NCBI GenBank assembly: GCA_003142475.1 | Contig: PLMK01000026.1 | Location: forward strand, 71,299-135,298 | DNA from: Ignavibacteriota bacterium | Lineage (GTDB): Bacteria; Bacteroidota; Ignavibacteria; UBA10030 | Length of the DNA: 64,000 nt | Direction of reading: 5' to 3' | Part shown: positions 1 through 64,000 of the stretch, piece after piece | Layout: the number at the start of each line of letters is the position of its first letter | Numbering within the stretch: position 1 is the first letter of the stretch | Made by a program: the position numbers and the translations under genes | Notes under the pieces: model-generated | Database searches by the model: none | Told to the model about the DNA's origin: nothing | What the model saw: only the letters and a program-made list of their open reading frames with translations

Positions 1-1
1 C

Positions 2-448
2 GTCAGCGGTCATCCTAAGCAAATTACAAAAGCACTTAACCGGCTCGACATCATCGCGGATACATTTCTATCCGTCAACACACCAATACAAACGGCAATT
101 CCAAAACTTCTATGCTTTGCTTCAGATATCGAAAATCAAATTCGCTTGAGGGTTCAAACTAACTATAAGTTGTTGCAGAAAATATTTGCAGGCTCAAACA
201 CCTCCATATTTCAAATAGAGGGTGGATGGTATGCAATCCTTCAGCTTCCGCAGATTCACAGTGACGATCAGTGGGCAGAAGAAATCTTTACACATCAAAA
301 TGTCATCGTACAACCTGGACATTATTATGGCATTGAACAGAAGTCGTGTATTGTACTCAGCCTTCTTCCTATTTTAGATATATTTGAGAATGCTGTAATA
401 AAAATGCATAAATTTATCGAAAAAAACTCATCGTATAAAAACAACTAA
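2..448 (+). CDS. C-terminal part of a PLP-dependent aminotransferase (class I/II); 5' end outside window
   Basis: Open frame from base 2 (VSGHPKQITKALNRLDIIADTFLSVNTPIQ...VIVQPGHYYGI...CIVLSLL) resembles the C-terminal lobe of MalY/AspC-type aminotransferases; the track ORF starts internally at TTG 146. Confidence 0.65.
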   Translation, partial: VSGHPKQITKALNRLDIIADTFLSVNTPIQTAIPKLLCFASDIENQIRLRVQTNYKLLQKIFAGSNTSIFQIEGGWYAILQLPQIHSDDQWAEEIFTHQNVIVQPGHYYGIEQKSCIVLSLLPILDIFENAVIKMHKFIEKNSSYKNN

Positions 449-589
449 ATTTCCTCATGTTATTACGGGAATATTTAGTTATACTTTCCAAATAATCGCA
501 TTGCTTTTTTTTCACTAATAGTTATACTAGATCCACTTAATCCACGTGCAGTTCTATATTCAAATCATCCACCAAAAGGAGACCTAGTT

Positions 590-955
590 ATGAAAAAACT
601 GATGATGATTCTTATGCTTGTTGTTGCTGTAGTATTATCGCAGGCAACGTTTGCACAGGATACATCTGCTGTGAAGAAGGCAGCAAAGAAAGAAGCTAAA
701 GCCGAGAAAGTAAAAGACGCAGTAAAAGCAAATGATGAAGCTGTTGGTAAGACCAATGACGGGAAAGTAGTGTTCGCAGGATCCAAGGGCGGGCATTATT
801 ACTTGAACGATAAGGGCGATAAAACATACGTAAAAGATTTTGTGGGTGCTAAGATTATCGGCCAGACTAAAGATGGAAAATCTATATACGAAGGTCCGCG
901 CGGTGGTCATTACTATTACAATGACAAAGGCGACAAAGTGTATGTGAAGAAGTAA
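590..955 (+). CDS. Secreted small basic protein with two tandem PBCV-type basic adaptor-like repeats
   Basis: Signal peptide, Lys/Ala-rich stretch, then KVVFAGSKGGHYYLNDKGDKTYVKD / KSIYEGPRGGHYYYNDKGDKVYVKK; AAAAGGAG RBS upstream. Confidence 0.65.
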   Translation: MKKLMMILMLVVAVVLSQATFAQDTSAVKKAAKKEAKAEKVKDAVKANDEAVGKTNDGKVVFAGSKGGHYYLNDKGDKTYVKDFVGAKIIGQTKDGKSIYEGPRGGHYYYNDKGDKVYVKK

Positions 956-1062
956 TAGCTATCTTTTTCTTAGTTTTTCTATAACCAAAGAAAAGATATC
1001 CACCAAAAAGGTGCATATTTCGACTCAAGAAACAATGCATTTTTAAGCCGGCAATTACTATG

Positions 1063-1093
1063 AAAGCGAGGGGTTTTTTACTCTCGCTTTTTT
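1063..1093 (+). terminator. Intrinsic terminator
   Basis: AAAGCGAG ... CTCGCTTT stem followed by TTTTTT, between the 590-955 gene and the next gene. Confidence 0.7.
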
Positions 1094-1190
1094 GTTCCAT
1101 CGCTATTTATTTACTTCCGGGCACATTTAGTTGACTCTTTTCCCAAATTCGTCTACTTTCGTATAGGAAATATCATAAGGAGAAATTCTC

Positions 1191-2588
1191 ATGTCGTCGA
1201 CAATATTATCTCCCGAAGAGCGGAACTCTCGGGTTTCTGCTCTTTTGCACCAGGTGGACGAAGATGTAAAATCACAAAAACTTGATGCGGCACTAGATAA
1301 AATCCGTAAGGTCTATGAGTTCGATATAAAAAATATCTACGCACGTGCATATGAAGAGCGTATTCTTATTATGATGATGGAAAAAGAGCGAGCAACTAAC
1401 ATACGTGAAGCAAAGCAGCAAGCGGCAGAACAGGTGGATCAAGAGGTTAAGAAGCGACTTAAGGATTTCTATAAACAACAAGAACTTGAGTCACAGAAAC
1501 GCAAACAAGAAGAGAAGACAGAACAAGTTCTGGAAAACCGTGCGCGCCAGGCTTCCGTAAGCGAAGTGCAGGAGGTGGCACACAAGGATATTACCGCTAT
1601 TGAAAAAGATACTGCGCGGAAAATTGAAGACCTTGAAAGAAGATTGATCGCTCAATTTCAGCAGACGATGCCAGGCATCTCTTCTATCGGTACGACAGCC
1701 AGTGTTGATAGTATCCGAGCAGAGTACGAAGCAAAACTTCAACAATATAAAATTGCCGAAGAAGAACGGAAAAAAATTCAGGACGAAGCGTTCCTCAAAA
1801 TGAAAGAGGAACAGAAGCGTGCAGAAGATAAGTTGATGCATCAGATGGAAGAAGAGCGAGAAGCGCTGTTAGAGCACGAGCGTGAAAAAACGAAACAGCA
1901 AGAACTTGATTCTTACCGAACACTAATGAAATTAATGATGCAATTAGCTGTTCCCGCGGAAGTGCAGTCTTCGCTATTGCAATCGCTTAAAATATCATTC
2001 TCCATCAGCGATACTGAACACATGGAAACAGAACGCTCGGTACAGGTAAGCGCCTACGTTGATGCGGTAAGCAAACTCTGGCAAAGTGGTAATCCTCCCG
2101 ATGAAGATTTGATGCATCTCAAAAATCTCCAGCAATTTTTCAAAATATCAGATGACGAACATGTTTCTATTACAAAACGCGTCAAGAAAGAATTAGGCAT
2201 GCCAGACGAGACAGCCATTATTGTTGTTATCGATGATGATCCATCTATCCGTAAATATGTAGATCACATTCTCAAGAAAACATACAAAACTGTGATCACC
2301 GCAGCAACTGCAGAGACAGCTCTACCGGAGATTCAGAAAATAGCACCGTCCCTCATTATTAGCGATGTCAATCTGGGTGTTGGCATGATGAGCGGCTTTT
2401 CCTTTTATGAAAAAATTGTTGCCGGTACATATGGTGAAAAATTGAAGTCAGTCGCGTTCGTATTAATGAGTTCCCTGGAAGACGACTTCTTTGTGCGAAG
2501 TGCTAAACAAATGGGCGTTAAAGCGTACCTCGCAAAACCATTTACGCGTGAATCATTAGAAGCAATTGTAAAAAACGCACTTGCCTGA
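1191..2588 (+). CDS. Long coiled-coil protein with C-terminal response-regulator receiver (REC) domain
   Basis: Heptad-like E/K/R/Q-rich N-terminal ~230 aa; C-terminal IIVVIDDDPSIRKYV...LIISDVNLG...VLMSS...AYLAKPFT matches REC (DDD, phospho-Asp, S/T, K). Confidence 0.85.
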   Translation: MSSTILSPEERNSRVSALLHQVDEDVKSQKLDAALDKIRKVYEFDIKNIYARAYEERILIMMMEKERATNIREAKQQAAEQVDQEVKKRLKDFYKQQELESQKRKQEEKTEQVLENRARQASVSEVQEVAHKDITAIEKDTARKIEDLERRLIAQFQQTMPGISSIGTTASVDSIRAEYEAKLQQYKIAEEERKKIQDEAFLKMKEEQKRAEDKLMHQMEEEREALLEHEREKTKQQELDSYRTLMKLMMQLAVPAEVQSSLLQSLKISFSISDTEHMETERSVQVSAYVDAVSKLWQSGNPPDEDLMHLKNLQQFFKISDDEHVSITKRVKKELGMPDETAIIVVIDDDPSIRKYVDHILKKTYKTVITAATAETALPEIQKIAPSLIISDVNLGVGMMSGFSFYEKIVAGTYGEKLKSVAFVLMSSLEDDFFVRSAKQMGVKAYLAKPFTRESLEAIVKNALA

Positions 2589-2606
2589 TGCAAAGCGCTT
2601 AATTAC

Positions 2607-4451
2607 ATGAATATTCTCCATGTCCTCTCTCAGTTCGAGGTAACTGGGGCAGAGGTGTATGCAGTTACGCTTGCTTCGGCACAACGACGTCTCGGACACT
2701 CAGTCACACTAGTTTCTGATACACTTCACATCCCGTTCGATGGCAGTTTCATTACACAACCAATCGAGAAAAGATCATACCTTCAGCGATTTCGGAACAT
2801 CACATTTCTTATTCGTTTGATTCGAGAAAAAAACATTCACATTGTGCACGGGCATTCAAGAGCGGCATGCTGGGTGTGCAACCTTGCAACACTCTTCACC
2901 AACATACCGTTTGTTTCTACAATACATGGGCGTCAGCATTTGCATACGAGCAGTAAAATTTGGAGCGTATATGGGACAAATATCATTGCCGTAAGTAAAA
3001 GCTTGAGAGAACATCTTATTCACGAGCTTAATCTTGACCCTAAACACATTACGACAATTCCCAATGGATTTGAAACACAACGTTGGATTAGCGCAGCGTT
3101 GACTCAATCAGACTTAAATGTTTTCGGCGTGCCTCCAGGAATTCCAATTCTTCTCTTTGTAGGAAGATTCTCGGGTCCAAAGGGCGATATTGTGAGATTT
3201 CTTATCTCCGAAGTCTATCCTGAATTGGTGAAGAAAATACCTTGCTCTTTGCAAATTATCGGTGGATTGAATGTTCCAGTAGATATTCCAAAGCATGTTC
3301 AACAAATACAGAAACATTTTGGCAAGACCAGTGTTGTACTCAGAGAATTCCAAAGAGATCTTATTCCTTTTCTACATGCTGCGAATGTTGTCATTGGATC
3401 TGGGCGCGTTGTAATGGAATCGCTTATGATAGGCAAGCCTACTATTGCATTTGGCGAAAGTGATTACGAAGGATTAGTTACACCGGAAAATTACGAAACA
3501 GTGCGACAAACAAATTTTGGCGATACTGGAATTCGGCAGATAATGAATACTAAATTAGTTGTGGATGATCTGATTGCGATTCTCAACAAATCACAGACGG
3601 CAATAGATTCACAGATATTACAGAAACGCGTACAAGATATTTGTGATATCAATATTGTGGAACGAAAGATAAACGCTGTGTATCAATCTGCTATTGCCGC
3701 AGTAAAATCTCCCCTAACTATTCCTGTATTAATGTATCATCGCGTTGTACCGGAAGCACCAAATAATTCAAGTCATGGCATTTGGGTCACATTACACTCT
3801 TTTGAACAAAATCTTATTTCACTTAAACAACGTGGTTATTCACCGATCACATTTGAACAGTATCAGCTTTTTCTTGATGGTAAATTCATATTACCGAAGA
3901 AGCCCATCATCTTAACATTCGACGATGGATATGAAGATAACTATACCTGCGCATTTCCGTTGTTGAAGAAATATGGATTTTCAGCCGTCATCTTTCTTGT
4001 TACCGACGCAATGCGGCGGACTAATTTTTGGGATGCTGACGAACCAGAGGTATTATTAATGAATGAGAAACAAATACGCGAAATGTCAGCAGCAGGCATC
4101 GAGTTTGGCTCGCACACCGTTATACATACCAATCTTTCTAAATGTTCACGAGAACAAATCAGAAAAGAACTTGTTGAATCAAAACAGATGATCGAACAAC
4201 TGACGGGAAAAGAAGTTGTTTCTATTGCGTATCCATACGGCGCCGTCAATGAAACAATCAAATCTATCGCAACTGAAATCGGATACGAATTTGGCATTGC
4301 GACCAACAGCGGTCCGCTTAAATTTTATGAGGATTTGTTCGAGATTCGCCGCACACAGATTTTCCCATGGACAGATAGATTGGGTTTTTGGAAAAAAACA
4401 CAGCACTGGTACTTGAAATACAAACAAAGGAAATCGAATTACACGGAATAA
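2607..4451 (+). CDS. Fusion of GT4-family glycosyltransferase and NodB-type polysaccharide deacetylase
   Basis: N-term MNILHVLSQFEVTGAEVYAVTLA...VHGHSRAA...IPNGFE...VVMESLMIGKPTIAFG; C-term PVLMYHRVVPE...PIILTFDDGYEDN...GIEFGSHTVIHTNLS...YPYG. Confidence 0.9.
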   Translation: MNILHVLSQFEVTGAEVYAVTLASAQRRLGHSVTLVSDTLHIPFDGSFITQPIEKRSYLQRFRNITFLIRLIREKNIHIVHGHSRAACWVCNLATLFTNIPFVSTIHGRQHLHTSSKIWSVYGTNIIAVSKSLREHLIHELNLDPKHITTIPNGFETQRWISAALTQSDLNVFGVPPGIPILLFVGRFSGPKGDIVRFLISEVYPELVKKIPCSLQIIGGLNVPVDIPKHVQQIQKHFGKTSVVLREFQRDLIPFLHAANVVIGSGRVVMESLMIGKPTIAFGESDYEGLVTPENYETVRQTNFGDTGIRQIMNTKLVVDDLIAILNKSQTAIDSQILQKRVQDICDINIVERKINAVYQSAIAAVKSPLTIPVLMYHRVVPEAPNNSSHGIWVTLHSFEQNLISLKQRGYSPITFEQYQLFLDGKFILPKKPIILTFDDGYEDNYTCAFPLLKKYGFSAVIFLVTDAMRRTNFWDADEPEVLLMNEKQIREMSAAGIEFGSHTVIHTNLSKCSREQIRKELVESKQMIEQLTGKEVVSIAYPYGAVNETIKSIATEIGYEFGIATNSGPLKFYEDLFEIRRTQIFPWTDRLGFWKKTQHWYLKYKQRKSNYTE

Positions 4452-4473
4452 CTATTCTTTCGAGAACACTGAT

Positions 4474-5238
4474 TCAAATCCGCTCGCACTGTTCAGATGG
4501 AATCCATCCGATTTTTCCATCTACGAGTATTACCTTCACCCACTCACCGACAGCATCAGTTAATTTCACTTTCACTCCTTCATGAATTACAAACGCATCA
4601 ACGGCATTTACGTCTGGAGATGATTTAGCGGTCACAGTCTGCGCAATGATAATGGCTTTATCCTGTGCTGTATCCCTAAGTGATTGAGTACCCAACATAG
4701 CCGCCCAGAGCACAACTAATGTACAAGATATGAAGAATAAAATGCGTGCAGCACGAAGAATACCTGGGATCATTACCAAATACATCGTTGCAAGCGAACC
4801 AAAGAGCAATATCCAGCTAAAAACGAAAGCAATGCGGACAGTTTCATGCGGCATCAGAGAGCCAACAGTACGCATCCATTGAATTAGAAACATATCCGGT
4901 ACTGCCTCTATCCGATCAACTGTTTTCAGATATGCTAATTTTAAATTATGTTTTATATCGAGATCATTAGGACGTAATTGTGCAGCACGTTCATACGAAA
5001 GGATCGCCCTTGCAAGTTGTTTATCACGGTAATAGGCATTGCCGAGATTAAAATACAGCTCGGCGCTGAATTTTCCCTGTTTGATAATGCCTTCGTATTC
5101 ATTTGCTGCGTCCTGATATTTACCGGCGCGATACAATTCATTACCACGGTTGAATGCATCATCCGTCGATTGTGCTAACATTACGCAATGTAAGAGTGCA
5201 ATTACATATACAAATAAAATCCATCGCACGTGTTTCAT
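4474..5238 (-). CDS. batE: BatE-like TPR protein with C-terminal SH3-like domain
   Basis: TPR (NRGNELYRAGKYQDAANEYEGIIKQGKFSAELYFNLGNAYYRDKQLARAILSYERAAQLRPND), TM helices, SH3b end (KVKLTDAVGEWVKVILVDGKIGWIP); end of bat operon. Confidence 0.85.
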   Translation of the reverse strand: MKHVRWILFVYVIALLHCVMLAQSTDDAFNRGNELYRAGKYQDAANEYEGIIKQGKFSAELYFNLGNAYYRDKQLARAILSYERAAQLRPNDLDIKHNLKLAYLKTVDRIEAVPDMFLIQWMRTVGSLMPHETVRIAFVFSWILLFGSLATMYLVMIPGILRAARILFFISCTLVVLWAAMLGTQSLRDTAQDKAIIIAQTVTAKSSPDVNAVDAFVIHEGVKVKLTDAVGEWVKVILVDGKIGWIPSEQCERI

Positions 5239-7079
5239 GCATTGCCTCGCTTGCCAAATGATTGCTCAATACTATTTATGGCACTGGCAGCGATATCGAG
5301 TAATTCTCTGCGAGCATCGGTTGTATCCGATCCCGGCGCATAACGCACAAATTCCGCGCGCTCCATGCACATCTTTAATGATTGAATGACTTCTTCATTG
5401 ACGCCATTATGCCTTAATTTTACAATTGCTTCTTCCATCACAAATTTCGATTTCGGAGTGCGAAGTTTATGTTCAAGATATACCATTAGGGCTCTTAGAA
5501 TCTCTGCGTGATAACTTTCGGTGTTACCTTGTTCAAGCAATGCACGTGCTTTCTTCAAGCGGCGCGACGCTTCCCGTCCAGCCGTCTCAAATAGAAGTCG
5601 TGGCATATCACCGTAAATTTTTTCCCTACGCTTACGGTAAAACCATGCACCGGTAAACGCTAACGGTGGCAGAATTATTCCAAATATAAACCACAATGAA
5701 GATTTTGTTTCATCTGCACTTTGCAGATGACCGATAGAGAGTTTTAAAAATCGAATATCTTCCCCAAGCATACGCACATCTTCTTTCGCAGTTAAGCTGA
5801 TGCCTGAACTTGAAAAATCTTTTCCCGGCGCAATTGAGAACTCAAATTTTGGTGAACGAAGAGTGATATATTCTCTCTTGTCAAGATCGAAATATACAAA
5901 TTGCAACGGCTCTAATACGCGCTGACCTGCATTTCTTGGAATGAGTAGATATTCAGCAATTTTTTTTCCGCGAATAATTCCTCCATCGCGAGAAATCTCT
6001 TCCGATATTTTTGGTTCATACGATTCCATATCGGCTGGCAGTTGCGGTTTCGGCAGCGTCACTAACTTAACGTTGCCGGAACCAAGCACAGAAACACGAA
6101 GCGTGATGGGATCTCCCGCCTTCACATTGCGCGTGTCAACGCTTGCATTGAAAGCAAATCGTCCAATGGCACCGGAAAATCCTGATGGTGCATTTGCTGG
6201 AATCGGATCAACAATAATTGTTAGAGGATTAGATTTCACATCCATATTCACAGTTTGTACTTGCTGGAAAAACGGATCATTAAAAAACTGATCGAATGGA
6301 TCATTGCTGCGCCGTTTGGACTGCACTTGCACAGCGCAGCGAGTTTCAAGCGGTGCAATTTTTAAATTACCGGCTTGTGTCGCAAACAACGCTGTCTTCT
6401 TTATTACAATTGTACGATATTGTTTACCGTTCAACATTTCCGTCGTCTGAATCGGCTGCTTTGGCATCTCAAAATCTTCGCTCCAAAACCCATCAAATGT
6501 CGGCGCTTTTGCGAGATCATATCCGGTCACAGATACGCGTGTGTACAATTTGAATATAACGATCAGTTGTTCACCCTGCCGCACACGTTGTTTATCGGCA
6601 AAAGCTTTGATGATGAGATTGTCGCCTGCATCGGCGGCGGGTTGATTAGATTGAGATTGCTGTTGCTTTGGTTTTCCTTGCAAAACCTCAATTTGAATTG
6701 GCTCAGACTTCAGCGTCTTACCTTTATATTCAATCGTCGCTGAACCAATTGTTATTTTTCCAGATTGACGCGCATATAAAATATATGTATAGCTTATGGA
6801 AGCAGACATCTTACCGTTAACCCACTGCATATTTGTTGATTGATTTGGGCCGGAGATTACAACAAATTGTCCAAAATTCGGGGCTTTAAAATCCCTCACA
6901 CTGTTGTAATCGCTTCCATCGAACGTGAACGTGGCTTGAAATTGTTCGCCCGCTGCAATTCGCGACTGTGCTGCCGAAGCAGTGAATGTACCGTCTTGTG
7001 CAATAGCAACAGTTGAACTGAAGCCTAAGATCGCTCCGATAAATAAGAAAAATAAATATTTGTGAATTCTATCGAACAT
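5235..7079 (-). CDS. batD: BatD-like oxygen-tolerance membrane protein
   Basis: Signal peptide, BatD motifs (VRQGEQLIVIFKLYTRVSVTGYDLAKAPTFDGFWSED), C-terminal TM; operon context. Confidence 0.9.
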   Translation of the reverse strand: MFDRIHKYLFFLFIGAILGFSSTVAIAQDGTFTASAAQSRIAAGEQFQATFTFDGSDYNSVRDFKAPNFGQFVVISGPNQSTNMQWVNGKMSASISYTYILYARQSGKITIGSATIEYKGKTLKSEPIQIEVLQGKPKQQQSQSNQPAADAGDNLIIKAFADKQRVRQGEQLIVIFKLYTRVSVTGYDLAKAPTFDGFWSEDFEMPKQPIQTTEMLNGKQYRTIVIKKTALFATQAGNLKIAPLETRCAVQVQSKRRSNDPFDQFFNDPFFQQVQTVNMDVKSNPLTIIVDPIPANAPSGFSGAIGRFAFNASVDTRNVKAGDPITLRVSVLGSGNVKLVTLPKPQLPADMESYEPKISEEISRDGGIIRGKKIAEYLLIPRNAGQRVLEPLQFVYFDLDKREYITLRSPKFEFSIAPGKDFSSSGISLTAKEDVRMLGEDIRFLKLSIGHLQSADETKSSLWFIFGIILPPLAFTGAWFYRKRREKIYGDMPRLLFETAGREASRRLKKARALLEQGNTESYHAEILRALMVYLEHKLRTPKSKFVMEEAIVKLRHNGVNEEVIQSLKMCMERAEFVRYAPGSDTTDARRELLDIAASAINSIEQSFGKRGNA

Positions 7080-7172
7080 CTTTTAAGTTGTTCTGTTTTG
7101 CTGTCAACATTCAGCATTCCGCTTTCAGTGTTTCAATTTCATCAATGACAGACAATTGACGCCGTAAAATAT

Positions 7173-8918
7173 TTACCAATCTTTCTCCACTTTCACATGC
7201 ACCGCTTCTCGTTTGCGGAGGTTTTTCTGAACTTCCTTTTCGTTATTCCGCATCGCATCTAAAATTCTATCAGCTTCTTGCTTCGGCATTTGATTCTTCT
7301 TCTGAATTTGCTGGCGTGTTTGATCCTGTTTCGCCTCTTCTTGCTTTTGCTGCTCTTGTTTCTGCTGCTGGTTCTGTTGTTGATTCTGTGGCTGATTTTG
7401 TTTTTGTTGATCTTTATTCTGATCCTGTTTCTGGTTTTTATTCTGCTGTTTTTGTTGTTGTTGCTGCTGTGCTAATTTTGCACGCGCCATCTGTAAATTG
7501 TAGCGTGTGTCTTCATCATTTGGATTCAAGCGAAGCGATTGTTTATATGCATTGATCGCTTCCTGATATTTATTGGATTGATAGAGCGAGTTGCCAGTAT
7601 TGTAATATGTTGCAGCACGTTCTTCAGGTGATTTCATCGAAACACCCGAGTTGCCGTATTCCCGCATTGCTTCATCGAATCGCTGCTGTTTATAATACGA
7701 ATTTCCCAGATTAAATTGTGCTTCTTTTGACTTTGGGTTTTTCTCTAATGCTTTTTTGTATGCTACTTCGGCATCGGTGTATTTACTTTTACCGTACACG
7801 TGATTGCCTTCACTAATGTATGAACGAACCGTCTGCGCCGTTGCGCTTGCTGAAATAACTAAAACAATAAACATTGTCACCGCGGCAGGTAATATTTTTT
7901 TAAGCCACACGGCTAACTTCGTACGTTTTTCAGAAAGCATCACTTCAATTATTAAAAATAGAATTGCGAATGCCAATGGATATTGATACCGTGTTTCATA
8001 TCCCGTGATTTGCTTTGTTCCGAATTCCACTTTTTCTAACGAACCTAATTCTTTAAAAATGTCATCAATCTCGTTGCCGCCGCTCGTAGCTCGGTGATAG
8101 GATCCGCCGGTTGTGGCAGCAATTTGCTGCAGCATCGTTTCATCCAATTTGGAGAGGACAATGCTTCCCGATTGATCGCGCTTATAATCAACGCGAGCAC
8201 CGTTTTGATTGAGAACAGGAATTGGTCCGCCTTCTGGTGTTCCCATACCGACAGAATAGACTCGCACACCGGCTTTCTTTGCATCTTCCACTGCTCCCAT
8301 CACATCGCCCTCTGTATTTTCACCATCGGAAACAATCACGATGGCTTTCTGTGTGGGTACATCTTTGGAAAAAGACTTCAACGCAACTTCTATTGCACTG
8401 CCGATCATTGTACCTGGTATTGGTACTGCATCAACATCGATAGCAGACAGAAATAGATCCGCTGCTGCATAATCCGCGGTAAGTGGAAATTGTACAAACG
8501 CATCGCCTGCAAAAACGACCATGCCGACACGATCGCCTGAAAGCTTCCGTAATAATTCCGACACATCGCGCTTGGCTTTTTCTAATCTGCTTGGACGTAT
8601 ATCTTCTGATTTCATGCTCAAAGAAACATCTAGGGCGACAAACAGATCTATGCCTTCGCGTTTTACTTCTTCCAGACGCGTACCGACTTGAGGATTTGCA
8701 ACTGTAAGAATCAAACACGCAATTGCAAGCGACACGAATGTTTGTTTTATTATGCGCATTGCTAGACTTGCTTCAGGTGCAAGCTGTGGAATGAGAGTTT
8801 CACCAACAAACCGGCGCAATTGTTTCTTCTGCCATATGTTTAAGAAGAAGAAGCCAACGCCAAGCGCAGGAATCAGAAGCAAAAACCAGAGATATTCAGG
8901 ATGTTCAAATCTTAACAT
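7173..8918 (-). CDS. BatB-BatC fusion: VWA domain membrane protein plus TPR domain with Gln-rich tail
   Basis: VWA MIDAS FVALDVSLSMKSEDIRPSR; then TPR units (GNHVYGKSKYTDAEVAYKKALEKNPKSKEAQFNLGNSYYKQ...) and a Q/K/N-rich low-complexity segment. Confidence 0.9.
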   Translation of the reverse strand: MLRFEHPEYLWFLLLIPALGVGFFFLNIWQKKQLRRFVGETLIPQLAPEASLAMRIIKQTFVSLAIACLILTVANPQVGTRLEEVKREGIDLFVALDVSLSMKSEDIRPSRLEKAKRDVSELLRKLSGDRVGMVVFAGDAFVQFPLTADYAAADLFLSAIDVDAVPIPGTMIGSAIEVALKSFSKDVPTQKAIVIVSDGENTEGDVMGAVEDAKKAGVRVYSVGMGTPEGGPIPVLNQNGARVDYKRDQSGSIVLSKLDETMLQQIAATTGGSYHRATSGGNEIDDIFKELGSLEKVEFGTKQITGYETRYQYPLAFAILFLIIEVMLSEKRTKLAVWLKKILPAAVTMFIVLVISASATAQTVRSYISEGNHVYGKSKYTDAEVAYKKALEKNPKSKEAQFNLGNSYYKQQRFDEAMREYGNSGVSMKSPEERAATYYNTGNSLYQSNKYQEAINAYKQSLRLNPNDEDTRYNLQMARAKLAQQQQQQKQQNKNQKQDQNKDQQKQNQPQNQQQNQQQKQEQQKQEEAKQDQTRQQIQKKNQMPKQEADRILDAMRNNEKEVQKNLRKREAVHVKVEKDW

Positions 8919-8936
8919 GTTTCAATTGACAACTTT

Positions 8937-9929
8937 CTAAGGATTTTTCCTCAACACAATAACACTCATCCCGATTTCAACTAACACCGCCAACAATCCA
9001 GCTAGCAACCATTTGCCATATAATTCCGAGTACCGTTTGTAGGCAGTCACTTCAATCTTTGTTCGTTCAAGCTGATCGATTTCTTTATAGATCGCTTTCA
9101 GTTTTCTATTGTCTGTGGCACGATAATATTTTCCGCCGGTCATGTCTGCAACTTGCGTTAGTCCTTTTTCATCCAGATCGACAGGAATTAATTGCCTGCG
9201 AATTCCAAACTGTGTCTGCACCGGATACGGCGCTTCACCTTGCGCGCCAACCCCAACCGTATAAATACGAATGCCGTATGTTGCCGCAATCCTTGCCGCA
9301 GTTATCGGATCGATCTCACCGCGATTGTTGACACCGTCTGTCAACAAAATCATGACTTTGCTTTTTGCCTTGCTATCCTTCAGTCGATTGACACCGTTGG
9401 CAATAGCAAGCCCAATGGCAGTGCCATCAGCAATCATTCCATTTTTCACTTCACGCAATAAATTTTTCAGTACCGGATAATCTGTTGTGAGCGGGCATTG
9501 AGTAAAACTTTCCGCAGAGAAAACTACAAGTCCGATGCGGTCATTTGTACGTCCATCAATAAATTCCGAAGCGACCTGCTTTGCTGCTTCAATGCGATTA
9601 GGATTAAAATCTTCCGCTAACATACTGCCGGAGAGATCGAGTTCCAATACGATGTCGATCCCTTCCGTTGAAATATTCTGCTTGTCTAACACTGACTGCG
9701 GGCGCGAAAGTGCAATAATAAAAACTGCAATCGCCAATAAACGCAGCGCAACAGGAACGTGGCGCAATCGTTCGCGCAATGTCTGCGGAATGTTTTTAAA
9801 AATCTGAAGCGATGAAAATTGTACTGTCACAGCCAATTTCTTGCGACGCCACCAAAGATAATATCCAATTGCCGGCAATAACAACAAAAACCACAGAAAC
9901 TCAGGATTAGCAAATTTATCACCCAACAT
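8937..9929 (-). CDS. batA: BatA-like VWA domain membrane protein
   Basis: VLELDLSGSMLAEDFNPNRIEAAK MIDAS; start set at MLGDKFANPEFLWFLLLLPA rather than the track start at 9965. Confidence 0.9.
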   Translation of the reverse strand: MLGDKFANPEFLWFLLLLPAIGYYLWWRRKKLAVTVQFSSLQIFKNIPQTLRERLRHVPVALRLLAIAVFIIALSRPQSVLDKQNISTEGIDIVLELDLSGSMLAEDFNPNRIEAAKQVASEFIDGRTNDRIGLVVFSAESFTQCPLTTDYPVLKNLLREVKNGMIADGTAIGLAIANGVNRLKDSKAKSKVMILLTDGVNNRGEIDPITAARIAATYGIRIYTVGVGAQGEAPYPVQTQFGIRRQLIPVDLDEKGLTQVADMTGGKYYRATDNRKLKAIYKEIDQLERTKIEVTAYKRYSELYGKWLLAGLLAVLVEIGMSVIVLRKNP

Positions 9930-10857
9930 CGGCAGTTGCCTCCTGCAGTTGCGGTTCTGTTTCAACAGGTGCTTTTGGCACCATCATTCTCACAATTTCG
10001 TATGCCGAACGTATTTCATTTTCATGCTCAGCTAGCGAAGGTTCGTACTTTGCAAATTTTACAAGATCCGCAGCAATAAAAAAAGAATCCATTTCTTTCC
10101 ATACCTTCAAAGCATCCGGAATGTGTTTCATTTGCAATAAAATTTCGTCCGTCGTCAACTCTAACGCAATGATGCCCCACCGCCGCTCAAAGAAGTGTCG
10201 AATGATCTCAGTTATTTCCGAATAATATTGTTTTACCAAACCCTGCTGCCAGAGTTTTTTTTCTTCGAGAACACGCAGTGCCGTCAGCGCTTCACGGTGC
10301 GGTGGAATTATCACTTTGATATTTGCAAGCAAATCTTGTTTCTGTTTTTTCTTCCGCCAATAATAATAGAAACCGCCTGCAAGCGCTGCAATAACAATCA
10401 ACGCGATAAGATATGGCAGGAAATCTTCGAACAACCATGGCGCACTCATCGGTTGTTTTATATCTTTAATCTCACCTTTAGGGTCGATAGTAACACCAGC
10501 GATATTCAACAACAGCGAATTTGTATACGCTTTGTGTTTGCTGGTATCACCTTTGACTGTGTAATCGAACTCGATAGGCGGCAGAAATACTTTTCCAGAG
10601 TCAATCGTCGATAACCGGATCAACCATTTGGGCTCTGTGCTATTTCGTTCTACTTTTATGACTTCAAGTAAGCCAACACTATCTTTCACTACAGGGGCGA
10701 TTGTATCGACTGTTGCATCAAACTTGCCTTCCACTTGCACATCGATCCAGCTACCGAGCCGAAAAGTATCCACCTCAGTTTTAGCAGTCAGCCGAACTTC
10801 TTGTGCAAGCGCAGTGCTTGAGAGAAGGAAGAAAAAAAAGAAAGCTTTTTTAATCAT
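9919..10857 (-). CDS. Bat-operon membrane protein (BatD/DUF4381-like)
   Basis: Signal peptide, extracellular domain, one TM (LIALIVIAALAGGFYYYW), cytosolic tail; between DUF58 and batA genes. Confidence 0.65.
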   Translation of the reverse strand: MIKKAFFFFFLLSSTALAQEVRLTAKTEVDTFRLGSWIDVQVEGKFDATVDTIAPVVKDSVGLLEVIKVERNSTEPKWLIRLSTIDSGKVFLPPIEFDYTVKGDTSKHKAYTNSLLLNIAGVTIDPKGEIKDIKQPMSAPWLFEDFLPYLIALIVIAALAGGFYYYWRKKKQKQDLLANIKVIIPPHREALTALRVLEEKKLWQQGLVKQYYSEITEIIRHFFERRWGIIALELTTDEILLQMKHIPDALKVWKEMDSFFIAADLVKFAKYEPSLAEHENEIRSAYEIVRMMVPKAPVETEPQLQEATADVG

Positions 10858-11732
10858 TACCTTCTTCTTTCCCGTAACTTGAAAAAGTCTGCTAACGGTT
10901 TCATATAAGGTTGATCAAGTCGAATCAAAACATCGTCCAATCGTGATTTGACGAATAGTGACTTGCGTGCTTCACGTGTCCGTTCACCAAACTGTTTATA
11001 GAGAAAGCGAACTTGCGTATCGGAAGTATCCACAAGTCTGGTCGCGCCGGATTCTGCATCACGTAAATTTACAAGACCAACGCTGGGAAGTTCATTTTCG
11101 CGTGGATCTTGTAATACTACACCGATTAAATCGTGGCGCTTTCCGGCAATACGCAGAGCCGCTTCATAATTACTATCCATAAAATCGGAAAGAACAAAAA
11201 CGATACTGCGTTTCTTCTGGACATGATTAAGATATTCCAACGCTGTTTTAATACTTGTTGCCGGGCGTGCGGGTTCAAATGAAAGCAATTCACGTACAAT
11301 TCGCAGTGCATGCCCGCGGCCTTTGCGCGGCGGCACAAATTTTTCAATCCGGTCAGTGAAGAGAATCAATCCAACCTTATCATTATTTTTCATTGCCGAA
11401 AAAGCGAGAATAGCACTTAATTCAAGAGCTGCGTCTCGCTTCAACGCAGATTGCGAACCGAAGAATTGCGAGCCGCTCATATCTACCACCAGCATCACTG
11501 TCAGTTCGCGCTCTTCCTCAAAAATTTTGACGAACGGATGATTGAACCGCGCTGTCACGTTCCAATCGATCATCCGCATGTCATCGCCAAATTGGTACTC
11601 GCGCACTTCCGAAAATTCCATGCCGCGTCCCTTAAAGACGGAATGGTACTCACCGGAGAAGACCTGGTTCACCAGTCCTCGTGTACGAATTTCCAACTGT
11701 CTGACTTTTTTGAGAAGTTCTTTTGTTTCCAT
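10857..11732 (-). CDS. DUF58 domain protein (VWA-like)
   Basis: KVRQLEIRTRGLVNQVFSGEYHSVFKGRGMEFSEVREYQFGDDMRMIDWNVTAR is the diagnostic DUF58 signature. Confidence 0.95.
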   Translation of the reverse strand: METKELLKKVRQLEIRTRGLVNQVFSGEYHSVFKGRGMEFSEVREYQFGDDMRMIDWNVTARFNHPFVKIFEEERELTVMLVVDMSGSQFFGSQSALKRDAALELSAILAFSAMKNNDKVGLILFTDRIEKFVPPRKGRGHALRIVRELLSFEPARPATSIKTALEYLNHVQKKRSIVFVLSDFMDSNYEAALRIAGKRHDLIGVVLQDPRENELPSVGLVNLRDAESGATRLVDTSDTQVRFLYKQFGERTREARKSLFVKSRLDDVLIRLDQPYMKPLADFFKLRERRR

Positions 11733-11798
11733 TAGCTGATAGCTATTAACATTGAGCGGTTAGCTTATTTTGAAATCGACAATTCGTAAATCATATTT

Positions 11799-12782
11799 TT
11801 ATGGTACTTCCACATGATTCAGAATTTCCATCACTACTTGCTCCGGCGTAATCTCTTCCGCTTCAGCTTCGTACGTAACAGCAATGCGATGACGCATTAC
11901 ATCCGGGCAGATAGCACGGACATCTTCAGGGATCACGTAGCCGCGACGCTTGATGAACGCATGCGCTTTCGATGCGAGCGCCAAGTTAATGGACGCACGT
12001 GGTGATGCACCATAACTGATGAGTGGTACAAGTTTATCTAATTTAAATTTTTTCGGCTCACGAGTTGCAAAGACGATGTCAAGAATGTAGCGCTCAATCT
12101 TCTCGTCCATATACACTTGTTTTACTACTTCGCGTGCGGAGAGAATGTCTTTAGTCGACACAACATGCTTCACCGCTTTTTCGTCGCCCGATATATTCTG
12201 CCGCATTATTGTCAGCTCTTCTTCGCGCGATGGATAACCGATTTTTACTTTCAACATAAATCGATCGACTTGCGCTTCTGGAAGTGGATAGGTTCCTTCC
12301 TGCTCGATAGGGTTTTGAGTCGCGAGCACGAGGAACGGTTCCTCTAATTTGTACGTCTCTTCACTGATTGTTATTTGACGTTCCTGCATTGCTTCAAGCA
12401 AAGCGCTTTGCACTTTCGCGGGTGCGCGGTTGATTTCATCGGCAAGAATAAAGTTTGCAAAAATAGGTCCTTTACGCGTAAAGAACTTACCGTCTTTCTG
12501 ATTGTAAATCATCGTGCCGATAAGATCGGCAGGCAGTAAATCCGGCGTGAATTGCACACGCTGAAATTTTGCATTGATTGCAGCTGCCAACGTTTTAATG
12601 GCGAGTGTTTTTGCCAGTCCTGGTACACCTTCCAACAGAACATGTCCGTTGCACAGCAAGCCAATGAGCAATCGATCCACCATATTTTTTTGACCGACGA
12701 TAACTTTGCCGACTTCTGATGTCAGCGATTCAACAAATGCGCTTTCGCGCTGAATCATTTCGTTGATGGTTTTAATATCCAC
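11799..12782 (-). CDS. MoxR-family AAA+ ATPase
   Basis: Walker A GVPGLAKT, Walker B LADEINRAPAKVQSALLEAMQE; start reassigned to GTG at 12782, preceded by GGAGG-N8 (revcomp of 12783-12795). Confidence 0.95.
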   Translation of the reverse strand: MDIKTINEMIQRESAFVESLTSEVGKVIVGQKNMVDRLLIGLLCNGHVLLEGVPGLAKTLAIKTLAAAINAKFQRVQFTPDLLPADLIGTMIYNQKDGKFFTRKGPIFANFILADEINRAPAKVQSALLEAMQERQITISEETYKLEEPFLVLATQNPIEQEGTYPLPEAQVDRFMLKVKIGYPSREEELTIMRQNISGDEKAVKHVVSTKDILSAREVVKQVYMDEKIERYILDIVFATREPKKFKLDKLVPLISYGASPRASINLALASKAHAFIKRRGYVIPEDVRAICPDVMRHRIAVTYEAEAEEITPEQVVMEILNHVEVP

Positions 12783-13061
12783 GCTTTTTTCCTCCAACTT
12801 AATTATAAAATTCTCAATTTCAGACGAAGAAAAGACTTCTTCTGTTCCCAAATGTTCTTGCAGAAATGAATCGAGCCACACAACAAATTCATAAATGAAC
12901 CTGCGGGCGGCTCGGCGGCACTCTTGTTCAGCAACCGTATGAAATGTACAAAGAAATCACTTTCAATGCAACGAAACCTGTGAGCAAGATTATTCCGAAT
13001 TGGAACTAACATGCCTTGTCTCACGTTAGAATTAAGATAGAGATGGAATATTATCGCTTGT

Positions 13062-14045
13062 TTGATGGATAATCATGAGGGTTCACAAATGGTCACAGAA
13101 AATAATCATTCGCAAAAAGTAGGAATAATCGGAACTGGATTAGTCGGTTCATCGTTTGCTTATGCTTTAATGCAGCGCGGAATTGCTTCAGAGCTCGTGC
13201 TTATTGATGCCAATGCAGACAAGGCTGTCGGTGAAATGATGGATTTAAACCACGGACTTTCCTTTACCAAACCAATGAAAATTATGGCAGGCAATTATTC
13301 CGATCTTGTTGGTTCAAAGGTTGTGGTAATCACGGCAGGTACATCTCAAAGACCGGGTGAAACACGGCTTGATCTTCTTGCACGCAACGCTGCGATCTTC
13401 CGCTCGATTATTCCTGAAGTGGTAAAACATAATCCGGGCGGTATCATTCTTATTGCAACAAATCCGGTTGATATTCTCACCTACATTTCATTGAAAGAAT
13501 CAAATCTGCCGCCGGAAAAAGTAATCGGCTCCGGCACAATTCTCGACACCGCACGCTTTCGGTTTTTGCTCGGGCAATATTACGAAGTTGATACGCGAAG
13601 TGTGCACTCGTACATCGTTGGCGAGCACGGCGACAGTGAGATTCCATTATGGAGTATGGCAAATATCGGCGGTGTGCGTTTACAGGAATTTGCCCCGCTC
13701 AAAAACAAACAATACGATCAGGAAGAAATGAACAAGCTTTTCATCAGCGTGCGGGATGCCGCATACGAAATCATCAAACGCAAAGGCGCAAGTTACTATG
13801 CCATCGGACTTGGATTGCTTTCTATCGTTGAATCAATTCTTGGCAATTACCGTTCCGTGCTCTCCATCTCGACATTGATGACAGGACAGTACGGCGTCCG
13901 CGACATTTGCCTCAGTCTTCCCTCTGTAGTTGGAGAAAATGGTGTTGAAGAAATACTAACGTTACCAATGAATACTGAAGAGCAAGAAGGATTCCGCGCC
14001 TCTGCAAATAAGCTTAAAGCGACGCTGGACAATTTGCATTCTTGA
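13062..14045 (+). CDS. ldh: L-lactate dehydrogenase
   Basis: GIIGTGLVGSSFAYAL; specificity loop TAGTSQRPGETRLDLL (Gln typical of lactate rather than malate DH); active-site VGEHGDSEIPLWS. Confidence 0.9.
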   Translation: MMDNHEGSQMVTENNHSQKVGIIGTGLVGSSFAYALMQRGIASELVLIDANADKAVGEMMDLNHGLSFTKPMKIMAGNYSDLVGSKVVVITAGTSQRPGETRLDLLARNAAIFRSIIPEVVKHNPGGIILIATNPVDILTYISLKESNLPPEKVIGSGTILDTARFRFLLGQYYEVDTRSVHSYIVGEHGDSEIPLWSMANIGGVRLQEFAPLKNKQYDQEEMNKLFISVRDAAYEIIKRKGASYYAIGLGLLSIVESILGNYRSVLSISTLMTGQYGVRDICLSLPSVVGENGVEEILTLPMNTEEQEGFRASANKLKATLDNLHS

Positions 14046-14111
14046 TAATGCTTGGTTGCAATATTGTTCCCCTCACGGTACAGAGCTAAACTACTGTACT
14101 ATATAGCGATG

Positions 14112-14498
14112 TCATTGGAACCAAAATCCGGTGACCTTGCCATTTCGCAGAGCTAATTTAACGAGCAGATCATCCCCGCCATCCTTGAACACAAGTTTCC
14201 TTAAATAGACTTGGCACCCCTGCTGGTTTAATATTCCGAGTTGGAAAACTTCGTATCCCTTCTTCATGCGCGGGGCAATCATGGCGTTGACACCATCAAA
14301 CATCTGTTTCGTTATCGATACTTTAAATTGATTGTCTCCGTCCGCAATAAAGCTTTTGTAGTCGTTATTTTCGACGGCATTTAATATTTTAGTTAAAATT
14401 GTATCTGCCGCTGAATTATTCTTTATTGCATTGGCAAATCCGGTTGAGACAAAAAGCGATAGTGCAAAGGTCACAGCGATGAAGCGTGCTTTATTCAT
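14112..14498 (-). CDS. Small secreted protein of unknown function
   Basis: Signal peptide MNKARFIAVTFALSLFVSTGFANA and compact domain; no family recognised with confidence. Confidence 0.55.
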   Translation of the reverse strand: MNKARFIAVTFALSLFVSTGFANAIKNNSAADTILTKILNAVENNDYKSFIADGDNQFKVSITKQMFDGVNAMIAPRMKKGYEVFQLGILNQQGCQVYLRKLVFKDGGDDLLVKLALRNGKVTGFWFQ

Positions 14499-14628
14499 TA
14501 ATTCGTTCTCCTATAATATGATTTTGATGAATATTTCTATTTAGCACAGAAAAAAGAATGAAGGATAAAACATCGAAACTTCAATCTATTGGCAGTTCTG
14601 CGTTCCAAATGTGTTATGAATTATCTGT

Positions 14629-15084
14629 TCATTCCTTAAATTTACTTGCGACTTTAGAAGACTTGTATTTGGGTTTAGGATATTTTTGTTCACACCCCTT
14701 TCGCAAGCAATACCAACCAGTCTCGTCTTCTCTCACCGGAGAAAGAATGCGATTAATAAGGCAAGAGGTACAGAAATACTCGCCTGTTGCTTTATGCTGA
14801 GATACTCCAACCAAGGGATCACGTATGTACTCAAATAAATCAATATAAGTTTTAGATTTCTTCCAGAATATATAAAGCGCTGACAAGGATATGAGAAGCA
14901 GCAAGCACAATATGATGCATATTGCCAACAAGGATTCTTGCGGAATTGAAGGTAATATTTTTTGGACAACGGGAACTACAATAGCTGTATATAACATTTG
15001 AAAAAGATAACTTACCACACCTCCAATCACTCCTATTAAAAGTGTTAACAAAGTTATTCTGGTTTGCCCTTTTATTGTAATCAT
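14629..15084 (-). CDS. Membrane protein with C-terminal zinc-ribbon-like Cys pairs
   Basis: Two predicted TM helices then CTSC...YCLRKGC. Confidence 0.45.
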   Translation of the reverse strand: MITIKGQTRITLLTLLIGVIGGVVSYLFQMLYTAIVVPVVQKILPSIPQESLLAICIILCLLLLISLSALYIFWKKSKTYIDLFEYIRDPLVGVSQHKATGEYFCTSCLINRILSPVREDETGWYCLRKGCEQKYPKPKYKSSKVASKFKE

Positions 15085-15384
15085 AAAAGAATTATTGGAT
15101 GAAGTACCGGTATATTTTCAATTTGTTTTATATGTAATGTAATTAATCTACCTTTTGCTGATTGAAATATCAAGTTTTGAATAGATAGAGGTGCCTGAAA
15201 TTCGTATCTTCTTCTAATGAAACGTCGATATTTTAGTCTCATATTTGTCAACCACTACCGCAAATTCCAAATTTCACCACTGAAATTACCAATTGATTTC
15301 TTCCTCTTTCTTCCTAAATTGTTGTTGATCGCAATGTAATTTTATTAACAAGAGTTGTCCCATGCATCATTATTCGGGAAATAT

Positions 15385-16326
15385 ATGACTATCATCAAAG
15401 CACCGAGATTACGAAAAGGCGACATCATCGGACTCGTTGCTCCAGCAAGCACTCCTGTATCAGAAGAGAATATTGAGAAAGGCACAGCTTATCTTGAGCA
15501 GCTTGGTTATCGCGTTAAATTTGGAAAGCATATCCGCAAGACATACGGCTATCTTGCCGGAACGGATGAAGAGCGGGTAGCTGACTTCAACAATATGGTG
15601 GATGATAAAGATGTGAAAGCTATTTTTGCTATTCGCGGAGGTTACGGTACACCGCGCATTCTCCAGATGATTGACTACCGTTCGCTGAAACAAAATCCAA
15701 AAATAATTCTTGGCTACAGCGATATCACGGCGCTTCAGCTTGCTATCTTCTGCAAGATTGGATTAGTAACGTTCTCAGGACCTATGGCAGGCGTGGAAAT
15801 GTGGAAAGGAATAGATCCTTACACCGAAGAACATTTCTGGCAATTGCTCACATCAACAAAGAAGATTGGCGTACTGAAGAATCCAAGCGACCAACCGCTA
15901 AAGATACTAAAGCATGGCAAAACCCGCGGACGATTGATCGGCGGGAATCTATCGTTGATTGCGTGCCTTATGGGAACACCGTTTCTACCGAAATTACGCA
16001 GCTCGATTCTATTTCTGGAAGATGTAGAAGAAGCACCGTACCGTATTGATCGAATGTTAACGCAGTTGTTCAATGCTGGAGTTTTAAACGAACTTGCTGG
16101 ATTGGTATTTGGAAAATTCACCGATTGCAATCCGAGCAATCCATCTGAGCCGCATCTTACTCTCGATCAGATACAAAAAGAATATGCAGAGAAAATAAAA
16201 TGTCCCGTCATTGCTAATTTTCAATACGGTCACATTCCTCGCAAGCTGACAGTGCCGATAGGACTTCAAGCTATGCTCGATACAAAGAAACGCCGGATTG
16301 AAGTTTTAGAAGGTGCAGTGATATAA
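15385..16326 (+). CDS. LD-carboxypeptidase (peptidase S66 family)
   Basis: PRLRKGDIIGLVAPAS...AIFAIRGGYGTPRIL...ILGYSDITALQLAI...LFLEDVEEAPYRIDRML; ATG at 15385 preferred over TTG 15355. Confidence 0.9.
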   Translation: MTIIKAPRLRKGDIIGLVAPASTPVSEENIEKGTAYLEQLGYRVKFGKHIRKTYGYLAGTDEERVADFNNMVDDKDVKAIFAIRGGYGTPRILQMIDYRSLKQNPKIILGYSDITALQLAIFCKIGLVTFSGPMAGVEMWKGIDPYTEEHFWQLLTSTKKIGVLKNPSDQPLKILKHGKTRGRLIGGNLSLIACLMGTPFLPKLRSSILFLEDVEEAPYRIDRMLTQLFNAGVLNELAGLVFGKFTDCNPSNPSEPHLTLDQIQKEYAEKIKCPVIANFQYGHIPRKLTVPIGLQAMLDTKKRRIEVLEGAVI

Positions 16327-16382
16327 AATATACTTCAAAATAAAAAATTTACAATCCTCAATAATTATTAAACTAAAAAACC

Positions 16383-16709
16383 ATGCGCACCTACCATCAT
16401 CTTGGAATACCGACAAAAGAGAAACGCGAAGGTGAAGAATACTTGCCGCAATTTAAAACTTACGTTTGTCCTTATGACAAAAATCCATATGGCATCGAGT
16501 GGATGAGGTATGAATGTGATGCTCCGCTACCGGAGTTAGTCAAGACAGTCCCACACGTTGCATTTGAAGTTGATGACCTCATTAAAGAACTCGAAGGAAA
16601 AGAAATCTTGATCGCACCAAATAGCCCATCGGAAGGCGTAACCGTTGCATTCATCGTTGATAACGGAGCGCCGATAGAGTTTTTACAATTTGATAAGCAG
16701 AGAAAATAA
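16383..16709 (+). CDS. VOC/glyoxalase-like small protein
   Basis: YHHLGIPT...VPHVAFEVDDLIKEL...VAFIVDNGAPIEFLQF resembles the vicinal oxygen chelate fold. Confidence 0.7.
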   Translation: MRTYHHLGIPTKEKREGEEYLPQFKTYVCPYDKNPYGIEWMRYECDAPLPELVKTVPHVAFEVDDLIKELEGKEILIAPNSPSEGVTVAFIVDNGAPIEFLQFDKQRK

Positions 16710-16712
16710 ACT

Positions 16713-17423
16713 ATGAACTCCCAAATAAACTCAATTCTTACCACACTTTACTCCAAAGCCAATCCCAAGAATGTCGAAGGGATGGCGCGATATGGCATAA
16801 AAAGTCCGCGTAACGTACTTGGTGTTTCCTCGAAATTTCTTTTCTCTCTTGCCAAAAGCATTGGCACAAATCAAGAGCTTGCACTCGGACTCTGGCAAAC
16901 AGGAGTTTATGAGGCACGTCTCCTTGCAGCGTTTATTGCCGATCCAAAGCAGATGAAGAAAAACACAATGAATTTATGGGTGAAAGATTTTGACAACTGG
17001 GCAATTTGCGACGGCGTATGCATGCATTGTTTCCGCGACACACTTTATGCGCAAGAACTTGCTTTGAAATGGGTGAAACAAAAACAGGAGTTTGTTCGGC
17101 GCGCTGGATTTACATTGATAGCAACGCTTTGTGTCAACGACAAGCAAGCGGATGATGCAGTGTTTCTTCAATATCTTCCGCTGATCAAGAAGTACGCTAC
17201 AGACGAGCGTACCTATGTAAAGAAAGCAGTCAATTGGGCGCTGCGGCAGATTGGAAAACGCAGCCTCAGACTCAATCCACATGCTATCAAGACTGCCGAA
17301 GAAATTCATAGAATGAATTCTTCTTCGGCAAAGTGGATCGCATCAGATGCACTGCGGGAATTACGCAGTCCGGCTGTGCAGAAGCGGTTGAAAAAATGGG
17401 CCGAACGACCAAAGAGAAAATAA
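16713..17423 (+). CDS. DNA alkylation repair protein (AlkD-like HEAT repeat)
   Basis: LGVSSKFLFSLAKSIGTNQELALGLWQTGVYEARLLAAFIADP...WVKDFDNWAICDGVC...VRRAGFTLIA...YVKKAVNWALRQIGK. Confidence 0.9.
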   Translation: MNSQINSILTTLYSKANPKNVEGMARYGIKSPRNVLGVSSKFLFSLAKSIGTNQELALGLWQTGVYEARLLAAFIADPKQMKKNTMNLWVKDFDNWAICDGVCMHCFRDTLYAQELALKWVKQKQEFVRRAGFTLIATLCVNDKQADDAVFLQYLPLIKKYATDERTYVKKAVNWALRQIGKRSLRLNPHAIKTAEEIHRMNSSSAKWIASDALRELRSPAVQKRLKKWAERPKRK

Positions 17424-17470
17424 TCTAAAAATATTCTTATTTAAAATTCCACAAGATTCAATGAAAAGGG

Positions 17471-18247
17471 CTATAGTGCTTCTTTCATACGCCGTACCCA
17501 ATCAGCAATCTTCTGTGTTGAATCTCTTCGCGCAATTCTTTGGATAAGTGCACTTCCAATAATGACACCATCTGCATATTGAGCTATGCGATATGCATCA
17601 GCCGGTGTTTTAATGCCAAATCCAACAAGCACAGAATTATTTTTCGCGCTGCGTTTTACTCGCTTCACATATGATTCGATATCGCCAATATTTGAACGCC
17701 CTGTGACTCCGGTGGTTGAAACACAATAGAGAAATCCTGATGAGACCTTATCGATATTCTGAATTCGTTTGCTTGGAGTAGCGGGACTGACCAGAAGAAT
17801 ATCTGCAAGATGATATTTTCGAGTAAGTGATAAAAAACGATCCGATTCCTCCAACGGAACTTCCGGAAGAATAATGCCGTCAACACCGGATTTTACTGCA
17901 TCAGTAAAGAATCGTTCTTTACCGTAATGGAGAATAGGATTGAGATAACCCATCAGGACGATTGGAATATCAGAGTGTTTTCGGATTTCCCTTACGTAAT
18001 CCAGAACATGGTCAAGCGTAATTCCGTTTTTGATGGCCAGCTGTGAGCTTGCCTGAATTACCGGCCCATCTGCCAGCGGATCTGAAAACGGCATACCGAG
18101 TTCAATGATATCTGCACCGCCCTTTTCAATTTCTTTTACAAGCGGAATTGTAGCTTTTAAGGTCGGAAATCCAGCCGTGATAAAGCATACTAACGCTTTT
18201 TCTTTTCTATCAGCGAGAAATTTAAGTTTCTGCGTAATTCTATTCAT
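17471..18247 (-). CDS. trpA: Tryptophan synthase alpha chain
   Basis: [13 protein letters not shown]...[21 protein letters not shown]...VSTTGVTG...VGFGIKTP. Confidence 0.97.
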
Positions 18248-19461
18248 TTCTTTTTCTCCCGAACTGAAAACGCGGTGGAATATGTCATCATATCCTTATC
18301 GCCGCGGCCGGATAGATTGACTACAATAATATCTTTTTTCGATGTTCTTGGTATAAGCATATTAAGATATGCCAATGCATGTGCCGACTCAAGTGCAGGA
18401 ATAATTCCTTCTAATCGCGAAATCAATTTTGCGGCCTCTAGTGCCTGTTTGTCTGTGATCGATACGTACTGAACTCTGCCTAAATCTTTCAACGCGCTGT
18501 GCTCCGGGCCAACGCCAGGATAATCAAGACCGGCTGAGATAGAATGTGCTAATTCAACCTGTCCATTTCTATCTTGAAGCAAATAACTGAAAGCGCCATG
18601 CAAAACGCCGGGTCTTCCTTTTGAAAGTGTCGCCGCATGTTTATTCGTGTTCAATCCGCAACCCGCGGCCTCTACACCTATCATCCGAATATTTTGCCTA
18701 ATGAACGGATAAAACATTCCCATTGCATTACTTCCGCCGCCAACACAAGCGAGAAGAATGGAAGGATATTTATTTTCAGATACACGAATTTGCTTCTGTG
18801 TCTCTTCACCAATTACTGATTGAAAATCCCTCACCATCATCGGATATGGATGCGGACCGACAACAGAACCGATGATATAAAAAGTGTTGTCTACATTCGT
18901 AACCCAATCGCGAATAGCTTCGCTTGTCGCATCTTTTAATGTGCGGCTTCCCGTGGTAACGGGAACAACTTCCGCGCCCAGCATTTTCATCCTATGCACA
19001 TTTAATTCCTGCCGATGAATATCTTCTTCTCCCATATACACTACACACGGTAATCCCATTTTTGCTGCGACCGTTGCTGTTGCAACGCCATGCTGCCCTG
19101 CACCTGTTTCTGCAATAATACGTTTCTTGCCTGCGCGTTTCGCCAATAAAATCTGGCCTATTGTGTTATTGATTTTATGTGCGCCAGTGTGGCAAAGATC
19201 TTCGCGCTTCAAATAGATTTTCCCATGCCCGTAATGTTCTGATAATCGATTTGCAAAGGTCAATGGTGTTGGACGCCCCGCATACGTGTGCAACATCGCA
19301 ACAAATTCTTTTTTGAATCCAGAATCGCGTTTCGCCTCTCGATAAATTTCCTCAAGCTCGAACAACGCGTGCATTAATGTCTCTGGCACAAACCTGCCGC
19401 CGTAATTGCCAAAGTAGCCGAGCTTGTTCGGATAGTTGTAGGAGTATTTTTGTGATTTCAT
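18244..19461 (-). CDS. trpB: Tryptophan synthase beta chain
   Basis: [16 protein letters not shown]...[17 protein letters not shown]...[15 protein letters not shown]; 4-bp overlap with trpA. Confidence 0.98.
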
Positions 19462-19497
19462 TTTTGCAATTCCTTGTTCTATATCCTTATTGAGATG

Positions 19498-20115
19498 TCA
19501 AACATTTTTCACTTGTTTGAGCAATTCAAACAGTAATCTTAATTTTCCATGGTCTTTCTTCCCTGGGTATTCCTCAACGCCGCTATTCACATCCACAGCA
19601 TACGGTCGTACTTTTTGTACTGCTTCAATAATATTCTCCGGTTTCAATCCACCGGCAAGGATAACGCGCCCGTATTCCTTTGCTTTGACGGCTATTTCCC
19701 AATCAAATTTCTGGCCGGTACCGCCCAATTCGCCGGAAATCTTTGTATCTAAGAGATACGCTGATCCTTTATATCGTCGAAGAATTTCCGGGTTAAAACT
19801 GGAATCAACGCGGAACGACTTATACACAGGCACCGGAAAACTGGTAAGCTGTTTTGGTTTCTCATTTCCATGAAGCTGAATGCATCTGATACCTGTTTGT
19901 TCGATCACTCCAATAATTTCTTCTTGTGATACATCGACGAATATTCCGACAGGAACTATAAATGGCGGTAACTTCTGTATAATTTTTCGCGCAGCTTTTG
20001 GAGCAATATACCGCAGACTTGATTTGACAAAAATAAAACCTATTGCATCAGCACCAAGTTCTGCCGCATACAGCGCATCATCAATATTTGTGATACCACA
20101 TACTTTAACTTTCAC
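19498..20115 (-). CDS. trpF: Phosphoribosylanthranilate isomerase
   Basis: MKVKVCGITNIDDALYAAELGADAIGFIF...IQLHGNE...LAGGLKPENI...VDVNSGVE. Confidence 0.97.
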   Translation of the reverse strand: MKVKVCGITNIDDALYAAELGADAIGFIFVKSSLRYIAPKAARKIIQKLPPFIVPVGIFVDVSQEEIIGVIEQTGIRCIQLHGNEKPKQLTSFPVPVYKSFRVDSSFNPEILRRYKGSAYLLDTKISGELGGTGQKFDWEIAVKAKEYGRVILAGGLKPENIIEAVQKVRPYAVDVNSGVEEYPGKKDHGKLRLLFELLKQVKNV

Positions 20116-20906
20116 TTCAATTTATCCTTTGAAGAGGTCAACAAGGCACGTAATGCTTCACCAGGATTGGATGCTCGCATTAAACTTTCGCCAACAAGAA
20201 CAGCGCGAATGCCATGCGCATTCAGTCGGTCAATGTCTGCTCTGCTTGTAATACCGCTTTCACTGACGATAATGATATCTTTCGGAATTCGAGAAGCGAC
20301 CCGGATGGTTGTCGAAATATCAACGGTGAAATTTGAAAGATTCCGATTATTAATTCCAATAATTTTTGCGGGAATATAATTAAGAATGTTTAGTTCGCGT
20401 ATAGTATGCACTTCCACAAGACATTCTAATCCAAGTTCAACCGCTTCCTTATATAAATCGCGCAATCGTTCGGGTTTCAACGCCGCCGCGATCAACAGCA
20501 CAGCATCGGCCCCGAATGCTTTAGCTTCCGCAAGCTGGTACGAATCTATAATAAAATCTTTCCGCAGAATTGGAATTGGCACCGATGATCGAATATCTGC
20601 GATGAAGTGAATATCTCCTTGAAAATATTTTTCATCCGTTAGCATCGAAAGAGCACTGGCACCGCCACTAACATAGTTACGTGCAATTTCCAGCGGATCA
20701 AAGTCTTCACGGATGACTTTCTTTGAAGGCGATGCTTTTTTAATCTCCGCAATAACTGCAATATCTTTTCCATCTAAAGATTTTTGTAATGAAAGACACT
20801 GCCGTGCAAAGTTTAGCATGTCCTTCAGCCGCTCTACCGGAATTGTTCTTTTAGCAGCCCCAATTTCATGCCGTTTATATTCAAGAATTTCTTCGAGTAT
20901 ATTCAT
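20112..20906 (-). CDS. trpC: Indole-3-glycerol phosphate synthase
   Basis: VIAEIKKASPSKKVIREDFDP...LSMLTDEKYFQG...LRKDFIID...IGINNRNLSNFTVD...VSESGI. Confidence 0.97.
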   Translation of the reverse strand: MNILEEILEYKRHEIGAAKRTIPVERLKDMLNFARQCLSLQKSLDGKDIAVIAEIKKASPSKKVIREDFDPLEIARNYVSGGASALSMLTDEKYFQGDIHFIADIRSSVPIPILRKDFIIDSYQLAEAKAFGADAVLLIAAALKPERLRDLYKEAVELGLECLVEVHTIRELNILNYIPAKIIGINNRNLSNFTVDISTTIRVASRIPKDIIIVSESGITSRADIDRLNAHGIRAVLVGESLMRASNPGEALRALLTSSKDKLK

Positions 20907-21916
20907 GATTGATTTGTATACTGAATAAGTTTTTGCAATTTATCTAATGCTTTACCGGAATTAATTGAATCTTGGGCTTTTTGTTTCCCTTCGAGGATCG
21001 TTTTCACTTTTCCTGAAACATAAATTCCAAGTGCTGCGTTCGCAACAACGACATCACGCGCAGGACTATTTCCGCCTTTTAATACATTCATTGCGATGAG
21101 CGCATTTGCATTCTTATCGCCGCCGCGAAAATTATCTAGTATCAGCTGCGCAAAACCAAAGTCCTCCGGCTGTAAATGAAATTCACGTTGTTGTTCATTC
21201 TTATTTACTTCCTGGACTTTTGTTCCACCCGAGAGCGTAACTTCATCCAGGCCGTCATCGCTGTGGACGACGCATGCTTTATCGGTGTCAAGTTTTTGCA
21301 GAGCACCAGCAAGTAAATGCATTGCACGTTGATGATATGTTCCAACTAACTGCCGTTTCACGCCCGCAGGATTGGTAAGCGGACCGAGAATATTGAAAAT
21401 ACTTCGCACTCCTAATTCTGTGCGCGGCTTTGCGGCGTATTTCATTGCTGGGTGGTACAGCGGTGCGAATAAGAATCCGATGCCTATGCGATTAATACAT
21501 GTCTGCACAGTTTCAGCAGAACATTGAATATTCACTCCAAGTGCCGTTAGCACATCTGCACTACCACATTGACTTGAAACAGAACGATTACCATGCTTTG
21601 CAACTGTGACTCCGGCACCCGCTGCCACAAATGAGGCAACTGTCGAAATGTTAAACGTGCCCGAACAATCGCCGCCAGTGCCGCACATATCAATTGCATC
21701 TGGATCTTCTATGGAAATCTTGACAGCATGCTCGCGCATCGTGCGGGCAAAACCAACGAGTTCATCCACAGTTTCGCCTTTCGCACGTAGAGCAATCATG
21801 AGGCCGGCAATTTGACAATCGGTTGCCTGTCCGGTCATTATGGTATCCAGTGCGTTTGACGCTTCCGCCACTGTCAGGTGTTCCCCCGATAGACATTTTT
21901 CAATGTGTGTTTTCAT
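20903..21916 (-). CDS. trpD: Anthranilate phosphoribosyltransferase
   Basis: DMCGTGGDCSGTFNISTVASFVAAGAGVTVAKHGNRSVSSQCGSADVLTALGV...RSIFNILGPLTNP. Confidence 0.97.
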   Translation of the reverse strand: MKTHIEKCLSGEHLTVAEASNALDTIMTGQATDCQIAGLMIALRAKGETVDELVGFARTMREHAVKISIEDPDAIDMCGTGGDCSGTFNISTVASFVAAGAGVTVAKHGNRSVSSQCGSADVLTALGVNIQCSAETVQTCINRIGIGFLFAPLYHPAMKYAAKPRTELGVRSIFNILGPLTNPAGVKRQLVGTYHQRAMHLLAGALQKLDTDKACVVHSDDGLDEVTLSGGTKVQEVNKNEQQREFHLQPEDFGFAQLILDNFRGGDKNANALIAMNVLKGGNSPARDVVVANAALGIYVSGKVKTILEGKQKAQDSINSGKALDKLQKLIQYTNQS

Positions 21917-22488
21917 AAGATTTTATAAACCTCCAGCCAGTTATTAAGAATTAATTCACCATCCTGCGTAAGAACTGATTCAGGATGAAATTGAATTCCT
22001 TCGATGGGATACTTCCGGTGCGTCACACCCATAATGATGCCGTCGTGTGTGCGGGCGGATATTTTAAGTTCATCAGGAAATTGTTCCGGTGAAACGACAA
22101 GTGAGTGATAACGCCCTACGCGTAATGGGTTCGACACCGATTTGAGAATGGTCTCACCGGAATGTGTTACCGTTGAAGTTCTTCCATGCATAAGCGAAGG
22201 CGCGTGTGTAATATGCGCGCCAAAAGCAAAACCAATTGCCTGGTGGCCAAGGCACACACCAAGAATCGGAATTGTTGAACCGAAACGTTGAATCACTTCC
22301 ACTGTCATGCCGGCATTTTCCGGCTTACCGGGGCCCGGAGAGAGAATAATACCGCGCGGTGCAAGCTTTGCTATTTCATCGGAAGTAAATTCATTATTTC
22401 GTTTCACAAGAATGTTCTGCGTTTTCTTGCCGATTGCCTGCACAAGATTATACGTGAATGAATCATAATTATCGATTACAAGAATCAT
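21913..22488 (-). CDS. trpG: Anthranilate synthase component II (glutamine amidotransferase)
   Basis: LVIDNYDSFTYNLVQ...LSPGPGKPENAG...ILGVCLGHQAIGFAFG...GIQFHPESVLT. Confidence 0.97.
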   Translation of the reverse strand: MILVIDNYDSFTYNLVQAIGKKTQNILVKRNNEFTSDEIAKLAPRGIILSPGPGKPENAGMTVEVIQRFGSTIPILGVCLGHQAIGFAFGAHITHAPSLMHGRTSTVTHSGETILKSVSNPLRVGRYHSLVVSPEQFPDELKISARTHDGIIMGVTHRKYPIEGIQFHPESVLTQDGELILNNWLEVYKIL

Positions 22489-23990
22489 TGCCGTCCTCCA
22501 GAATATCCGTTACCGCTGTGAATTTTCATGAGTCCATTCGATGCAACGGCGAGCGCATCGAGTAACGCCTGCGCTTTGTTCACAGTTTCTTTATACTCAA
22601 GGTCCGGAACTGAATCCGCAACTATGCCCGCGCCTGCTTGAATGGTCAGCATATCGTTCGCCGCAACAATCGTCCTAATCGCAATGCACGTATCAAGCGC
22701 GCCATCGAAGCCGAGATAGCCAACTGCGCCAGCGTAAATTCCACGCCGCACCGGTTCTAATTCGTTGATAATTTCCATTGCGCGGACTTTCGGAGCGCCG
22801 GAAACAGTGCCGGCAGGAAAGCAAGCCCGCAGCGCATCTATACTATTTGCATCCGCTTTAAGCTTTCCCTGCACTTCAGAAACCAAATGCATCACATGCG
22901 AAAATCGTTTTATGCTTTTAAAAACCGTAACATGCACAGAGCCGTATTCGCTCACGCGTCCGATATCGTTGCGCCCCAAATCAACTAACATCACATGTTC
23001 TGCTGCTTCCTTTTCATCGCGTAACAATTCTTCTTCTAAAAGTTTGTCTTCTTGTTCAGTTTTGCCGCGCTTGCGTGTGCCTGCAATCGGCATCACAGCA
23101 ACAACGCGATTCTGCACACGCACTAAAACTTCCGGTGAGGAACCGATGAGCTTTACAGATCCGTAGTCGAGATAAAAAAGATATGGAGATGGATTGATAA
23201 TGCGAAGGGCGCGATAGACAGGAAACGGATCGCCGGAGAATCGAACTTGCACTCGGCGCGAAAGAACAACCTGGAAGATGTCGCCTTCGTGGATGTATTC
23301 CTTCGCGCGCTTGACCGATGAACAAAATGTCTCACGATCGGCGCCGTGTTGAATGGAAGCGAGATCACATTGAAAACTATTCTCCAGGACAGGCGGTTTG
23401 CCAAGCTGAGCAAGAATACCCGTCAGTATTTTTACTCCTCCATTATACTGATCGTTCAGTGGCCGGTTATTTTCGACAAGAATGTTATGCGTAACCGTCA
23501 ATAACTGCTGAAGGTGATCAAATTTCACAACAGATTGGAACAAGCCGAACATTGCATCAGGCACATCATCCTCGGCTGGCGAATGCAAAGGAATATTTTC
23601 AATTTCCTGGACACGGTCGTAGCCGAAGTAACCAAGGAATCCGCCTGTAAATCCTTGCTGTTCTTGTGTAGCCACGCTTCGGTATCGGTGCGATAACTCG
23701 TCCAGCACATCAAGGATTTTTCCACGGCGCTGCTCTTTTTTCCCGTCAGATTCAATTTCAACAACATCACCTTTTGCTTTGATAACTAGAAGCGGATCTG
23801 TTCCGACAAACGAAAACCGCCCGATTCGCTCATCTGGTTCAACACTTTCAAGAAGAAATGAATGCAAGATTTTCGACCGAAGTGTCAGATAAATAGATAC
23901 CGGTGTGTGTAAATCGGCAAGCATCGTTTCCACAAGAGGAACGACCGAATATGTTTGTGCAAGTTCTTTAAATTCTTCTTCTGTAATCAT
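22485..23990 (-). CDS. trpE: Anthranilate synthase component I
   Basis: HSFLLESVEPDERIGRFSFVG (LLES feedback motif), NPSPYLFYLDYG, FPAGTVSGAPKVRAMEII, QAGAGIVADS; 4-bp overlap with trpG. Confidence 0.97.
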   Translation of the reverse strand: MITEEEFKELAQTYSVVPLVETMLADLHTPVSIYLTLRSKILHSFLLESVEPDERIGRFSFVGTDPLLVIKAKGDVVEIESDGKKEQRRGKILDVLDELSHRYRSVATQEQQGFTGGFLGYFGYDRVQEIENIPLHSPAEDDVPDAMFGLFQSVVKFDHLQQLLTVTHNILVENNRPLNDQYNGGVKILTGILAQLGKPPVLENSFQCDLASIQHGADRETFCSSVKRAKEYIHEGDIFQVVLSRRVQVRFSGDPFPVYRALRIINPSPYLFYLDYGSVKLIGSSPEVLVRVQNRVVAVMPIAGTRKRGKTEQEDKLLEEELLRDEKEAAEHVMLVDLGRNDIGRVSEYGSVHVTVFKSIKRFSHVMHLVSEVQGKLKADANSIDALRACFPAGTVSGAPKVRAMEIINELEPVRRGIYAGAVGYLGFDGALDTCIAIRTIVAANDMLTIQAGAGIVADSVPDLEYKETVNKAQALLDALAVASNGLMKIHSGNGYSGGRQ

Positions 23991-24008
23991 TATGACCGTC
24001 CATAAAAT

Positions 24009-24041
24009 AAAAAACCCTTCCAGGGTGATCCGGGAAGGGTT
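24009..24041 (-). terminator. trp attenuator: intrinsic terminator upstream of trpE
   Basis: Minus strand AACCCTTCC-CGGATCACCCT-GGAAGGGTT followed by TTTT; perfect 9-bp stem ending 18 bp upstream of the trpE start. Confidence 0.85.
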
Positions 24042-24069
24042 AAGAATACAATCTGCGTATGCTTATGAG

Positions 24070-24165
24070 TTAACTATCCGTTTTCATACCTGTTCGTTTG
24101 GATACACTACTGCGCCACCACCAACGGTTGATTGAAGAGACGATATGATTAACGGATTGTGACAT
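24070..24165 (-). CDS. trpL: trp operon leader peptide MSQSVNHIVSSINRWWWRSSVSKRTGMKTDS
   Basis: 31-codon ORF with three tandem TGG codons (plus strand CCACCACCA at 24115-24123), stop 28 nt before the terminator stem; lies between promoter and attenuator; below the ORF-track length cutoff. Confidence 0.85.
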   Translation of the reverse strand: MSQSVNHIVSSINRWWWRSSVSKRTGMKTDS

Positions 24166-24178
24166 ACTTTACATCAGT

Positions 24179-24207
24179 AATATACGTGATCGGTGGAAAG
24201 AAGTCAA
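24179..24207 (-). promoter_or_regulatory. sigma70-like promoter of the trp operon
   Basis: Minus strand TTGACT (24207-24202) - 17 nt - TATATT (24184-24179), close to E. coli consensus, just upstream of the leader ORF. Confidence 0.75.
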
Positions 24208-24249
24208 GAGACTTGAGGATAATTGTTGCTGGATTTGAGATTGTCATTT

Positions 24250-25086
24250 TCAAGTAAAAAGCTTTGTTTGACCATAATCTTTTTGTGTCAGCGGATAAAA
24301 CACACCAATAATAACAAATGGATTCGGTGCAATATTATGAAATTTCTTGGTTGTTCCGACAAAGAAATAAATGTCGTTTTTTGTGAGGAACTCATCAAAA
24401 TATTTTTGTTTGACAAGTTTATTGGCATTTTCTTCATCACCATCAGCACCTGCAAGACATTTCCAGTAGAGTGCTCCAATCTCCCAGTCTTCGATCATCA
24501 ACGTTCGTGTTTTCGATTCGCCTTGGCAAAGAAATCGATAAGAATATTTGTAAGGAATTTTTGGGATTACTTTCTTCTCGTCGATCTTAAATAAATTATA
24601 TTGATCATAATTAGCAAGCCACTGTTCTTTCCATGTTCGCGTATCTTTCTCGATGATAAAATCGACAATCTCGCGAGGTTGAAAAGTTGCTAACGATTTT
24701 TTCGTTTCGCCCTTCGCGAGAGAAATCAATTCTTCGAAAGAAGTGAATACCTCACGTAAGACATACTTTTTTCTTTCCGCCCACTCATGATCTGTTCCTA
24801 TTTTTTCGAGAATCTGTATGTTTGAAGCGTCAGACTTCGGTTTGTAGCTCTCTGGTCTGAAATCGCTCTTATTGCGAATCAGATCCAGTTGTATCCATTC
24901 ATATTTCCCAAACTTTTTTTCTTGGGAGAGTGATCGGAATGGGATGAGGTAAATACGAATCCATCTACCGTCTTCTAAAACACCAGCCGTGCAGACGAGT
25001 TCTTCATATTTGTTTGATGGTAGCGGGTATGTCTTTACAGTTATAAGGACTTTTACATTCTCGAGTACATCTGGTAGATAGCTCAT
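24250..25086 (-). CDS. Uncharacterised protein, likely partner of the adjacent DUF488 protein
   Basis: Intact 278-aa ORF, 18 bp downstream of and co-oriented with the DUF488 gene; no family recognised with confidence. Confidence 0.6.
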   Translation of the reverse strand: MSYLPDVLENVKVLITVKTYPLPSNKYEELVCTAGVLEDGRWIRIYLIPFRSLSQEKKFGKYEWIQLDLIRNKSDFRPESYKPKSDASNIQILEKIGTDHEWAERKKYVLREVFTSFEELISLAKGETKKSLATFQPREIVDFIIEKDTRTWKEQWLANYDQYNLFKIDEKKVIPKIPYKYSYRFLCQGESKTRTLMIEDWEIGALYWKCLAGADGDEENANKLVKQKYFDEFLTKNDIYFFVGTTKKFHNIAPNPFVIIGVFYPLTQKDYGQTKLFT

Positions 25087-25104
25087 ATTTCCTCCCTGGA
25101 AATA

Positions 25105-25986
25105 CTACAAGTGTTTTATCGGAGTGCTCCATTTCTTTGTAGTTTGAAGACGCTCTGTTATCTTATGCCGGTGGCACGATTCTGGGTTTGCTTCAAAACA
25201 GGTTAATGCGACTCGCTTGTGTTCGCCGACGAGTTGTTTAATTCTGTGTAATTCGTCTGCGCAATTCGGTAGCGATTCTGATGCGTACTTTTTGAAAAGT
25301 ATCTTATAGTCTTTTTCAGTTTCAAGGTTTTTTCGCTGCGATGATTCGATGCCCAATGCGGAGATATGTTCATAGTTGATTCCAGCGCGATTAAGATAAT
25401 CCCGGAAGCGCGTTTTACTAAATCCATATTTCATCGAAATGGGATTCCTGCGCACATCGACGATAAGTGCAACGTTATTCTGGATCAATGTATTGATATA
25501 GGCGTCTATGGTTTTTCCTTCATAGCCGACAGTCATCAGACAAATACTCTGGTCGGGATTAGCGGCGGACTCGACAACCTGGAGTTCTCCAGCAGTAAGT
25601 ATCTTTTCTTTGATTTTGCTTCTGATAGCATAATACGGATACTTCTTGTAGATATGTCGGACGAGTTTTTCACCGCGAAGAGTCTTCGATCGTTTTGCAA
25701 ACGATTCTATACTGCTTTGCTCATTTGAATCTAAATTGCGAAGATGCGCCTGTCGGTTCTTTAGTTTAAAACTATCACCATCGGCAAGAAATCCCTGCTT
25801 TGTCAAAACCCGCTTGTCCTGATACGAAAGAAAACTGAAGCAGCCGTACTTATACGGGAAGAAGTCGTAATAATTCTTTCCGCTTTCAGCGCAGTAGGCG
25901 AATAATAGCTTCTCCATATCGGTGTTTTTCAACTCACCATTGCACGCTTCAAGCAAGGCAAGCAATATTTTTCTGCGTTTGAACAT
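25105..25986 (-). CDS. DUF488 domain protein with extra N-terminal domain
   Basis: MTVGYEGKTIDAYINTLIQNNVALIVDVRRNPISMKYGFSKTRFRDYLNRAGINYEHISALGI...ALTCFEANPESCHRHKI is the DUF488 signature; N-term ~130 aa separate. Confidence 0.85.
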   Translation of the reverse strand: MFKRRKILLALLEACNGELKNTDMEKLLFAYCAESGKNYYDFFPYKYGCFSFLSYQDKRVLTKQGFLADGDSFKLKNRQAHLRNLDSNEQSSIESFAKRSKTLRGEKLVRHIYKKYPYYAIRSKIKEKILTAGELQVVESAANPDQSICLMTVGYEGKTIDAYINTLIQNNVALIVDVRRNPISMKYGFSKTRFRDYLNRAGINYEHISALGIESSQRKNLETEKDYKILFKKYASESLPNCADELHRIKQLVGEHKRVALTCFEANPESCHRHKITERLQTTKKWSTPIKHL

Positions 25987-26146
25987 GAATGATTAATAAA
26001 TAAAATAATAAAAACTATGCTAAATAACATTTTTTTGCCCACAATCTATGCTGGAGTAGTGTGTTGTTATACATTCATCTTTGTCAATAGAATTACATTG
26101 AACTCGGAAATATGTGAATCTGAAAGGAGAAGATCATCATTATCTA

Positions 26147-26695
26147 TCACCACAGTGGAATATTATCTGGATCATCTCTTTTGATTGACCATTGGAGAAT
26201 ATTATTATGAATGTAATCCTTGATATTATTTAATTCCTTGTCGTTACGGATGATACGATCGTAATACCTTTTTTGCCAAACAGGAAATGATGGTGTATGC
26301 CGCATTTCATTAATTCGCTTTGTTGCCACCGATTTGAATCCCGCAATGATAGAACCCAATGATCGGGGTTTCCTTTGTAGGGACGCACAGCTGTGCGTCC
26401 CTACGTTTGGAATTGGCAATTCCTCTTTGATCACGATGATGCCGTGTATATGATTGGGCATGATAACATAAACATCCAATTCTATCCCAGTGCGTATATT
26501 TGGTGTTCTTAACCATTCTTCCCGCACAATCTTTCCGATTTCATTCAATCGCATCTGTTCACTCGCAATTTCGCCTAAAGTACATTCATGGTCATACGTA
26601 CAAATGGTTACAAAATATTCTCCCGGCTGGGAGTAATCGTGCTCCTTTAATCGAATAGATCTTCGGTCGTGTTGGTTTAATGTTTTCATTGGCAC
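26147..26695 (-). mobile_element. REP-associated tyrosine transposase (RAYT, Y1/HUH family)
   Basis: GEYFVTICTYDHECTLGEI...VIMPNHIHGIIVI (HUH motif)...RSLGSIIAGFKSVATKRIN...WQKRYYDRIIRNDKELNNIKDYIHNNILQW. Confidence 0.92.
26377..26404. repeat. Perfect 28-bp palindrome inside the RAYT coding sequence
   Basis: GTAGGGACGCACAG|CTGTGCGTCCCTAC, exact inverted repeat with no spacer. Confidence 0.95.
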
Positions 26696-26723
26696 ATAAA
26701 GAGAATCACATATAGCTTCTATG

Positions 26724-28322
26724 TTAATACGTTGTCAGCGCGCGCTCTACGGCTTTAATCGCATCAGCGGCCGAGCTTGTTATGCCCCCTGTGTAGCCTG
26801 AACCTTCGCCGATCGGGTACAGGTTTTTTGCCGAAACAGATTCGTAATTTTCGCTGCGTTTCATTTTTACGGGAGAGGATGTTCTTGTTTCTGCCCCGAA
26901 CAGGATCGCTTCCTCTGAAACAAATAACGGATACTCTTCTTTCCATGATTGAAATGCAGCGAACAGCATCTCTGACACAAAAAGCGGCACGAGTTCATTC
27001 AGAGGAACAGCGACAGTACTCATTACATACGAATTCTTATTTAAATCCCTTGATATTTTCTTGTTTAAAAAATCCAGCAAGTTCTGTGCGGGAGCTTCCC
27101 ATCTTCCTCCGGATGCTTGAAAGATTTTTCGCTCTATCTCTCGTTGAAAGTCCAATCCTGCTAACGGATTTGCCGAGGGATAATCACTCGTATGACAGGT
27201 GACTACCAACGCTGAATTAGAAAATGCAGACGACCTGCGCGAGTAGCTCATACCGTTGAGCGCCATCATTCCTTGTTCTGATGAAGCATTGACAATCTCG
27301 CCTCCGGGGCACATACAGAACGTGTAGACACATCTTTTCAATTTGCGGTTTGTGTAGTTCAAAGAGTAGGTTGCTGCCCCGAGGCCGGGATAATTTTTAT
27401 ACTTCTTGCCGTATCTTAGAAGGTTTATAGTTTCAGCCGGATGTTCGATTCTAAGGCCGACAGAAATAGGTTTCTGTTCCAGAGCAATACCTTTATTGTG
27501 CATCATTTCAAATGTATCACGCGCAGAATGCCCTACAGCAAGAAAAATCATCGAAGAACGATATTCCTTCTCTCCATTTATGACAACACCAAAGGCCTTT
27601 CCGTCTTCGATGAGTATATCCGTCATCTTTGAGTTGTAGCGTATCTCGCCGCCTCGTTCAAGAATGTAGTTCCTAATATTCTTGACTATTCTACACAGCA
27701 CATCCGTCCCTACATGGGGCTTGCTGACATAGCCGAGTTCTTCAGGAGCACCAAATTTGATAAATGTATCTAGCACCTTGCTGACATATTTTGAATTTTT
27801 CATTCGAGAAAACAGCTTTCCATCCGAATAGGAGCCGGCGCCTCCCTCGCCAAATTGTATATTGGATTCCGGATCGAGCACACGTTCGCGAATAAATCGC
27901 TGCACATCAAGAGTGCGTTCTTCTATCTTTTTCCCCCGTTCGAAAATGATGGGTTGAAGTCCAGACTCCAGAAGCTCAAGAGCCGCAAACATTCCGGCAG
28001 GACCGAACCCAATGATAATCGGTTTTTCCTTCTTTATTATTGACTTTTGGGATATTTTTATTGGTTCACTATAGATTGGAAAATTATCTTTATTATCAAA
28101 GCCGCTACCAGTACTGACAACGATCGATACTTCATAATAAAATTGTTCTGTATTGCTCGTATCAAGTGATTTGCTTACGATTTTTTTGAATATCAATTTG
28201 TTTTCGTTGATGTGGAGACTTTGCGAAGCGGCGTTGAGATATGCTGTGATTCCGTCTTTTTCGATTGGTATTCGCACATTGCTGATAAGTACATCCAAAG
28301 GAAATCTCCATCGAAAAAACAT
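26724..28322 (-). CDS. FAD-dependent dehydrogenase (COG2509-like)
   Basis: PIIIGFGPAGMFAALELLESGLQPIIFERGKKIEERTLDVQRF...NIQFGEGGAGSYSDGKLFSR...YPIGEGSGYTGGITSSAADAIKA. Confidence 0.9.
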   Translation of the reverse strand: MFFRWRFPLDVLISNVRIPIEKDGITAYLNAASQSLHINENKLIFKKIVSKSLDTSNTEQFYYEVSIVVSTGSGFDNKDNFPIYSEPIKISQKSIIKKEKPIIIGFGPAGMFAALELLESGLQPIIFERGKKIEERTLDVQRFIRERVLDPESNIQFGEGGAGSYSDGKLFSRMKNSKYVSKVLDTFIKFGAPEELGYVSKPHVGTDVLCRIVKNIRNYILERGGEIRYNSKMTDILIEDGKAFGVVINGEKEYRSSMIFLAVGHSARDTFEMMHNKGIALEQKPISVGLRIEHPAETINLLRYGKKYKNYPGLGAATYSLNYTNRKLKRCVYTFCMCPGGEIVNASSEQGMMALNGMSYSRRSSAFSNSALVVTCHTSDYPSANPLAGLDFQREIERKIFQASGGRWEAPAQNLLDFLNKKISRDLNKNSYVMSTVAVPLNELVPLFVSEMLFAAFQSWKEEYPLFVSEEAILFGAETRTSSPVKMKRSENYESVSAKNLYPIGEGSGYTGGITSSAADAIKAVERALTTY

Positions 28323-28522
28323 CGCCTTTAAAAATCGTGTATGGAATTATTCGATACTCTTTCTGTATCGAAGCGGAAGACAAAGAAAATGTATTGGTTT
28401 TCTGGTGGGAAAACAACATTGTGTAATTATTCAGTCTTTGCCTTTCTATAAAACTGTCGTACATTGATGGGAAGGGAAAAAGATATATTGCATATTGAGA
28501 TTAGTAAAATGATTCTTCATAT

Positions 28523-29596
28523 ATGAAATTAGACGTACTTGGATGGAACAATTTTTTCGAGGCACGTTTTGCTCAGTACTCTCATCAAGGTCTGCTGCCT
28601 GGCCGTGTAAGCATTCAGCATAAAGATCGCTATGTATTGCTCACCGAACAAGGTGAGCTCAATGCAAACGTAAGCGGCAAGTTTCGTTTTGATGTCTCCG
28701 GGTTGCAGGAATATCCAGCAGTCGGCGATTGGGTTGCTTATGAAATCGATTCCGCCAACCAATCTGCTGTTATCCATCATGTGCTGGAACGCATAAGCAA
28801 ATTCTCACGCAAAGTTGCAGGTGATCGCCCCGATGAACAAATAATTGCCGCCAACATCGATATTGCATTTCTCGTCATGGGATTGGACGGCAATTATAAT
28901 CTGCGGCGCTTGGAGCGATACTTAACGGCTACTCGGGAAAGCGAAGCGCGGTCCGTGATTGTTCTTAACAAATCCGATCTTTGTTCAAATCTTAAAGAGT
29001 GCACACAGGAAGTTCTTTCCATTGCTCAAGGTATTAATGTCATCGTAATGAGCGCTCTGCGTGCAGAAGATGTCGCACCTCTTCAAGCGCTCCTGACACC
29101 GGGCATCACAGGTGTGCTGCTGGGTTCATCCGGCGTCGGCAAATCTACAATCACCAACCAATTACTCGGTATGGAGCATTCGAAAGTACAAACTGTCCGC
29201 GATACCGATAGCCATGGACGTCATACAACACCTCATCGTGAATTGCTAGTGCTTCCCAATGGTGGAATTATCATCGACACACCAGGTTTGCGTGAACTCC
29301 AACTTTGGAGTGTTGAAGAAGATGTGCAGGATAGTTTTGATGATATCGAAGAACTGGCAGTAAATTGCCGTTTCCGTGATTGCCGCCATGAAGCCGAACC
29401 CGGATGCGCTGTAAAATCAGCGATGGAAGACGGCACGCTCGAATCAGGCCGTTATGAAAGTTATCAAAAGCTCCAGCGGGAAATTCAATTTCAAATAACA
29501 AAAAATAATTCAACTGCCAAACGATCAAAAAAAGAACGTGATAAAAAATTAGCACAGCAGATAAAAAACAATCCTCGTACTCATGACAAACAATAG
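28523..29596 (+). CDS. rsgA: Ribosome small-subunit-dependent GTPase A
   Basis: Circularly permuted GTPase: VLNKSDL, GSSGVGKSTITNQLLG, DTPGLRELQLW, then CRFRDCRHEAEPGCAV zinc motif. Confidence 0.95.
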   Translation: MKLDVLGWNNFFEARFAQYSHQGLLPGRVSIQHKDRYVLLTEQGELNANVSGKFRFDVSGLQEYPAVGDWVAYEIDSANQSAVIHHVLERISKFSRKVAGDRPDEQIIAANIDIAFLVMGLDGNYNLRRLERYLTATRESEARSVIVLNKSDLCSNLKECTQEVLSIAQGINVIVMSALRAEDVAPLQALLTPGITGVLLGSSGVGKSTITNQLLGMEHSKVQTVRDTDSHGRHTTPHRELLVLPNGGIIIDTPGLRELQLWSVEEDVQDSFDDIEELAVNCRFRDCRHEAEPGCAVKSAMEDGTLESGRYESYQKLQREIQFQITKNNSTAKRSKKERDKKLAQQIKNNPRTHDKQ

Positions 29597-30275
29597 TACA
29601 TCTATGGAAACAAAAACGGCATTACTCGTTGGAGCAAGCGGACTTATTGGCGGACATTGTCTACGGTTTCTTTTAGAAGAACCCTCTTACACTCGTGTGA
29701 CGGTACTTGTACGAACACCGCTCACTATTGTTCATGAGAAACTAGTACAGCACATTGTCGACTTTGATGATCTTGAAATGTTCGGCGAACTTTTGTATAC
29801 CGACGATGTCTATTGTTGTTTAGGAACAACCATCAAAAAGGCAGGGACGCAGGAAGCATTCCGAAAGGTTGACTATAATTACCCGATCAAGCTTGCCGCA
29901 CTCACACAGCATTGCGGAGCAAATCAGTTTCTTCTTGTTTCAGCACTCGGTGCTGATCCGCATTCCCGCATATTTTACAATCGCGTAAAAGGAGAAGTGG
30001 AAGAAGCGATCCGAAAAATTTCTTTCACTGCTTTCCAGGTGTTTCGACCGTCACTATTATTAGGAGAACGGAAGGAGCATCGTACCGGCGAAAAAGTTGG
30101 AGCTTTTATTATGTCGGGACTGAAATATGTACTAACGGGATCTTTAAAAAAATACCGCGCTATACGAGCAAGCAATGTTGCTAAGGCAATGGTACACGTG
30201 GCGCAGATGAACCTGAACGGCGTGAATATTTTTGAATCCCAACGTATTCAAGAAATTGCGGATGAAGCGTCCTGA
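29583..30275 (+). CDS. NAD(P)-binding Rossmann oxidoreductase (HTATIP2/YwnB-like)
   Basis: ALLVGASGLIGGHCLRFLLEEPSYTRVTVLVRTPL...CCLGTTIKKAGTQEAFRKVDYNYPIKLA...RPSLLLGER. Confidence 0.85.
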   Translation: MTNNSTSMETKTALLVGASGLIGGHCLRFLLEEPSYTRVTVLVRTPLTIVHEKLVQHIVDFDDLEMFGELLYTDDVYCCLGTTIKKAGTQEAFRKVDYNYPIKLAALTQHCGANQFLLVSALGADPHSRIFYNRVKGEVEEAIRKISFTAFQVFRPSLLLGERKEHRTGEKVGAFIMSGLKYVLTGSLKKYRAIRASNVAKAMVHVAQMNLNGVNIFESQRIQEIADEAS

Positions 30276-30316
30276 GATTGATTTTCTTACCCCTCTCCTA
30301 TTCCAGAAATACGCGT

Positions 30317-32011
30317 TCATTCTTTCGGCCTGTAGCGGCGGAAGAATTTATCTTCAGATTCGACAGTGCCTATTAAAATCATTTCTCCTGCAGCAGGGAG
30401 TACCATATCGGGATTTGTATCGATCTTTATTGATCCATTTGCGCTAATTCCAATTACATTACATCCGCACTCTTCATGGATTAATGTAGATTTAATTGTT
30501 TTACCAACCAATGCCAGCGGTGTTTCAACACGGAATACATCTACTCCTTCCGCAATCATTAAAATATTTCCACGCTTCGACAAGTTGAAGATAGTGTTCG
30601 CACCAAGAGATGCATGCGAGATAACAAATTCACATCCTGCAGAATGAAGCGAATGGATATTCCGGTCTAAAGTTGCACGGCTGATAATTTGAATGTCCTT
30701 ACGAAGATGGCGGCAGTACGTTGTAAGATAAATGTTAACAGGATCACTGTGACTTGTGATTGCAACGGCAGGAGCCTCAAAGAAACCTGCCCGTCTTAAT
30801 AACTGAATATCCGTTGCATCTCCCTGAATATATTTTTTATCATCAAAAATAAGTTCCTTCTCTTTTTCGATAATCCGGAAATCAATATCCCGTTCTTTCA
30901 AAGCACGTCCAAGGGCACAACCCACACTACCTGCTCCAATAATCATAATCGGGGCACTGCTGATATTGTAAATACAAAATAGCTCGTTGTACCGATCAAT
31001 TTGATTCTGTGTTCCAGCGAGAACAAGAATACTTTTTTTATTGATGGTCTTAGCTTCATTAGGCAGAACAAATATTCCTCCTTCCCAGACACCAACTATA
31101 GCAGCATCTACGAGATGAGAACTACGTGCTTGCTCAATAGTTTTACCAACAAGCGGAGTCCCGGCCGCCGCTGCCTCAGCAATTACCAACTCATCTATTT
31201 GACCGAGAATATGGGCCATCGCATCTCCGGCAATAATTCTGCGCGAGAGAGATTGTCCCATCATTTCATCTAATGCTAAAACATGTGTACATCCAGCATG
31301 CTCCAATATTTGTACTGCAGGCTCTCCACTGGCGGATGCAATAATTGGAATATCGTGTGAAATGCTTCTAATAGTGTAAGCAAGCGAAGTATTTGTTATA
31401 TCTGTCCCTGTTGCTACAACAAACGATGCTTGATTAATTCGCGTTTCTTTAAAAGTTTTTGGATCATCGAGCAATCCTGTGACAATTCTAATTCCTTGAT
31501 CCCGTAATTGCATTGCTTCTTCAAGATCCGGAACTATAACTGCATACGACTGGTTGTACCGCTTCAATCGTTCGACGAGTGCACTTGTCAGCGGGCCGAA
31601 TTCCGTAAGCACAACATGGCCACGTGTATTTGCCGGTAATTCTCGAGGAACGCGCGCTGAAGATTGAAAAAGCCGAATGATTGTAAATGGGAGCAGAGCC
31701 AGTAAAAAGATAACTCCGGTGGAAAGCACAAGGATTGTGAACAGCATTCCGAAGTCACTGGAAAATGTAATGTCTCCTTGTCCCAGTGTACTCATCGTAG
31801 ATATAATCCAATACAACCCTGCTACGTAACTATACTCCCTCCCTTCAATGTGCATGATATATTGAAATGCGAAAGAATATATGCAAAGAATAAAAATAAA
31901 TGCAACAGACAACCGAACAAGCAGCATAGCATTGCGTTTACTTGTGATACGCTGTAGTAAATGCAATGGCCGCTGCGGGGTAAATTTTAGCCGTCCACTA
32001 TGAGATATCAT
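30317..32011 (-). CDS. Two-TM ion channel with two RCK (TrkA-N/TrkA-C) modules
   Basis: Pore YWIISTMSTLGQGDITF, followed by a degenerate RCK (GHVVLTEFGPLTSAL) and a canonical RCK (MIIGAGSVGCALGRALKERDIDFRIIEKE). Confidence 0.85.
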   Translation of the reverse strand: MISHSGRLKFTPQRPLHLLQRITSKRNAMLLVRLSVAFIFILCIYSFAFQYIMHIEGREYSYVAGLYWIISTMSTLGQGDITFSSDFGMLFTILVLSTGVIFLLALLPFTIIRLFQSSARVPRELPANTRGHVVLTEFGPLTSALVERLKRYNQSYAVIVPDLEEAMQLRDQGIRIVTGLLDDPKTFKETRINQASFVVATGTDITNTSLAYTIRSISHDIPIIASASGEPAVQILEHAGCTHVLALDEMMGQSLSRRIIAGDAMAHILGQIDELVIAEAAAAGTPLVGKTIEQARSSHLVDAAIVGVWEGGIFVLPNEAKTINKKSILVLAGTQNQIDRYNELFCIYNISSAPIMIIGAGSVGCALGRALKERDIDFRIIEKEKELIFDDKKYIQGDATDIQLLRRAGFFEAPAVAITSHSDPVNIYLTTYCRHLRKDIQIISRATLDRNIHSLHSAGCEFVISHASLGANTIFNLSKRGNILMIAEGVDVFRVETPLALVGKTIKSTLIHEECGCNVIGISANGSIKIDTNPDMVLPAAGEMILIGTVESEDKFFRRYRPKE

Positions 32012-32448
32012 TTGGGGCTCTTAACTTTTATCTCTGATTATCGAGCACTGCAAGAAGCTCAGTGTGACTGTGGCGTAATCTACATGTTATCCAAGTGATA
32101 TTCAATATTTGAATTATACAGAAGATTCTCTTTGTGTTCAGTTATTGTATGAGAAAGAAGGGAATCTGTTCTCAGCATCATTTCTCAATTAATACTTTCT
32201 CTGCGTAATCAATTGTATTCTCTTTCAAAAACAATCTGTAAATATTAGTGAAACGAGATAGTCTATTACAAGTAGGGACATCTGGCTGAACGTTCCTACA
32301 AAAACACTATTTAAATTCGTAACCGTACACCCCCATACACTATTCTTCCGCTCAAAGGACACCAGATTAATCGAAACGGCGAAGAATGAACCTTTCTTTA
32401 ATACGTATTCTTTCATATGGCTAAATAAAGTGGTATTATTTTGGATAG

Positions 32449-32480
32449 TTTGTATTGATTGGAACGAAATTGTATGTTTG
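32449..32480 (+). promoter_or_regulatory. Candidate Bacteroidota-type promoter for the metal-efflux cluster
   Basis: TTTG (32449-32452) - 20 nt - TATGTTTG (32473-32480), matching TTTG-N19-21-TAnnTTTG, 20 bp before the first ATG. Confidence 0.35.
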
Positions 32481-32499
32481 ATCGTTTAATATACTGACG

Positions 32500-32910
32500 A
32501 TGAGATACTCAAAACTCCATATGATTGTAAAGATAACACTTCTGAGCACAATGATATTTTTTTCCTCAGGGTTCACAACTATTGTCAAATATTGCTCAAT
32601 GAGCCAATCTTCAGAATGCTGCTGTGAATCGGATCACTCCGATAATGCTGCGACACAAACCAATGAACCTTCTGTTAATGACCAGAACTCTTCGTGCCTC
32701 ACGGTGAAAGTGATCGGTGGTTTGAATGAAATAAAAGCAACAGTCACCTCTGAAGCTTCAGCAAAATTATTGGCAGTTGAAACTGTTCCGCTAAATTTTG
32801 AAGCCGTCCCCTTACCACTTCCGACTCATTCTCTTTTATTTACTTATACAGATGATAGTGCTCCACCCAATAAAGACATCTGCATTCGTATAAGCTCTCT
32901 TTTGATCTAA
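32500..32910 (+). CDS. Small Cys-rich exported protein, HYC_CC_PP-like, leading the RND efflux cluster
   Basis: N-terminal hydrophobic helix, KYC...ECCCES...DDSAPPNK pattern; immediately upstream of CusA-like gene. Confidence 0.6.
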   Translation: MRYSKLHMIVKITLLSTMIFFSSGFTTIVKYCSMSQSSECCCESDHSDNAATQTNEPSVNDQNSSCLTVKVIGGLNEIKATVTSEASAKLLAVETVPLNFEAVPLPLPTHSLLFTYTDDSAPPNKDICIRISSLLI

Positions 32911-33000
32911 ACCATTCCTTAGCAAGTGTGTTGTTTATTTTTTAAACAATGATACAGTGCTGTTGTGTGCTGTCGAATACATTTATGCTTTGGAGAACTT

Positions 33001-36000
33001 ATGATCGAGCGTATTATTGATTGGAGCGCGAAAAACCGCTTCATCGTTATTCTACTCTACATTCTCATTACCGGTTTTGGCATTTACTGCGTTATCAACC
33101 TGCCGGTTGATGCGATACCTGACTTATCGGAAAATCAGGTTATTGTTTTCACCGAATGGATGGGGCGTTCTCCGGAAATCGTCGAACAGCAAATCACCTA
33201 TCCAATATCATCTGCTTTGCAGGGATTGCCTGAAGTAAAAGCAGTCCGGGCGAGCTCGATGTTCGGAATGTCATTCGTCTTTGTGATTTTCAATGACAAC
33301 ACCGATCTTTATTTTGCGCGAAATCGTGTCATTGAAAAACTCGCTTTGGTTCGTTCGGAACTTCCACCGAATGTCACTCCCATTCTTGGTCCCGATGGGA
33401 CAGGAGTCGGACATGTCTTTTGGTATACTGTTGAGGGAAAGAACTATGACCTTGCCACGCTCCGTTCTGTTCAAGACTGGTACCTGCGAAACAAACTTGT
33501 TTCCGTTGAAGGTGTCGCTGAAATTGCGAGCATCGGCGGTTTTGTTAAGCAGTATCAGGTCGATATAGATCCTAATAAGTTACGCGCATATAATGTAACC
33601 ATCGGAAAACTTGCCGGTGCAATTCAGCGCAACAACAACGAAGTGGGCGGGAAACTTCTTGAAATCAGCAACGCAGAATATTTTGTTCGCGGTCAAGGGT
33701 ATATTACTTCCACCGAAGATGTGGAGAACGTCTTTATCAAGCAGGGCCCGAATGGTATTCCCATCTTGGTGAAAAATGTAGCCACCGTGCAGCTTGGCGG
33801 GGATATACGCCGCGGATTATTGGAAAAGAACGGCGAAGGAGAAGTTGTCGGCGGCATTGTCGTGATGCGAAGCGGTGCCAATGCGCGTGATGTGATAGAA
33901 AGAGTAAAGCAGCGTATTGAAGAGATCAAACCGGGACTTCCTCCGGGTGTTGAAGTTGTGCCATCCTATGATCGTTCTATATTGATAGAAGCGGCTATCG
34001 GTACGTTGAGCCGTGCTCTGATCGAGGCAAGCATTATTGTTGCGATTGTCGTGACGATATTTCTTCTCCACTTCCGGTCCATTCTTCGTATTTTGATCGA
34101 ACTGCCGATTTCTGTTTTGCTTGCATTCATTTTGATGTATGTCTTTGGTATCACCTCAAACATCATGTCCTTAGGCGGCATTGTCCTGGCGATCGGAGTG
34201 ATTGTTGATTCTTCCATTGTGCTGGTGGAAAATGCCTACCGCAATATTGCAAATGCGCTGGCAAAGAAAGGGCATCTCACCAATGAAGAATATCGTGACA
34301 TCTCCATCATATCTGCGAAGCAAGTTGGCAGGGCAATCTTCTTCTCGGAACTGATCATTCTTATCGGATTCCTTCCTGTATTTTTGCTGACAGGTCAGGA
34401 AGGGAAGCTCTTCCACCCGCTTGCATTTACAAAATCATTTGTGATGATCTCATCGGCGATGGTTGTTATCACACTTATCCCTGTACTTATGACAATGTTG
34501 ATGAGAGGAAATTTCCGGCCAGAATCGGCTAATCCTGTTACAGGATTCTTCATTCGATTGTATCAGCCTGTCATCCATTGGGTACTGAAACATCGCAAGG
34601 CAACAATCGCCATCAATGTTCTTGCACTTCTTATTACAGTTCCGATGATGATGCATATCGGTTCTGAATTCATGCCTCCATTGGATGAAGGATCTATTCT
34701 CTATATGCCGGTGACGTTGCCAAACGCTTCTGTTACAGAAGTCGCCAGAATCATGGCATTGCAGGATAAAATTATTCGGAGTGTGCCCGAGGTACATCAT
34801 GTTCTTGGGAAAGCTGGGCGGGCTGAAACCGCAACGGATAATGCACCAATCAGTATGGTCGAAACAATTATTATGCTAAAGCCGAAAGATCAATGGCGTC
34901 CTGGAATAACAAAGAGGGATATCGTTCAGGAATTGGACGCAAAGCTGCAAATTCCAGGCGTCCGTAATGGATGGACGCAGCCAATCATTAACCGTATCAA
35001 TATGCTTTCAACGGGTGTTCGCACAGATATTGGTTTTAAGGTCTTCGGTGACAATCTCGACACCCTCGAACACTATGCCATCAAAGCAGAACAAATCCTG
35101 AAGGACGTACCGGGCGCTGCCGACATCGTTGCCGAGAGAATCGGAAACGGTTACTATGTTGATATCGTGCCCAAGAAAGCGATGCTCTCCCGCTACGGAT
35201 TAAACATCGGCGACCTGCAGGATATTATTGAAGTGGCTATTGGCGGACAAAACCTGGGTGTTGTTCTCGAAGGCAGAATGCGGTTCCCGATTCGTTTACG
35301 GTTTGAACGTGAATATCGTGACAACGTCGAAGAATTAAACCGTCTCTTTATTCCTGTCAGAACAGGCGGTGCGGTGTCAACTGCAATGAACGCTTCACCC
35401 GCTATGGGACAGAGCGGAGCATCGTCAACATCATCGGGCATGTCTGGAATGGGTTCAGCCCAATCTTCAAAGTCACAGGTATCGACTCAGCAGTCATCAT
35501 TTGTTTCATCTTCCCTGCTCAACCAGCATTCTGCCGGTGAACTTGCCTATGTTCCTCTTTCAGAATTGGCAGATTTAAAAATCATTACCGGCCCGCCTAT
35601 GATCAGCAGTGAGAACGGGCAGCTTCGCGCCATTGTGTATATGAATGTGCGCGGCAGGGATATGGGCGGAACAATGGAAGACGCAAAGAAAGTTATCAGC
35701 GAAAATCTAAAACTTCCTTCTGGCTATTCCTACACGTGGAGCGGGCAATATGAACATAAAGTTCGTGCTCAAAAAACGCTTGAGTACATTATGCCGATTG
35801 TCTTTCTCATAATTTTTGTTCTGCTCTATTTTACATTCAAAGATTATGTAGAAGCGTTTGTTGTAATGTTATCAGTTCCATTTGCTCTTATCGGCGGTGT
35901 CTATATGATCTTTATACTCGGATACAATTTTTCAGTAGCTGTGTGGGTAGGATTCATCGCGCTCTATGGCATCGCGGTAGAGACAGGTGTTGTCATGGTT

Positions 36001-36360
36001 GTTTATTTGCACGAAGCACTGGATAAAAAGATACGAGCTCATAAAAACGGAGAACGCGGTCCATTAACAACTCAGGACATTTATGAAGCTACAGTTGAAG
36101 GTGCGGTTTTACGATTGCGGCCGAAAATCATGACTGTCGTAACCAGTATGATGGGATTGATTCCAGTGATGTGGGCAACCGGTGCCGGTGCAGATATGAT
36201 GAAACCACTCACGGCTCCGATGATCGGCGGGCTCTTTACTTCCGCTGTTCACGTTCTTATTGTCACGCCAGTGTTGTTTGTGATAATGAAAGAACATGCT
36301 TTAAAAAAGGGAACACTTGAAATATCCAAGATGGCAGGATTTATTAAGGAAGGAGAATAA
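33001..36360 (+). CDS. cusA: CusA/CzcA-family heavy-metal RND efflux pump
   Basis: MIERIIDWSAKNRFIVILLYILITGFG...PVDAIPDLSENQVIVFTEWMGRSPEIVEQQITYP...; ATG at 33001 preferred over 32965. Confidence 0.95.
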   Translation: MIERIIDWSAKNRFIVILLYILITGFGIYCVINLPVDAIPDLSENQVIVFTEWMGRSPEIVEQQITYPISSALQGLPEVKAVRASSMFGMSFVFVIFNDNTDLYFARNRVIEKLALVRSELPPNVTPILGPDGTGVGHVFWYTVEGKNYDLATLRSVQDWYLRNKLVSVEGVAEIASIGGFVKQYQVDIDPNKLRAYNVTIGKLAGAIQRNNNEVGGKLLEISNAEYFVRGQGYITSTEDVENVFIKQGPNGIPILVKNVATVQLGGDIRRGLLEKNGEGEVVGGIVVMRSGANARDVIERVKQRIEEIKPGLPPGVEVVPSYDRSILIEAAIGTLSRALIEASIIVAIVVTIFLLHFRSILRILIELPISVLLAFILMYVFGITSNIMSLGGIVLAIGVIVDSSIVLVENAYRNIANALAKKGHLTNEEYRDISIISAKQVGRAIFFSELIILIGFLPVFLLTGQEGKLFHPLAFTKSFVMISSAMVVITLIPVLMTMLMRGNFRPESANPVTGFFIRLYQPVIHWVLKHRKATIAINVLALLITVPMMMHIGSEFMPPLDEGSILYMPVTLPNASVTEVARIMALQDKIIRSVPEVHHVLGKAGRAETATDNAPISMVETIIMLKPKDQWRPGITKRDIVQELDAKLQIPGVRNGWTQPIINRINMLSTGVRTDIGFKVFGDNLDTLEHYAIKAEQILKDVPGAADIVAERIGNGYYVDIVPKKAMLSRYGLNIGDLQDIIEVAIGGQNLGVVLEGRMRFPIRLRFEREYRDNVEELNRLFIPVRTGGAVSTAMNASPAMGQSGASSTSSGMSGMGSAQSSKSQVSTQQSSFVSSSLLNQHSAGELAYVPLSELADLKIITGPPMISSENGQLRAIVYMNVRGRDMGGTMEDAKKVISENLKLPSGYSYTWSGQYEHKVRAQKTLEYIMPIVFLIIFVLLYFTFKDYVEAFVVMLSVPFALIGGVYMIFILGYNFSVAVWVGFIALYGIAVETGVVMVVYLHEALDKKIRAHKNGERGPLTTQDIYEATVEGAVLRLRPKIMTVVTSMMGLIPVMWATGAGADMMKPLTAPMIGGLFTSAVHVLIVTPVLFVIMKEHALKKGTLEISKMAGFIKEGE

Positions 36361-36362
36361 TC

Positions 36363-37673
36363 ATGAAAAAGGTACAAGCGCTGCTCACATTCTCTTTTCT
36401 TCTATCACAAGCAATCGCGCAACCGGTTGATTCTCTCATACAGGAAGCATATAAGAATAATCCACAGCTCAAGTCGTTTGAATACCAGATTCAGGCGACT
36501 GGATTCCGCGCTTCTTCAGTTAGCGCATGGCCGGCACCGACACTTGGTGTGGAGTTTAGTCAAATTCCATCCACTAGTACAAATATCCTCAACGATGCCA
36601 TATCCAATAATATTTCCATTTCGCAAATGTTTATGCTGGGTGGTAAGCTCTCGGCAATGTCTGAGATGGAAAAGAGAAAAGGCAAGGTGTTGGAACAAAA
36701 CCTTGGTTCATTTCAAGTACAGCTGCGTGCTAAAATCAAAATGAATTATTACCAGTTGTGGCTTCTCGACAGGCAAGCTGAAGTGCAACAACGAACAATA
36801 TCATTGTTAAACGAACTTGCTCAGAATATGCAATCACACGTGATGATAAACCGCATGCGTCAGGCAGATCTTTTTACGATACAGGCAGAAGTTGCATCCG
36901 AAAAATCGAAATTACACGAAATGTATTCTAAGCGGGCAAACCTGCAAAATGCGGTTAATTCTCTGTTGGGTCGAAATGATTTTACTCGGTTGATTAGAAC
37001 TGACAGTACACTTACGCCTACCTCGTACGTGTTGTCTGAGTTTCTGTTATCTGAAAGAGTGAAACAAGTTAATCCTTCCCTCATTGCGATGGATCGAATG
37101 AAGGAAATGAATGAAGCTGAAATTACCACCGCGAACATAGAACTTTTTCCTGATGTTATGCTGCAAGCGATGGTCATGCGAATGCCCAATGGTATGATTC
37201 TCACCAGCGGCCCGCGTTCGACGGAAATGATCCAGCAAAGCGTCGCTGGAATGGCAATGCAAAAAACCGATTGGATGTACAGCATCATGGCATCGATTAC
37301 ACTTCCATTTGCTCCCTGGTCGTCGGGACGCTCGACAGCGAAAGCAGACGAAATGCGTTCAACAAACTTGAGCATTGAGGCAGAGAAGAATGCCATGCAG
37401 CGGGAAATGATCGCATCGCTACGTTCGGCGTTGAACAGATACTCAACAGATGATTCGCTAGTCCATCAGTATCAAGCTGAGATTCTTCCACTCACACACC
37501 AGTCAGCAGAAGCGCAAACTGTCGCATATCAAACTGGACAGGTTCCGATTACGACTGTCCTCGATTCGCGCCGCATGGAGTTGATGAAACAAGACGATTA
37601 TCTCATGGTGATAATGGATCGTCAGATGGCATTCGTTGAAATAGAAATGATGGTTGGGGCACCACTTCAATAA
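36363..37673 (+). CDS. TolC/CusC-family outer-membrane efflux protein
   Basis: Signal peptide, PVDSLIQEAYKNNPQLKSFEYQIQATG..., second half LRSALNRYSTDDSLVHQYQAEILPLTHQSAEAQTVAYQTGQVPITTVLDSRR. Confidence 0.9.
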   Translation: MKKVQALLTFSFLLSQAIAQPVDSLIQEAYKNNPQLKSFEYQIQATGFRASSVSAWPAPTLGVEFSQIPSTSTNILNDAISNNISISQMFMLGGKLSAMSEMEKRKGKVLEQNLGSFQVQLRAKIKMNYYQLWLLDRQAEVQQRTISLLNELAQNMQSHVMINRMRQADLFTIQAEVASEKSKLHEMYSKRANLQNAVNSLLGRNDFTRLIRTDSTLTPTSYVLSEFLLSERVKQVNPSLIAMDRMKEMNEAEITTANIELFPDVMLQAMVMRMPNGMILTSGPRSTEMIQQSVAGMAMQKTDWMYSIMASITLPFAPWSSGRSTAKADEMRSTNLSIEAEKNAMQREMIASLRSALNRYSTDDSLVHQYQAEILPLTHQSAEAQTVAYQTGQVPITTVLDSRRMELMKQDDYLMVIMDRQMAFVEIEMMVGAPLQ

Positions 37674-37702
37674 AATCACACATATCACAAAGGAGTATAA
37701 AT

Positions 37703-38083
37703 ATGAAAACGTTCATTGCAGTTCTCACTGCGCTTATTGTTCTGAGTTTTTCAGCAATGGGTCAGGAAACGATGTCCCACAAGCATCAAATGGATTCAAC
37801 GAAAGTGGAAAAGCCGATGATGCATAAGCAGCATAAAGATATAACAAAGACTGCTAAACAAATGCAACAATATACCTGTCCGATGCATCCGGAAGTCATT
37901 ACCAATAAACCGGGCAAGTGCCCGAAATGCGGTATGACTCTCGTAAAAATGGAAGCCAAGAAAACCATGGAAATGAATTCCGATGTGTATACTTGCCCAA
38001 TGCACTCACAAGTGAAGTCTGATAAACCGGGCAAATGTCCAATATGCAAGATGAATTTGGTCAAAGAAAAAAAAGATAAATAA
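37703..38083 (+). CDS. Secreted protein with two heavy-metal-binding (HMBD-type) repeats
   Basis: YTCPMHPEVITNKPGKCPKCGMTLVKME and YTCPMHSQVKSDKPGKCPICKMNLVKE after a signal peptide and His/Met/Lys-rich linker. Confidence 0.9.
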   Translation: MKTFIAVLTALIVLSFSAMGQETMSHKHQMDSTKVEKPMMHKQHKDITKTAKQMQQYTCPMHPEVITNKPGKCPKCGMTLVKMEAKKTMEMNSDVYTCPMHSQVKSDKPGKCPICKMNLVKEKKDK

Positions 38084-38139
38084 GAATTGTAGTGGTGCAA
38101 TTCAACCAGACTTTGTAAATATAAACTAAGGTAATAGAA

Positions 38140-39414
38140 ATGAAACCACTTTTAATATCTCTCTTGGTGCTCACTGCAATGATGCTGTCATCGTGCAGTA
38201 AACCATCTTCATCACACAACGGACAGGCCGACTCTACTGCAATGGCACAAACCGGAGATTATTACACCTGCACAATGCATCCGCAGGTGCATTTGGATAA
38301 ACCCGGTGTCTGCCCTATTTGCGGAATGGAACTTGTTAAAGCGAGCAATAGTAGAAAGATGGAAGGCATTGGAGCCGAAGCAATGGTTCCTCTTAATGAC
38401 CGGGATCAACTTCTTGCAAATGTCTCAACTGTCAAAATCGGGTACGAAACGGTCGAACACTCTGTTCGCGCCTTTGGTACTCTGGAAATTGCTGAACCAA
38501 ATAAAACGGTCATCAGTGCTCGTTTTAATGGACGAATCGAAAAACTGCATGTCGATGCAGTTGGCGTCAAGGTTAAACAAGGCGATCCGTTATTCGAAAT
38601 TTACAGTCCTGACATTATCCAGGCAGAAAATGAATACCTGCAAGCAATCAAAACCGGTTCTTCTGAACATCAGAGTATTGTGTCGGATCCAAAATCTAAA
38701 TTACTTTTATTGGGCTTGACGCAACAGCAGATTCATGCACTTGAATCTGCAAATACTGTACCGCTCGTTACAACGTATTATTCTCCAGCAAACGGTATTG
38801 TCATTGATAAAAAAATCGTCACGGGAATTTACGTGTCGGAAGGATCAACGCTCTACGAGATATCCGACATTTCGACATTATGGAATATTGCCGAGGTCTA
38901 TGAATCCGATGCCGGATACATACGTGTCGGCGAAAAAGCAAATCTATCAATAGCGACATATCCCAATGAAACGTTCACAGGATCCGTGTCTCTTATCTAT
39001 CCGGTTGTGAATCCTCAAGCGCGAACCGTGAGAGTTCGGGTGCTGGTAAACAATGCAAACGGCAAACTGAAGCCCAATATGTACACTGAAACATTGTTTA
39101 CTCGAAAGAAAGGAAAGGCACTTACTGTTCCCGTCGGTGCTGTACTTGTGACAGGGAAGCGCAATCTTGTTTATGTTAAAGCCGAACACGAAAATCATTT
39201 CGAAGCGAGGGAGGTTGGAATTGGGTCACGCTTCAATGATAAATATGAAATCACGTGGGGACTTACAGAAGGAGAAGTTATTGTGAGTGAAGGCGGGTAT
39301 CTGATCGATTCCGAAAGCCAGCTTAAGTCAGGAACCGGAGCTGCTCATCAACACGGAGGTTCGGCGACCCCTCAAATAAAACCCAAAGAAATGCCAATGG
39401 AACATAAACATTAA
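38140..39414 (+). CDS. cusB: CusB-type efflux RND periplasmic adaptor with N-terminal HMBD
   Basis: Lipoprotein signal (MMLSSCS), YTCTMHPQVHLDKPGVCPICGMELVK, then membrane-fusion protein core. Confidence 0.93.
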   Translation: MKPLLISLLVLTAMMLSSCSKPSSSHNGQADSTAMAQTGDYYTCTMHPQVHLDKPGVCPICGMELVKASNSRKMEGIGAEAMVPLNDRDQLLANVSTVKIGYETVEHSVRAFGTLEIAEPNKTVISARFNGRIEKLHVDAVGVKVKQGDPLFEIYSPDIIQAENEYLQAIKTGSSEHQSIVSDPKSKLLLLGLTQQQIHALESANTVPLVTTYYSPANGIVIDKKIVTGIYVSEGSTLYEISDISTLWNIAEVYESDAGYIRVGEKANLSIATYPNETFTGSVSLIYPVVNPQARTVRVRVLVNNANGKLKPNMYTETLFTRKKGKALTVPVGAVLVTGKRNLVYVKAEHENHFEAREVGIGSRFNDKYEITWGLTEGEVIVSEGGYLIDSESQLKSGTGAAHQHGGSATPQIKPKEMPMEHKH

Positions 39415-39550
39415 GGCGCCCTTAGGAACCCTATTATGATGGCACATGTTCAAATAAATGTTATAGAGAGGAATTCAAGTATACCTAATGGATTCGTTCC
39501 CATTTCTTAGATCTTTCATAACATACAATGGAAATGAGACTTTTCACCAT

Positions 39551-40057
39551 TTAGAAATCGATGATTTCCGGATCTTTTTCATTTCGTACCACTTTCCACT
39601 CTTGTTCCAGCGGATCGAAGTCAGAAATTTTATTCAGCGGCATACGCAAGTATTTGCCGAAACCGGTTGCTGCAACTTCGCCGTTGGGCAAAAGCAGTTC
39701 GCCGGTGCCTTCAAATGTGCGGCTTGTTTCGTTGGTAATACGCCCGACAACGCGGAGATATTCGTTCAACGGAATTTGTTTTTTAAACCGAGTGGTAAAC
39801 TCAACAGTAACTCCCCAGACTTCTTCTTTTGACTTTATCATTATTGCGCGGCCGATTGTTTCGTCGAGAACCGCTGTGGTGATCCCGCCATGGAGCCTGC
39901 CCGGATAACTTTGATGTTCATTTGAAGGTCTGAAGATGCACACCAGTTCGTTGTTCTCTAATTCAAAGAATTCTCCTTTGAGTCCGAATGAATTCTTCAA
40001 TCCGCAAAGAAAACACATTTTACTGTTCTGTTGTTTTCCTGTAATGCGATGTTTCAT
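39551..40057 (-). CDS. PaaI-family hotdog thioesterase
   Basis: CFLCGLKNSFGLKGEFFELENNELVCIFRPSNEHQSYPGRLHGGITTAVLDETIGRA; start set at MKHRITG (40057). Confidence 0.88.
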   Translation of the reverse strand: MKHRITGKQQNSKMCFLCGLKNSFGLKGEFFELENNELVCIFRPSNEHQSYPGRLHGGITTAVLDETIGRAIMIKSKEEVWGVTVEFTTRFKKQIPLNEYLRVVGRITNETSRTFEGTGELLLPNGEVAATGFGKYLRMPLNKISDFDPLEQEWKVVRNEKDPEIIDF

Positions 40058-40073
40058 GTTGATTTTAATTTTC

Positions 40074-40103
40074 TGCGCTAGAGGCGCATCCGCCGTTGGC
40101 GGA
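40074..40103. repeat. Two abutting GC-rich hairpins (REP/BIME-like)
   Basis: TGCGC-tagag-GCGCA directly followed by TCCGCC-gtt-GGCGGA, intergenic. Confidence 0.6.
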
Positions 40104-40130
40104 GATTTAGTGATTTGATGATTTGAAAAT

Positions 40131-41282
40131 TTATTTCTTGCAAACGGTATCCAGCCATTGGAAAACTTCATCCTGCATTTCCCGATTGAAGATATGCCCT
40201 GTATTCCAAAATTTTGTCACAAGCTTATCACCAGCTTTTTGCGAATCCCATATTGTATGCAGCTTTGCATAGCCTTCCTTCACACTTGCCGCTGGAAAGA
40301 GTTTATCCTGTTCCCCATTGAAAAAGAGCATCGGCTTGGGGCAGGCAATACCTGCAACGTCTGCATAGTCGAGATAATTGGCAAGGCCGGGATGCGTGGT
40401 GGTAAACGATGACTGGCCGCGCGTCAGGTTTCCTCCTGGAACTAATAATCCCGTTCGGGTAGCGAACCAGCAAATTGATACACTTCCTGTAATCCGATCC
40501 GAGAGTGCTGCGAGCTGCCAGGCACGGAATGAGCCCATGGAAAATCCCAACGCGATAACTTTTGTGGAATCCACTTGAGGCCGCGTTGAAAGAAAGTCAG
40601 CTGCATTTATATCCTCCCATGCAATCAATCCGGCGTACGACATTCCCATGTTCGATAAATTGGATGCAATCGCTTGCTGACCTTCGTATCCACCGCCGCC
40701 ACGATCCGACCAATTAAGCGCATCAGTAGCGAAACAAACATATCCTCGTTTTGCGAGCTCATCGCCAACAAATCTACCGCCATAGTTTTTATCCACCCAC
40801 TCACGCGCTGATTGCATATGTCTTAAACTATCTGCAAATGGCTCTACCATCTTTTCTTTACCGATGTCGAACTTTGCACCATGATCATGCAAGAGCAGGA
40901 CAGCGGGGAACGGCCCCTTCCCTTTTGGTACAAGAAGATATCCGAGCACACGGCTATCAGCAGTGATATTGAGAACTATTTTACGCGCGACATAACTACC
41001 CCGATCTTGTTCTGCAATCACGACCGGATGATATGGGATGGATGGTGGCCGGCTTAATAAACATTCCATCACTTTGGACCGCGCAGTCGTACGCCACGAA
41101 TTAAAATCATTGAAATTTCCCGATAACCATGAGAACGGATATTTCAATCGTTCTTGAATAATATTATAGAAAGAAGGAAGATTATCATGAATGACATTGG
41201 TTTGATATGTTGAGTCTTCTCCGTTTTGAGAATGGGCAAACCAAGGAAGAAGAATCCACATAAAGAGGAGAAGCTTTTTCAT
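40131..41282 (-). CDS. Secreted alpha/beta hydrolase (dienelactone hydrolase/acetyl xylan esterase-like)
   Basis: Signal peptide MKKLLLFMWILLPWFAHSQ; GPFPAVLLLHDHGA, IALGFSMGSFRAW nucleophile elbow; C-terminal His (GHIF). Confidence 0.85.
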   Translation of the reverse strand: MKKLLLFMWILLPWFAHSQNGEDSTYQTNVIHDNLPSFYNIIQERLKYPFSWLSGNFNDFNSWRTTARSKVMECLLSRPPSIPYHPVVIAEQDRGSYVARKIVLNITADSRVLGYLLVPKGKGPFPAVLLLHDHGAKFDIGKEKMVEPFADSLRHMQSAREWVDKNYGGRFVGDELAKRGYVCFATDALNWSDRGGGGYEGQQAIASNLSNMGMSYAGLIAWEDINAADFLSTRPQVDSTKVIALGFSMGSFRAWQLAALSDRITGSVSICWFATRTGLLVPGGNLTRGQSSFTTTHPGLANYLDYADVAGIACPKPMLFFNGEQDKLFPAASVKEGYAKLHTIWDSQKAGDKLVTKFWNTGHIFNREMQDEVFQWLDTVCKK

Positions 41283-41525
41283 ATGAAAAATCTCAATACT
41301 ATAATTGGGAGCATAAAAGTGCTTACGAATTATCTTTCTAAACGCGTTGAATGTGTTCCTCAAAAAATGTCATCTTCAAAACAAGTGCTGGGATATGATG
41401 TTATTCCCTTATTTAAATATAATGTAGCTGGAGCGTTTCCTAAACGCAAGTTGGTTTTTGCTCCTTTTTTTCTGCACTTTATTAGTACCATTTTATCGAT
41501 TTCACTTTCTAGAGGATTCTATTTC

Positions 41526-42617
41526 ATGAACAACTCACATATTCTCCATCTCTGCTTCAAGACGTTTGTTTTTCTTTTTCTGATTTTTATTCCACTTTGG
41601 GCTCAAGAAAGACAATCTGTCGACTCTCTCATGAAGCAGATCGACAAAAAATTTGAAGCTCTCAACCATCGTCTCGATCAATTAGATAAAGCTGTTGATG
41701 ATGTGCAATGGTATAACAAAGTCGGCGATATTGCCAGCATCGACAAAGTTTTCATCGTCGGACCGCCTCCAGCAAAAGCAAAGGATTCTACAGCAAGAGG
41801 GGCATGGAACCCGGTGAAGTTCTGGGCATATGTTTTCATTCCACAAAAACTAGACAGGAATAAAAAATATCCCATGTTGGTTTTACCACACGGCGGTGTG
41901 CATGGCGATTTTACGACTTATCATACACACATCATCCGCGAAATGATGGCGCAGGGTTATATTGTTGTAGCACCGGAATATCGCGGCAGTACAGGGTACG
42001 GGAAGGATTTCTACGAACGGATCGACTACGGCGGGCGCGAAGTCGAAGATAATCATGCAGCGCGCGATTGGATGGTAGAAAATTGCAGGTTTGTCGATAG
42101 TACCCGCATTGGTGCCATCGGATGGAGTCATGGAGGATTAATTACATTGCTGGATATCTTTGAACATCCGAATACCTATCAGGTTGCTTTTGCCGGTGTA
42201 CCGGTAAGTGATCTTGTAATGCGGATGGGATACTATGATGATGACTATCGAAAAGATTTTTATGCCAAATATCACATTGGAAAAACCGTGAGTGAAGATT
42301 CTACAGAATACCTGAGACGTTCTCCAGTGACCTACGTAAATAAGTTGAGAACACCATTATTGATCCACACCAACACCAACGATGACGACGTGCACGTTGA
42401 AGAAGTAAAGCATCTTATCGAGGATCTGAAGGCAGCAGGAAAAAAGTTCGATTTTGAGATTTTCCAGGAAGCTCCCGGCGGACACAGCTTTGACCGCATC
42501 GACACGAAGCTGGCGAAGCAGATACGCATGAAGATCTACAAATTTCTTGCTCAATACCTGAATCCACCACACCAATTTAAGTCTTTAGCCGACTTAGAGA
42601 AGGCAGGATATAAATAA
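41526..42617 (+). CDS. Secreted prolyl-oligopeptidase-like (S9) alpha/beta hydrolase
   Basis: YPMLVLPHGGVHG...APEYRGSTGYGKDFYERIDYGGREVED...IGAIGWSHGGLITL...LIHTNTNDDDVHVEEV; signal peptide start at 41526. Confidence 0.88.
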   Translation: MNNSHILHLCFKTFVFLFLIFIPLWAQERQSVDSLMKQIDKKFEALNHRLDQLDKAVDDVQWYNKVGDIASIDKVFIVGPPPAKAKDSTARGAWNPVKFWAYVFIPQKLDRNKKYPMLVLPHGGVHGDFTTYHTHIIREMMAQGYIVVAPEYRGSTGYGKDFYERIDYGGREVEDNHAARDWMVENCRFVDSTRIGAIGWSHGGLITLLDIFEHPNTYQVAFAGVPVSDLVMRMGYYDDDYRKDFYAKYHIGKTVSEDSTEYLRRSPVTYVNKLRTPLLIHTNTNDDDVHVEEVKHLIEDLKAAGKKFDFEIFQEAPGGHSFDRIDTKLAKQIRMKIYKFLAQYLNPPHQFKSLADLEKAGYK

Positions 42618-42694
42618 ACCACACGTTAAAAATATTGAAAGATACGCAATTCTACTTTTGTTCTCCCTAAAAAAGCAGTACTTTACACATGGTC

Positions 42695-42720
42695 AAACGC
42701 AGGTTCGTCCTGCGTTTTTA
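42695..42720 (+). terminator. Intrinsic terminator after the S9 hydrolase gene
   Basis: AAACGCAGG-TTCGT-CCTGCGTTT followed by TTTATTTTT. Confidence 0.8.
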
Positions 42721-42748
42721 TTTTTCACATAACTTAAAAGGACAATTC

Positions 42749-43438
42749 ATGAAAAAGCTTATCGCAGTCGCTCTTATGCTGGGGTTGTGCGGAGGTGCTG
42801 TTCTAGCGCAAAAAAAAGAAACACCCAAAACACAAAAAGAGAAAGTGAGTTACAGCATTGGTGTCAATATTGGAAAAAACATGAAAACGCAAGGACTAGA
42901 AGTCGAGTCTGGATTTCTCACACAAGGAATAAAGGACGGACTCAGTAACGCAAAAACTGCAATGAGCGATAAAGATATGGATGCAACGATGAAAAAATTT
43001 CAGGAGGAAATGACAACCAAGATGCAAGCGAAACAAAAAACCGATGGCGATAAAAATAAAAAAGAAGGCGAAGCGTTCCTTGCGGCAAACAAGAAAAAGG
43101 AAGGTATAATAACACTGCCCAGTGGATTACAATATAAGATTTTAAAAGCAGGTGACGGTGCAAAACCTACAGCGAGCCAAACAGTAAAATGTAATTACCG
43201 AGGAACACTTATAGATGGAAAGGAATTCGACAGTTCATATAAACGTGGCGAACCAACAGAATTTCCTGTCGGACAAGTGATCAAAGGATGGACTGAAGCT
43301 CTGCAGCTTATGCCAGTAGGATCAAAATGGCAGCTCTTCATCCCGTCCGATCTTGCCTATGGTCCAAATGGTGCTGGACAAATGATCGGTCCAAATGCTA
43401 CACTGATTTTTGAAATCGAACTGATTTCTATTAAATGA
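42749..43438 (+). CDS. FKBP-type peptidyl-prolyl isomerase (Mip/FkpA-like)
   Basis: N-terminal FKBP_N (KVSYSIGVNIGKNMKTQGLEVE...), C-terminal LPSGLQYKILKAGDGAKPTASQTVKCNYRGTLIDGKEFDSSYKRGEPTEFPVGQVIKGW; start after the terminator. Confidence 0.95.
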   Translation: MKKLIAVALMLGLCGGAVLAQKKETPKTQKEKVSYSIGVNIGKNMKTQGLEVESGFLTQGIKDGLSNAKTAMSDKDMDATMKKFQEEMTTKMQAKQKTDGDKNKKEGEAFLAANKKKEGIITLPSGLQYKILKAGDGAKPTASQTVKCNYRGTLIDGKEFDSSYKRGEPTEFPVGQVIKGWTEALQLMPVGSKWQLFIPSDLAYGPNGAGQMIGPNATLIFEIELISIK

Positions 43439-43447
43439 TTATATTTA

Positions 43448-43469
43448 GGGGCGAGGCATGCCTCGCCCC
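43448..43469. repeat. Perfect 22-bp GC palindrome (REP-like)
   Basis: GGGGCGAGGCA|TGCCTCGCCCC, 9 bp after the FKBP stop. Confidence 0.9.
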
Positions 43470-43483
43470 ATTGCATAACTTCT

Positions 43484-44155
43484 ATGGAACCTCTGCATCA
43501 AATCATCGACTTTGTTCTTCATATAGACAGATATTTATCTGTTCTATGTGCCATGTATGGAATGTGGATATATGCGATCCTGTTTCTCATAATCTTCTGT
43601 GAAACTGGTTTAGTAGTAACACCATTTTTACCAGGTGATTCACTTCTATTTGTCATCGGTTCCTTAGCAGCCATTGGCGCGTTGCATGTAGAATATGCTA
43701 TTCCATTGTTAATAGTGGCTGTGCTTTCAGGAGATAATACGAACTATTGGATTGGAAGAAAAATTGGTCCAAAGGTTTTCAGTCAGGATAAATCACGTCT
43801 CTTCAATAAAGAGTATCTCGATCGCACACATCGTTTTTATGACAAGCATGGAAAGGTAACGGTAATCTTAGCGCGGTTTCTTCCTATTATTCGTACTTTT
43901 GCTCCTTTCGTTGCTGGTATAGGACGCATGACATATCGTACGTTTTTACTCTTTAGTGTGATTGGCGCAATGTTATGGGTAAACTTGTTTGTACTTGTCG
44001 GTTATTTCTTCGGAAATATTCCGTTCATCAAACAGAACTTCTCAATCGTAATTATTGCACTTGTATTAATTCCGGGAATACCAGCGCTAATCGAATTTAT
44101 TCGCCACATTATAGAACGAAGAAAAAGAAATCCGACTGCCAATATTAACGATTAA
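43484..44155 (+). CDS. DedA-family (SNARE-associated) membrane protein
   Basis: FCETGLVVTPFLPGDSLLFVIGSLAA...GDNTNYWIGRKIG...ARFLPIIRTFAPFVAGIGRM. Confidence 0.95.
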   Translation: MEPLHQIIDFVLHIDRYLSVLCAMYGMWIYAILFLIIFCETGLVVTPFLPGDSLLFVIGSLAAIGALHVEYAIPLLIVAVLSGDNTNYWIGRKIGPKVFSQDKSRLFNKEYLDRTHRFYDKHGKVTVILARFLPIIRTFAPFVAGIGRMTYRTFLLFSVIGAMLWVNLFVLVGYFFGNIPFIKQNFSIVIIALVLIPGIPALIEFIRHIIERRKRNPTANIND

Positions 44156-44157
44156 GA

Positions 44158-44706
44158 TCAAAGAAAATGCCTTACATCAGTTGCGATCATACCTGCTTTT
44201 TTTGCCGCTTCTAACCCAGGGTTACCATCTTCAAACACCTATCAAAGATTTTGTGAGACACCAAGACGAGCAGTGACTTCCAAAAAGATGTCAGGGAAAG
44301 GTTTAGGTCTGATGCTACCATCTGCAGTGAGAATTATATTAAAGTATTCTTAAATTCCAAGGGTTTCCAACTGGATGTATACGTTTTCACTTATACCTTG
44401 TGAAGCAACGGCCATTGGCAACAAACCTTTATATCGCAAAACGATATCAACAATAGATTTGATTGGTTAAAATTCATCACGCTGATTCTTGAAGAAGGTA
44501 TGCTATTGTCTCGATAGCAATAATGCTATTGAGCAGAGTTACACTTTGTTTATTACATAATTCACTAAAAGTCTCTACCTGCATTCTCTTTCGGTAATAA
44601 AAGGAATTCGTAATCCCAAACAGTTCCATTCCTTGTTACAGCACATTCCCCTGCCATCATTTACAATGGCATAGAATAGATCAAAGTACCATCAAAATTT
44701 AAAATC
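44158..44706 (-). pseudogene. Decayed HAD-superfamily hydrolase (beta-phosphoglucomutase-like)
   Basis: Minus-strand fragments across frames: NFDGTLIYSMPL (motif I), MAVASQGISENVYIQLETLGI (motif II), RPKPFPDIFLEVTARLGVSQNL**VFEDGNPGLEAAKKAGMIATDVRHFL* (motifs III/IV with two in-frame stops). Confidence 0.85.
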
Positions 44707-44746
44707 TTTGACCTACTCGGAGACTTCGATATTCATTATAGCATAT

Positions 44747-46228
44747 TTACGCAAAAGGATTTTCAGTCGGATACATCATACCTTTAGGCTGATTAAAGGA
44801 GACTTCTTTAATACCAAGCATTTTACTGGCGGCAAAAAGTGTCTTACCAGCATGCTTAAATGCAACCGCCGTGTGATGAGGAAAATGTTTCTCAATAAGC
44901 ACATGGCGATAAAATCTTCCCATCTCGTTTATTGCAAACACACCTATCGATCCGAAAGATTTTGGGTTCACCTTTAACACTTCACCGTTTGCAACGTACG
45001 CACATATCTTTGCATCGGCTGTGGATTGCGCACGGAAGATGGCAATCTGTCCAGCTTTGATCTGCCCTTCCAGCGTACCACGAGTCACATTTGGTTTCTT
45101 GCCCGTTTCCTGTAAACGATGCATAATCAATTGATACTGCATAACCGGCTTTATCATACACGATGAAGAAGTGTTTCCACAATGGAATCCCATCCAAAGA
45201 TCGGTCAAATCGTATGTACCAATCTCTTTCTTATTTTCTTTATACATATCTTTTGGAACAGTATTATTAATGTCTAAAATAGTCGGTGGCAGTTCGGTTG
45301 CACAGACAACCATGTATTCGCTCAAAGCTCCGTAAATGTCTGTTTCACATGCAACCGGTATTCCTTTTGAAGCCAAGCGTGAATTCAGATAGCAAGGTAC
45401 ATGACCAAAGTATTTCTCGAAAGCAGGCCAACATTTATTGGCAAACGCGGCATAGGTCGACGTTCCAAGGTTCGCATGCATGAATTTTTCGAGGGCAAAT
45501 TCGTACTGGGCAAGTTTTTCCAACAAATCGGGATACGTATTTCCCTTCCCGAGTTCTTTGCCCATTTCAGCGACAATCCGTTTTATTTCCGGATTTCCCT
45601 TTTCTGCCTGGACGATATCCAGAAGGTCAAGCTCGCTGTTCTCCATAATTTCAACACCGAGGTCATACAGAGGCTGGATGGGGGCATTACACGCCAAGAA
45701 GTCAAACGGACGCGGTCCGAATGACATAATTTTCAAATTCCGAACACCAATGACCGTACGAGCAATCGGAATAAAATCGGCAATCATCGTCGCTATGTCC
45801 TTCGCATCGCCGATTGGATATTCTGGAATGTATGGATTTAATCGGCGTAATCCGATATTATAGGATGCGTTCAACATGCCACAATATGCATCACCGCGAC
45901 CATTGATTAAATCTTTCCCAGTATCTTCTGCAGCAGCAGCAAACATCACAGGCCCATCAAATTTTTCAGTCAGCATGGTTGTCGGTCCCTCAGGGCCGAA
46001 GTTGCCAAGATAAATTACCAGTGCATTGACTCCATTTTTCCTTATTTCATTGAGCGCTTTTAAAACATCGCGTTCGTTCTCAATAATCGTTTCGATTTCA
46101 ACAACAGGCATCTTATTTTCCTTGCAAGCAGCAATAACGTTTTTGCGGCGTTTGCGAGAGAGTTCAATAGGGAAACAATCACGGCTTACTGCAATAACAC
46201 CTAAATTGACTACTGGAATATTTTGCAT
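44747..46228 (-). CDS. L-fucose/L-arabinose isomerase-family protein
   Basis: NLGVIAVSRDCFPIELS...VIYLGNFGPEGPTT...GFHCGNTSSSCM...; downstream of araD in an arabinose cluster; start at MQNIPVV. Confidence 0.85.
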   Translation of the reverse strand: MQNIPVVNLGVIAVSRDCFPIELSRKRRKNVIAACKENKMPVVEIETIIENERDVLKALNEIRKNGVNALVIYLGNFGPEGPTTMLTEKFDGPVMFAAAAEDTGKDLINGRGDAYCGMLNASYNIGLRRLNPYIPEYPIGDAKDIATMIADFIPIARTVIGVRNLKIMSFGPRPFDFLACNAPIQPLYDLGVEIMENSELDLLDIVQAEKGNPEIKRIVAEMGKELGKGNTYPDLLEKLAQYEFALEKFMHANLGTSTYAAFANKCWPAFEKYFGHVPCYLNSRLASKGIPVACETDIYGALSEYMVVCATELPPTILDINNTVPKDMYKENKKEIGTYDLTDLWMGFHCGNTSSSCMIKPVMQYQLIMHRLQETGKKPNVTRGTLEGQIKAGQIAIFRAQSTADAKICAYVANGEVLKVNPKSFGSIGVFAINEMGRFYRHVLIEKHFPHHTAVAFKHAGKTLFAASKMLGIKEVSFNQPKGMMYPTENPFA

Positions 46229-46241
46229 AAATATCACTCCT

Positions 46242-46937
46242 TTATTTTGATTTTTGGCCGTAATAAGCACTCGGTCCATGTTTTCTTTGAAAATGTTTTT
46301 CTTGAACAAATGATGGAAGCTGATGAATATCGGGATTCAACTGCAATGAACCCATTGCCATCTGCGCTACTTGTTCTAGTATTAAAATATTTTTCATCGC
46401 ATCATCTGCACTTGCCCCCCATGCAAATGGTGCATGTCCTCCTACTAATACGGCAGGCATAGTTCCCGGATCAAGCGATTTGAACCGTTCAACAATAACT
46501 GAACCGGTATTCTCTTCATACTTGCTCTCAACTTCTTTTTTTGTCAGGAATCGAGTAACAGGAATAGGGCCGTTGAAATAATCGGCGTGCGTTGTGCCAA
46601 AACAAGGTATTTCTTTACAAGCCTGGGCAAACATTGTTGCAAACATACTATGTGCATGCGCAATTCCACCGATGGAAGAAAAATTCTTGTATAATCGGAG
46701 ATGCGTTGGTAAATCTGAAGATGGACGAAGTTTCCCTTCTACAATCTTTCCATCGAAATCCACGACGATCATATCAGCAGGCTTCATGACTTCATAATCA
46801 ACGCCACTCGGTTTAATAACTATATATCCATCAGCACGGCTGATACCGCTGACATTTCCCCAAGTGAGTATCACAAGGTGATTCCGCAACAAATCAATAT
46901 TTGCTTGAAAGACTTCTTCTCTCAATTGTTTGAGCAT
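46242..46937 (-). CDS. araD: L-ribulose-5-phosphate 4-epimerase
   Basis: LREEVFQANIDLLRNHLVILTWGNVSGISR...VIKPSGVDYE...PSSDLPTHLRLYKNF...GIAHAHSMFAT...GTTHADYF. Confidence 0.96.
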   Translation of the reverse strand: MLKQLREEVFQANIDLLRNHLVILTWGNVSGISRADGYIVIKPSGVDYEVMKPADMIVVDFDGKIVEGKLRPSSDLPTHLRLYKNFSSIGGIAHAHSMFATMFAQACKEIPCFGTTHADYFNGPIPVTRFLTKKEVESKYEENTGSVIVERFKSLDPGTMPAVLVGGHAPFAWGASADDAMKNILILEQVAQMAMGSLQLNPDIHQLPSFVQEKHFQRKHGPSAYYGQKSK

Positions 46938-46938
46938 T

Positions 46939-48900
46939 TTAGTTCCTCGGCAACCATACTTTCATAGTCCCTGCACCACGATTCGACCAGGCATAATAGG
47001 GAACTGCAGTAAATATCCTTGTTGTAAGACCATCTTTAGTTGGAATATTACCCGATATGATATTTACTCCTTGGAGTAAATCATTCCGCTTTTCCACTTT
47101 TAATGTTGCATCATCAGGCAGAGTAAGGTTGTCTAATTGATTATTGTTGTCTATTCCTTCTACACAATACACTATAGGTCCATATTCAAGTGCAATCAGA
47201 TTTTCATCGTCTTTAATTCTTTTGTTAGCAATGACTCTCCGAATGTACATAGGAAGGCTAATATTAATGCTGTCCCCCAATTCCCATCTCCTAGTAATTA
47301 CGGCATATCCATGATCGATATAATAATTTGATTTTTCGCCGTTTACAGCAAGAATGATGTCGCTGCTTATGGTATCAGTATATGTATATAGGCTACTTGG
47401 CAGAACTTTATTCTGTGCCCAACCGGGTATCCTAAGCTTTAAAGTAAATTGTTCGCTTATTTTTGGTTTAATTTTTATTTTTACTTCCCCCCGCCATGGG
47501 AAATCAGTCTGTTGCTCAATTATAATATTTTTATTTTCTAGGTTCACCGTTGCAGCACTTGATGCATAAAGATTAACATATAAAGTATCTTTTTGTACAG
47601 CATATATCAAACCCGGTAAAGAAGGAATAAAACGGATAAGGTTCGTAGGACAACACGAGCAATCGAACCATGGTTGACGAGTTCCCGCGCCGCAATTAAA
47701 TTGGAATTTACTATTTGCTTCAAGTGGATTCACATAAAAAAAGTTTTTACCATCGAGTGATAACCCGGAAATTAGTCCATTGTATAGTGTACGTTCAATT
47801 ATATCAAAATACTTCGCGTCCCCTGTAAGCATGAACAAACGATTGTTCCAATAGACATCGCCTATCGATGCACAGGTTTCGTTATATGCTTTCAGGTTTG
47901 GAAGCTCATAATCACTCCCTAACGACTCGCCATTATGCTTAGCGCCGATACCGCCGGTAAGAGACATTTTTTTCTCTACCATATTTTCCCAGATATCGAA
48001 GACCGCCTTCAGGTACGTTGAATCATCATACATCGCACCAACATCAGTCATGCCGGCATACATATAGACTGCCCGCACTGCATGTCCAACAATTTCATGT
48101 TGTTGAATAACAGGTTTATGATCTTGACTATATTCACCATAGAGATGATGCGTGGTTGAATCGCCTCTCCAATCAAGAAAGTTTTTGGCAAGTTCTAAAT
48201 ATTTTTTATTGTGAGTAACACGAAAAAGTTTTATCAGTCCTGTTTCAACGATTTGATGACCTGGCGGTATTGTCAGCTTACCAACACCAAAACTGCTTAC
48301 TAATAAATCAGCATTTTTGATCGCTATATCAAGGAAATTTCGTTTGCCCGTGGCGGCATAATGCGCTACCGCAGCTTCAAACAGATGGCCGCTGTTATAG
48401 AGTTCATGACTGTCGCAGGTACCAGTCCATCGTTTCCCGGTTTTCTCTACCCAAGGTGCGGGAGGATGTGTCGGATCAATCGTGAACCAAGTCGTAATAT
48501 AGCCATCAGATTCCTGACCGATTTTTATAAGATCAATGACTGAATCAAGATACACATCCAGCTTCTTGTTCGGTGTGCTGATTAAAGAGTTTGAAGCGCC
48601 TTCGATGATTTTATATAAATCAGTATCATCGAACGGCATTTTCCCCCGAGTTTTTCCGCGCATTTTTCCACCGGCAATCAGGAAATTTTCCATCCGTCCT
48701 TCTTGCCGACATTTATCAAAACCCAAAGCAATGGTGATATTTTGTACAGTCTGGATTTTAGGTAGCCAAAAGTTGTCGGAAACCTTTACTTTGTTAATAT
48801 CCACCATCGAAATAGGATAATCCGCATACTTTTTTTGCTGTCCATAACATTGTGCAAAAAATAAAAATACAAAGAAATAAAAAACCAATAATTTCTTCAT
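46939..48900 (-). CDS. GH127-family beta-L-arabinofuranosidase (DUF1680)
   Basis: Signal peptide; KVKVSDNFWLPK...NETCASIGDVYWNNRLF...WFDCSCCPTNLIRFI (catalytic Cys/Glu context). Confidence 0.92.
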   Translation of the reverse strand: MKKLLVFYFFVFLFFAQCYGQQKKYADYPISMVDINKVKVSDNFWLPKIQTVQNITIALGFDKCRQEGRMENFLIAGGKMRGKTRGKMPFDDTDLYKIIEGASNSLISTPNKKLDVYLDSVIDLIKIGQESDGYITTWFTIDPTHPPAPWVEKTGKRWTGTCDSHELYNSGHLFEAAVAHYAATGKRNFLDIAIKNADLLVSSFGVGKLTIPPGHQIVETGLIKLFRVTHNKKYLELAKNFLDWRGDSTTHHLYGEYSQDHKPVIQQHEIVGHAVRAVYMYAGMTDVGAMYDDSTYLKAVFDIWENMVEKKMSLTGGIGAKHNGESLGSDYELPNLKAYNETCASIGDVYWNNRLFMLTGDAKYFDIIERTLYNGLISGLSLDGKNFFYVNPLEANSKFQFNCGAGTRQPWFDCSCCPTNLIRFIPSLPGLIYAVQKDTLYVNLYASSAATVNLENKNIIIEQQTDFPWRGEVKIKIKPKISEQFTLKLRIPGWAQNKVLPSSLYTYTDTISSDIILAVNGEKSNYYIDHGYAVITRRWELGDSINISLPMYIRRVIANKRIKDDENLIALEYGPIVYCVEGIDNNNQLDNLTLPDDATLKVEKRNDLLQGVNIISGNIPTKDGLTTRIFTAVPYYAWSNRGAGTMKVWLPRN

Positions 48901-48958
48901 GCTATTTGACTCAGGGTAAACAAATAATCAGTATGCATACGTCATCAATTGATGACTT

Positions 48959-50659
48959 TTACTTCGTTATCCGAACCTCGTCCCGTAGCTGCAGTAATTC
49001 TTTCATTACATTAAACATATTCCCATTCCATTGCTTCGTACCAAATCCGTCATGCAATTGCATATAGAGTGCATAGAGTCTCTTGTAGATCTCATGATTT
49101 TCTCTGATCGGATTATAAACCTTGCCGCTCCCTGTCATCGCTTGTCTTGCTTCGTCGATCGAATCATATCCACCTGCACTCTTGCCAGCCGCCACAGATG
49201 CAAAGATACCAGCGCCAAGCGCTGGTGTTTGCTCGCTGCGGGAAATTTTCATCGGGCGCCCGGTGATATCCGCATAAATCTGCATCATCAATTTATTCTT
49301 CATCGCCAAACCACCGCAATTGACTACTTCCTTCACCTTCACGCCATATTCTTCGATACGGTCGATGATCGCAATCGCTCCAAATCCGGTCGCTTCAATC
49401 AATGTCCGATAAATTTCTTCCGGTGTTGTATGCAGCGATTGGCCTATCAGCATACCGCTCAGGCGAACATCGACGAGAATTGTCCGATTGCCATTATTCC
49501 AGTCAAGGGCAAGCAGTCCGCTTTCTCCTGGCAATAATTTCGATGCTTTCTTTTCAAGATTTTTAAATTTGTCATCCTGTGTCTTTCCGTATGATTCTCC
49601 GACAAGGTTGTTGATAAACCAGAGAAATATATCTCCCACTCCAGATTGACCTGCTTCGATGCCAAAGTACCCATTCATCACCGAACCGTCGACAATTCCA
49701 CAGACTCCGGGAATATCGTTCAGTTGTTCTTTGTGAGGATGAATCATAATATCACATGTGCTCGTTCCAACAATTTTCACGAGCGTCCCGGTGGAAATTC
49801 CTGCTCCAACTGCTCCCATATGCGCATCGAACGCACCAACTGCAATTACAACATTAGTGGAAAGTCCCAGAGTCTTTGCCCACTCAGGCGAAAGAAATCC
49901 TACACGCTGTTCTGCAGTGAATGCTTCACCATAAAGCCGACTTCGCAATACGCCTAAGCCGGGTGAAAGTGTCTCAAGGAATTCAACGTCAGGCAAACCG
50001 TTCCATTCTTTATTGAACATTGCTTTGTGGCCAGCTGCACAAACACTTCTCTTAATATTCTTCGGTGAAATATCACCGGTGAGTACTGCAGGAATCCAAT
50101 CGCAGATTTCTACCCAGCTTTGAGCTGCTTCAAAGACTTCTGGTGCAACATTTTTGCAATGAAGAATTTTACTCCACCACCATTCAGAGGAATACGTGCC
50201 GCCAATTTTGGATAAATAGTGAGGTCGGATTTTCGCAGCAAGTTCTGTAATCTGTGCGGCTTCCGCATAGCTTGTATGGTCTTTCCATAGCCACACCATT
50301 GAGGCGGGATTCTTTTTGAATCTTTTATCGAAACACAACAGCTGACCCTGAGCATCGACAGGGAGCGGACTGCTGCCTGTCGTATCAACGCCAATTCCGA
50401 TGATGTCGCTCGCTTTGAAATTTTTCTTTACTACTTTTGCTTTTTTCAATGCGCCTTTAATAGTTGCTTCAATTCCTTTGATATAATCAGCAGGATTCTG
50501 CCGCGCCAGATGAGGATCGGCAGAATCTACAATTACTCCGTCTTTACCGGATGGATAAGGGAATACATGACTGGCCAATTCTTTTCCATTAGCAACATCG
50601 ACAATCAAAGAACGACAAGAGTTCGTTCCAAAATCCAATCCGATAACGTATTTGCTCAT
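48959..50659 (-). CDS. araB: Ribulokinase
   Basis: MSKYVIGLDFGTNSCRSLIVDVANGKELAS...GIGVDTTGSSPLPVD...GAFDAHMGAVGAG; FGGY kinase. Confidence 0.95.
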   Translation of the reverse strand: MSKYVIGLDFGTNSCRSLIVDVANGKELASHVFPYPSGKDGVIVDSADPHLARQNPADYIKGIEATIKGALKKAKVVKKNFKASDIIGIGVDTTGSSPLPVDAQGQLLCFDKRFKKNPASMVWLWKDHTSYAEAAQITELAAKIRPHYLSKIGGTYSSEWWWSKILHCKNVAPEVFEAAQSWVEICDWIPAVLTGDISPKNIKRSVCAAGHKAMFNKEWNGLPDVEFLETLSPGLGVLRSRLYGEAFTAEQRVGFLSPEWAKTLGLSTNVVIAVGAFDAHMGAVGAGISTGTLVKIVGTSTCDIMIHPHKEQLNDIPGVCGIVDGSVMNGYFGIEAGQSGVGDIFLWFINNLVGESYGKTQDDKFKNLEKKASKLLPGESGLLALDWNNGNRTILVDVRLSGMLIGQSLHTTPEEIYRTLIEATGFGAIAIIDRIEEYGVKVKEVVNCGGLAMKNKLMMQIYADITGRPMKISRSEQTPALGAGIFASVAAGKSAGGYDSIDEARQAMTGSGKVYNPIRENHEIYKRLYALYMQLHDGFGTKQWNGNMFNVMKELLQLRDEVRITK

Positions 50660-50687
50660 GTTTGTTTTAGTTACGATGAACGGAAAA

Positions 50688-50717
50688 TCTGCTGCTCGTG
50701 ATTAACCGAGCAGCAGA
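50688..50717 (-). terminator. Intrinsic terminator/processing hairpin between transporter genes and araB
   Basis: Perfect 11-bp stem TCTGCTGCTCG/CGAGCAGCAGA with 8-nt loop, followed by TTTT on the minus strand. Confidence 0.65.
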
Positions 50718-50728
50718 TCGACTTTAGA

Positions 50729-50956
50729 TTATGCAACACTTTTCTTCCACGGTCTGAATACAATAAAATAAATTAGACCGATAATAATAAGCAACGCTCC
50801 CCACCAAACTCCAAAATGTAATTCACCCAACACTATCGTGCGAGTTTGTGATGGAAAAAACCATTCATATAAATTCGAACTAAAAATGATAACGCCATAA
50901 ATTAATAAGAGCGAACCGATAATAAACCAAATCGATATTTTATGCCGACCAACCAT
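50729..50956 (-). CDS. Small two-TM membrane protein next to SSS transporter
   Basis: 75 aa, ISIWFIIGSLLLIYGVIIFSSNLYEWF...WWGALLIIIGLIYFIVF; 9 bp from the transporter gene. Confidence 0.7.
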   Translation of the reverse strand: MVGRHKISIWFIIGSLLLIYGVIIFSSNLYEWFFPSQTRTIVLGELHFGVWWGALLIIIGLIYFIVFRPWKKSVA

Positions 50957-50965
50957 TTCATCCTC

Positions 50966-52702
50966 CTACCAGAAAATTATATTGAGTGCAACAAATACGA
51001 TAAAGATGACAGTTGCCCATACGATGGGACGCTTGTAAAATGGGATGTCGCCTTCCGATGGTATTTCCGTGCATCCTCGCACCAACCCCACCAATTCGGA
51101 TTCGGGTTTTGGTTTGGTCATATAACTGACAACCACCGTTACGATCACACAAATCATCCACGACCATAAACCCCGGTACATATTTTCCGCCATGTCTTTT
51201 GCATACGGCGAAAGTGCAATGTACTTCAACGCGCTGTGATCAAGCTTTACCCATGCCCACATGGCAATGGAAGAACCGATACCAGCGAACAATCCCCAGA
51301 AGCCGGCTGCTTTCGTTGCACGTTTCCATAACATTCCCAGAATCACCGTTCCAAACAACGGCGCGATAAAGAAACTGAAAAGCGCTTGAACATAATCCAT
51401 AATGCTGGCAAATTGCTGCACAAGATAAGCAGTACCAATACTGACAAAGACACCGATGACAGTACACCATCTACCGATCTTGACGTAATGTGCATCTGTT
51501 CCTTCGCTCTTTGCTAATTTGAGATGTATGGGTTTATAAATATCGTACGTCCATACAGTGGCAAATGCGCTCACATTGCCAGCCATACCAGACATAAATC
51601 CTGCAATGAGCGCAGTAACACCAAGACCTAACAATCCCGGGCCAGCATAACGCGCAAGCATAAGCGGAAGCACTTCGTTATAACTATGGGCGCCTGGAAT
51701 TAGCTTTGCCTCATTTTCTCCAACAAGACCCGGAAGAACTGCCAACCCCAACAAACCTGGAAGAATAACAATAAGGGGAACAAACATTTTAAATCCCGCA
51801 CCAATAATCGGCGCAAGTTTTGCTGAACGCAGATCGCGCGCGGAAAGAACACGCTGCACAACAAGAAAGTCTGTCGTCCAGTAGGCAAAAGAAATGATCA
51901 TTCCCAAGCCGAAGACAATTCCTGTCCAATGAATTCCCATCGGATTATCTTGAAACGATCCCATGGTACTCCAGAGATGTGTGTAATCACCTGCAGGAAA
52001 ATTTTGGTGAATGCGCGCGACCATACCGCTCCAGCCGCCAGTTTCAATCATTCCGACAATTGGAACTATTAATGCACCAAGCCAAATTAACATAAACTGC
52101 AGTACTTCATTAAAGATCGCAGAGAGCAATCCGCCCAGCACTACATACACCATCACGGTCAGCGAAGAAACCCAAATACTAAAATTAATATCCCAGCCAA
52201 GCACCACCTTCATCACGATAGCCATCGAATACATATTGATGCCGCTCATGAAGACAGTCATAAATCCAAACGAGACCGCCGAAAGCTGGCTGGCGCCTTC
52301 ACCGTAACGCAACTTCAAATATCCCGGCACCGAGTGAGTCTTGCATATATAATAGAAAGGCATCATCACAATACCGAGAAAGAGCATAGCCGGAATAGCG
52401 CCGATCCAATACCAATGCGTTGCAAGAATTCCATACTGGTACGCTGAGGCAGCCCAACCCATTAATTCTAGCGAACCGAGATTTGCAGCAACAAACGAAA
52501 GTCCAGCAATCCATGCTGTCATTTCTCTTCCTGCCATAAAAAAATCGTCGCCGGTTTTCGTAAATCGCAAAAGATAATATCCGATTCCCAGCACAGACAA
52601 GAAATAAATAATAATGAGAAGCGAATCCACCCAGCCAAGCGACATAATACTTGAAGAGCTGGCAAACAGTAATACGAGATGTGTATGAAAATTACCTGGC
52701 AT
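50966..52702 (-). CDS. Sodium:solute symporter (SSS family), probable sugar transporter
   Basis: DDFFMAGREMTAWIAGLSFVAANLGSLELMGWAASAYQYGI; WTTDFLVVQRVLSARDLRSAKLAP. Confidence 0.95.
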   Translation of the reverse strand: MPGNFHTHLVLLFASSSSIMSLGWVDSLLIIIYFLSVLGIGYYLLRFTKTGDDFFMAGREMTAWIAGLSFVAANLGSLELMGWAASAYQYGILATHWYWIGAIPAMLFLGIVMMPFYYICKTHSVPGYLKLRYGEGASQLSAVSFGFMTVFMSGINMYSMAIVMKVVLGWDINFSIWVSSLTVMVYVVLGGLLSAIFNEVLQFMLIWLGALIVPIVGMIETGGWSGMVARIHQNFPAGDYTHLWSTMGSFQDNPMGIHWTGIVFGLGMIISFAYWTTDFLVVQRVLSARDLRSAKLAPIIGAGFKMFVPLIVILPGLLGLAVLPGLVGENEAKLIPGAHSYNEVLPLMLARYAGPGLLGLGVTALIAGFMSGMAGNVSAFATVWTYDIYKPIHLKLAKSEGTDAHYVKIGRWCTVIGVFVSIGTAYLVQQFASIMDYVQALFSFFIAPLFGTVILGMLWKRATKAAGFWGLFAGIGSSIAMWAWVKLDHSALKYIALSPYAKDMAENMYRGLWSWMICVIVTVVVSYMTKPKPESELVGLVRGCTEIPSEGDIPFYKRPIVWATVIFIVFVALNIIFW

Positions 52703-52736
52703 AACTCTCCTTGTTTTTCAATTAATGTTAATCGAG

Positions 52737-53876
52737 TTACTTGGTTGTAAATTGATAAATAGTCGTTTGCTGATAAACTTCCCCAGGTTTAAGAGTGACG
52801 GAAGGGAATTCCGGTTTATTCGGAGAATCAGGATAACACTGAGCCTCTAAACAAAGCCCAGTTCGAAGTTGATAGGATACACCTTTCCCCTTCGCAGTTC
52901 CATCCAAGAAATTACCGGAATAAAATTGAAGTCCCGGTTGATCGGTGTAAACGGTCATCAGGCGCCCGCTTTTTTGCTCGTACACTTCTGCCGCCTTGCG
53001 CAACTTTCCTTTGGAATAATTTTTCAGGACCCAATTATGATCATATCCTTTACCGAAAGCAAGCTGTTCAAACTTATCGTTGATCCGTGCACCGATGGAA
53101 GTTGGAGTTCGGAAATCCATTGGTGTTTTTGTAACATCTAAATACTTTCCTGTTGTAATAAGTCCTTTATCAACAGGCGTGATTGAATCAGCTTCAATCG
53201 TTAAAAGATGGTCAAGAATTGTGTTATTAAATGAACCGGATAAGTTGAAATAAGAATGGTGTGTGGGATTAAGAATGGTCGTTTTATCTGTTGTTCCCTT
53301 ATACGCAATGCGTAATTCATTTTTATCGGTTAACGTGTACGTGACCGAGAGTGTCACTTTCCCAGGATATCCTTCCTCGCCGTCTTTACTGATGTAGGTC
53401 AGTTGAAGAGACGGACCAGCACTATCTTGTACCGTGTTTGCCGTCCAGAGTTCTTTACTAAATCCTATTTTCCCGCCATGAAGATGATTTACGCCATCAT
53501 TCACTGTCACCTGATAATTTTTCCCTTCAAGCGTAAACTGACCCTTGCCAATTCGGTTGCCATAACGACCGACAATAGCACCAAAGTAACTTGAGCCATC
53601 CATATATCCTTGCAGCGAATCATAACCTGTCACAACATCTTCAAGTTTTCCTTTACGATCCAGAACAGTAAGCGATGTGACGATTGCACCGAAATTTATG
53701 ACTTTCACTGTTGCGCCGGACTTATTCGTCAACGTATACTGATATACTTCGCGCCCATCAGGGAGCTTTCCAAACACAGTTTTCTCATTCACGGCAGTAT
53801 CCTTTTTATTTTGTGCACAAGAATATAAAATAGTCATTCCAGCAAACAATACACAGAACAACGATAGTTTTTTCAT
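52737..53876 (-). CDS. galM: Aldose 1-epimerase (mutarotase), lipoprotein
   Basis: Lipobox-like LYSCAQ; NFGAIVTSLTVLDRKGKLEDVVTGYDSLQGY...GRYGNRIGKGQFTLEGK...NPTHHSYFNLSG. Confidence 0.95.
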   Translation of the reverse strand: MKKLSLFCVLFAGMTILYSCAQNKKDTAVNEKTVFGKLPDGREVYQYTLTNKSGATVKVINFGAIVTSLTVLDRKGKLEDVVTGYDSLQGYMDGSSYFGAIVGRYGNRIGKGQFTLEGKNYQVTVNDGVNHLHGGKIGFSKELWTANTVQDSAGPSLQLTYISKDGEEGYPGKVTLSVTYTLTDKNELRIAYKGTTDKTTILNPTHHSYFNLSGSFNNTILDHLLTIEADSITPVDKGLITTGKYLDVTKTPMDFRTPTSIGARINDKFEQLAFGKGYDHNWVLKNYSKGKLRKAAEVYEQKSGRLMTVYTDQPGLQFYSGNFLDGTAKGKGVSYQLRTGLCLEAQCYPDSPNKPEFPSVTLKPGEVYQQTTIYQFTTK

Positions 53877-54167
53877 ACTCTATCCTTTCAAATGACAATA
53901 CAGACTGGTTTTATAGATTACAGAAAATACTATTCAGAGAGTATAAATGCAAGATATATTGTTCTTTGAATCGGTTTAAGTACTCTTGAACGGGTTCTTC
54001 ATTTCAAAATTAATTTCTTAGCATAAAATTTTAATCTCTGTTCCATTGATATCTCCCGTCCTTAGATCTCTCACTGTGATCATTTGCGACCCTCTGTAAC
54101 ACCAGTAGCGAATCTCAAACTATGTTCTCCCATTCACACCTTCTTCGTATCTCCGGAGAACGGGGAG

Positions 54168-54202
54168 TTGATATATATCTATTTATGGCTTGATATATTT
54201 CG
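54168..54202 (+). promoter_or_regulatory. Direct repeat TTGATATATaTC / TTGATATATtTC, 22-bp period, upstream of XRE gene
   Basis: Repeat starts at 54168 and 54190 (two helical turns), 32 bp or more before the ATG at 54234. Confidence 0.45.
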
Positions 54203-54233
54203 ATATAAAGTGTACCATGGGATCGGGCTAATA

Positions 54234-54725
54234 ATGACGACCTTAGCAGAAATTCGTAAGTCAAAACAATTGACGATGGTGGATATTGCCGCCCAGCTTG
54301 GGATATCCCAAGGGTACTACTCCAACCTCGAACGCGGGAAGAGGCCGTTTAACGATGCCCTCATCAAGAAAACGGCAAAAGTACTCGGAGTTCCAGTCAG
54401 CACAACACGGGAAGCTGCTCAAGCACATCCTCATGAATCACATACCCTTAAAAGCTGGATGTCTTCCATAAGAATTAACGGTTTGCCGCTCATCAAGGCA
54501 TTTCATTATTATCTGGAGACGCATGAGATCAATGCTCAAACCCTCGACGATGCAAAATTGAAAAGGAAAATGAAGGAATTTATTGAAGAGAACATTGGAT
54601 ATTCTATTTTAGCGGAACTCTCGGAGAACAAAGCATTATTAAATCATGTACGTGAAATAATCTGCACATATTCTACTCTTCTCAATCCTACTATGCAAAA
54701 CAACAAATCCAAAAACATCCAATAG
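54234..54725 (+). CDS. XRE-family HTH transcriptional regulator
   Basis: LAEIRKSKQLTMVDIAAQLGISQGYYSNLERGKRPFNDALIKKTAKVLGV. Confidence 0.9.
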   Translation: MTTLAEIRKSKQLTMVDIAAQLGISQGYYSNLERGKRPFNDALIKKTAKVLGVPVSTTREAAQAHPHESHTLKSWMSSIRINGLPLIKAFHYYLETHEINAQTLDDAKLKRKMKEFIEENIGYSILAELSENKALLNHVREIICTYSTLLNPTMQNNKSKNIQ

Positions 54726-54732
54726 TAACTAT

Positions 54733-55710
54733 ATGAGCACAATCGAAAAAATGCGAGAGGTCGCCGATTTGCTGGTAAATCAAAGAAAGTACAATGAAGC
54801 ATACACAATCTTTGATGAATTATACCGTCAAATCTGGAGCATCTTTGGCACAGTACAATGCGGATTATCAGGATATTCTAATTATCTTGGACAAAGATAT
54901 TCTTCCGATAATATGCTTCGGAAACAATATCCAGAACCCGCTGTCAACGTACTCTGTGCGAGGATTTATAACATCAATCTTTCGTTAATGCTCGGCGAAT
55001 TTATTAGGATTATGCAAGGTCATCTTCAATGTATCAGCTCTTCATTGCAAGTGCGTAAAGAGACTGATCCTGATACCGTTCTCAATGAATTCGCCGTTCT
55101 CTATACGCTCGCTCTCCAACCCGCTCAGCAGCGGAAACTTATTCCTATCTTTTCAATTTCTACTGCTGTAATAGATAGAAGCAATAGAGTAAAACGAATT
55201 ATATCAAAGTACCCTCGATTTCTTGTCGAAAAACTTCTTATAGAAAATGCTCAGAAATGTAGGGATGGTAAATTTAAATCAATTAATGATCTCTTACTTG
55301 ATTATCTTCTCAATATTGGAGATCGTAAAACAGAATTATTTAAAAGATTGTCGTCTATTGTTGGTCCTTCTTCCTATCAATTTCAGTACAATCAGCATCG
55401 ATCTGACCGGTATGATAAATATGAACAATATGAGCGTTACGATAAATATAGGCGACATACTTCTTCTTCATACAAATTTTATTCAGTGACAGCTACCGAG
55501 GAAGAAAAGGATGCCTACTATGGGAAATTAATCGGTTTGATGGGAAAAGTTACGAAGGAACAAATCCGTTCAAAATACATCGACTTAATTTCTCTCTATC
55601 ATCCAGATCGAGTGCAACATTTAGGTCCTGAGTTAAAAGAACTGGCCGAAACGAAATCAAAAGAAATTAATGCAGCATATGAATGGCTGAAATCAAAATA
55701 CCACATATAA
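54733..55710 (+). CDS. Protein with C-terminal J domain and Tyr-rich linker
   Basis: Helical N-term; RYDKYEQYERYDKYRRHTSSSYKFYS linker; C-term YYGKLIGLMGKVTKEQIRSKYIDLISLYHPDRV...SKEINAAYEWLKSKY (HPD motif). Confidence 0.85.
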   Translation: MSTIEKMREVADLLVNQRKYNEAYTIFDELYRQIWSIFGTVQCGLSGYSNYLGQRYSSDNMLRKQYPEPAVNVLCARIYNINLSLMLGEFIRIMQGHLQCISSSLQVRKETDPDTVLNEFAVLYTLALQPAQQRKLIPIFSISTAVIDRSNRVKRIISKYPRFLVEKLLIENAQKCRDGKFKSINDLLLDYLLNIGDRKTELFKRLSSIVGPSSYQFQYNQHRSDRYDKYEQYERYDKYRRHTSSSYKFYSVTATEEEKDAYYGKLIGLMGKVTKEQIRSKYIDLISLYHPDRVQHLGPELKELAETKSKEINAAYEWLKSKYHI

Positions 55711-55934
55711 TTCTTACGCCTGCAACACCTCACGCTGATTGAGTCGGTAAGCAAAACGTTCCGTATCGGAATTAATAATAGGAGCTCATGGCTTTTCGTA
55801 AACAAAGCCAGCTTTCATCAACACGTCTGTTTCAAAAGGGAATATTTTCAGCAGTATTTTCAATACGATATTTTGTATTTCGCATTTTTTTGGTACGAGT
55901 GCAGCCATATCCTTTTTTTACTACATTAGTAGTT

Positions 55935-56988
55935 TCATTTGACCACAATGACAAGCAATGTAACATCGTCAGGAATATCATTGTTGCTATATATTGAAAG
56001 GGAACGAAGAATATTCTCGCATATACCATTCGCAGTTTGATGAAAATGTCTTTTACAAGTATTAATCAGACCTTCTTCACCAAAATAGTCACCCCGCGGA
56101 TTCCTTGCTTCAATCACTCCGTCTGTATATAATAGAACAACATCTCCCTTTTTTAGTTGCAATGTAGCATTGTTTGCTAGTAAAATCTGTAGTGACTCCA
56201 AAAATGAGATCCTCGGTTGAAAGACGATGGATATCACCATTAGATCGAAGAACAATTGGAGGAGGATGACCTGCATTCGAGTAATGAAGCACCTTTTTCT
56301 CGGTGTCGAGGATACCGTAAAAAAAGCTGATAAAGTTCCCTGATACAATGTTGTTTACAATAAATTTATTCAGTTTATCACAGACTTCATGAGGAGAATG
56401 CGTGTTCATCGCAAGAATACGGAATGCAGCCTGAAAATTTGACATAAGCAGAGCCGCGGACATTCCCTTGCCAGTAACATCGCCAACACATATCCCCAAA
56501 GTACTATCGGCAAGAACAACAATATCATAGTAGTCTCCGCTGATATGGCCTGCAGGTTGCCATACTACAGCGATATCGTAACCAGGATGTTTTGGAATAT
56601 ATTTCGGCAACATGGACTGTTGAATTTTTATTGCCAGATTATTTTCTCGATCCATAACTTTTTTAAATGACGAAAGTATCCATACGATAAAATAGAAAGA
56701 TCCGAATAACACTAACGTATTCCAAACTGGAATAAGGATGTGGCTATAGGAAGGTGAACAAAGAAGATCTGCAATGTTCCAGATGATCGCACTAATGAAT
56801 GCCATAGCAAAACCTGCCCACCTATGAACAAACCAGGCGCAAAGAGCGATTGGAATGATGTAAAAAATCGAGACCGATAATTCTGCTCCTGTAATATAGT
56901 CTAGAAAACCAATAGCGAGAGTCATGAGAACTGCGTAACTAAGAAGAATCGGCTTGCTAAGTTTTGATATTCGATTAATCAGACTCAT
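55935..56988 (-). CDS. Membrane PP2C/SpoIIE-type phosphatase, apparent frameshift at an A6 run
   Basis: ORF 56110-56988 (TM + QQSMLPKYIPKHPGYDIAVVWQPAGHISGDYYDIVVL...VGDVTGKGMSAALLMS) continues in another frame as ORF 55935-56348 (KKGDVVLLYTDGVIEARNPRGDYFGEEGL...DDVTLLVIVVK). Confidence 0.85.
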
Positions 56989-57157
56989 TTATATGATTTT
57001 AAAGGAAAAATGGAAGGGGTAGTACACCTTCTCTTGGCATAATAGCTGGAGAAGAATGACTTCGCTTCTGAAGAATAATTTATATCTCATAACGCCGATG
57101 GGACAGAAAGTTTATAAAAACAAAGTACACCCGACAATTAGATCAGTATTACTAATC

Positions 57158-57700
57158 TTACTTGGCTATTCCGATGACTCCATATCCAACCCTCGCTCCA
57201 GCGTTTCCAGTTGGTTGTGTTTTAAAGTCATCTTCTTTTGCGTGGATAATGACGGCATGACCAATAATCGAATATTCGCCGTTCAGTTTCATGACTGGGT
57301 CAATATAATCGAGATGCGCATTCCCTTTTTCATCTGCTTCGATGTTTCCCATATCACCGGCATGACGTTTTTCATTCATCGGCATGCTATGAGGCATTTC
57401 CATCGGATTGAAGTGCCCACCTGCTGAATTCCCATCGTCGGAATTGATATCGCCGAATTCATGAATGTGAAATCCATGTTTGCCCAGTGTTAATCCCGTA
57501 AGGTTCGCAATAACATGAATTCCTTTATCAACTTCCTCAAATGTCACGACCCCGCGTACAAAATTCCCTTTTGTAGAAGTGATCACGGCAATTGCCCGCT
57601 TGATTGTTATTTTCTGATGCTTTGTATAATCCTCTTGAGCGGCTAGGAATTGTGTACTTATGAAGAAAAATACTAGAGTAATAATAATTCTATTTTTCAT
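57158..57700 (-). CDS. sodC: Cu/Zn superoxide dismutase
   Basis: GKHGFHIHEFGDIN...SAGGHFNP...RHAGDMGNIEADEKGNAHLDYIDP...GHAVIIHAKEDDFKTQPTGNAGARVGYGVIG. Confidence 0.96.
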   Translation of the reverse strand: MKNRIIITLVFFFISTQFLAAQEDYTKHQKITIKRAIAVITSTKGNFVRGVVTFEEVDKGIHVIANLTGLTLGKHGFHIHEFGDINSDDGNSAGGHFNPMEMPHSMPMNEKRHAGDMGNIEADEKGNAHLDYIDPVMKLNGEYSIIGHAVIIHAKEDDFKTQPTGNAGARVGYGVIGIAK

Positions 57701-57803
57701 GTTTACTCCTTTTCATGAAATGATAATTTTGTTCGCTGTCATTGAATTCAGATATTTCTTTTTAATTCTAACTTTTTCTCCGATACGGTGTACTTATTTA
57801 TCA

Positions 57804-58460
57804 CTATTTCAGTAACACAAGTTTCTTGGTTTCTGAATATGCACCTGCCTGTAACCGATAATAATATATTCCGCTCGACATCGATATAGCATTCCACATC
57901 TTTGAGTAACTACCGGCTGGCATATTTTCATTTGCGATCGTTGCTACTTCCTGTCCTATCAAGTTATATATTTTTAAAGAAACAGTGGTTTGGAATGGGA
58001 TATCAAATGAGATCATTGTTGTTGGATTGAACGGGTTGGGAAAGTTCTGCTTAAGTCTGAATGCATCAGGTTGGAAGGAAGTCTGAATATTCTCAACACC
58101 GGTGAGGAGCGCAGAGAACGATCCCGTCATCCCCAAACCAACATGGAAGTCGCATTGATAGAGATATGTGCCCGCAATTATGACAGAATAAGAAAACACG
58201 CTCCCAGAAGTTTGATGAAAGCTCTGACCACCGACAGGAATGGTTGTCGAACTCAACGGATGCATACTAAAATCACCCTCCCATCGGATCGTATCTCCTA
58301 CAGAAACATTCAGAGAATTAGGAGAATAATGAAGTCCAAACGAACCCCCGAATTGGATAATATGGGTAGTAGCATGCGCAACGGTTACCATCGTGAGAAA
58401 CACTATGGTCCATACAATCGACGCCGATCTCCGAAATACTAAAATAGATTTTGTTCTCAT
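57804..58460 (-). CDS. Plastocyanin-like cupredoxin with T9SS type A sorting domain
   Basis: NSLNVSVGDTIRWEGDFSMHPLSS...GTYLYQCDFHVGLGMTGSF (H...C..H....M Cu ligands) and C-term FRLKQNFPNPFNPTTMISFDIP...GIYYYRLQAGAYSETKKLVLLK. Confidence 0.93.
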   Translation of the reverse strand: MRTKSILVFRRSASIVWTIVFLTMVTVAHATTHIIQFGGSFGLHYSPNSLNVSVGDTIRWEGDFSMHPLSSTTIPVGGQSFHQTSGSVFSYSVIIAGTYLYQCDFHVGLGMTGSFSALLTGVENIQTSFQPDAFRLKQNFPNPFNPTTMISFDIPFQTTVSLKIYNLIGQEVATIANENMPAGSYSKMWNAISMSSGIYYYRLQAGAYSETKKLVLLK

Positions 58461-58912
58461 GCTTGTCCCTTTCTTATTTGGTTTGTGATTATTTTAGATC
58501 GAATCTGAGTCGCTACTTGTTCATTCCTAAGCCCTGCACAACGGTAAATTAAGATTGGGAGATGCATGAGTTTTTATGTTCATCCAAAATAATCTCATGT
58601 ATAATGCTTACATTTTTCTGATCTACTTTTAAAAGCGTTTCTGCACTTTTACCACAATCTTATAATCCTTTCTTTTATTAACAACTTTAGAACCTACTAT
58701 GTTCCCAATGAAGAGGATAATATGATTCGTATCCACATTACGAACCAAATATGACCATCCAAGACAGGATGCCTTTCCCCCGCTGCCGATAGTATCAATC
58801 CTGCAGGTGTATAAGCAACCTATAGATTATCAATACATAAAAACCTTCCCTGCAACTTTGCCAAGTGTCTACCGTATGTAATGACAACATCCTTTTCAAA
58901 TCGGAGGAAATT

Positions 58913-59722
58913 ATGCGACCGTTCTTTTTCGTTACAATTTTCTTGTCGGTATTTTTTACGGCCGCGATATCCCAAGCTTCACGGGAGATCAATAAAACCT
59001 TTCCGCTTAAAGCGAACGGACATCTCGTCATTGACACATACAAAGGGACTATTACTGTCACAACTCATGACAAACCGCAAGTTGAGGTGTATGTGAAGAT
59101 AGAATCGGACGACGCGGATTCCCGGGATGCTGCCCAAGATGTTGAGGACACTGAAATTGAAATTCACAGCACAGATAATAATGTGACTCTTCATACTAAT
59201 TATAAGAAAGTAGAGCGAAATAATTATCACAATTTCTGGGATTGGATCACCGACTGGCACGAGACATCATATTCCCTCCCGTTAGTACATTATACCATTA
59301 AGATGCCCCGTACAGCGGAACTGAGGATTAAAGATTACAAATCGGAATCGCACATCGAAGGATTAACATCATACCTGACGTTTAACACGTATAAAGGTTC
59401 CGCAGAAGTATTTGATCTCAACGGAGGAATCGATTTAGAAACATACAAAGGTGATGTACGAATTTCTATCTCCACGCTTAAGAGTGACAGTCATTTCGAA
59501 ACTTATAAGGGAAAAATTACAGTGAACATCCCCAAACAGTCCGGCTTTGAATTGCGAACAGATTTTGAAAGACGTGTAGATTTTAGCACAGACTTCGATG
59601 TAGAGACGCATGAACGTAATAGAAAACACCATCATTATGACTACTCCGGAAAAATCAACGGAGGGGGTCCAATGCTTGAATTTAACAGTAATAAGGGAGA
59701 TATTCGGTTACAAGCTAAGTAA
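58913..59722 (+). CDS. Secreted DUF4097-like beta-repeat protein
   Basis: Signal peptide, FPLKANGHLVIDTYKGTITVTTHDKPQVEVYVK, repeated YKGD/YKGS/YKGK strand motifs; GGAGG RBS before ATG 58913. Confidence 0.7.
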   Translation: MRPFFFVTIFLSVFFTAAISQASREINKTFPLKANGHLVIDTYKGTITVTTHDKPQVEVYVKIESDDADSRDAAQDVEDTEIEIHSTDNNVTLHTNYKKVERNNYHNFWDWITDWHETSYSLPLVHYTIKMPRTAELRIKDYKSESHIEGLTSYLTFNTYKGSAEVFDLNGGIDLETYKGDVRISISTLKSDSHFETYKGKITVNIPKQSGFELRTDFERRVDFSTDFDVETHERNRKHHHYDYSGKINGGGPMLEFNSNKGDIRLQAK

Positions 59723-60019
59723 TGCGAACTAAACGCAACTATTACAGAAATACAATCAACCTGTCATTCTAAACCTCACAGTTTTTAGCAGGGCAAAGAA
59801 TCCTACGATCTTTTTCGTTTCAAATCATTCCTGCGAACTTATGGGATGAGGACGATAATGAGTTTGTCCCAACCGATTCTTCCATCAACATAAATTTTCG
59901 TTCAACAAAGAAAAATCATATCAGGCATGTGCTATTTGTCACAGCATTTCAGATATATTTTCATAACATGATACACGTGACATAAAGCGTTCTAATAGTA
60001 AAGAATCGAGTTATTGAGG

Positions 60020-60553
60020 ATGTCTTATAAAGCTATTAAACAAGCAGAAAAAGCCTTCCGTACTGCAATTTGTGGTCATGCAGCTCAGTTTGATATGGCC
60101 ACTGTTCATCGCGCTGAATCGCTCCTACTTCAAGCTCGGGCTTTCGCAAATAATGATCCAATAAAGAGTAAGAGCCTGGCAGAGAATGCAGAACAAATAG
60201 CATTGGAAGCTATAGCAAAAACCCAAACAGAAAAATCGCATTTGAAAGGGGTTTTAGGGACCGAAGTAGCCTCATTGATACAGGAATACTCCCAAAAAAA
60301 AATAGCACTCAGTGAGATTAAAAAAAAAATTAATACACCAACATATTTAATTATTTCGCAACGTATGGAAATTGCCAATGTCTGCATGAAACAAGCAGAG
60401 GAAGGTTTGGAAAAGGAGCAGTTTAGCGCTTTTCCGGAACTATTCGCAAGAACAAGGCAGCGACTATTAGATGTTGCGCATGTATTAACCCCCGTAATTG
60501 AGCAGCTGAATTATTCTGCTCCCCTTAAAGTTCCAACTCAAAACAGGAAATGA
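60020..60553 (+). CDS. Helical protein of unknown function
   Basis: Intact ORF, all-helical composition; no family recognised. Confidence 0.5.
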   Translation: MSYKAIKQAEKAFRTAICGHAAQFDMATVHRAESLLLQARAFANNDPIKSKSLAENAEQIALEAIAKTQTEKSHLKGVLGTEVASLIQEYSQKKIALSEIKKKINTPTYLIISQRMEIANVCMKQAEEGLEKEQFSAFPELFARTRQRLLDVAHVLTPVIEQLNYSAPLKVPTQNRK

Positions 60554-60671
60554 CGTAAGGCTATTCTTTCTCCAAGTGTAAGTCCATATTAAAGAAAGTA
60601 ATAGATTTGTTTTCTTCTCTATACGTTTGACTTTTTTCTGATGCGTTGCACATTTCGCAATAAAAACGAAA

Positions 60672-60695
60672 ATGCCCGATTATTTAATCGGGCAT
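60672..60695. terminator. Bidirectional intrinsic terminator between convergent genes
   Basis: ATGCCCGATT-ATTT-AATCGGGCAT perfect stem; T-rich tracts on both sides in the appropriate orientation. Confidence 0.75.
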
Positions 60696-60722
60696 CGTTG
60701 TTTTTCATATATCCTTCAATGA

Positions 60723-62207
60723 TTAAAGGTAATGTTTCAATACAGAAGACCAGCGTGCATACAATTCTTGATAATCATTTACACGGCTTCTTTGTGGTTC
60801 AATCACCTTTAATCGTTCCAATCCTTTGAACATTTCAGTACGATCGGTATAATGCTTTGCACCGAATGCTGCACCACGAGCTGCTCCCTGCGCTCCATCG
60901 GTATTATAAAGTTCAATGGTGATACCAGCAACGTGAGCAAGAGTATCGCAAAAAATTGGACTGAGAAAAAGGTTCGCAAGTCCTGCCCGAATAACTGTGG
61001 GTTTCATTTCCATTGTATGCATTATCTCAATGCCGTAGTTAAATGCACAAGCAACTCCTTCCTGCACTGCACGTAAAAGATGTCCCTGCGAATGAATATT
61101 AAATTGAAGATTATGAAGGTGCGCACCGATATCATGATTCTCCAGCATTCGTTCTGCACCATTTCCAAATGGCAGACAGATAATTCCATTCGAACCTACC
61201 GGCACCTGCGATGCAAGTTCATTGAGGCGCGCATACTCAACACTTTGCTGACCGATCACTCGGCGAATCCAGCTGTTTGAGCTTCCCGTTCCATTGATAC
61301 ATAAGAGAATGCCTATGCGAGTCATCTTGGCAGTATGATTCACATGTGCAAACGAATTGACACGCGACGGAGGATCGTACTTGAGTGTACCACTCACACC
61401 ATAGACAACTCCGGAAGTTCCGGCTGTCGCAGCAATCTCACCCGGTTCCATCACATTTAACGAGAGCGCGTTATTCGGTTGATCACCTGCGCGATATGTA
61501 ATTGGAATACCCTCCGGTAAACCGAGTTCTTGGGAGGCTATACGATTGAGTTTCCCTTGATCTCCAAATGTAGGCACAATTGGCGGAACAAGGTCAGATG
61601 AAATGCCATAATGTTCGAGCAATAATGTGGCAAGTGAATTTGTTTTGAAATCTAAAAGAATTCCTTCCGACAATCCGGAAAGTGTCGTCGCAGGTTCTCC
61701 AGTCAAACGGAGAGCAATATAATCTCCGGGGAGCATGAACTTATGGATCTTTTCGTAAATCTGAGGTTCTTTCTCTTTTACCCAGCGCAATTTAGAAGCA
61801 GTGAAATTACCGGGAGAGTTCAGGAGTGATGAAAGGCATTTTTCTGAACCAATTGAGGAAAATGCTTTCTGGCCAATCTCGACTGCTCTGCTATCGCACC
61901 AAATAATTGATGGACGCAAAACTTGATTCTTTTTATCGACAATGACGAGTCCATGCATTTGATAGGAAATTCCTATTGCAACTATTTGATCCCTCTTAAC
62001 ATTGGTAGACGAGAGCACCTCAGCCGTTGCAAGCTTCAGGTTATCCCACCACATATTGGGATCCTGTTCCGCCCAGCCGGGCTTAGTAGCAGTGATCGGC
62101 ATTTCGGTTTTAGGAGAGAATGCGCTGGCTTCAAGTTTACCGGTTTCTAAATTAAGAAGAGCTGCTTTTATTGATGAGCTGCCAATATCAAAACCTAGGG
62201 AATACAT
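60723..62207 (-). CDS. xylB: Xylulokinase
   Basis: YSLGFDIGSSSIKAALLNLETGK...WAEQDPNMWWDNL...IGISYQMHGLVIVD...AGDQPNNALSLNV; FGGY family; adjacent to xylA. Confidence 0.93.
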   Translation of the reverse strand: MYSLGFDIGSSSIKAALLNLETGKLEASAFSPKTEMPITATKPGWAEQDPNMWWDNLKLATAEVLSSTNVKRDQIVAIGISYQMHGLVIVDKKNQVLRPSIIWCDSRAVEIGQKAFSSIGSEKCLSSLLNSPGNFTASKLRWVKEKEPQIYEKIHKFMLPGDYIALRLTGEPATTLSGLSEGILLDFKTNSLATLLLEHYGISSDLVPPIVPTFGDQGKLNRIASQELGLPEGIPITYRAGDQPNNALSLNVMEPGEIAATAGTSGVVYGVSGTLKYDPPSRVNSFAHVNHTAKMTRIGILLCINGTGSSNSWIRRVIGQQSVEYARLNELASQVPVGSNGIICLPFGNGAERMLENHDIGAHLHNLQFNIHSQGHLLRAVQEGVACAFNYGIEIMHTMEMKPTVIRAGLANLFLSPIFCDTLAHVAGITIELYNTDGAQGAARGAAFGAKHYTDRTEMFKGLERLKVIEPQRSRVNDYQELYARWSSVLKHYL

Positions 62208-62239
62208 GTGTTTTATTCTCCACTATTATAAATACGGTT

Positions 62240-63250
62240 TTATAAGCTTGAATTAAACTCTTGTACAGCTTTAAAAAAAGATCGAATATTTTTTTGTGAA
62301 ACTCCTGGCGGTGTATCACAACCGGAAGAGATAATAAAATTCTTAGAGTTTTTTGTTGCCTGTAAAAGCTTCACCGTGGTATCAAAGACTTTATCCGGAG
62401 TTGCTGTTTTAAACACTTCAACCGGATCCAGATTACCAAGCACAAGTATGTCTTTAGGTACTTCATTTAATACAGTTAAAATGTTAATTTTATTTCCGAA
62501 GTGCAACCCGCCAGCACCGGTAGAGACCATGGAATTCGTGACATGCCCCGTATTTCCGCAATTATGAAGAATGAACAAGAATTGATCATCTTGAATACTT
62601 GCAACAATCTTCTTTATAAACTTCGAAGAATATTTGTCGCAGAGATCCGCAGAAAGTAAGCCAGCGGCCGGTTCAGCCATAATAATTCCATTCACTCCAA
62701 TTTTTTTATATTCTTGTATATATCCCAATAAGAATTCAGCGCATTTCTCTATCAATATTTTTATTAACTCAGGATCAAGGTACAGCGCTGGCATCATTTC
62801 CGACATATCAAATAATCTTCCGGCAAGAGAAAATGGCCCAATACACCCAGCGAATACCGGTCTATCGGAAATATAGTCGACTGCGAGCTCTGCAGCTTTC
62901 AAATATTGAGGTACCCGTGCAGCTTGAAGCAAGGGCACGCGTAAATTTTCAATAGACGTTCGATTATGGACTATTGCACTTGAGACAGATGGAATTTCAT
63001 CGTCAGAAAAAATGATTTTGCTGCCGAATGCTTCAGCTTCTACCGTTAAATCCATCATCATCGTAGCCGCGGCACTTGGAAAGTTGTCCCGAAGAGCTTT
63101 TATAGTATTAAAATGTACTTCTCCATTTTTTACTGCATCTGTGACTTTCATCCCAATGATATCAATTCCTGGATGGGTCATGATGGGTAATGCTAGACGT
63201 TCTTTGGATTCGAGAACCATCTCGATCCAGTGTTTTATATTTGTTCTCAT
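62240..63250 (-). CDS. Uroporphyrinogen decarboxylase (UroD/MtaA/CmuA)-family protein
   Basis: PIMTHPGIDIIGMKVTDAVKNGEVHFNTIKALRDNFPSAAATMMMDLTVEAEAFGSKI...LFILHNCGNTGHV. Confidence 0.85.
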   Translation of the reverse strand: MRTNIKHWIEMVLESKERLALPIMTHPGIDIIGMKVTDAVKNGEVHFNTIKALRDNFPSAAATMMMDLTVEAEAFGSKIIFSDDEIPSVSSAIVHNRTSIENLRVPLLQAARVPQYLKAAELAVDYISDRPVFAGCIGPFSLAGRLFDMSEMMPALYLDPELIKILIEKCAEFLLGYIQEYKKIGVNGIIMAEPAAGLLSADLCDKYSSKFIKKIVASIQDDQFLFILHNCGNTGHVTNSMVSTGAGGLHFGNKINILTVLNEVPKDILVLGNLDPVEVFKTATPDKVFDTTVKLLQATKNSKNFIISSGCDTPPGVSQKNIRSFFKAVQEFNSSL

Positions 63251-63610
63251 TTGCAGTTAGGCTAAATATCTACTCGTCCAACGATAAGAACCGATTTTTC
63301 GCTTCAATGTATTTCCGGCATATGTTATTCCTTTTTACAAGCCTGTTTTTTCTCGGAAAAATTGATGCACCGATTGAGAAAAGTAATAAATAGAAGAAGT
63401 CTTATGCCCCATAGATTGCCCCACTTCAGTACAAATACTGAAGCGGGAATCTATTTTCGACTTAGCGTTTGATCAAACAACGGATTGAATTCAATTGAAA
63501 ACAACTAATCCGTTTGATGAAGGGCATTCGCGAGGTCAAGATAAACTGAACTGGCATTTGAGATATATTCATAATGTATTCTCAAATAATCCCGATGCAC
63601 TACAAATATA

Positions 63611-64000
63611 TTACTTGTAGAGATATGAGTTCAATATATTCTCAAGCATTTCTTGCCTGCCGCTTTGCAGCACAGGTGCGCCTTGTTGTAAAACCCATTT
63701 CTCTGCATCTTCCAATCCGGCTTTTCCAGACATAATCTGTGCACCGATACCAGCATTAAAGCTGCTGTATCGTTCGTCGATAAATTTACTTAATGCTTTG
63801 TCTTGCATAATTTGATGTGCAACAATAAGCCCGCAGGCAAATGCATCCATGCCGCCAATATGGGCATAGAATAAATCCATCGGATCGATTGAACTGCGGC
63901 GAACTTTTGCATCAAAATTCAGTCCGCCCGTTCCTAAGCCATTCTGTTTCAAGATTATCATCATTGCGAGAGTTGCGCTGTAAATATCTGTTGGGAACTG
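63611..64000 (-). CDS. xylA: Xylose isomerase, C-terminal part (5' end outside window)
   Basis: NGLGTGGLNFDAKVRRSSIDPMDLFYAHIGGMDAFACGL...SFNAGIGAQIMSGKAGLEDAEKWV. Confidence 0.95.
   Translation of the reverse strand, partial: QFPTDIYSATLAMMIILKQNGLGTGGLNFDAKVRRSSIDPMDLFYAHIGGMDAFACGLIVAHQIMQDKALSKFIDERYSSFNAGIGAQIMSGKAGLEDAEKWVLQQGAPVLQSGRQEMLENILNSYLYK

Follow-up and report, generated by a model that had tools for sequence, protein, structure and literature searches.

A predicted leader-peptide attenuator at the head of contiguous trp operons in an Ignavibacteriota bacterium and its relatives

The contiguous trpEGDCFBA operon of this Ignavibacteriota bacterium raises the question of whether, and how, its transcription is adjusted to the supply of tryptophan. 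In the window, i.e. the whole stretch of 64,000 nucleotides that was analysed, trpE, the first gene of the operon, lies on the minus strand (22485-23990, ATG at 23990), and it is followed on the same strand by trpG, trpD, trpC, trpF, trpB and trpA (17471-22488), which were named from sequence and whose homologues are ordered alike in relatives. All features upstream of trpE described here are also on the minus strand. A TTGACT-N17-TATATT promoter (24179-24207), the best promoter-like match of the region (10/12), has a -10 box that ends 13 nt 5' of the ATG of an ORF of 31 codons plus stop (24070-24165; MSQSVNHIVSSINRWWWRSSVSKRTGMKTDS; ATG at 24165, TAA at 24072-24070). This ORF contains three consecutive Trp codons, TGG TGG TGG (24115-24123), and between it and trpE lies an intrinsic terminator (24009-24041) with a 9-bp stem, an 11-nt loop and a T run, AACCCTTCC-[CGGATCACCCT]-GGAAGGGTT-TTTT, of predicted stability -15.9 kcal/mol. 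The first-pass annotation had reported the promoter, the ORF, the Trp codons, the terminator and trpE at these coordinates, all of which are exact on the minus-strand sequence. In a ribosome-mediated transcription attenuator, one looks for a short ORF containing codons for the amino acid that the operon produces, and for an intrinsic terminator between that ORF and the first gene; both are present, and judging from the sequences such a device very probably controls trpEGDCFBA. Since the fold of the leader of the source genome alone has only a modest z-score (-1.9), it is the comparison with relatives that carries the weight.

The trpE genes of the genus have diverged to ~78% identity, yet the 31-codon ORF is kept in all six genomes, with three consecutive Trp codons (four in G002) and a nearly identical terminator. 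At the level of the order, a leader with Trp codons followed by a terminator was found at the head of the operon in 29/29 genomes in which the trp operon is contiguous and the DNA upstream of it could be read, i.e. the six of the genus and 23 more, from five families in all. The proposal of a trp attenuation leader 5' of trpE thus gains strong support from the upstream regions of relatives, in which the ORF and terminator recur. The weakest of the 29 leaders has a single Trp codon, in the context YWR (G034). In two genomes, G009 and G006, no leader directly precedes trpE, which is explained by a trpB-like gene (TIGR01415) that heads the operon; the leader and terminator precede that gene. Conversely, in the 20 genomes of the order with split trp operons (trpEG apart from trpC), none has the leader before trpEG, and no shared leader layout was found at the trpD-C-F-B clusters of the 14 split-operon genomes checked. 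Two ORFs with WW near trpD (G035 and G016) were judged to be spurious, as they share no layout. Thus, the element goes with the contiguous operon. In samples of the class and the phylum, most of the loci that were read have a leader of this kind. The layout is also shared by a Neomarinimicrobiota locus (L040), where the 2:3 pairing (see below for region numbers) is strong.

The distances between the parts are conserved as well. The last Trp codon is separated from the stop codon by 36-48 nt in 23/25 leaders of the order (exceptions: 24 nt in G050 and 6 nt in G047), and the stop codon from the terminator by 21-39 nt in 24/25 (43 nt in G047). The first-pass annotation had claimed the enterobacterial trpL layout, which does not hold here: those 36-48 nt downstream of the last Trp codon still belong to the ORF, and region 2 of the switch lies inside it. 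On the promoter side, the 17-nt spacing and the short distance from the -10 box to the ATG recur in the order. In 24/25 leaders, 5-17 nt (median 10) separate the end of the -10 box from the ATG, and G039 has no clear promoter; for G029, G021 and G060, the ATG just 3' of the -10 box was taken as the leader start. With transcription starting ~7 nt past the -10 box, the promoter matches imply that the leader mRNA would begin at the start codon or within ~10 nt of it. In the source genome, transcription is expected to start at ~24172, and the leader ORF would be near-leaderless.

We then asked which parts of the leader pair with each other. Region 1 was defined as the part of the ORF that precedes the Trp codons, region 2 as the ORF past the Trp codons to just beyond the stop codon, and region 3 as the 5' arm and loop of the terminator. 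An attenuator is expected to have a region 2 that pairs with both regions 1 and 3, without any need for 1:3 pairing. The limits were set after inspection of the first sequences and applied unchanged to a second set of 30 phylum members, which followed a set of 19 relatives; phylogeny was handled by the choice of representatives alone. Exchange of partners between genomes weakened 2:3 (own partners -286 versus -224 +/- 11, with 0/20000 permutations as good), also in a reduced set of 13 representatives (p = 5e-5), and it weakened 1:2 (-440 versus -342 +/- 15, 0/20000). It had no effect on 1:3 (p = 0.19 and 0.75) or on the pairing of the spacer after the stop codon with region 3 (p = 0.14). Comparison with dinucleotide shuffles, which control for base composition, gave the same picture, both in the order (p = 1.9e-6 for 1:2 and 4.8e-5 for 2:3) and in the 30 other phylum members (p = 1.9e-6 and 1.3e-7, respectively), with no excess of 1:3 pairing in either set (p = 0.82 and 0.72). 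G050, G080 and G039 show no 2:3 signal individually. At the family level, region 2 is therefore a partner common to regions 1 and 3, and the predicted antiterminator 2:3 is mutually exclusive with both the terminator (3:4) and the protector helix 1:2.

In the source genome, region 1 at the start of the ORF (24142-24160; AC.AUCCGUU..UCAUAUC) and region 2 at its end (24073-24092; CAGGUAUGAAAACGGAUAGU) flank the Trp codons, and helix 1:2 joins 24160-24142 with 24090-24073, for a whole fold of -22.3 kcal/mol. The 2:3 pairing joins 24092-24074 with 24037-24021 in region 3 (-12.6 kcal/mol); taken alone, it is suggestive only (z = -1.4, p = 0.08). We considered AGAACGG/CCnUUC as the sole antiterminator of the genus. 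Its letters are present, but CAGG..UGA..CGG..AG folds better with the loop and arm of the terminator, so the exact register given for 2:3 is tentative. According to our model, transcription would begin a few bases 5' of the leader ATG, with immediate translation of the ORF. When charged tRNA-Trp is scarce, the ribosome would stall on the three Trp codons, having already opened helix 1:2, so that region 2, further down the ORF, would be free to pair with the 5' arm and loop of the terminator, and the polymerase would read into trpE. As the terminator (-15.9 kcal/mol) is stronger than 2:3, antitermination can work only if 2:3 is the first to form. With ample tryptophan, the ribosome would reach the stop codon and itself cover region 2, and the terminator would form; it would form as well without translation, with region 2 taken by region 1. 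We infer translation, stalling and the response to tryptophan from these sequence features.

The first-pass annotation had proposed another switch, in which TATCC (24104-24100) pairs with GGATA (24079-24075), and GGA..GTTAA (24079-24070) pairs instead with TTAAC..TCC on the terminator arm. The letters are indeed present and complementary, and they are kept in most members of the genus, GTTAA/TTAAC in all of them. However, the pairings are weak (-1.9 kcal/mol for the former, -1.5 and at best -3.6 kcal/mol for the latter), TATCC is missing from G002 and CO62, and the family-wide signal sits elsewhere, between ORF start and ORF end (1:2) and between ORF end and the terminator arm and loop (2:3). 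That attenuation operates through the pairings proposed earlier is thus unlikely; in the genus, they may contribute alongside the main pairings. We also considered that, besides its action in cis, the released leader RNA or its peptide might act in trans, like rnTrpL and peTrpL of Sinorhizobium meliloti. A near-leaderless small mRNA that ends at the terminator would resemble rnTrpL, which starts with the ATG of trpL (PMC7298713), whereas the peptides differ between families outside the Trp run while the RNA pairings are kept. This suggests selection on the RNA rather than on the peptide, and makes an additional role in trans quite unlikely.

Control by tryptophan through another known device, TRAP, a T-box or TrpR, appears very unlikely. 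The source genome (G000) does carry a gene of the TrpR superfamily (PF01371), but this sole member of the superfamily is of the YerC/YecD type and adjoins hisG; no dedicated TrpR was found. No TRAP gene was detected in 98 genomes of the order with a control that worked, and the leader lacks the multiple NAG repeats of a TRAP-type leader, with just two (G/U)AG triplets. The T-box model gave no match, nor did any other Rfam family at its gathering score on the window or on 20 relatives, and a search of the leader at E = 10 returned nothing credible. RF00513 (Trp_leader) fires on the E. coli control with 93 bits; the leader stays below its gathering cut-off. Finally, the Trp codons could have arisen by chance in a meaningless ORF, with a terminator that serves only to shield the operon from transcription coming from upstream. 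The modest z-score of the leader fold and the abundance of small ORFs would fit, but conservation, spacing, co-evolution of the pairings and the operon-linked distribution contradict this. Moreover, the promoter match is found 3' of the upstream gene, and a terminator at this place would therefore halt transcripts of the operon itself as well. We regard the likelihood of this explanation as close to nil. Apart from these considerations, the YerC/YecD-type gene (G000:C30:49811-50683, L263) is found directly 5' of hisG in 6/6 genomes of the genus and is likely a histidine regulator. A TTGACA shortly precedes its start codon, so a short 5' UTR is possible for the hisG operon as well.

We also examined the relationship between the sensor codons and the gene content of the operons. 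In the genus the operon has trp genes only, and the leaders of G000 and G002 have no Tyr or Phe codon ahead of the last Trp codon. In several families, aroF (DAHP synthase) lies between trpF and trpB; tyrA is added in three families, and aroB, aroDE, aroA and aroC/chorismate mutase in some. The leaders of these aro-containing operons include WYWSYWY (G038), FWYWYWF (G043), WYWFWYRWY (G063) and YYTYYRQAFYYPYWW (G047). The number of Tyr and Phe codons up to the last Trp codon rises from trp-only operons to those with aroF and further to those with aroF and tyrA (Spearman 0.67, p = 0.003 in the order; 0.46, p = 0.004 for all; kinship was ignored). The exceptions are G302 and G403, which have Tyr/Phe codons, yet no aroF was found. 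The genus has two unlinked DAHP synthase genes, and no aromatic-codon leader was found upstream of either. The codon content points to a single leader that probably senses several amino acids, Trp, Tyr and Phe. The operons of family f3 (L126, L127, L128, L129, L160 and L161) have the joint arrangement trpEGDCF-aroF-trpBA-aroB-aroDE-aroA-aroC/chorismate mutase-tyrA, L126 having been read to aroC only. In that family, one aromatic-codon leader thus precedes a single run of genes for almost all of the shikimate, Trp and Tyr pathway.

Additional observations were made on these and other loci. Outside the phylum, leaders with two to four consecutive Trp codons precede trpE in Deltaproteobacteria and Smithella records (L056, L058 and L093) and in a Poribacteria record (L039). 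MIKTFNLNNWWWWNLKGRIFRR is an example, and the terminators of such leaders are found at varying distances. In G002 (L111) and G003 (L014), palindromic, repeat-like inserts of ~60-160 nt (cctctcc..aggagaggg) lie between the terminator and trpE. In the window, an ORF at 26147-26695 (minus strand) resembles by eye a REP-associated transposase of the Y1 family, to which the inserts are possibly related. G001 has two trpC genes (G001:C73:2171-2923 and G001:C52:23800-24582), of which the copy nearest to trpE is the more diverged (47% versus 66%), which hints at gene replacement.

Attenuation in response to tryptophan is textbook knowledge. Leader-peptide attenuation was described by Naville and Gautheret in 2010 as known only from Proteobacteria and Actinobacteria, to which they added a case of their own in Firmicutes (PMC2965389). 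In the literature searched, no paper joins Ignavibacteria, tryptophan and leader peptides; the survey of bacterial attenuators by Lopatovskaya et al. 2010 (Mol Biol 44:128), cited in PMC4833913, may already list trp attenuators of Bacteroidetes. Leader-peptide attenuation appears to be the usual device of contiguous trp operons in this large phylum, whose regulation has been little studied, and Rfam does not see the leader. We consider it reasonably likely that these leaders represent a phylum-wide class of attenuators, perhaps one of the whole FCB group, in which a leaderless ORF folds back around its sensor codons, the ribosome at the stop codon masks a region 2 located within the ORF, and the sensor codons follow the content of the operon, leading to a joint reading of Trp, Tyr and Phe before trp-shikimate-tyrA operons. 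Two questions are now directly testable: whether a near-leaderless ORF supports attenuation in these bacteria, and whether one leader integrates the supply of Trp, Tyr and Phe.

The geometry of the leader differs from the textbook case of E. coli. Like the enterobacterial trpL (RF00513), it combines a peptide with tandem Trp codons, a terminator before trpE and alternative 1:2, 2:3 and 3:4 pairings. In E. coli, region 2 lies beyond the ORF, with 12 nt from the beginning of the last Trp codon to the stop codon and 45 nt from there to the terminator, in contrast with 36-48 and 21-39 nt here. The RF00513-type layout, an ORF that ends just past the Trp codons with region 2 beyond its stop, is not that of the present leader, in which region 2 is inside the ORF, region 1 precedes the Trp codons and the start is predicted to be near-leaderless. 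In the latter respect it would be similar to S. meliloti rnTrpL, but the S. meliloti peptide has 14 residues, whereas the ORF here has 31 codons. In Flavobacterium psychrophilum, of the same phylum in the broad sense, a 2021 study described structured 5' regions with hints of leader peptides at amino-acid operons (PMC9723704). The elements named there belong to pheA and hisG rather than trp and come with no switch model. The actinobacterial trp attenuators of Corynebacterium and Streptomyces share double or triple UGG codons, a terminator and conserved complementary triples in antiterminator and terminator; their motif is gGCC-rGCy-GGCC (PMC1262725), whereas here AGAAnGG with CCnUUCU and the like are found, varying by lineage. 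Lastly, the aroR leader of Corynebacterium glutamicum (Phe-Tyr-Phe) similarly places aromatic codons 5' of a DAHP synthase gene, before the aroF operon, and Phe limitation raises transcription while Tyr limitation does not (PMC11802643). In that organism aroR and trpL are separate, whereas here Trp, Tyr and, in many cases, Phe codons share one leader at the head of a joint trp-aro(-tyrA) operon.
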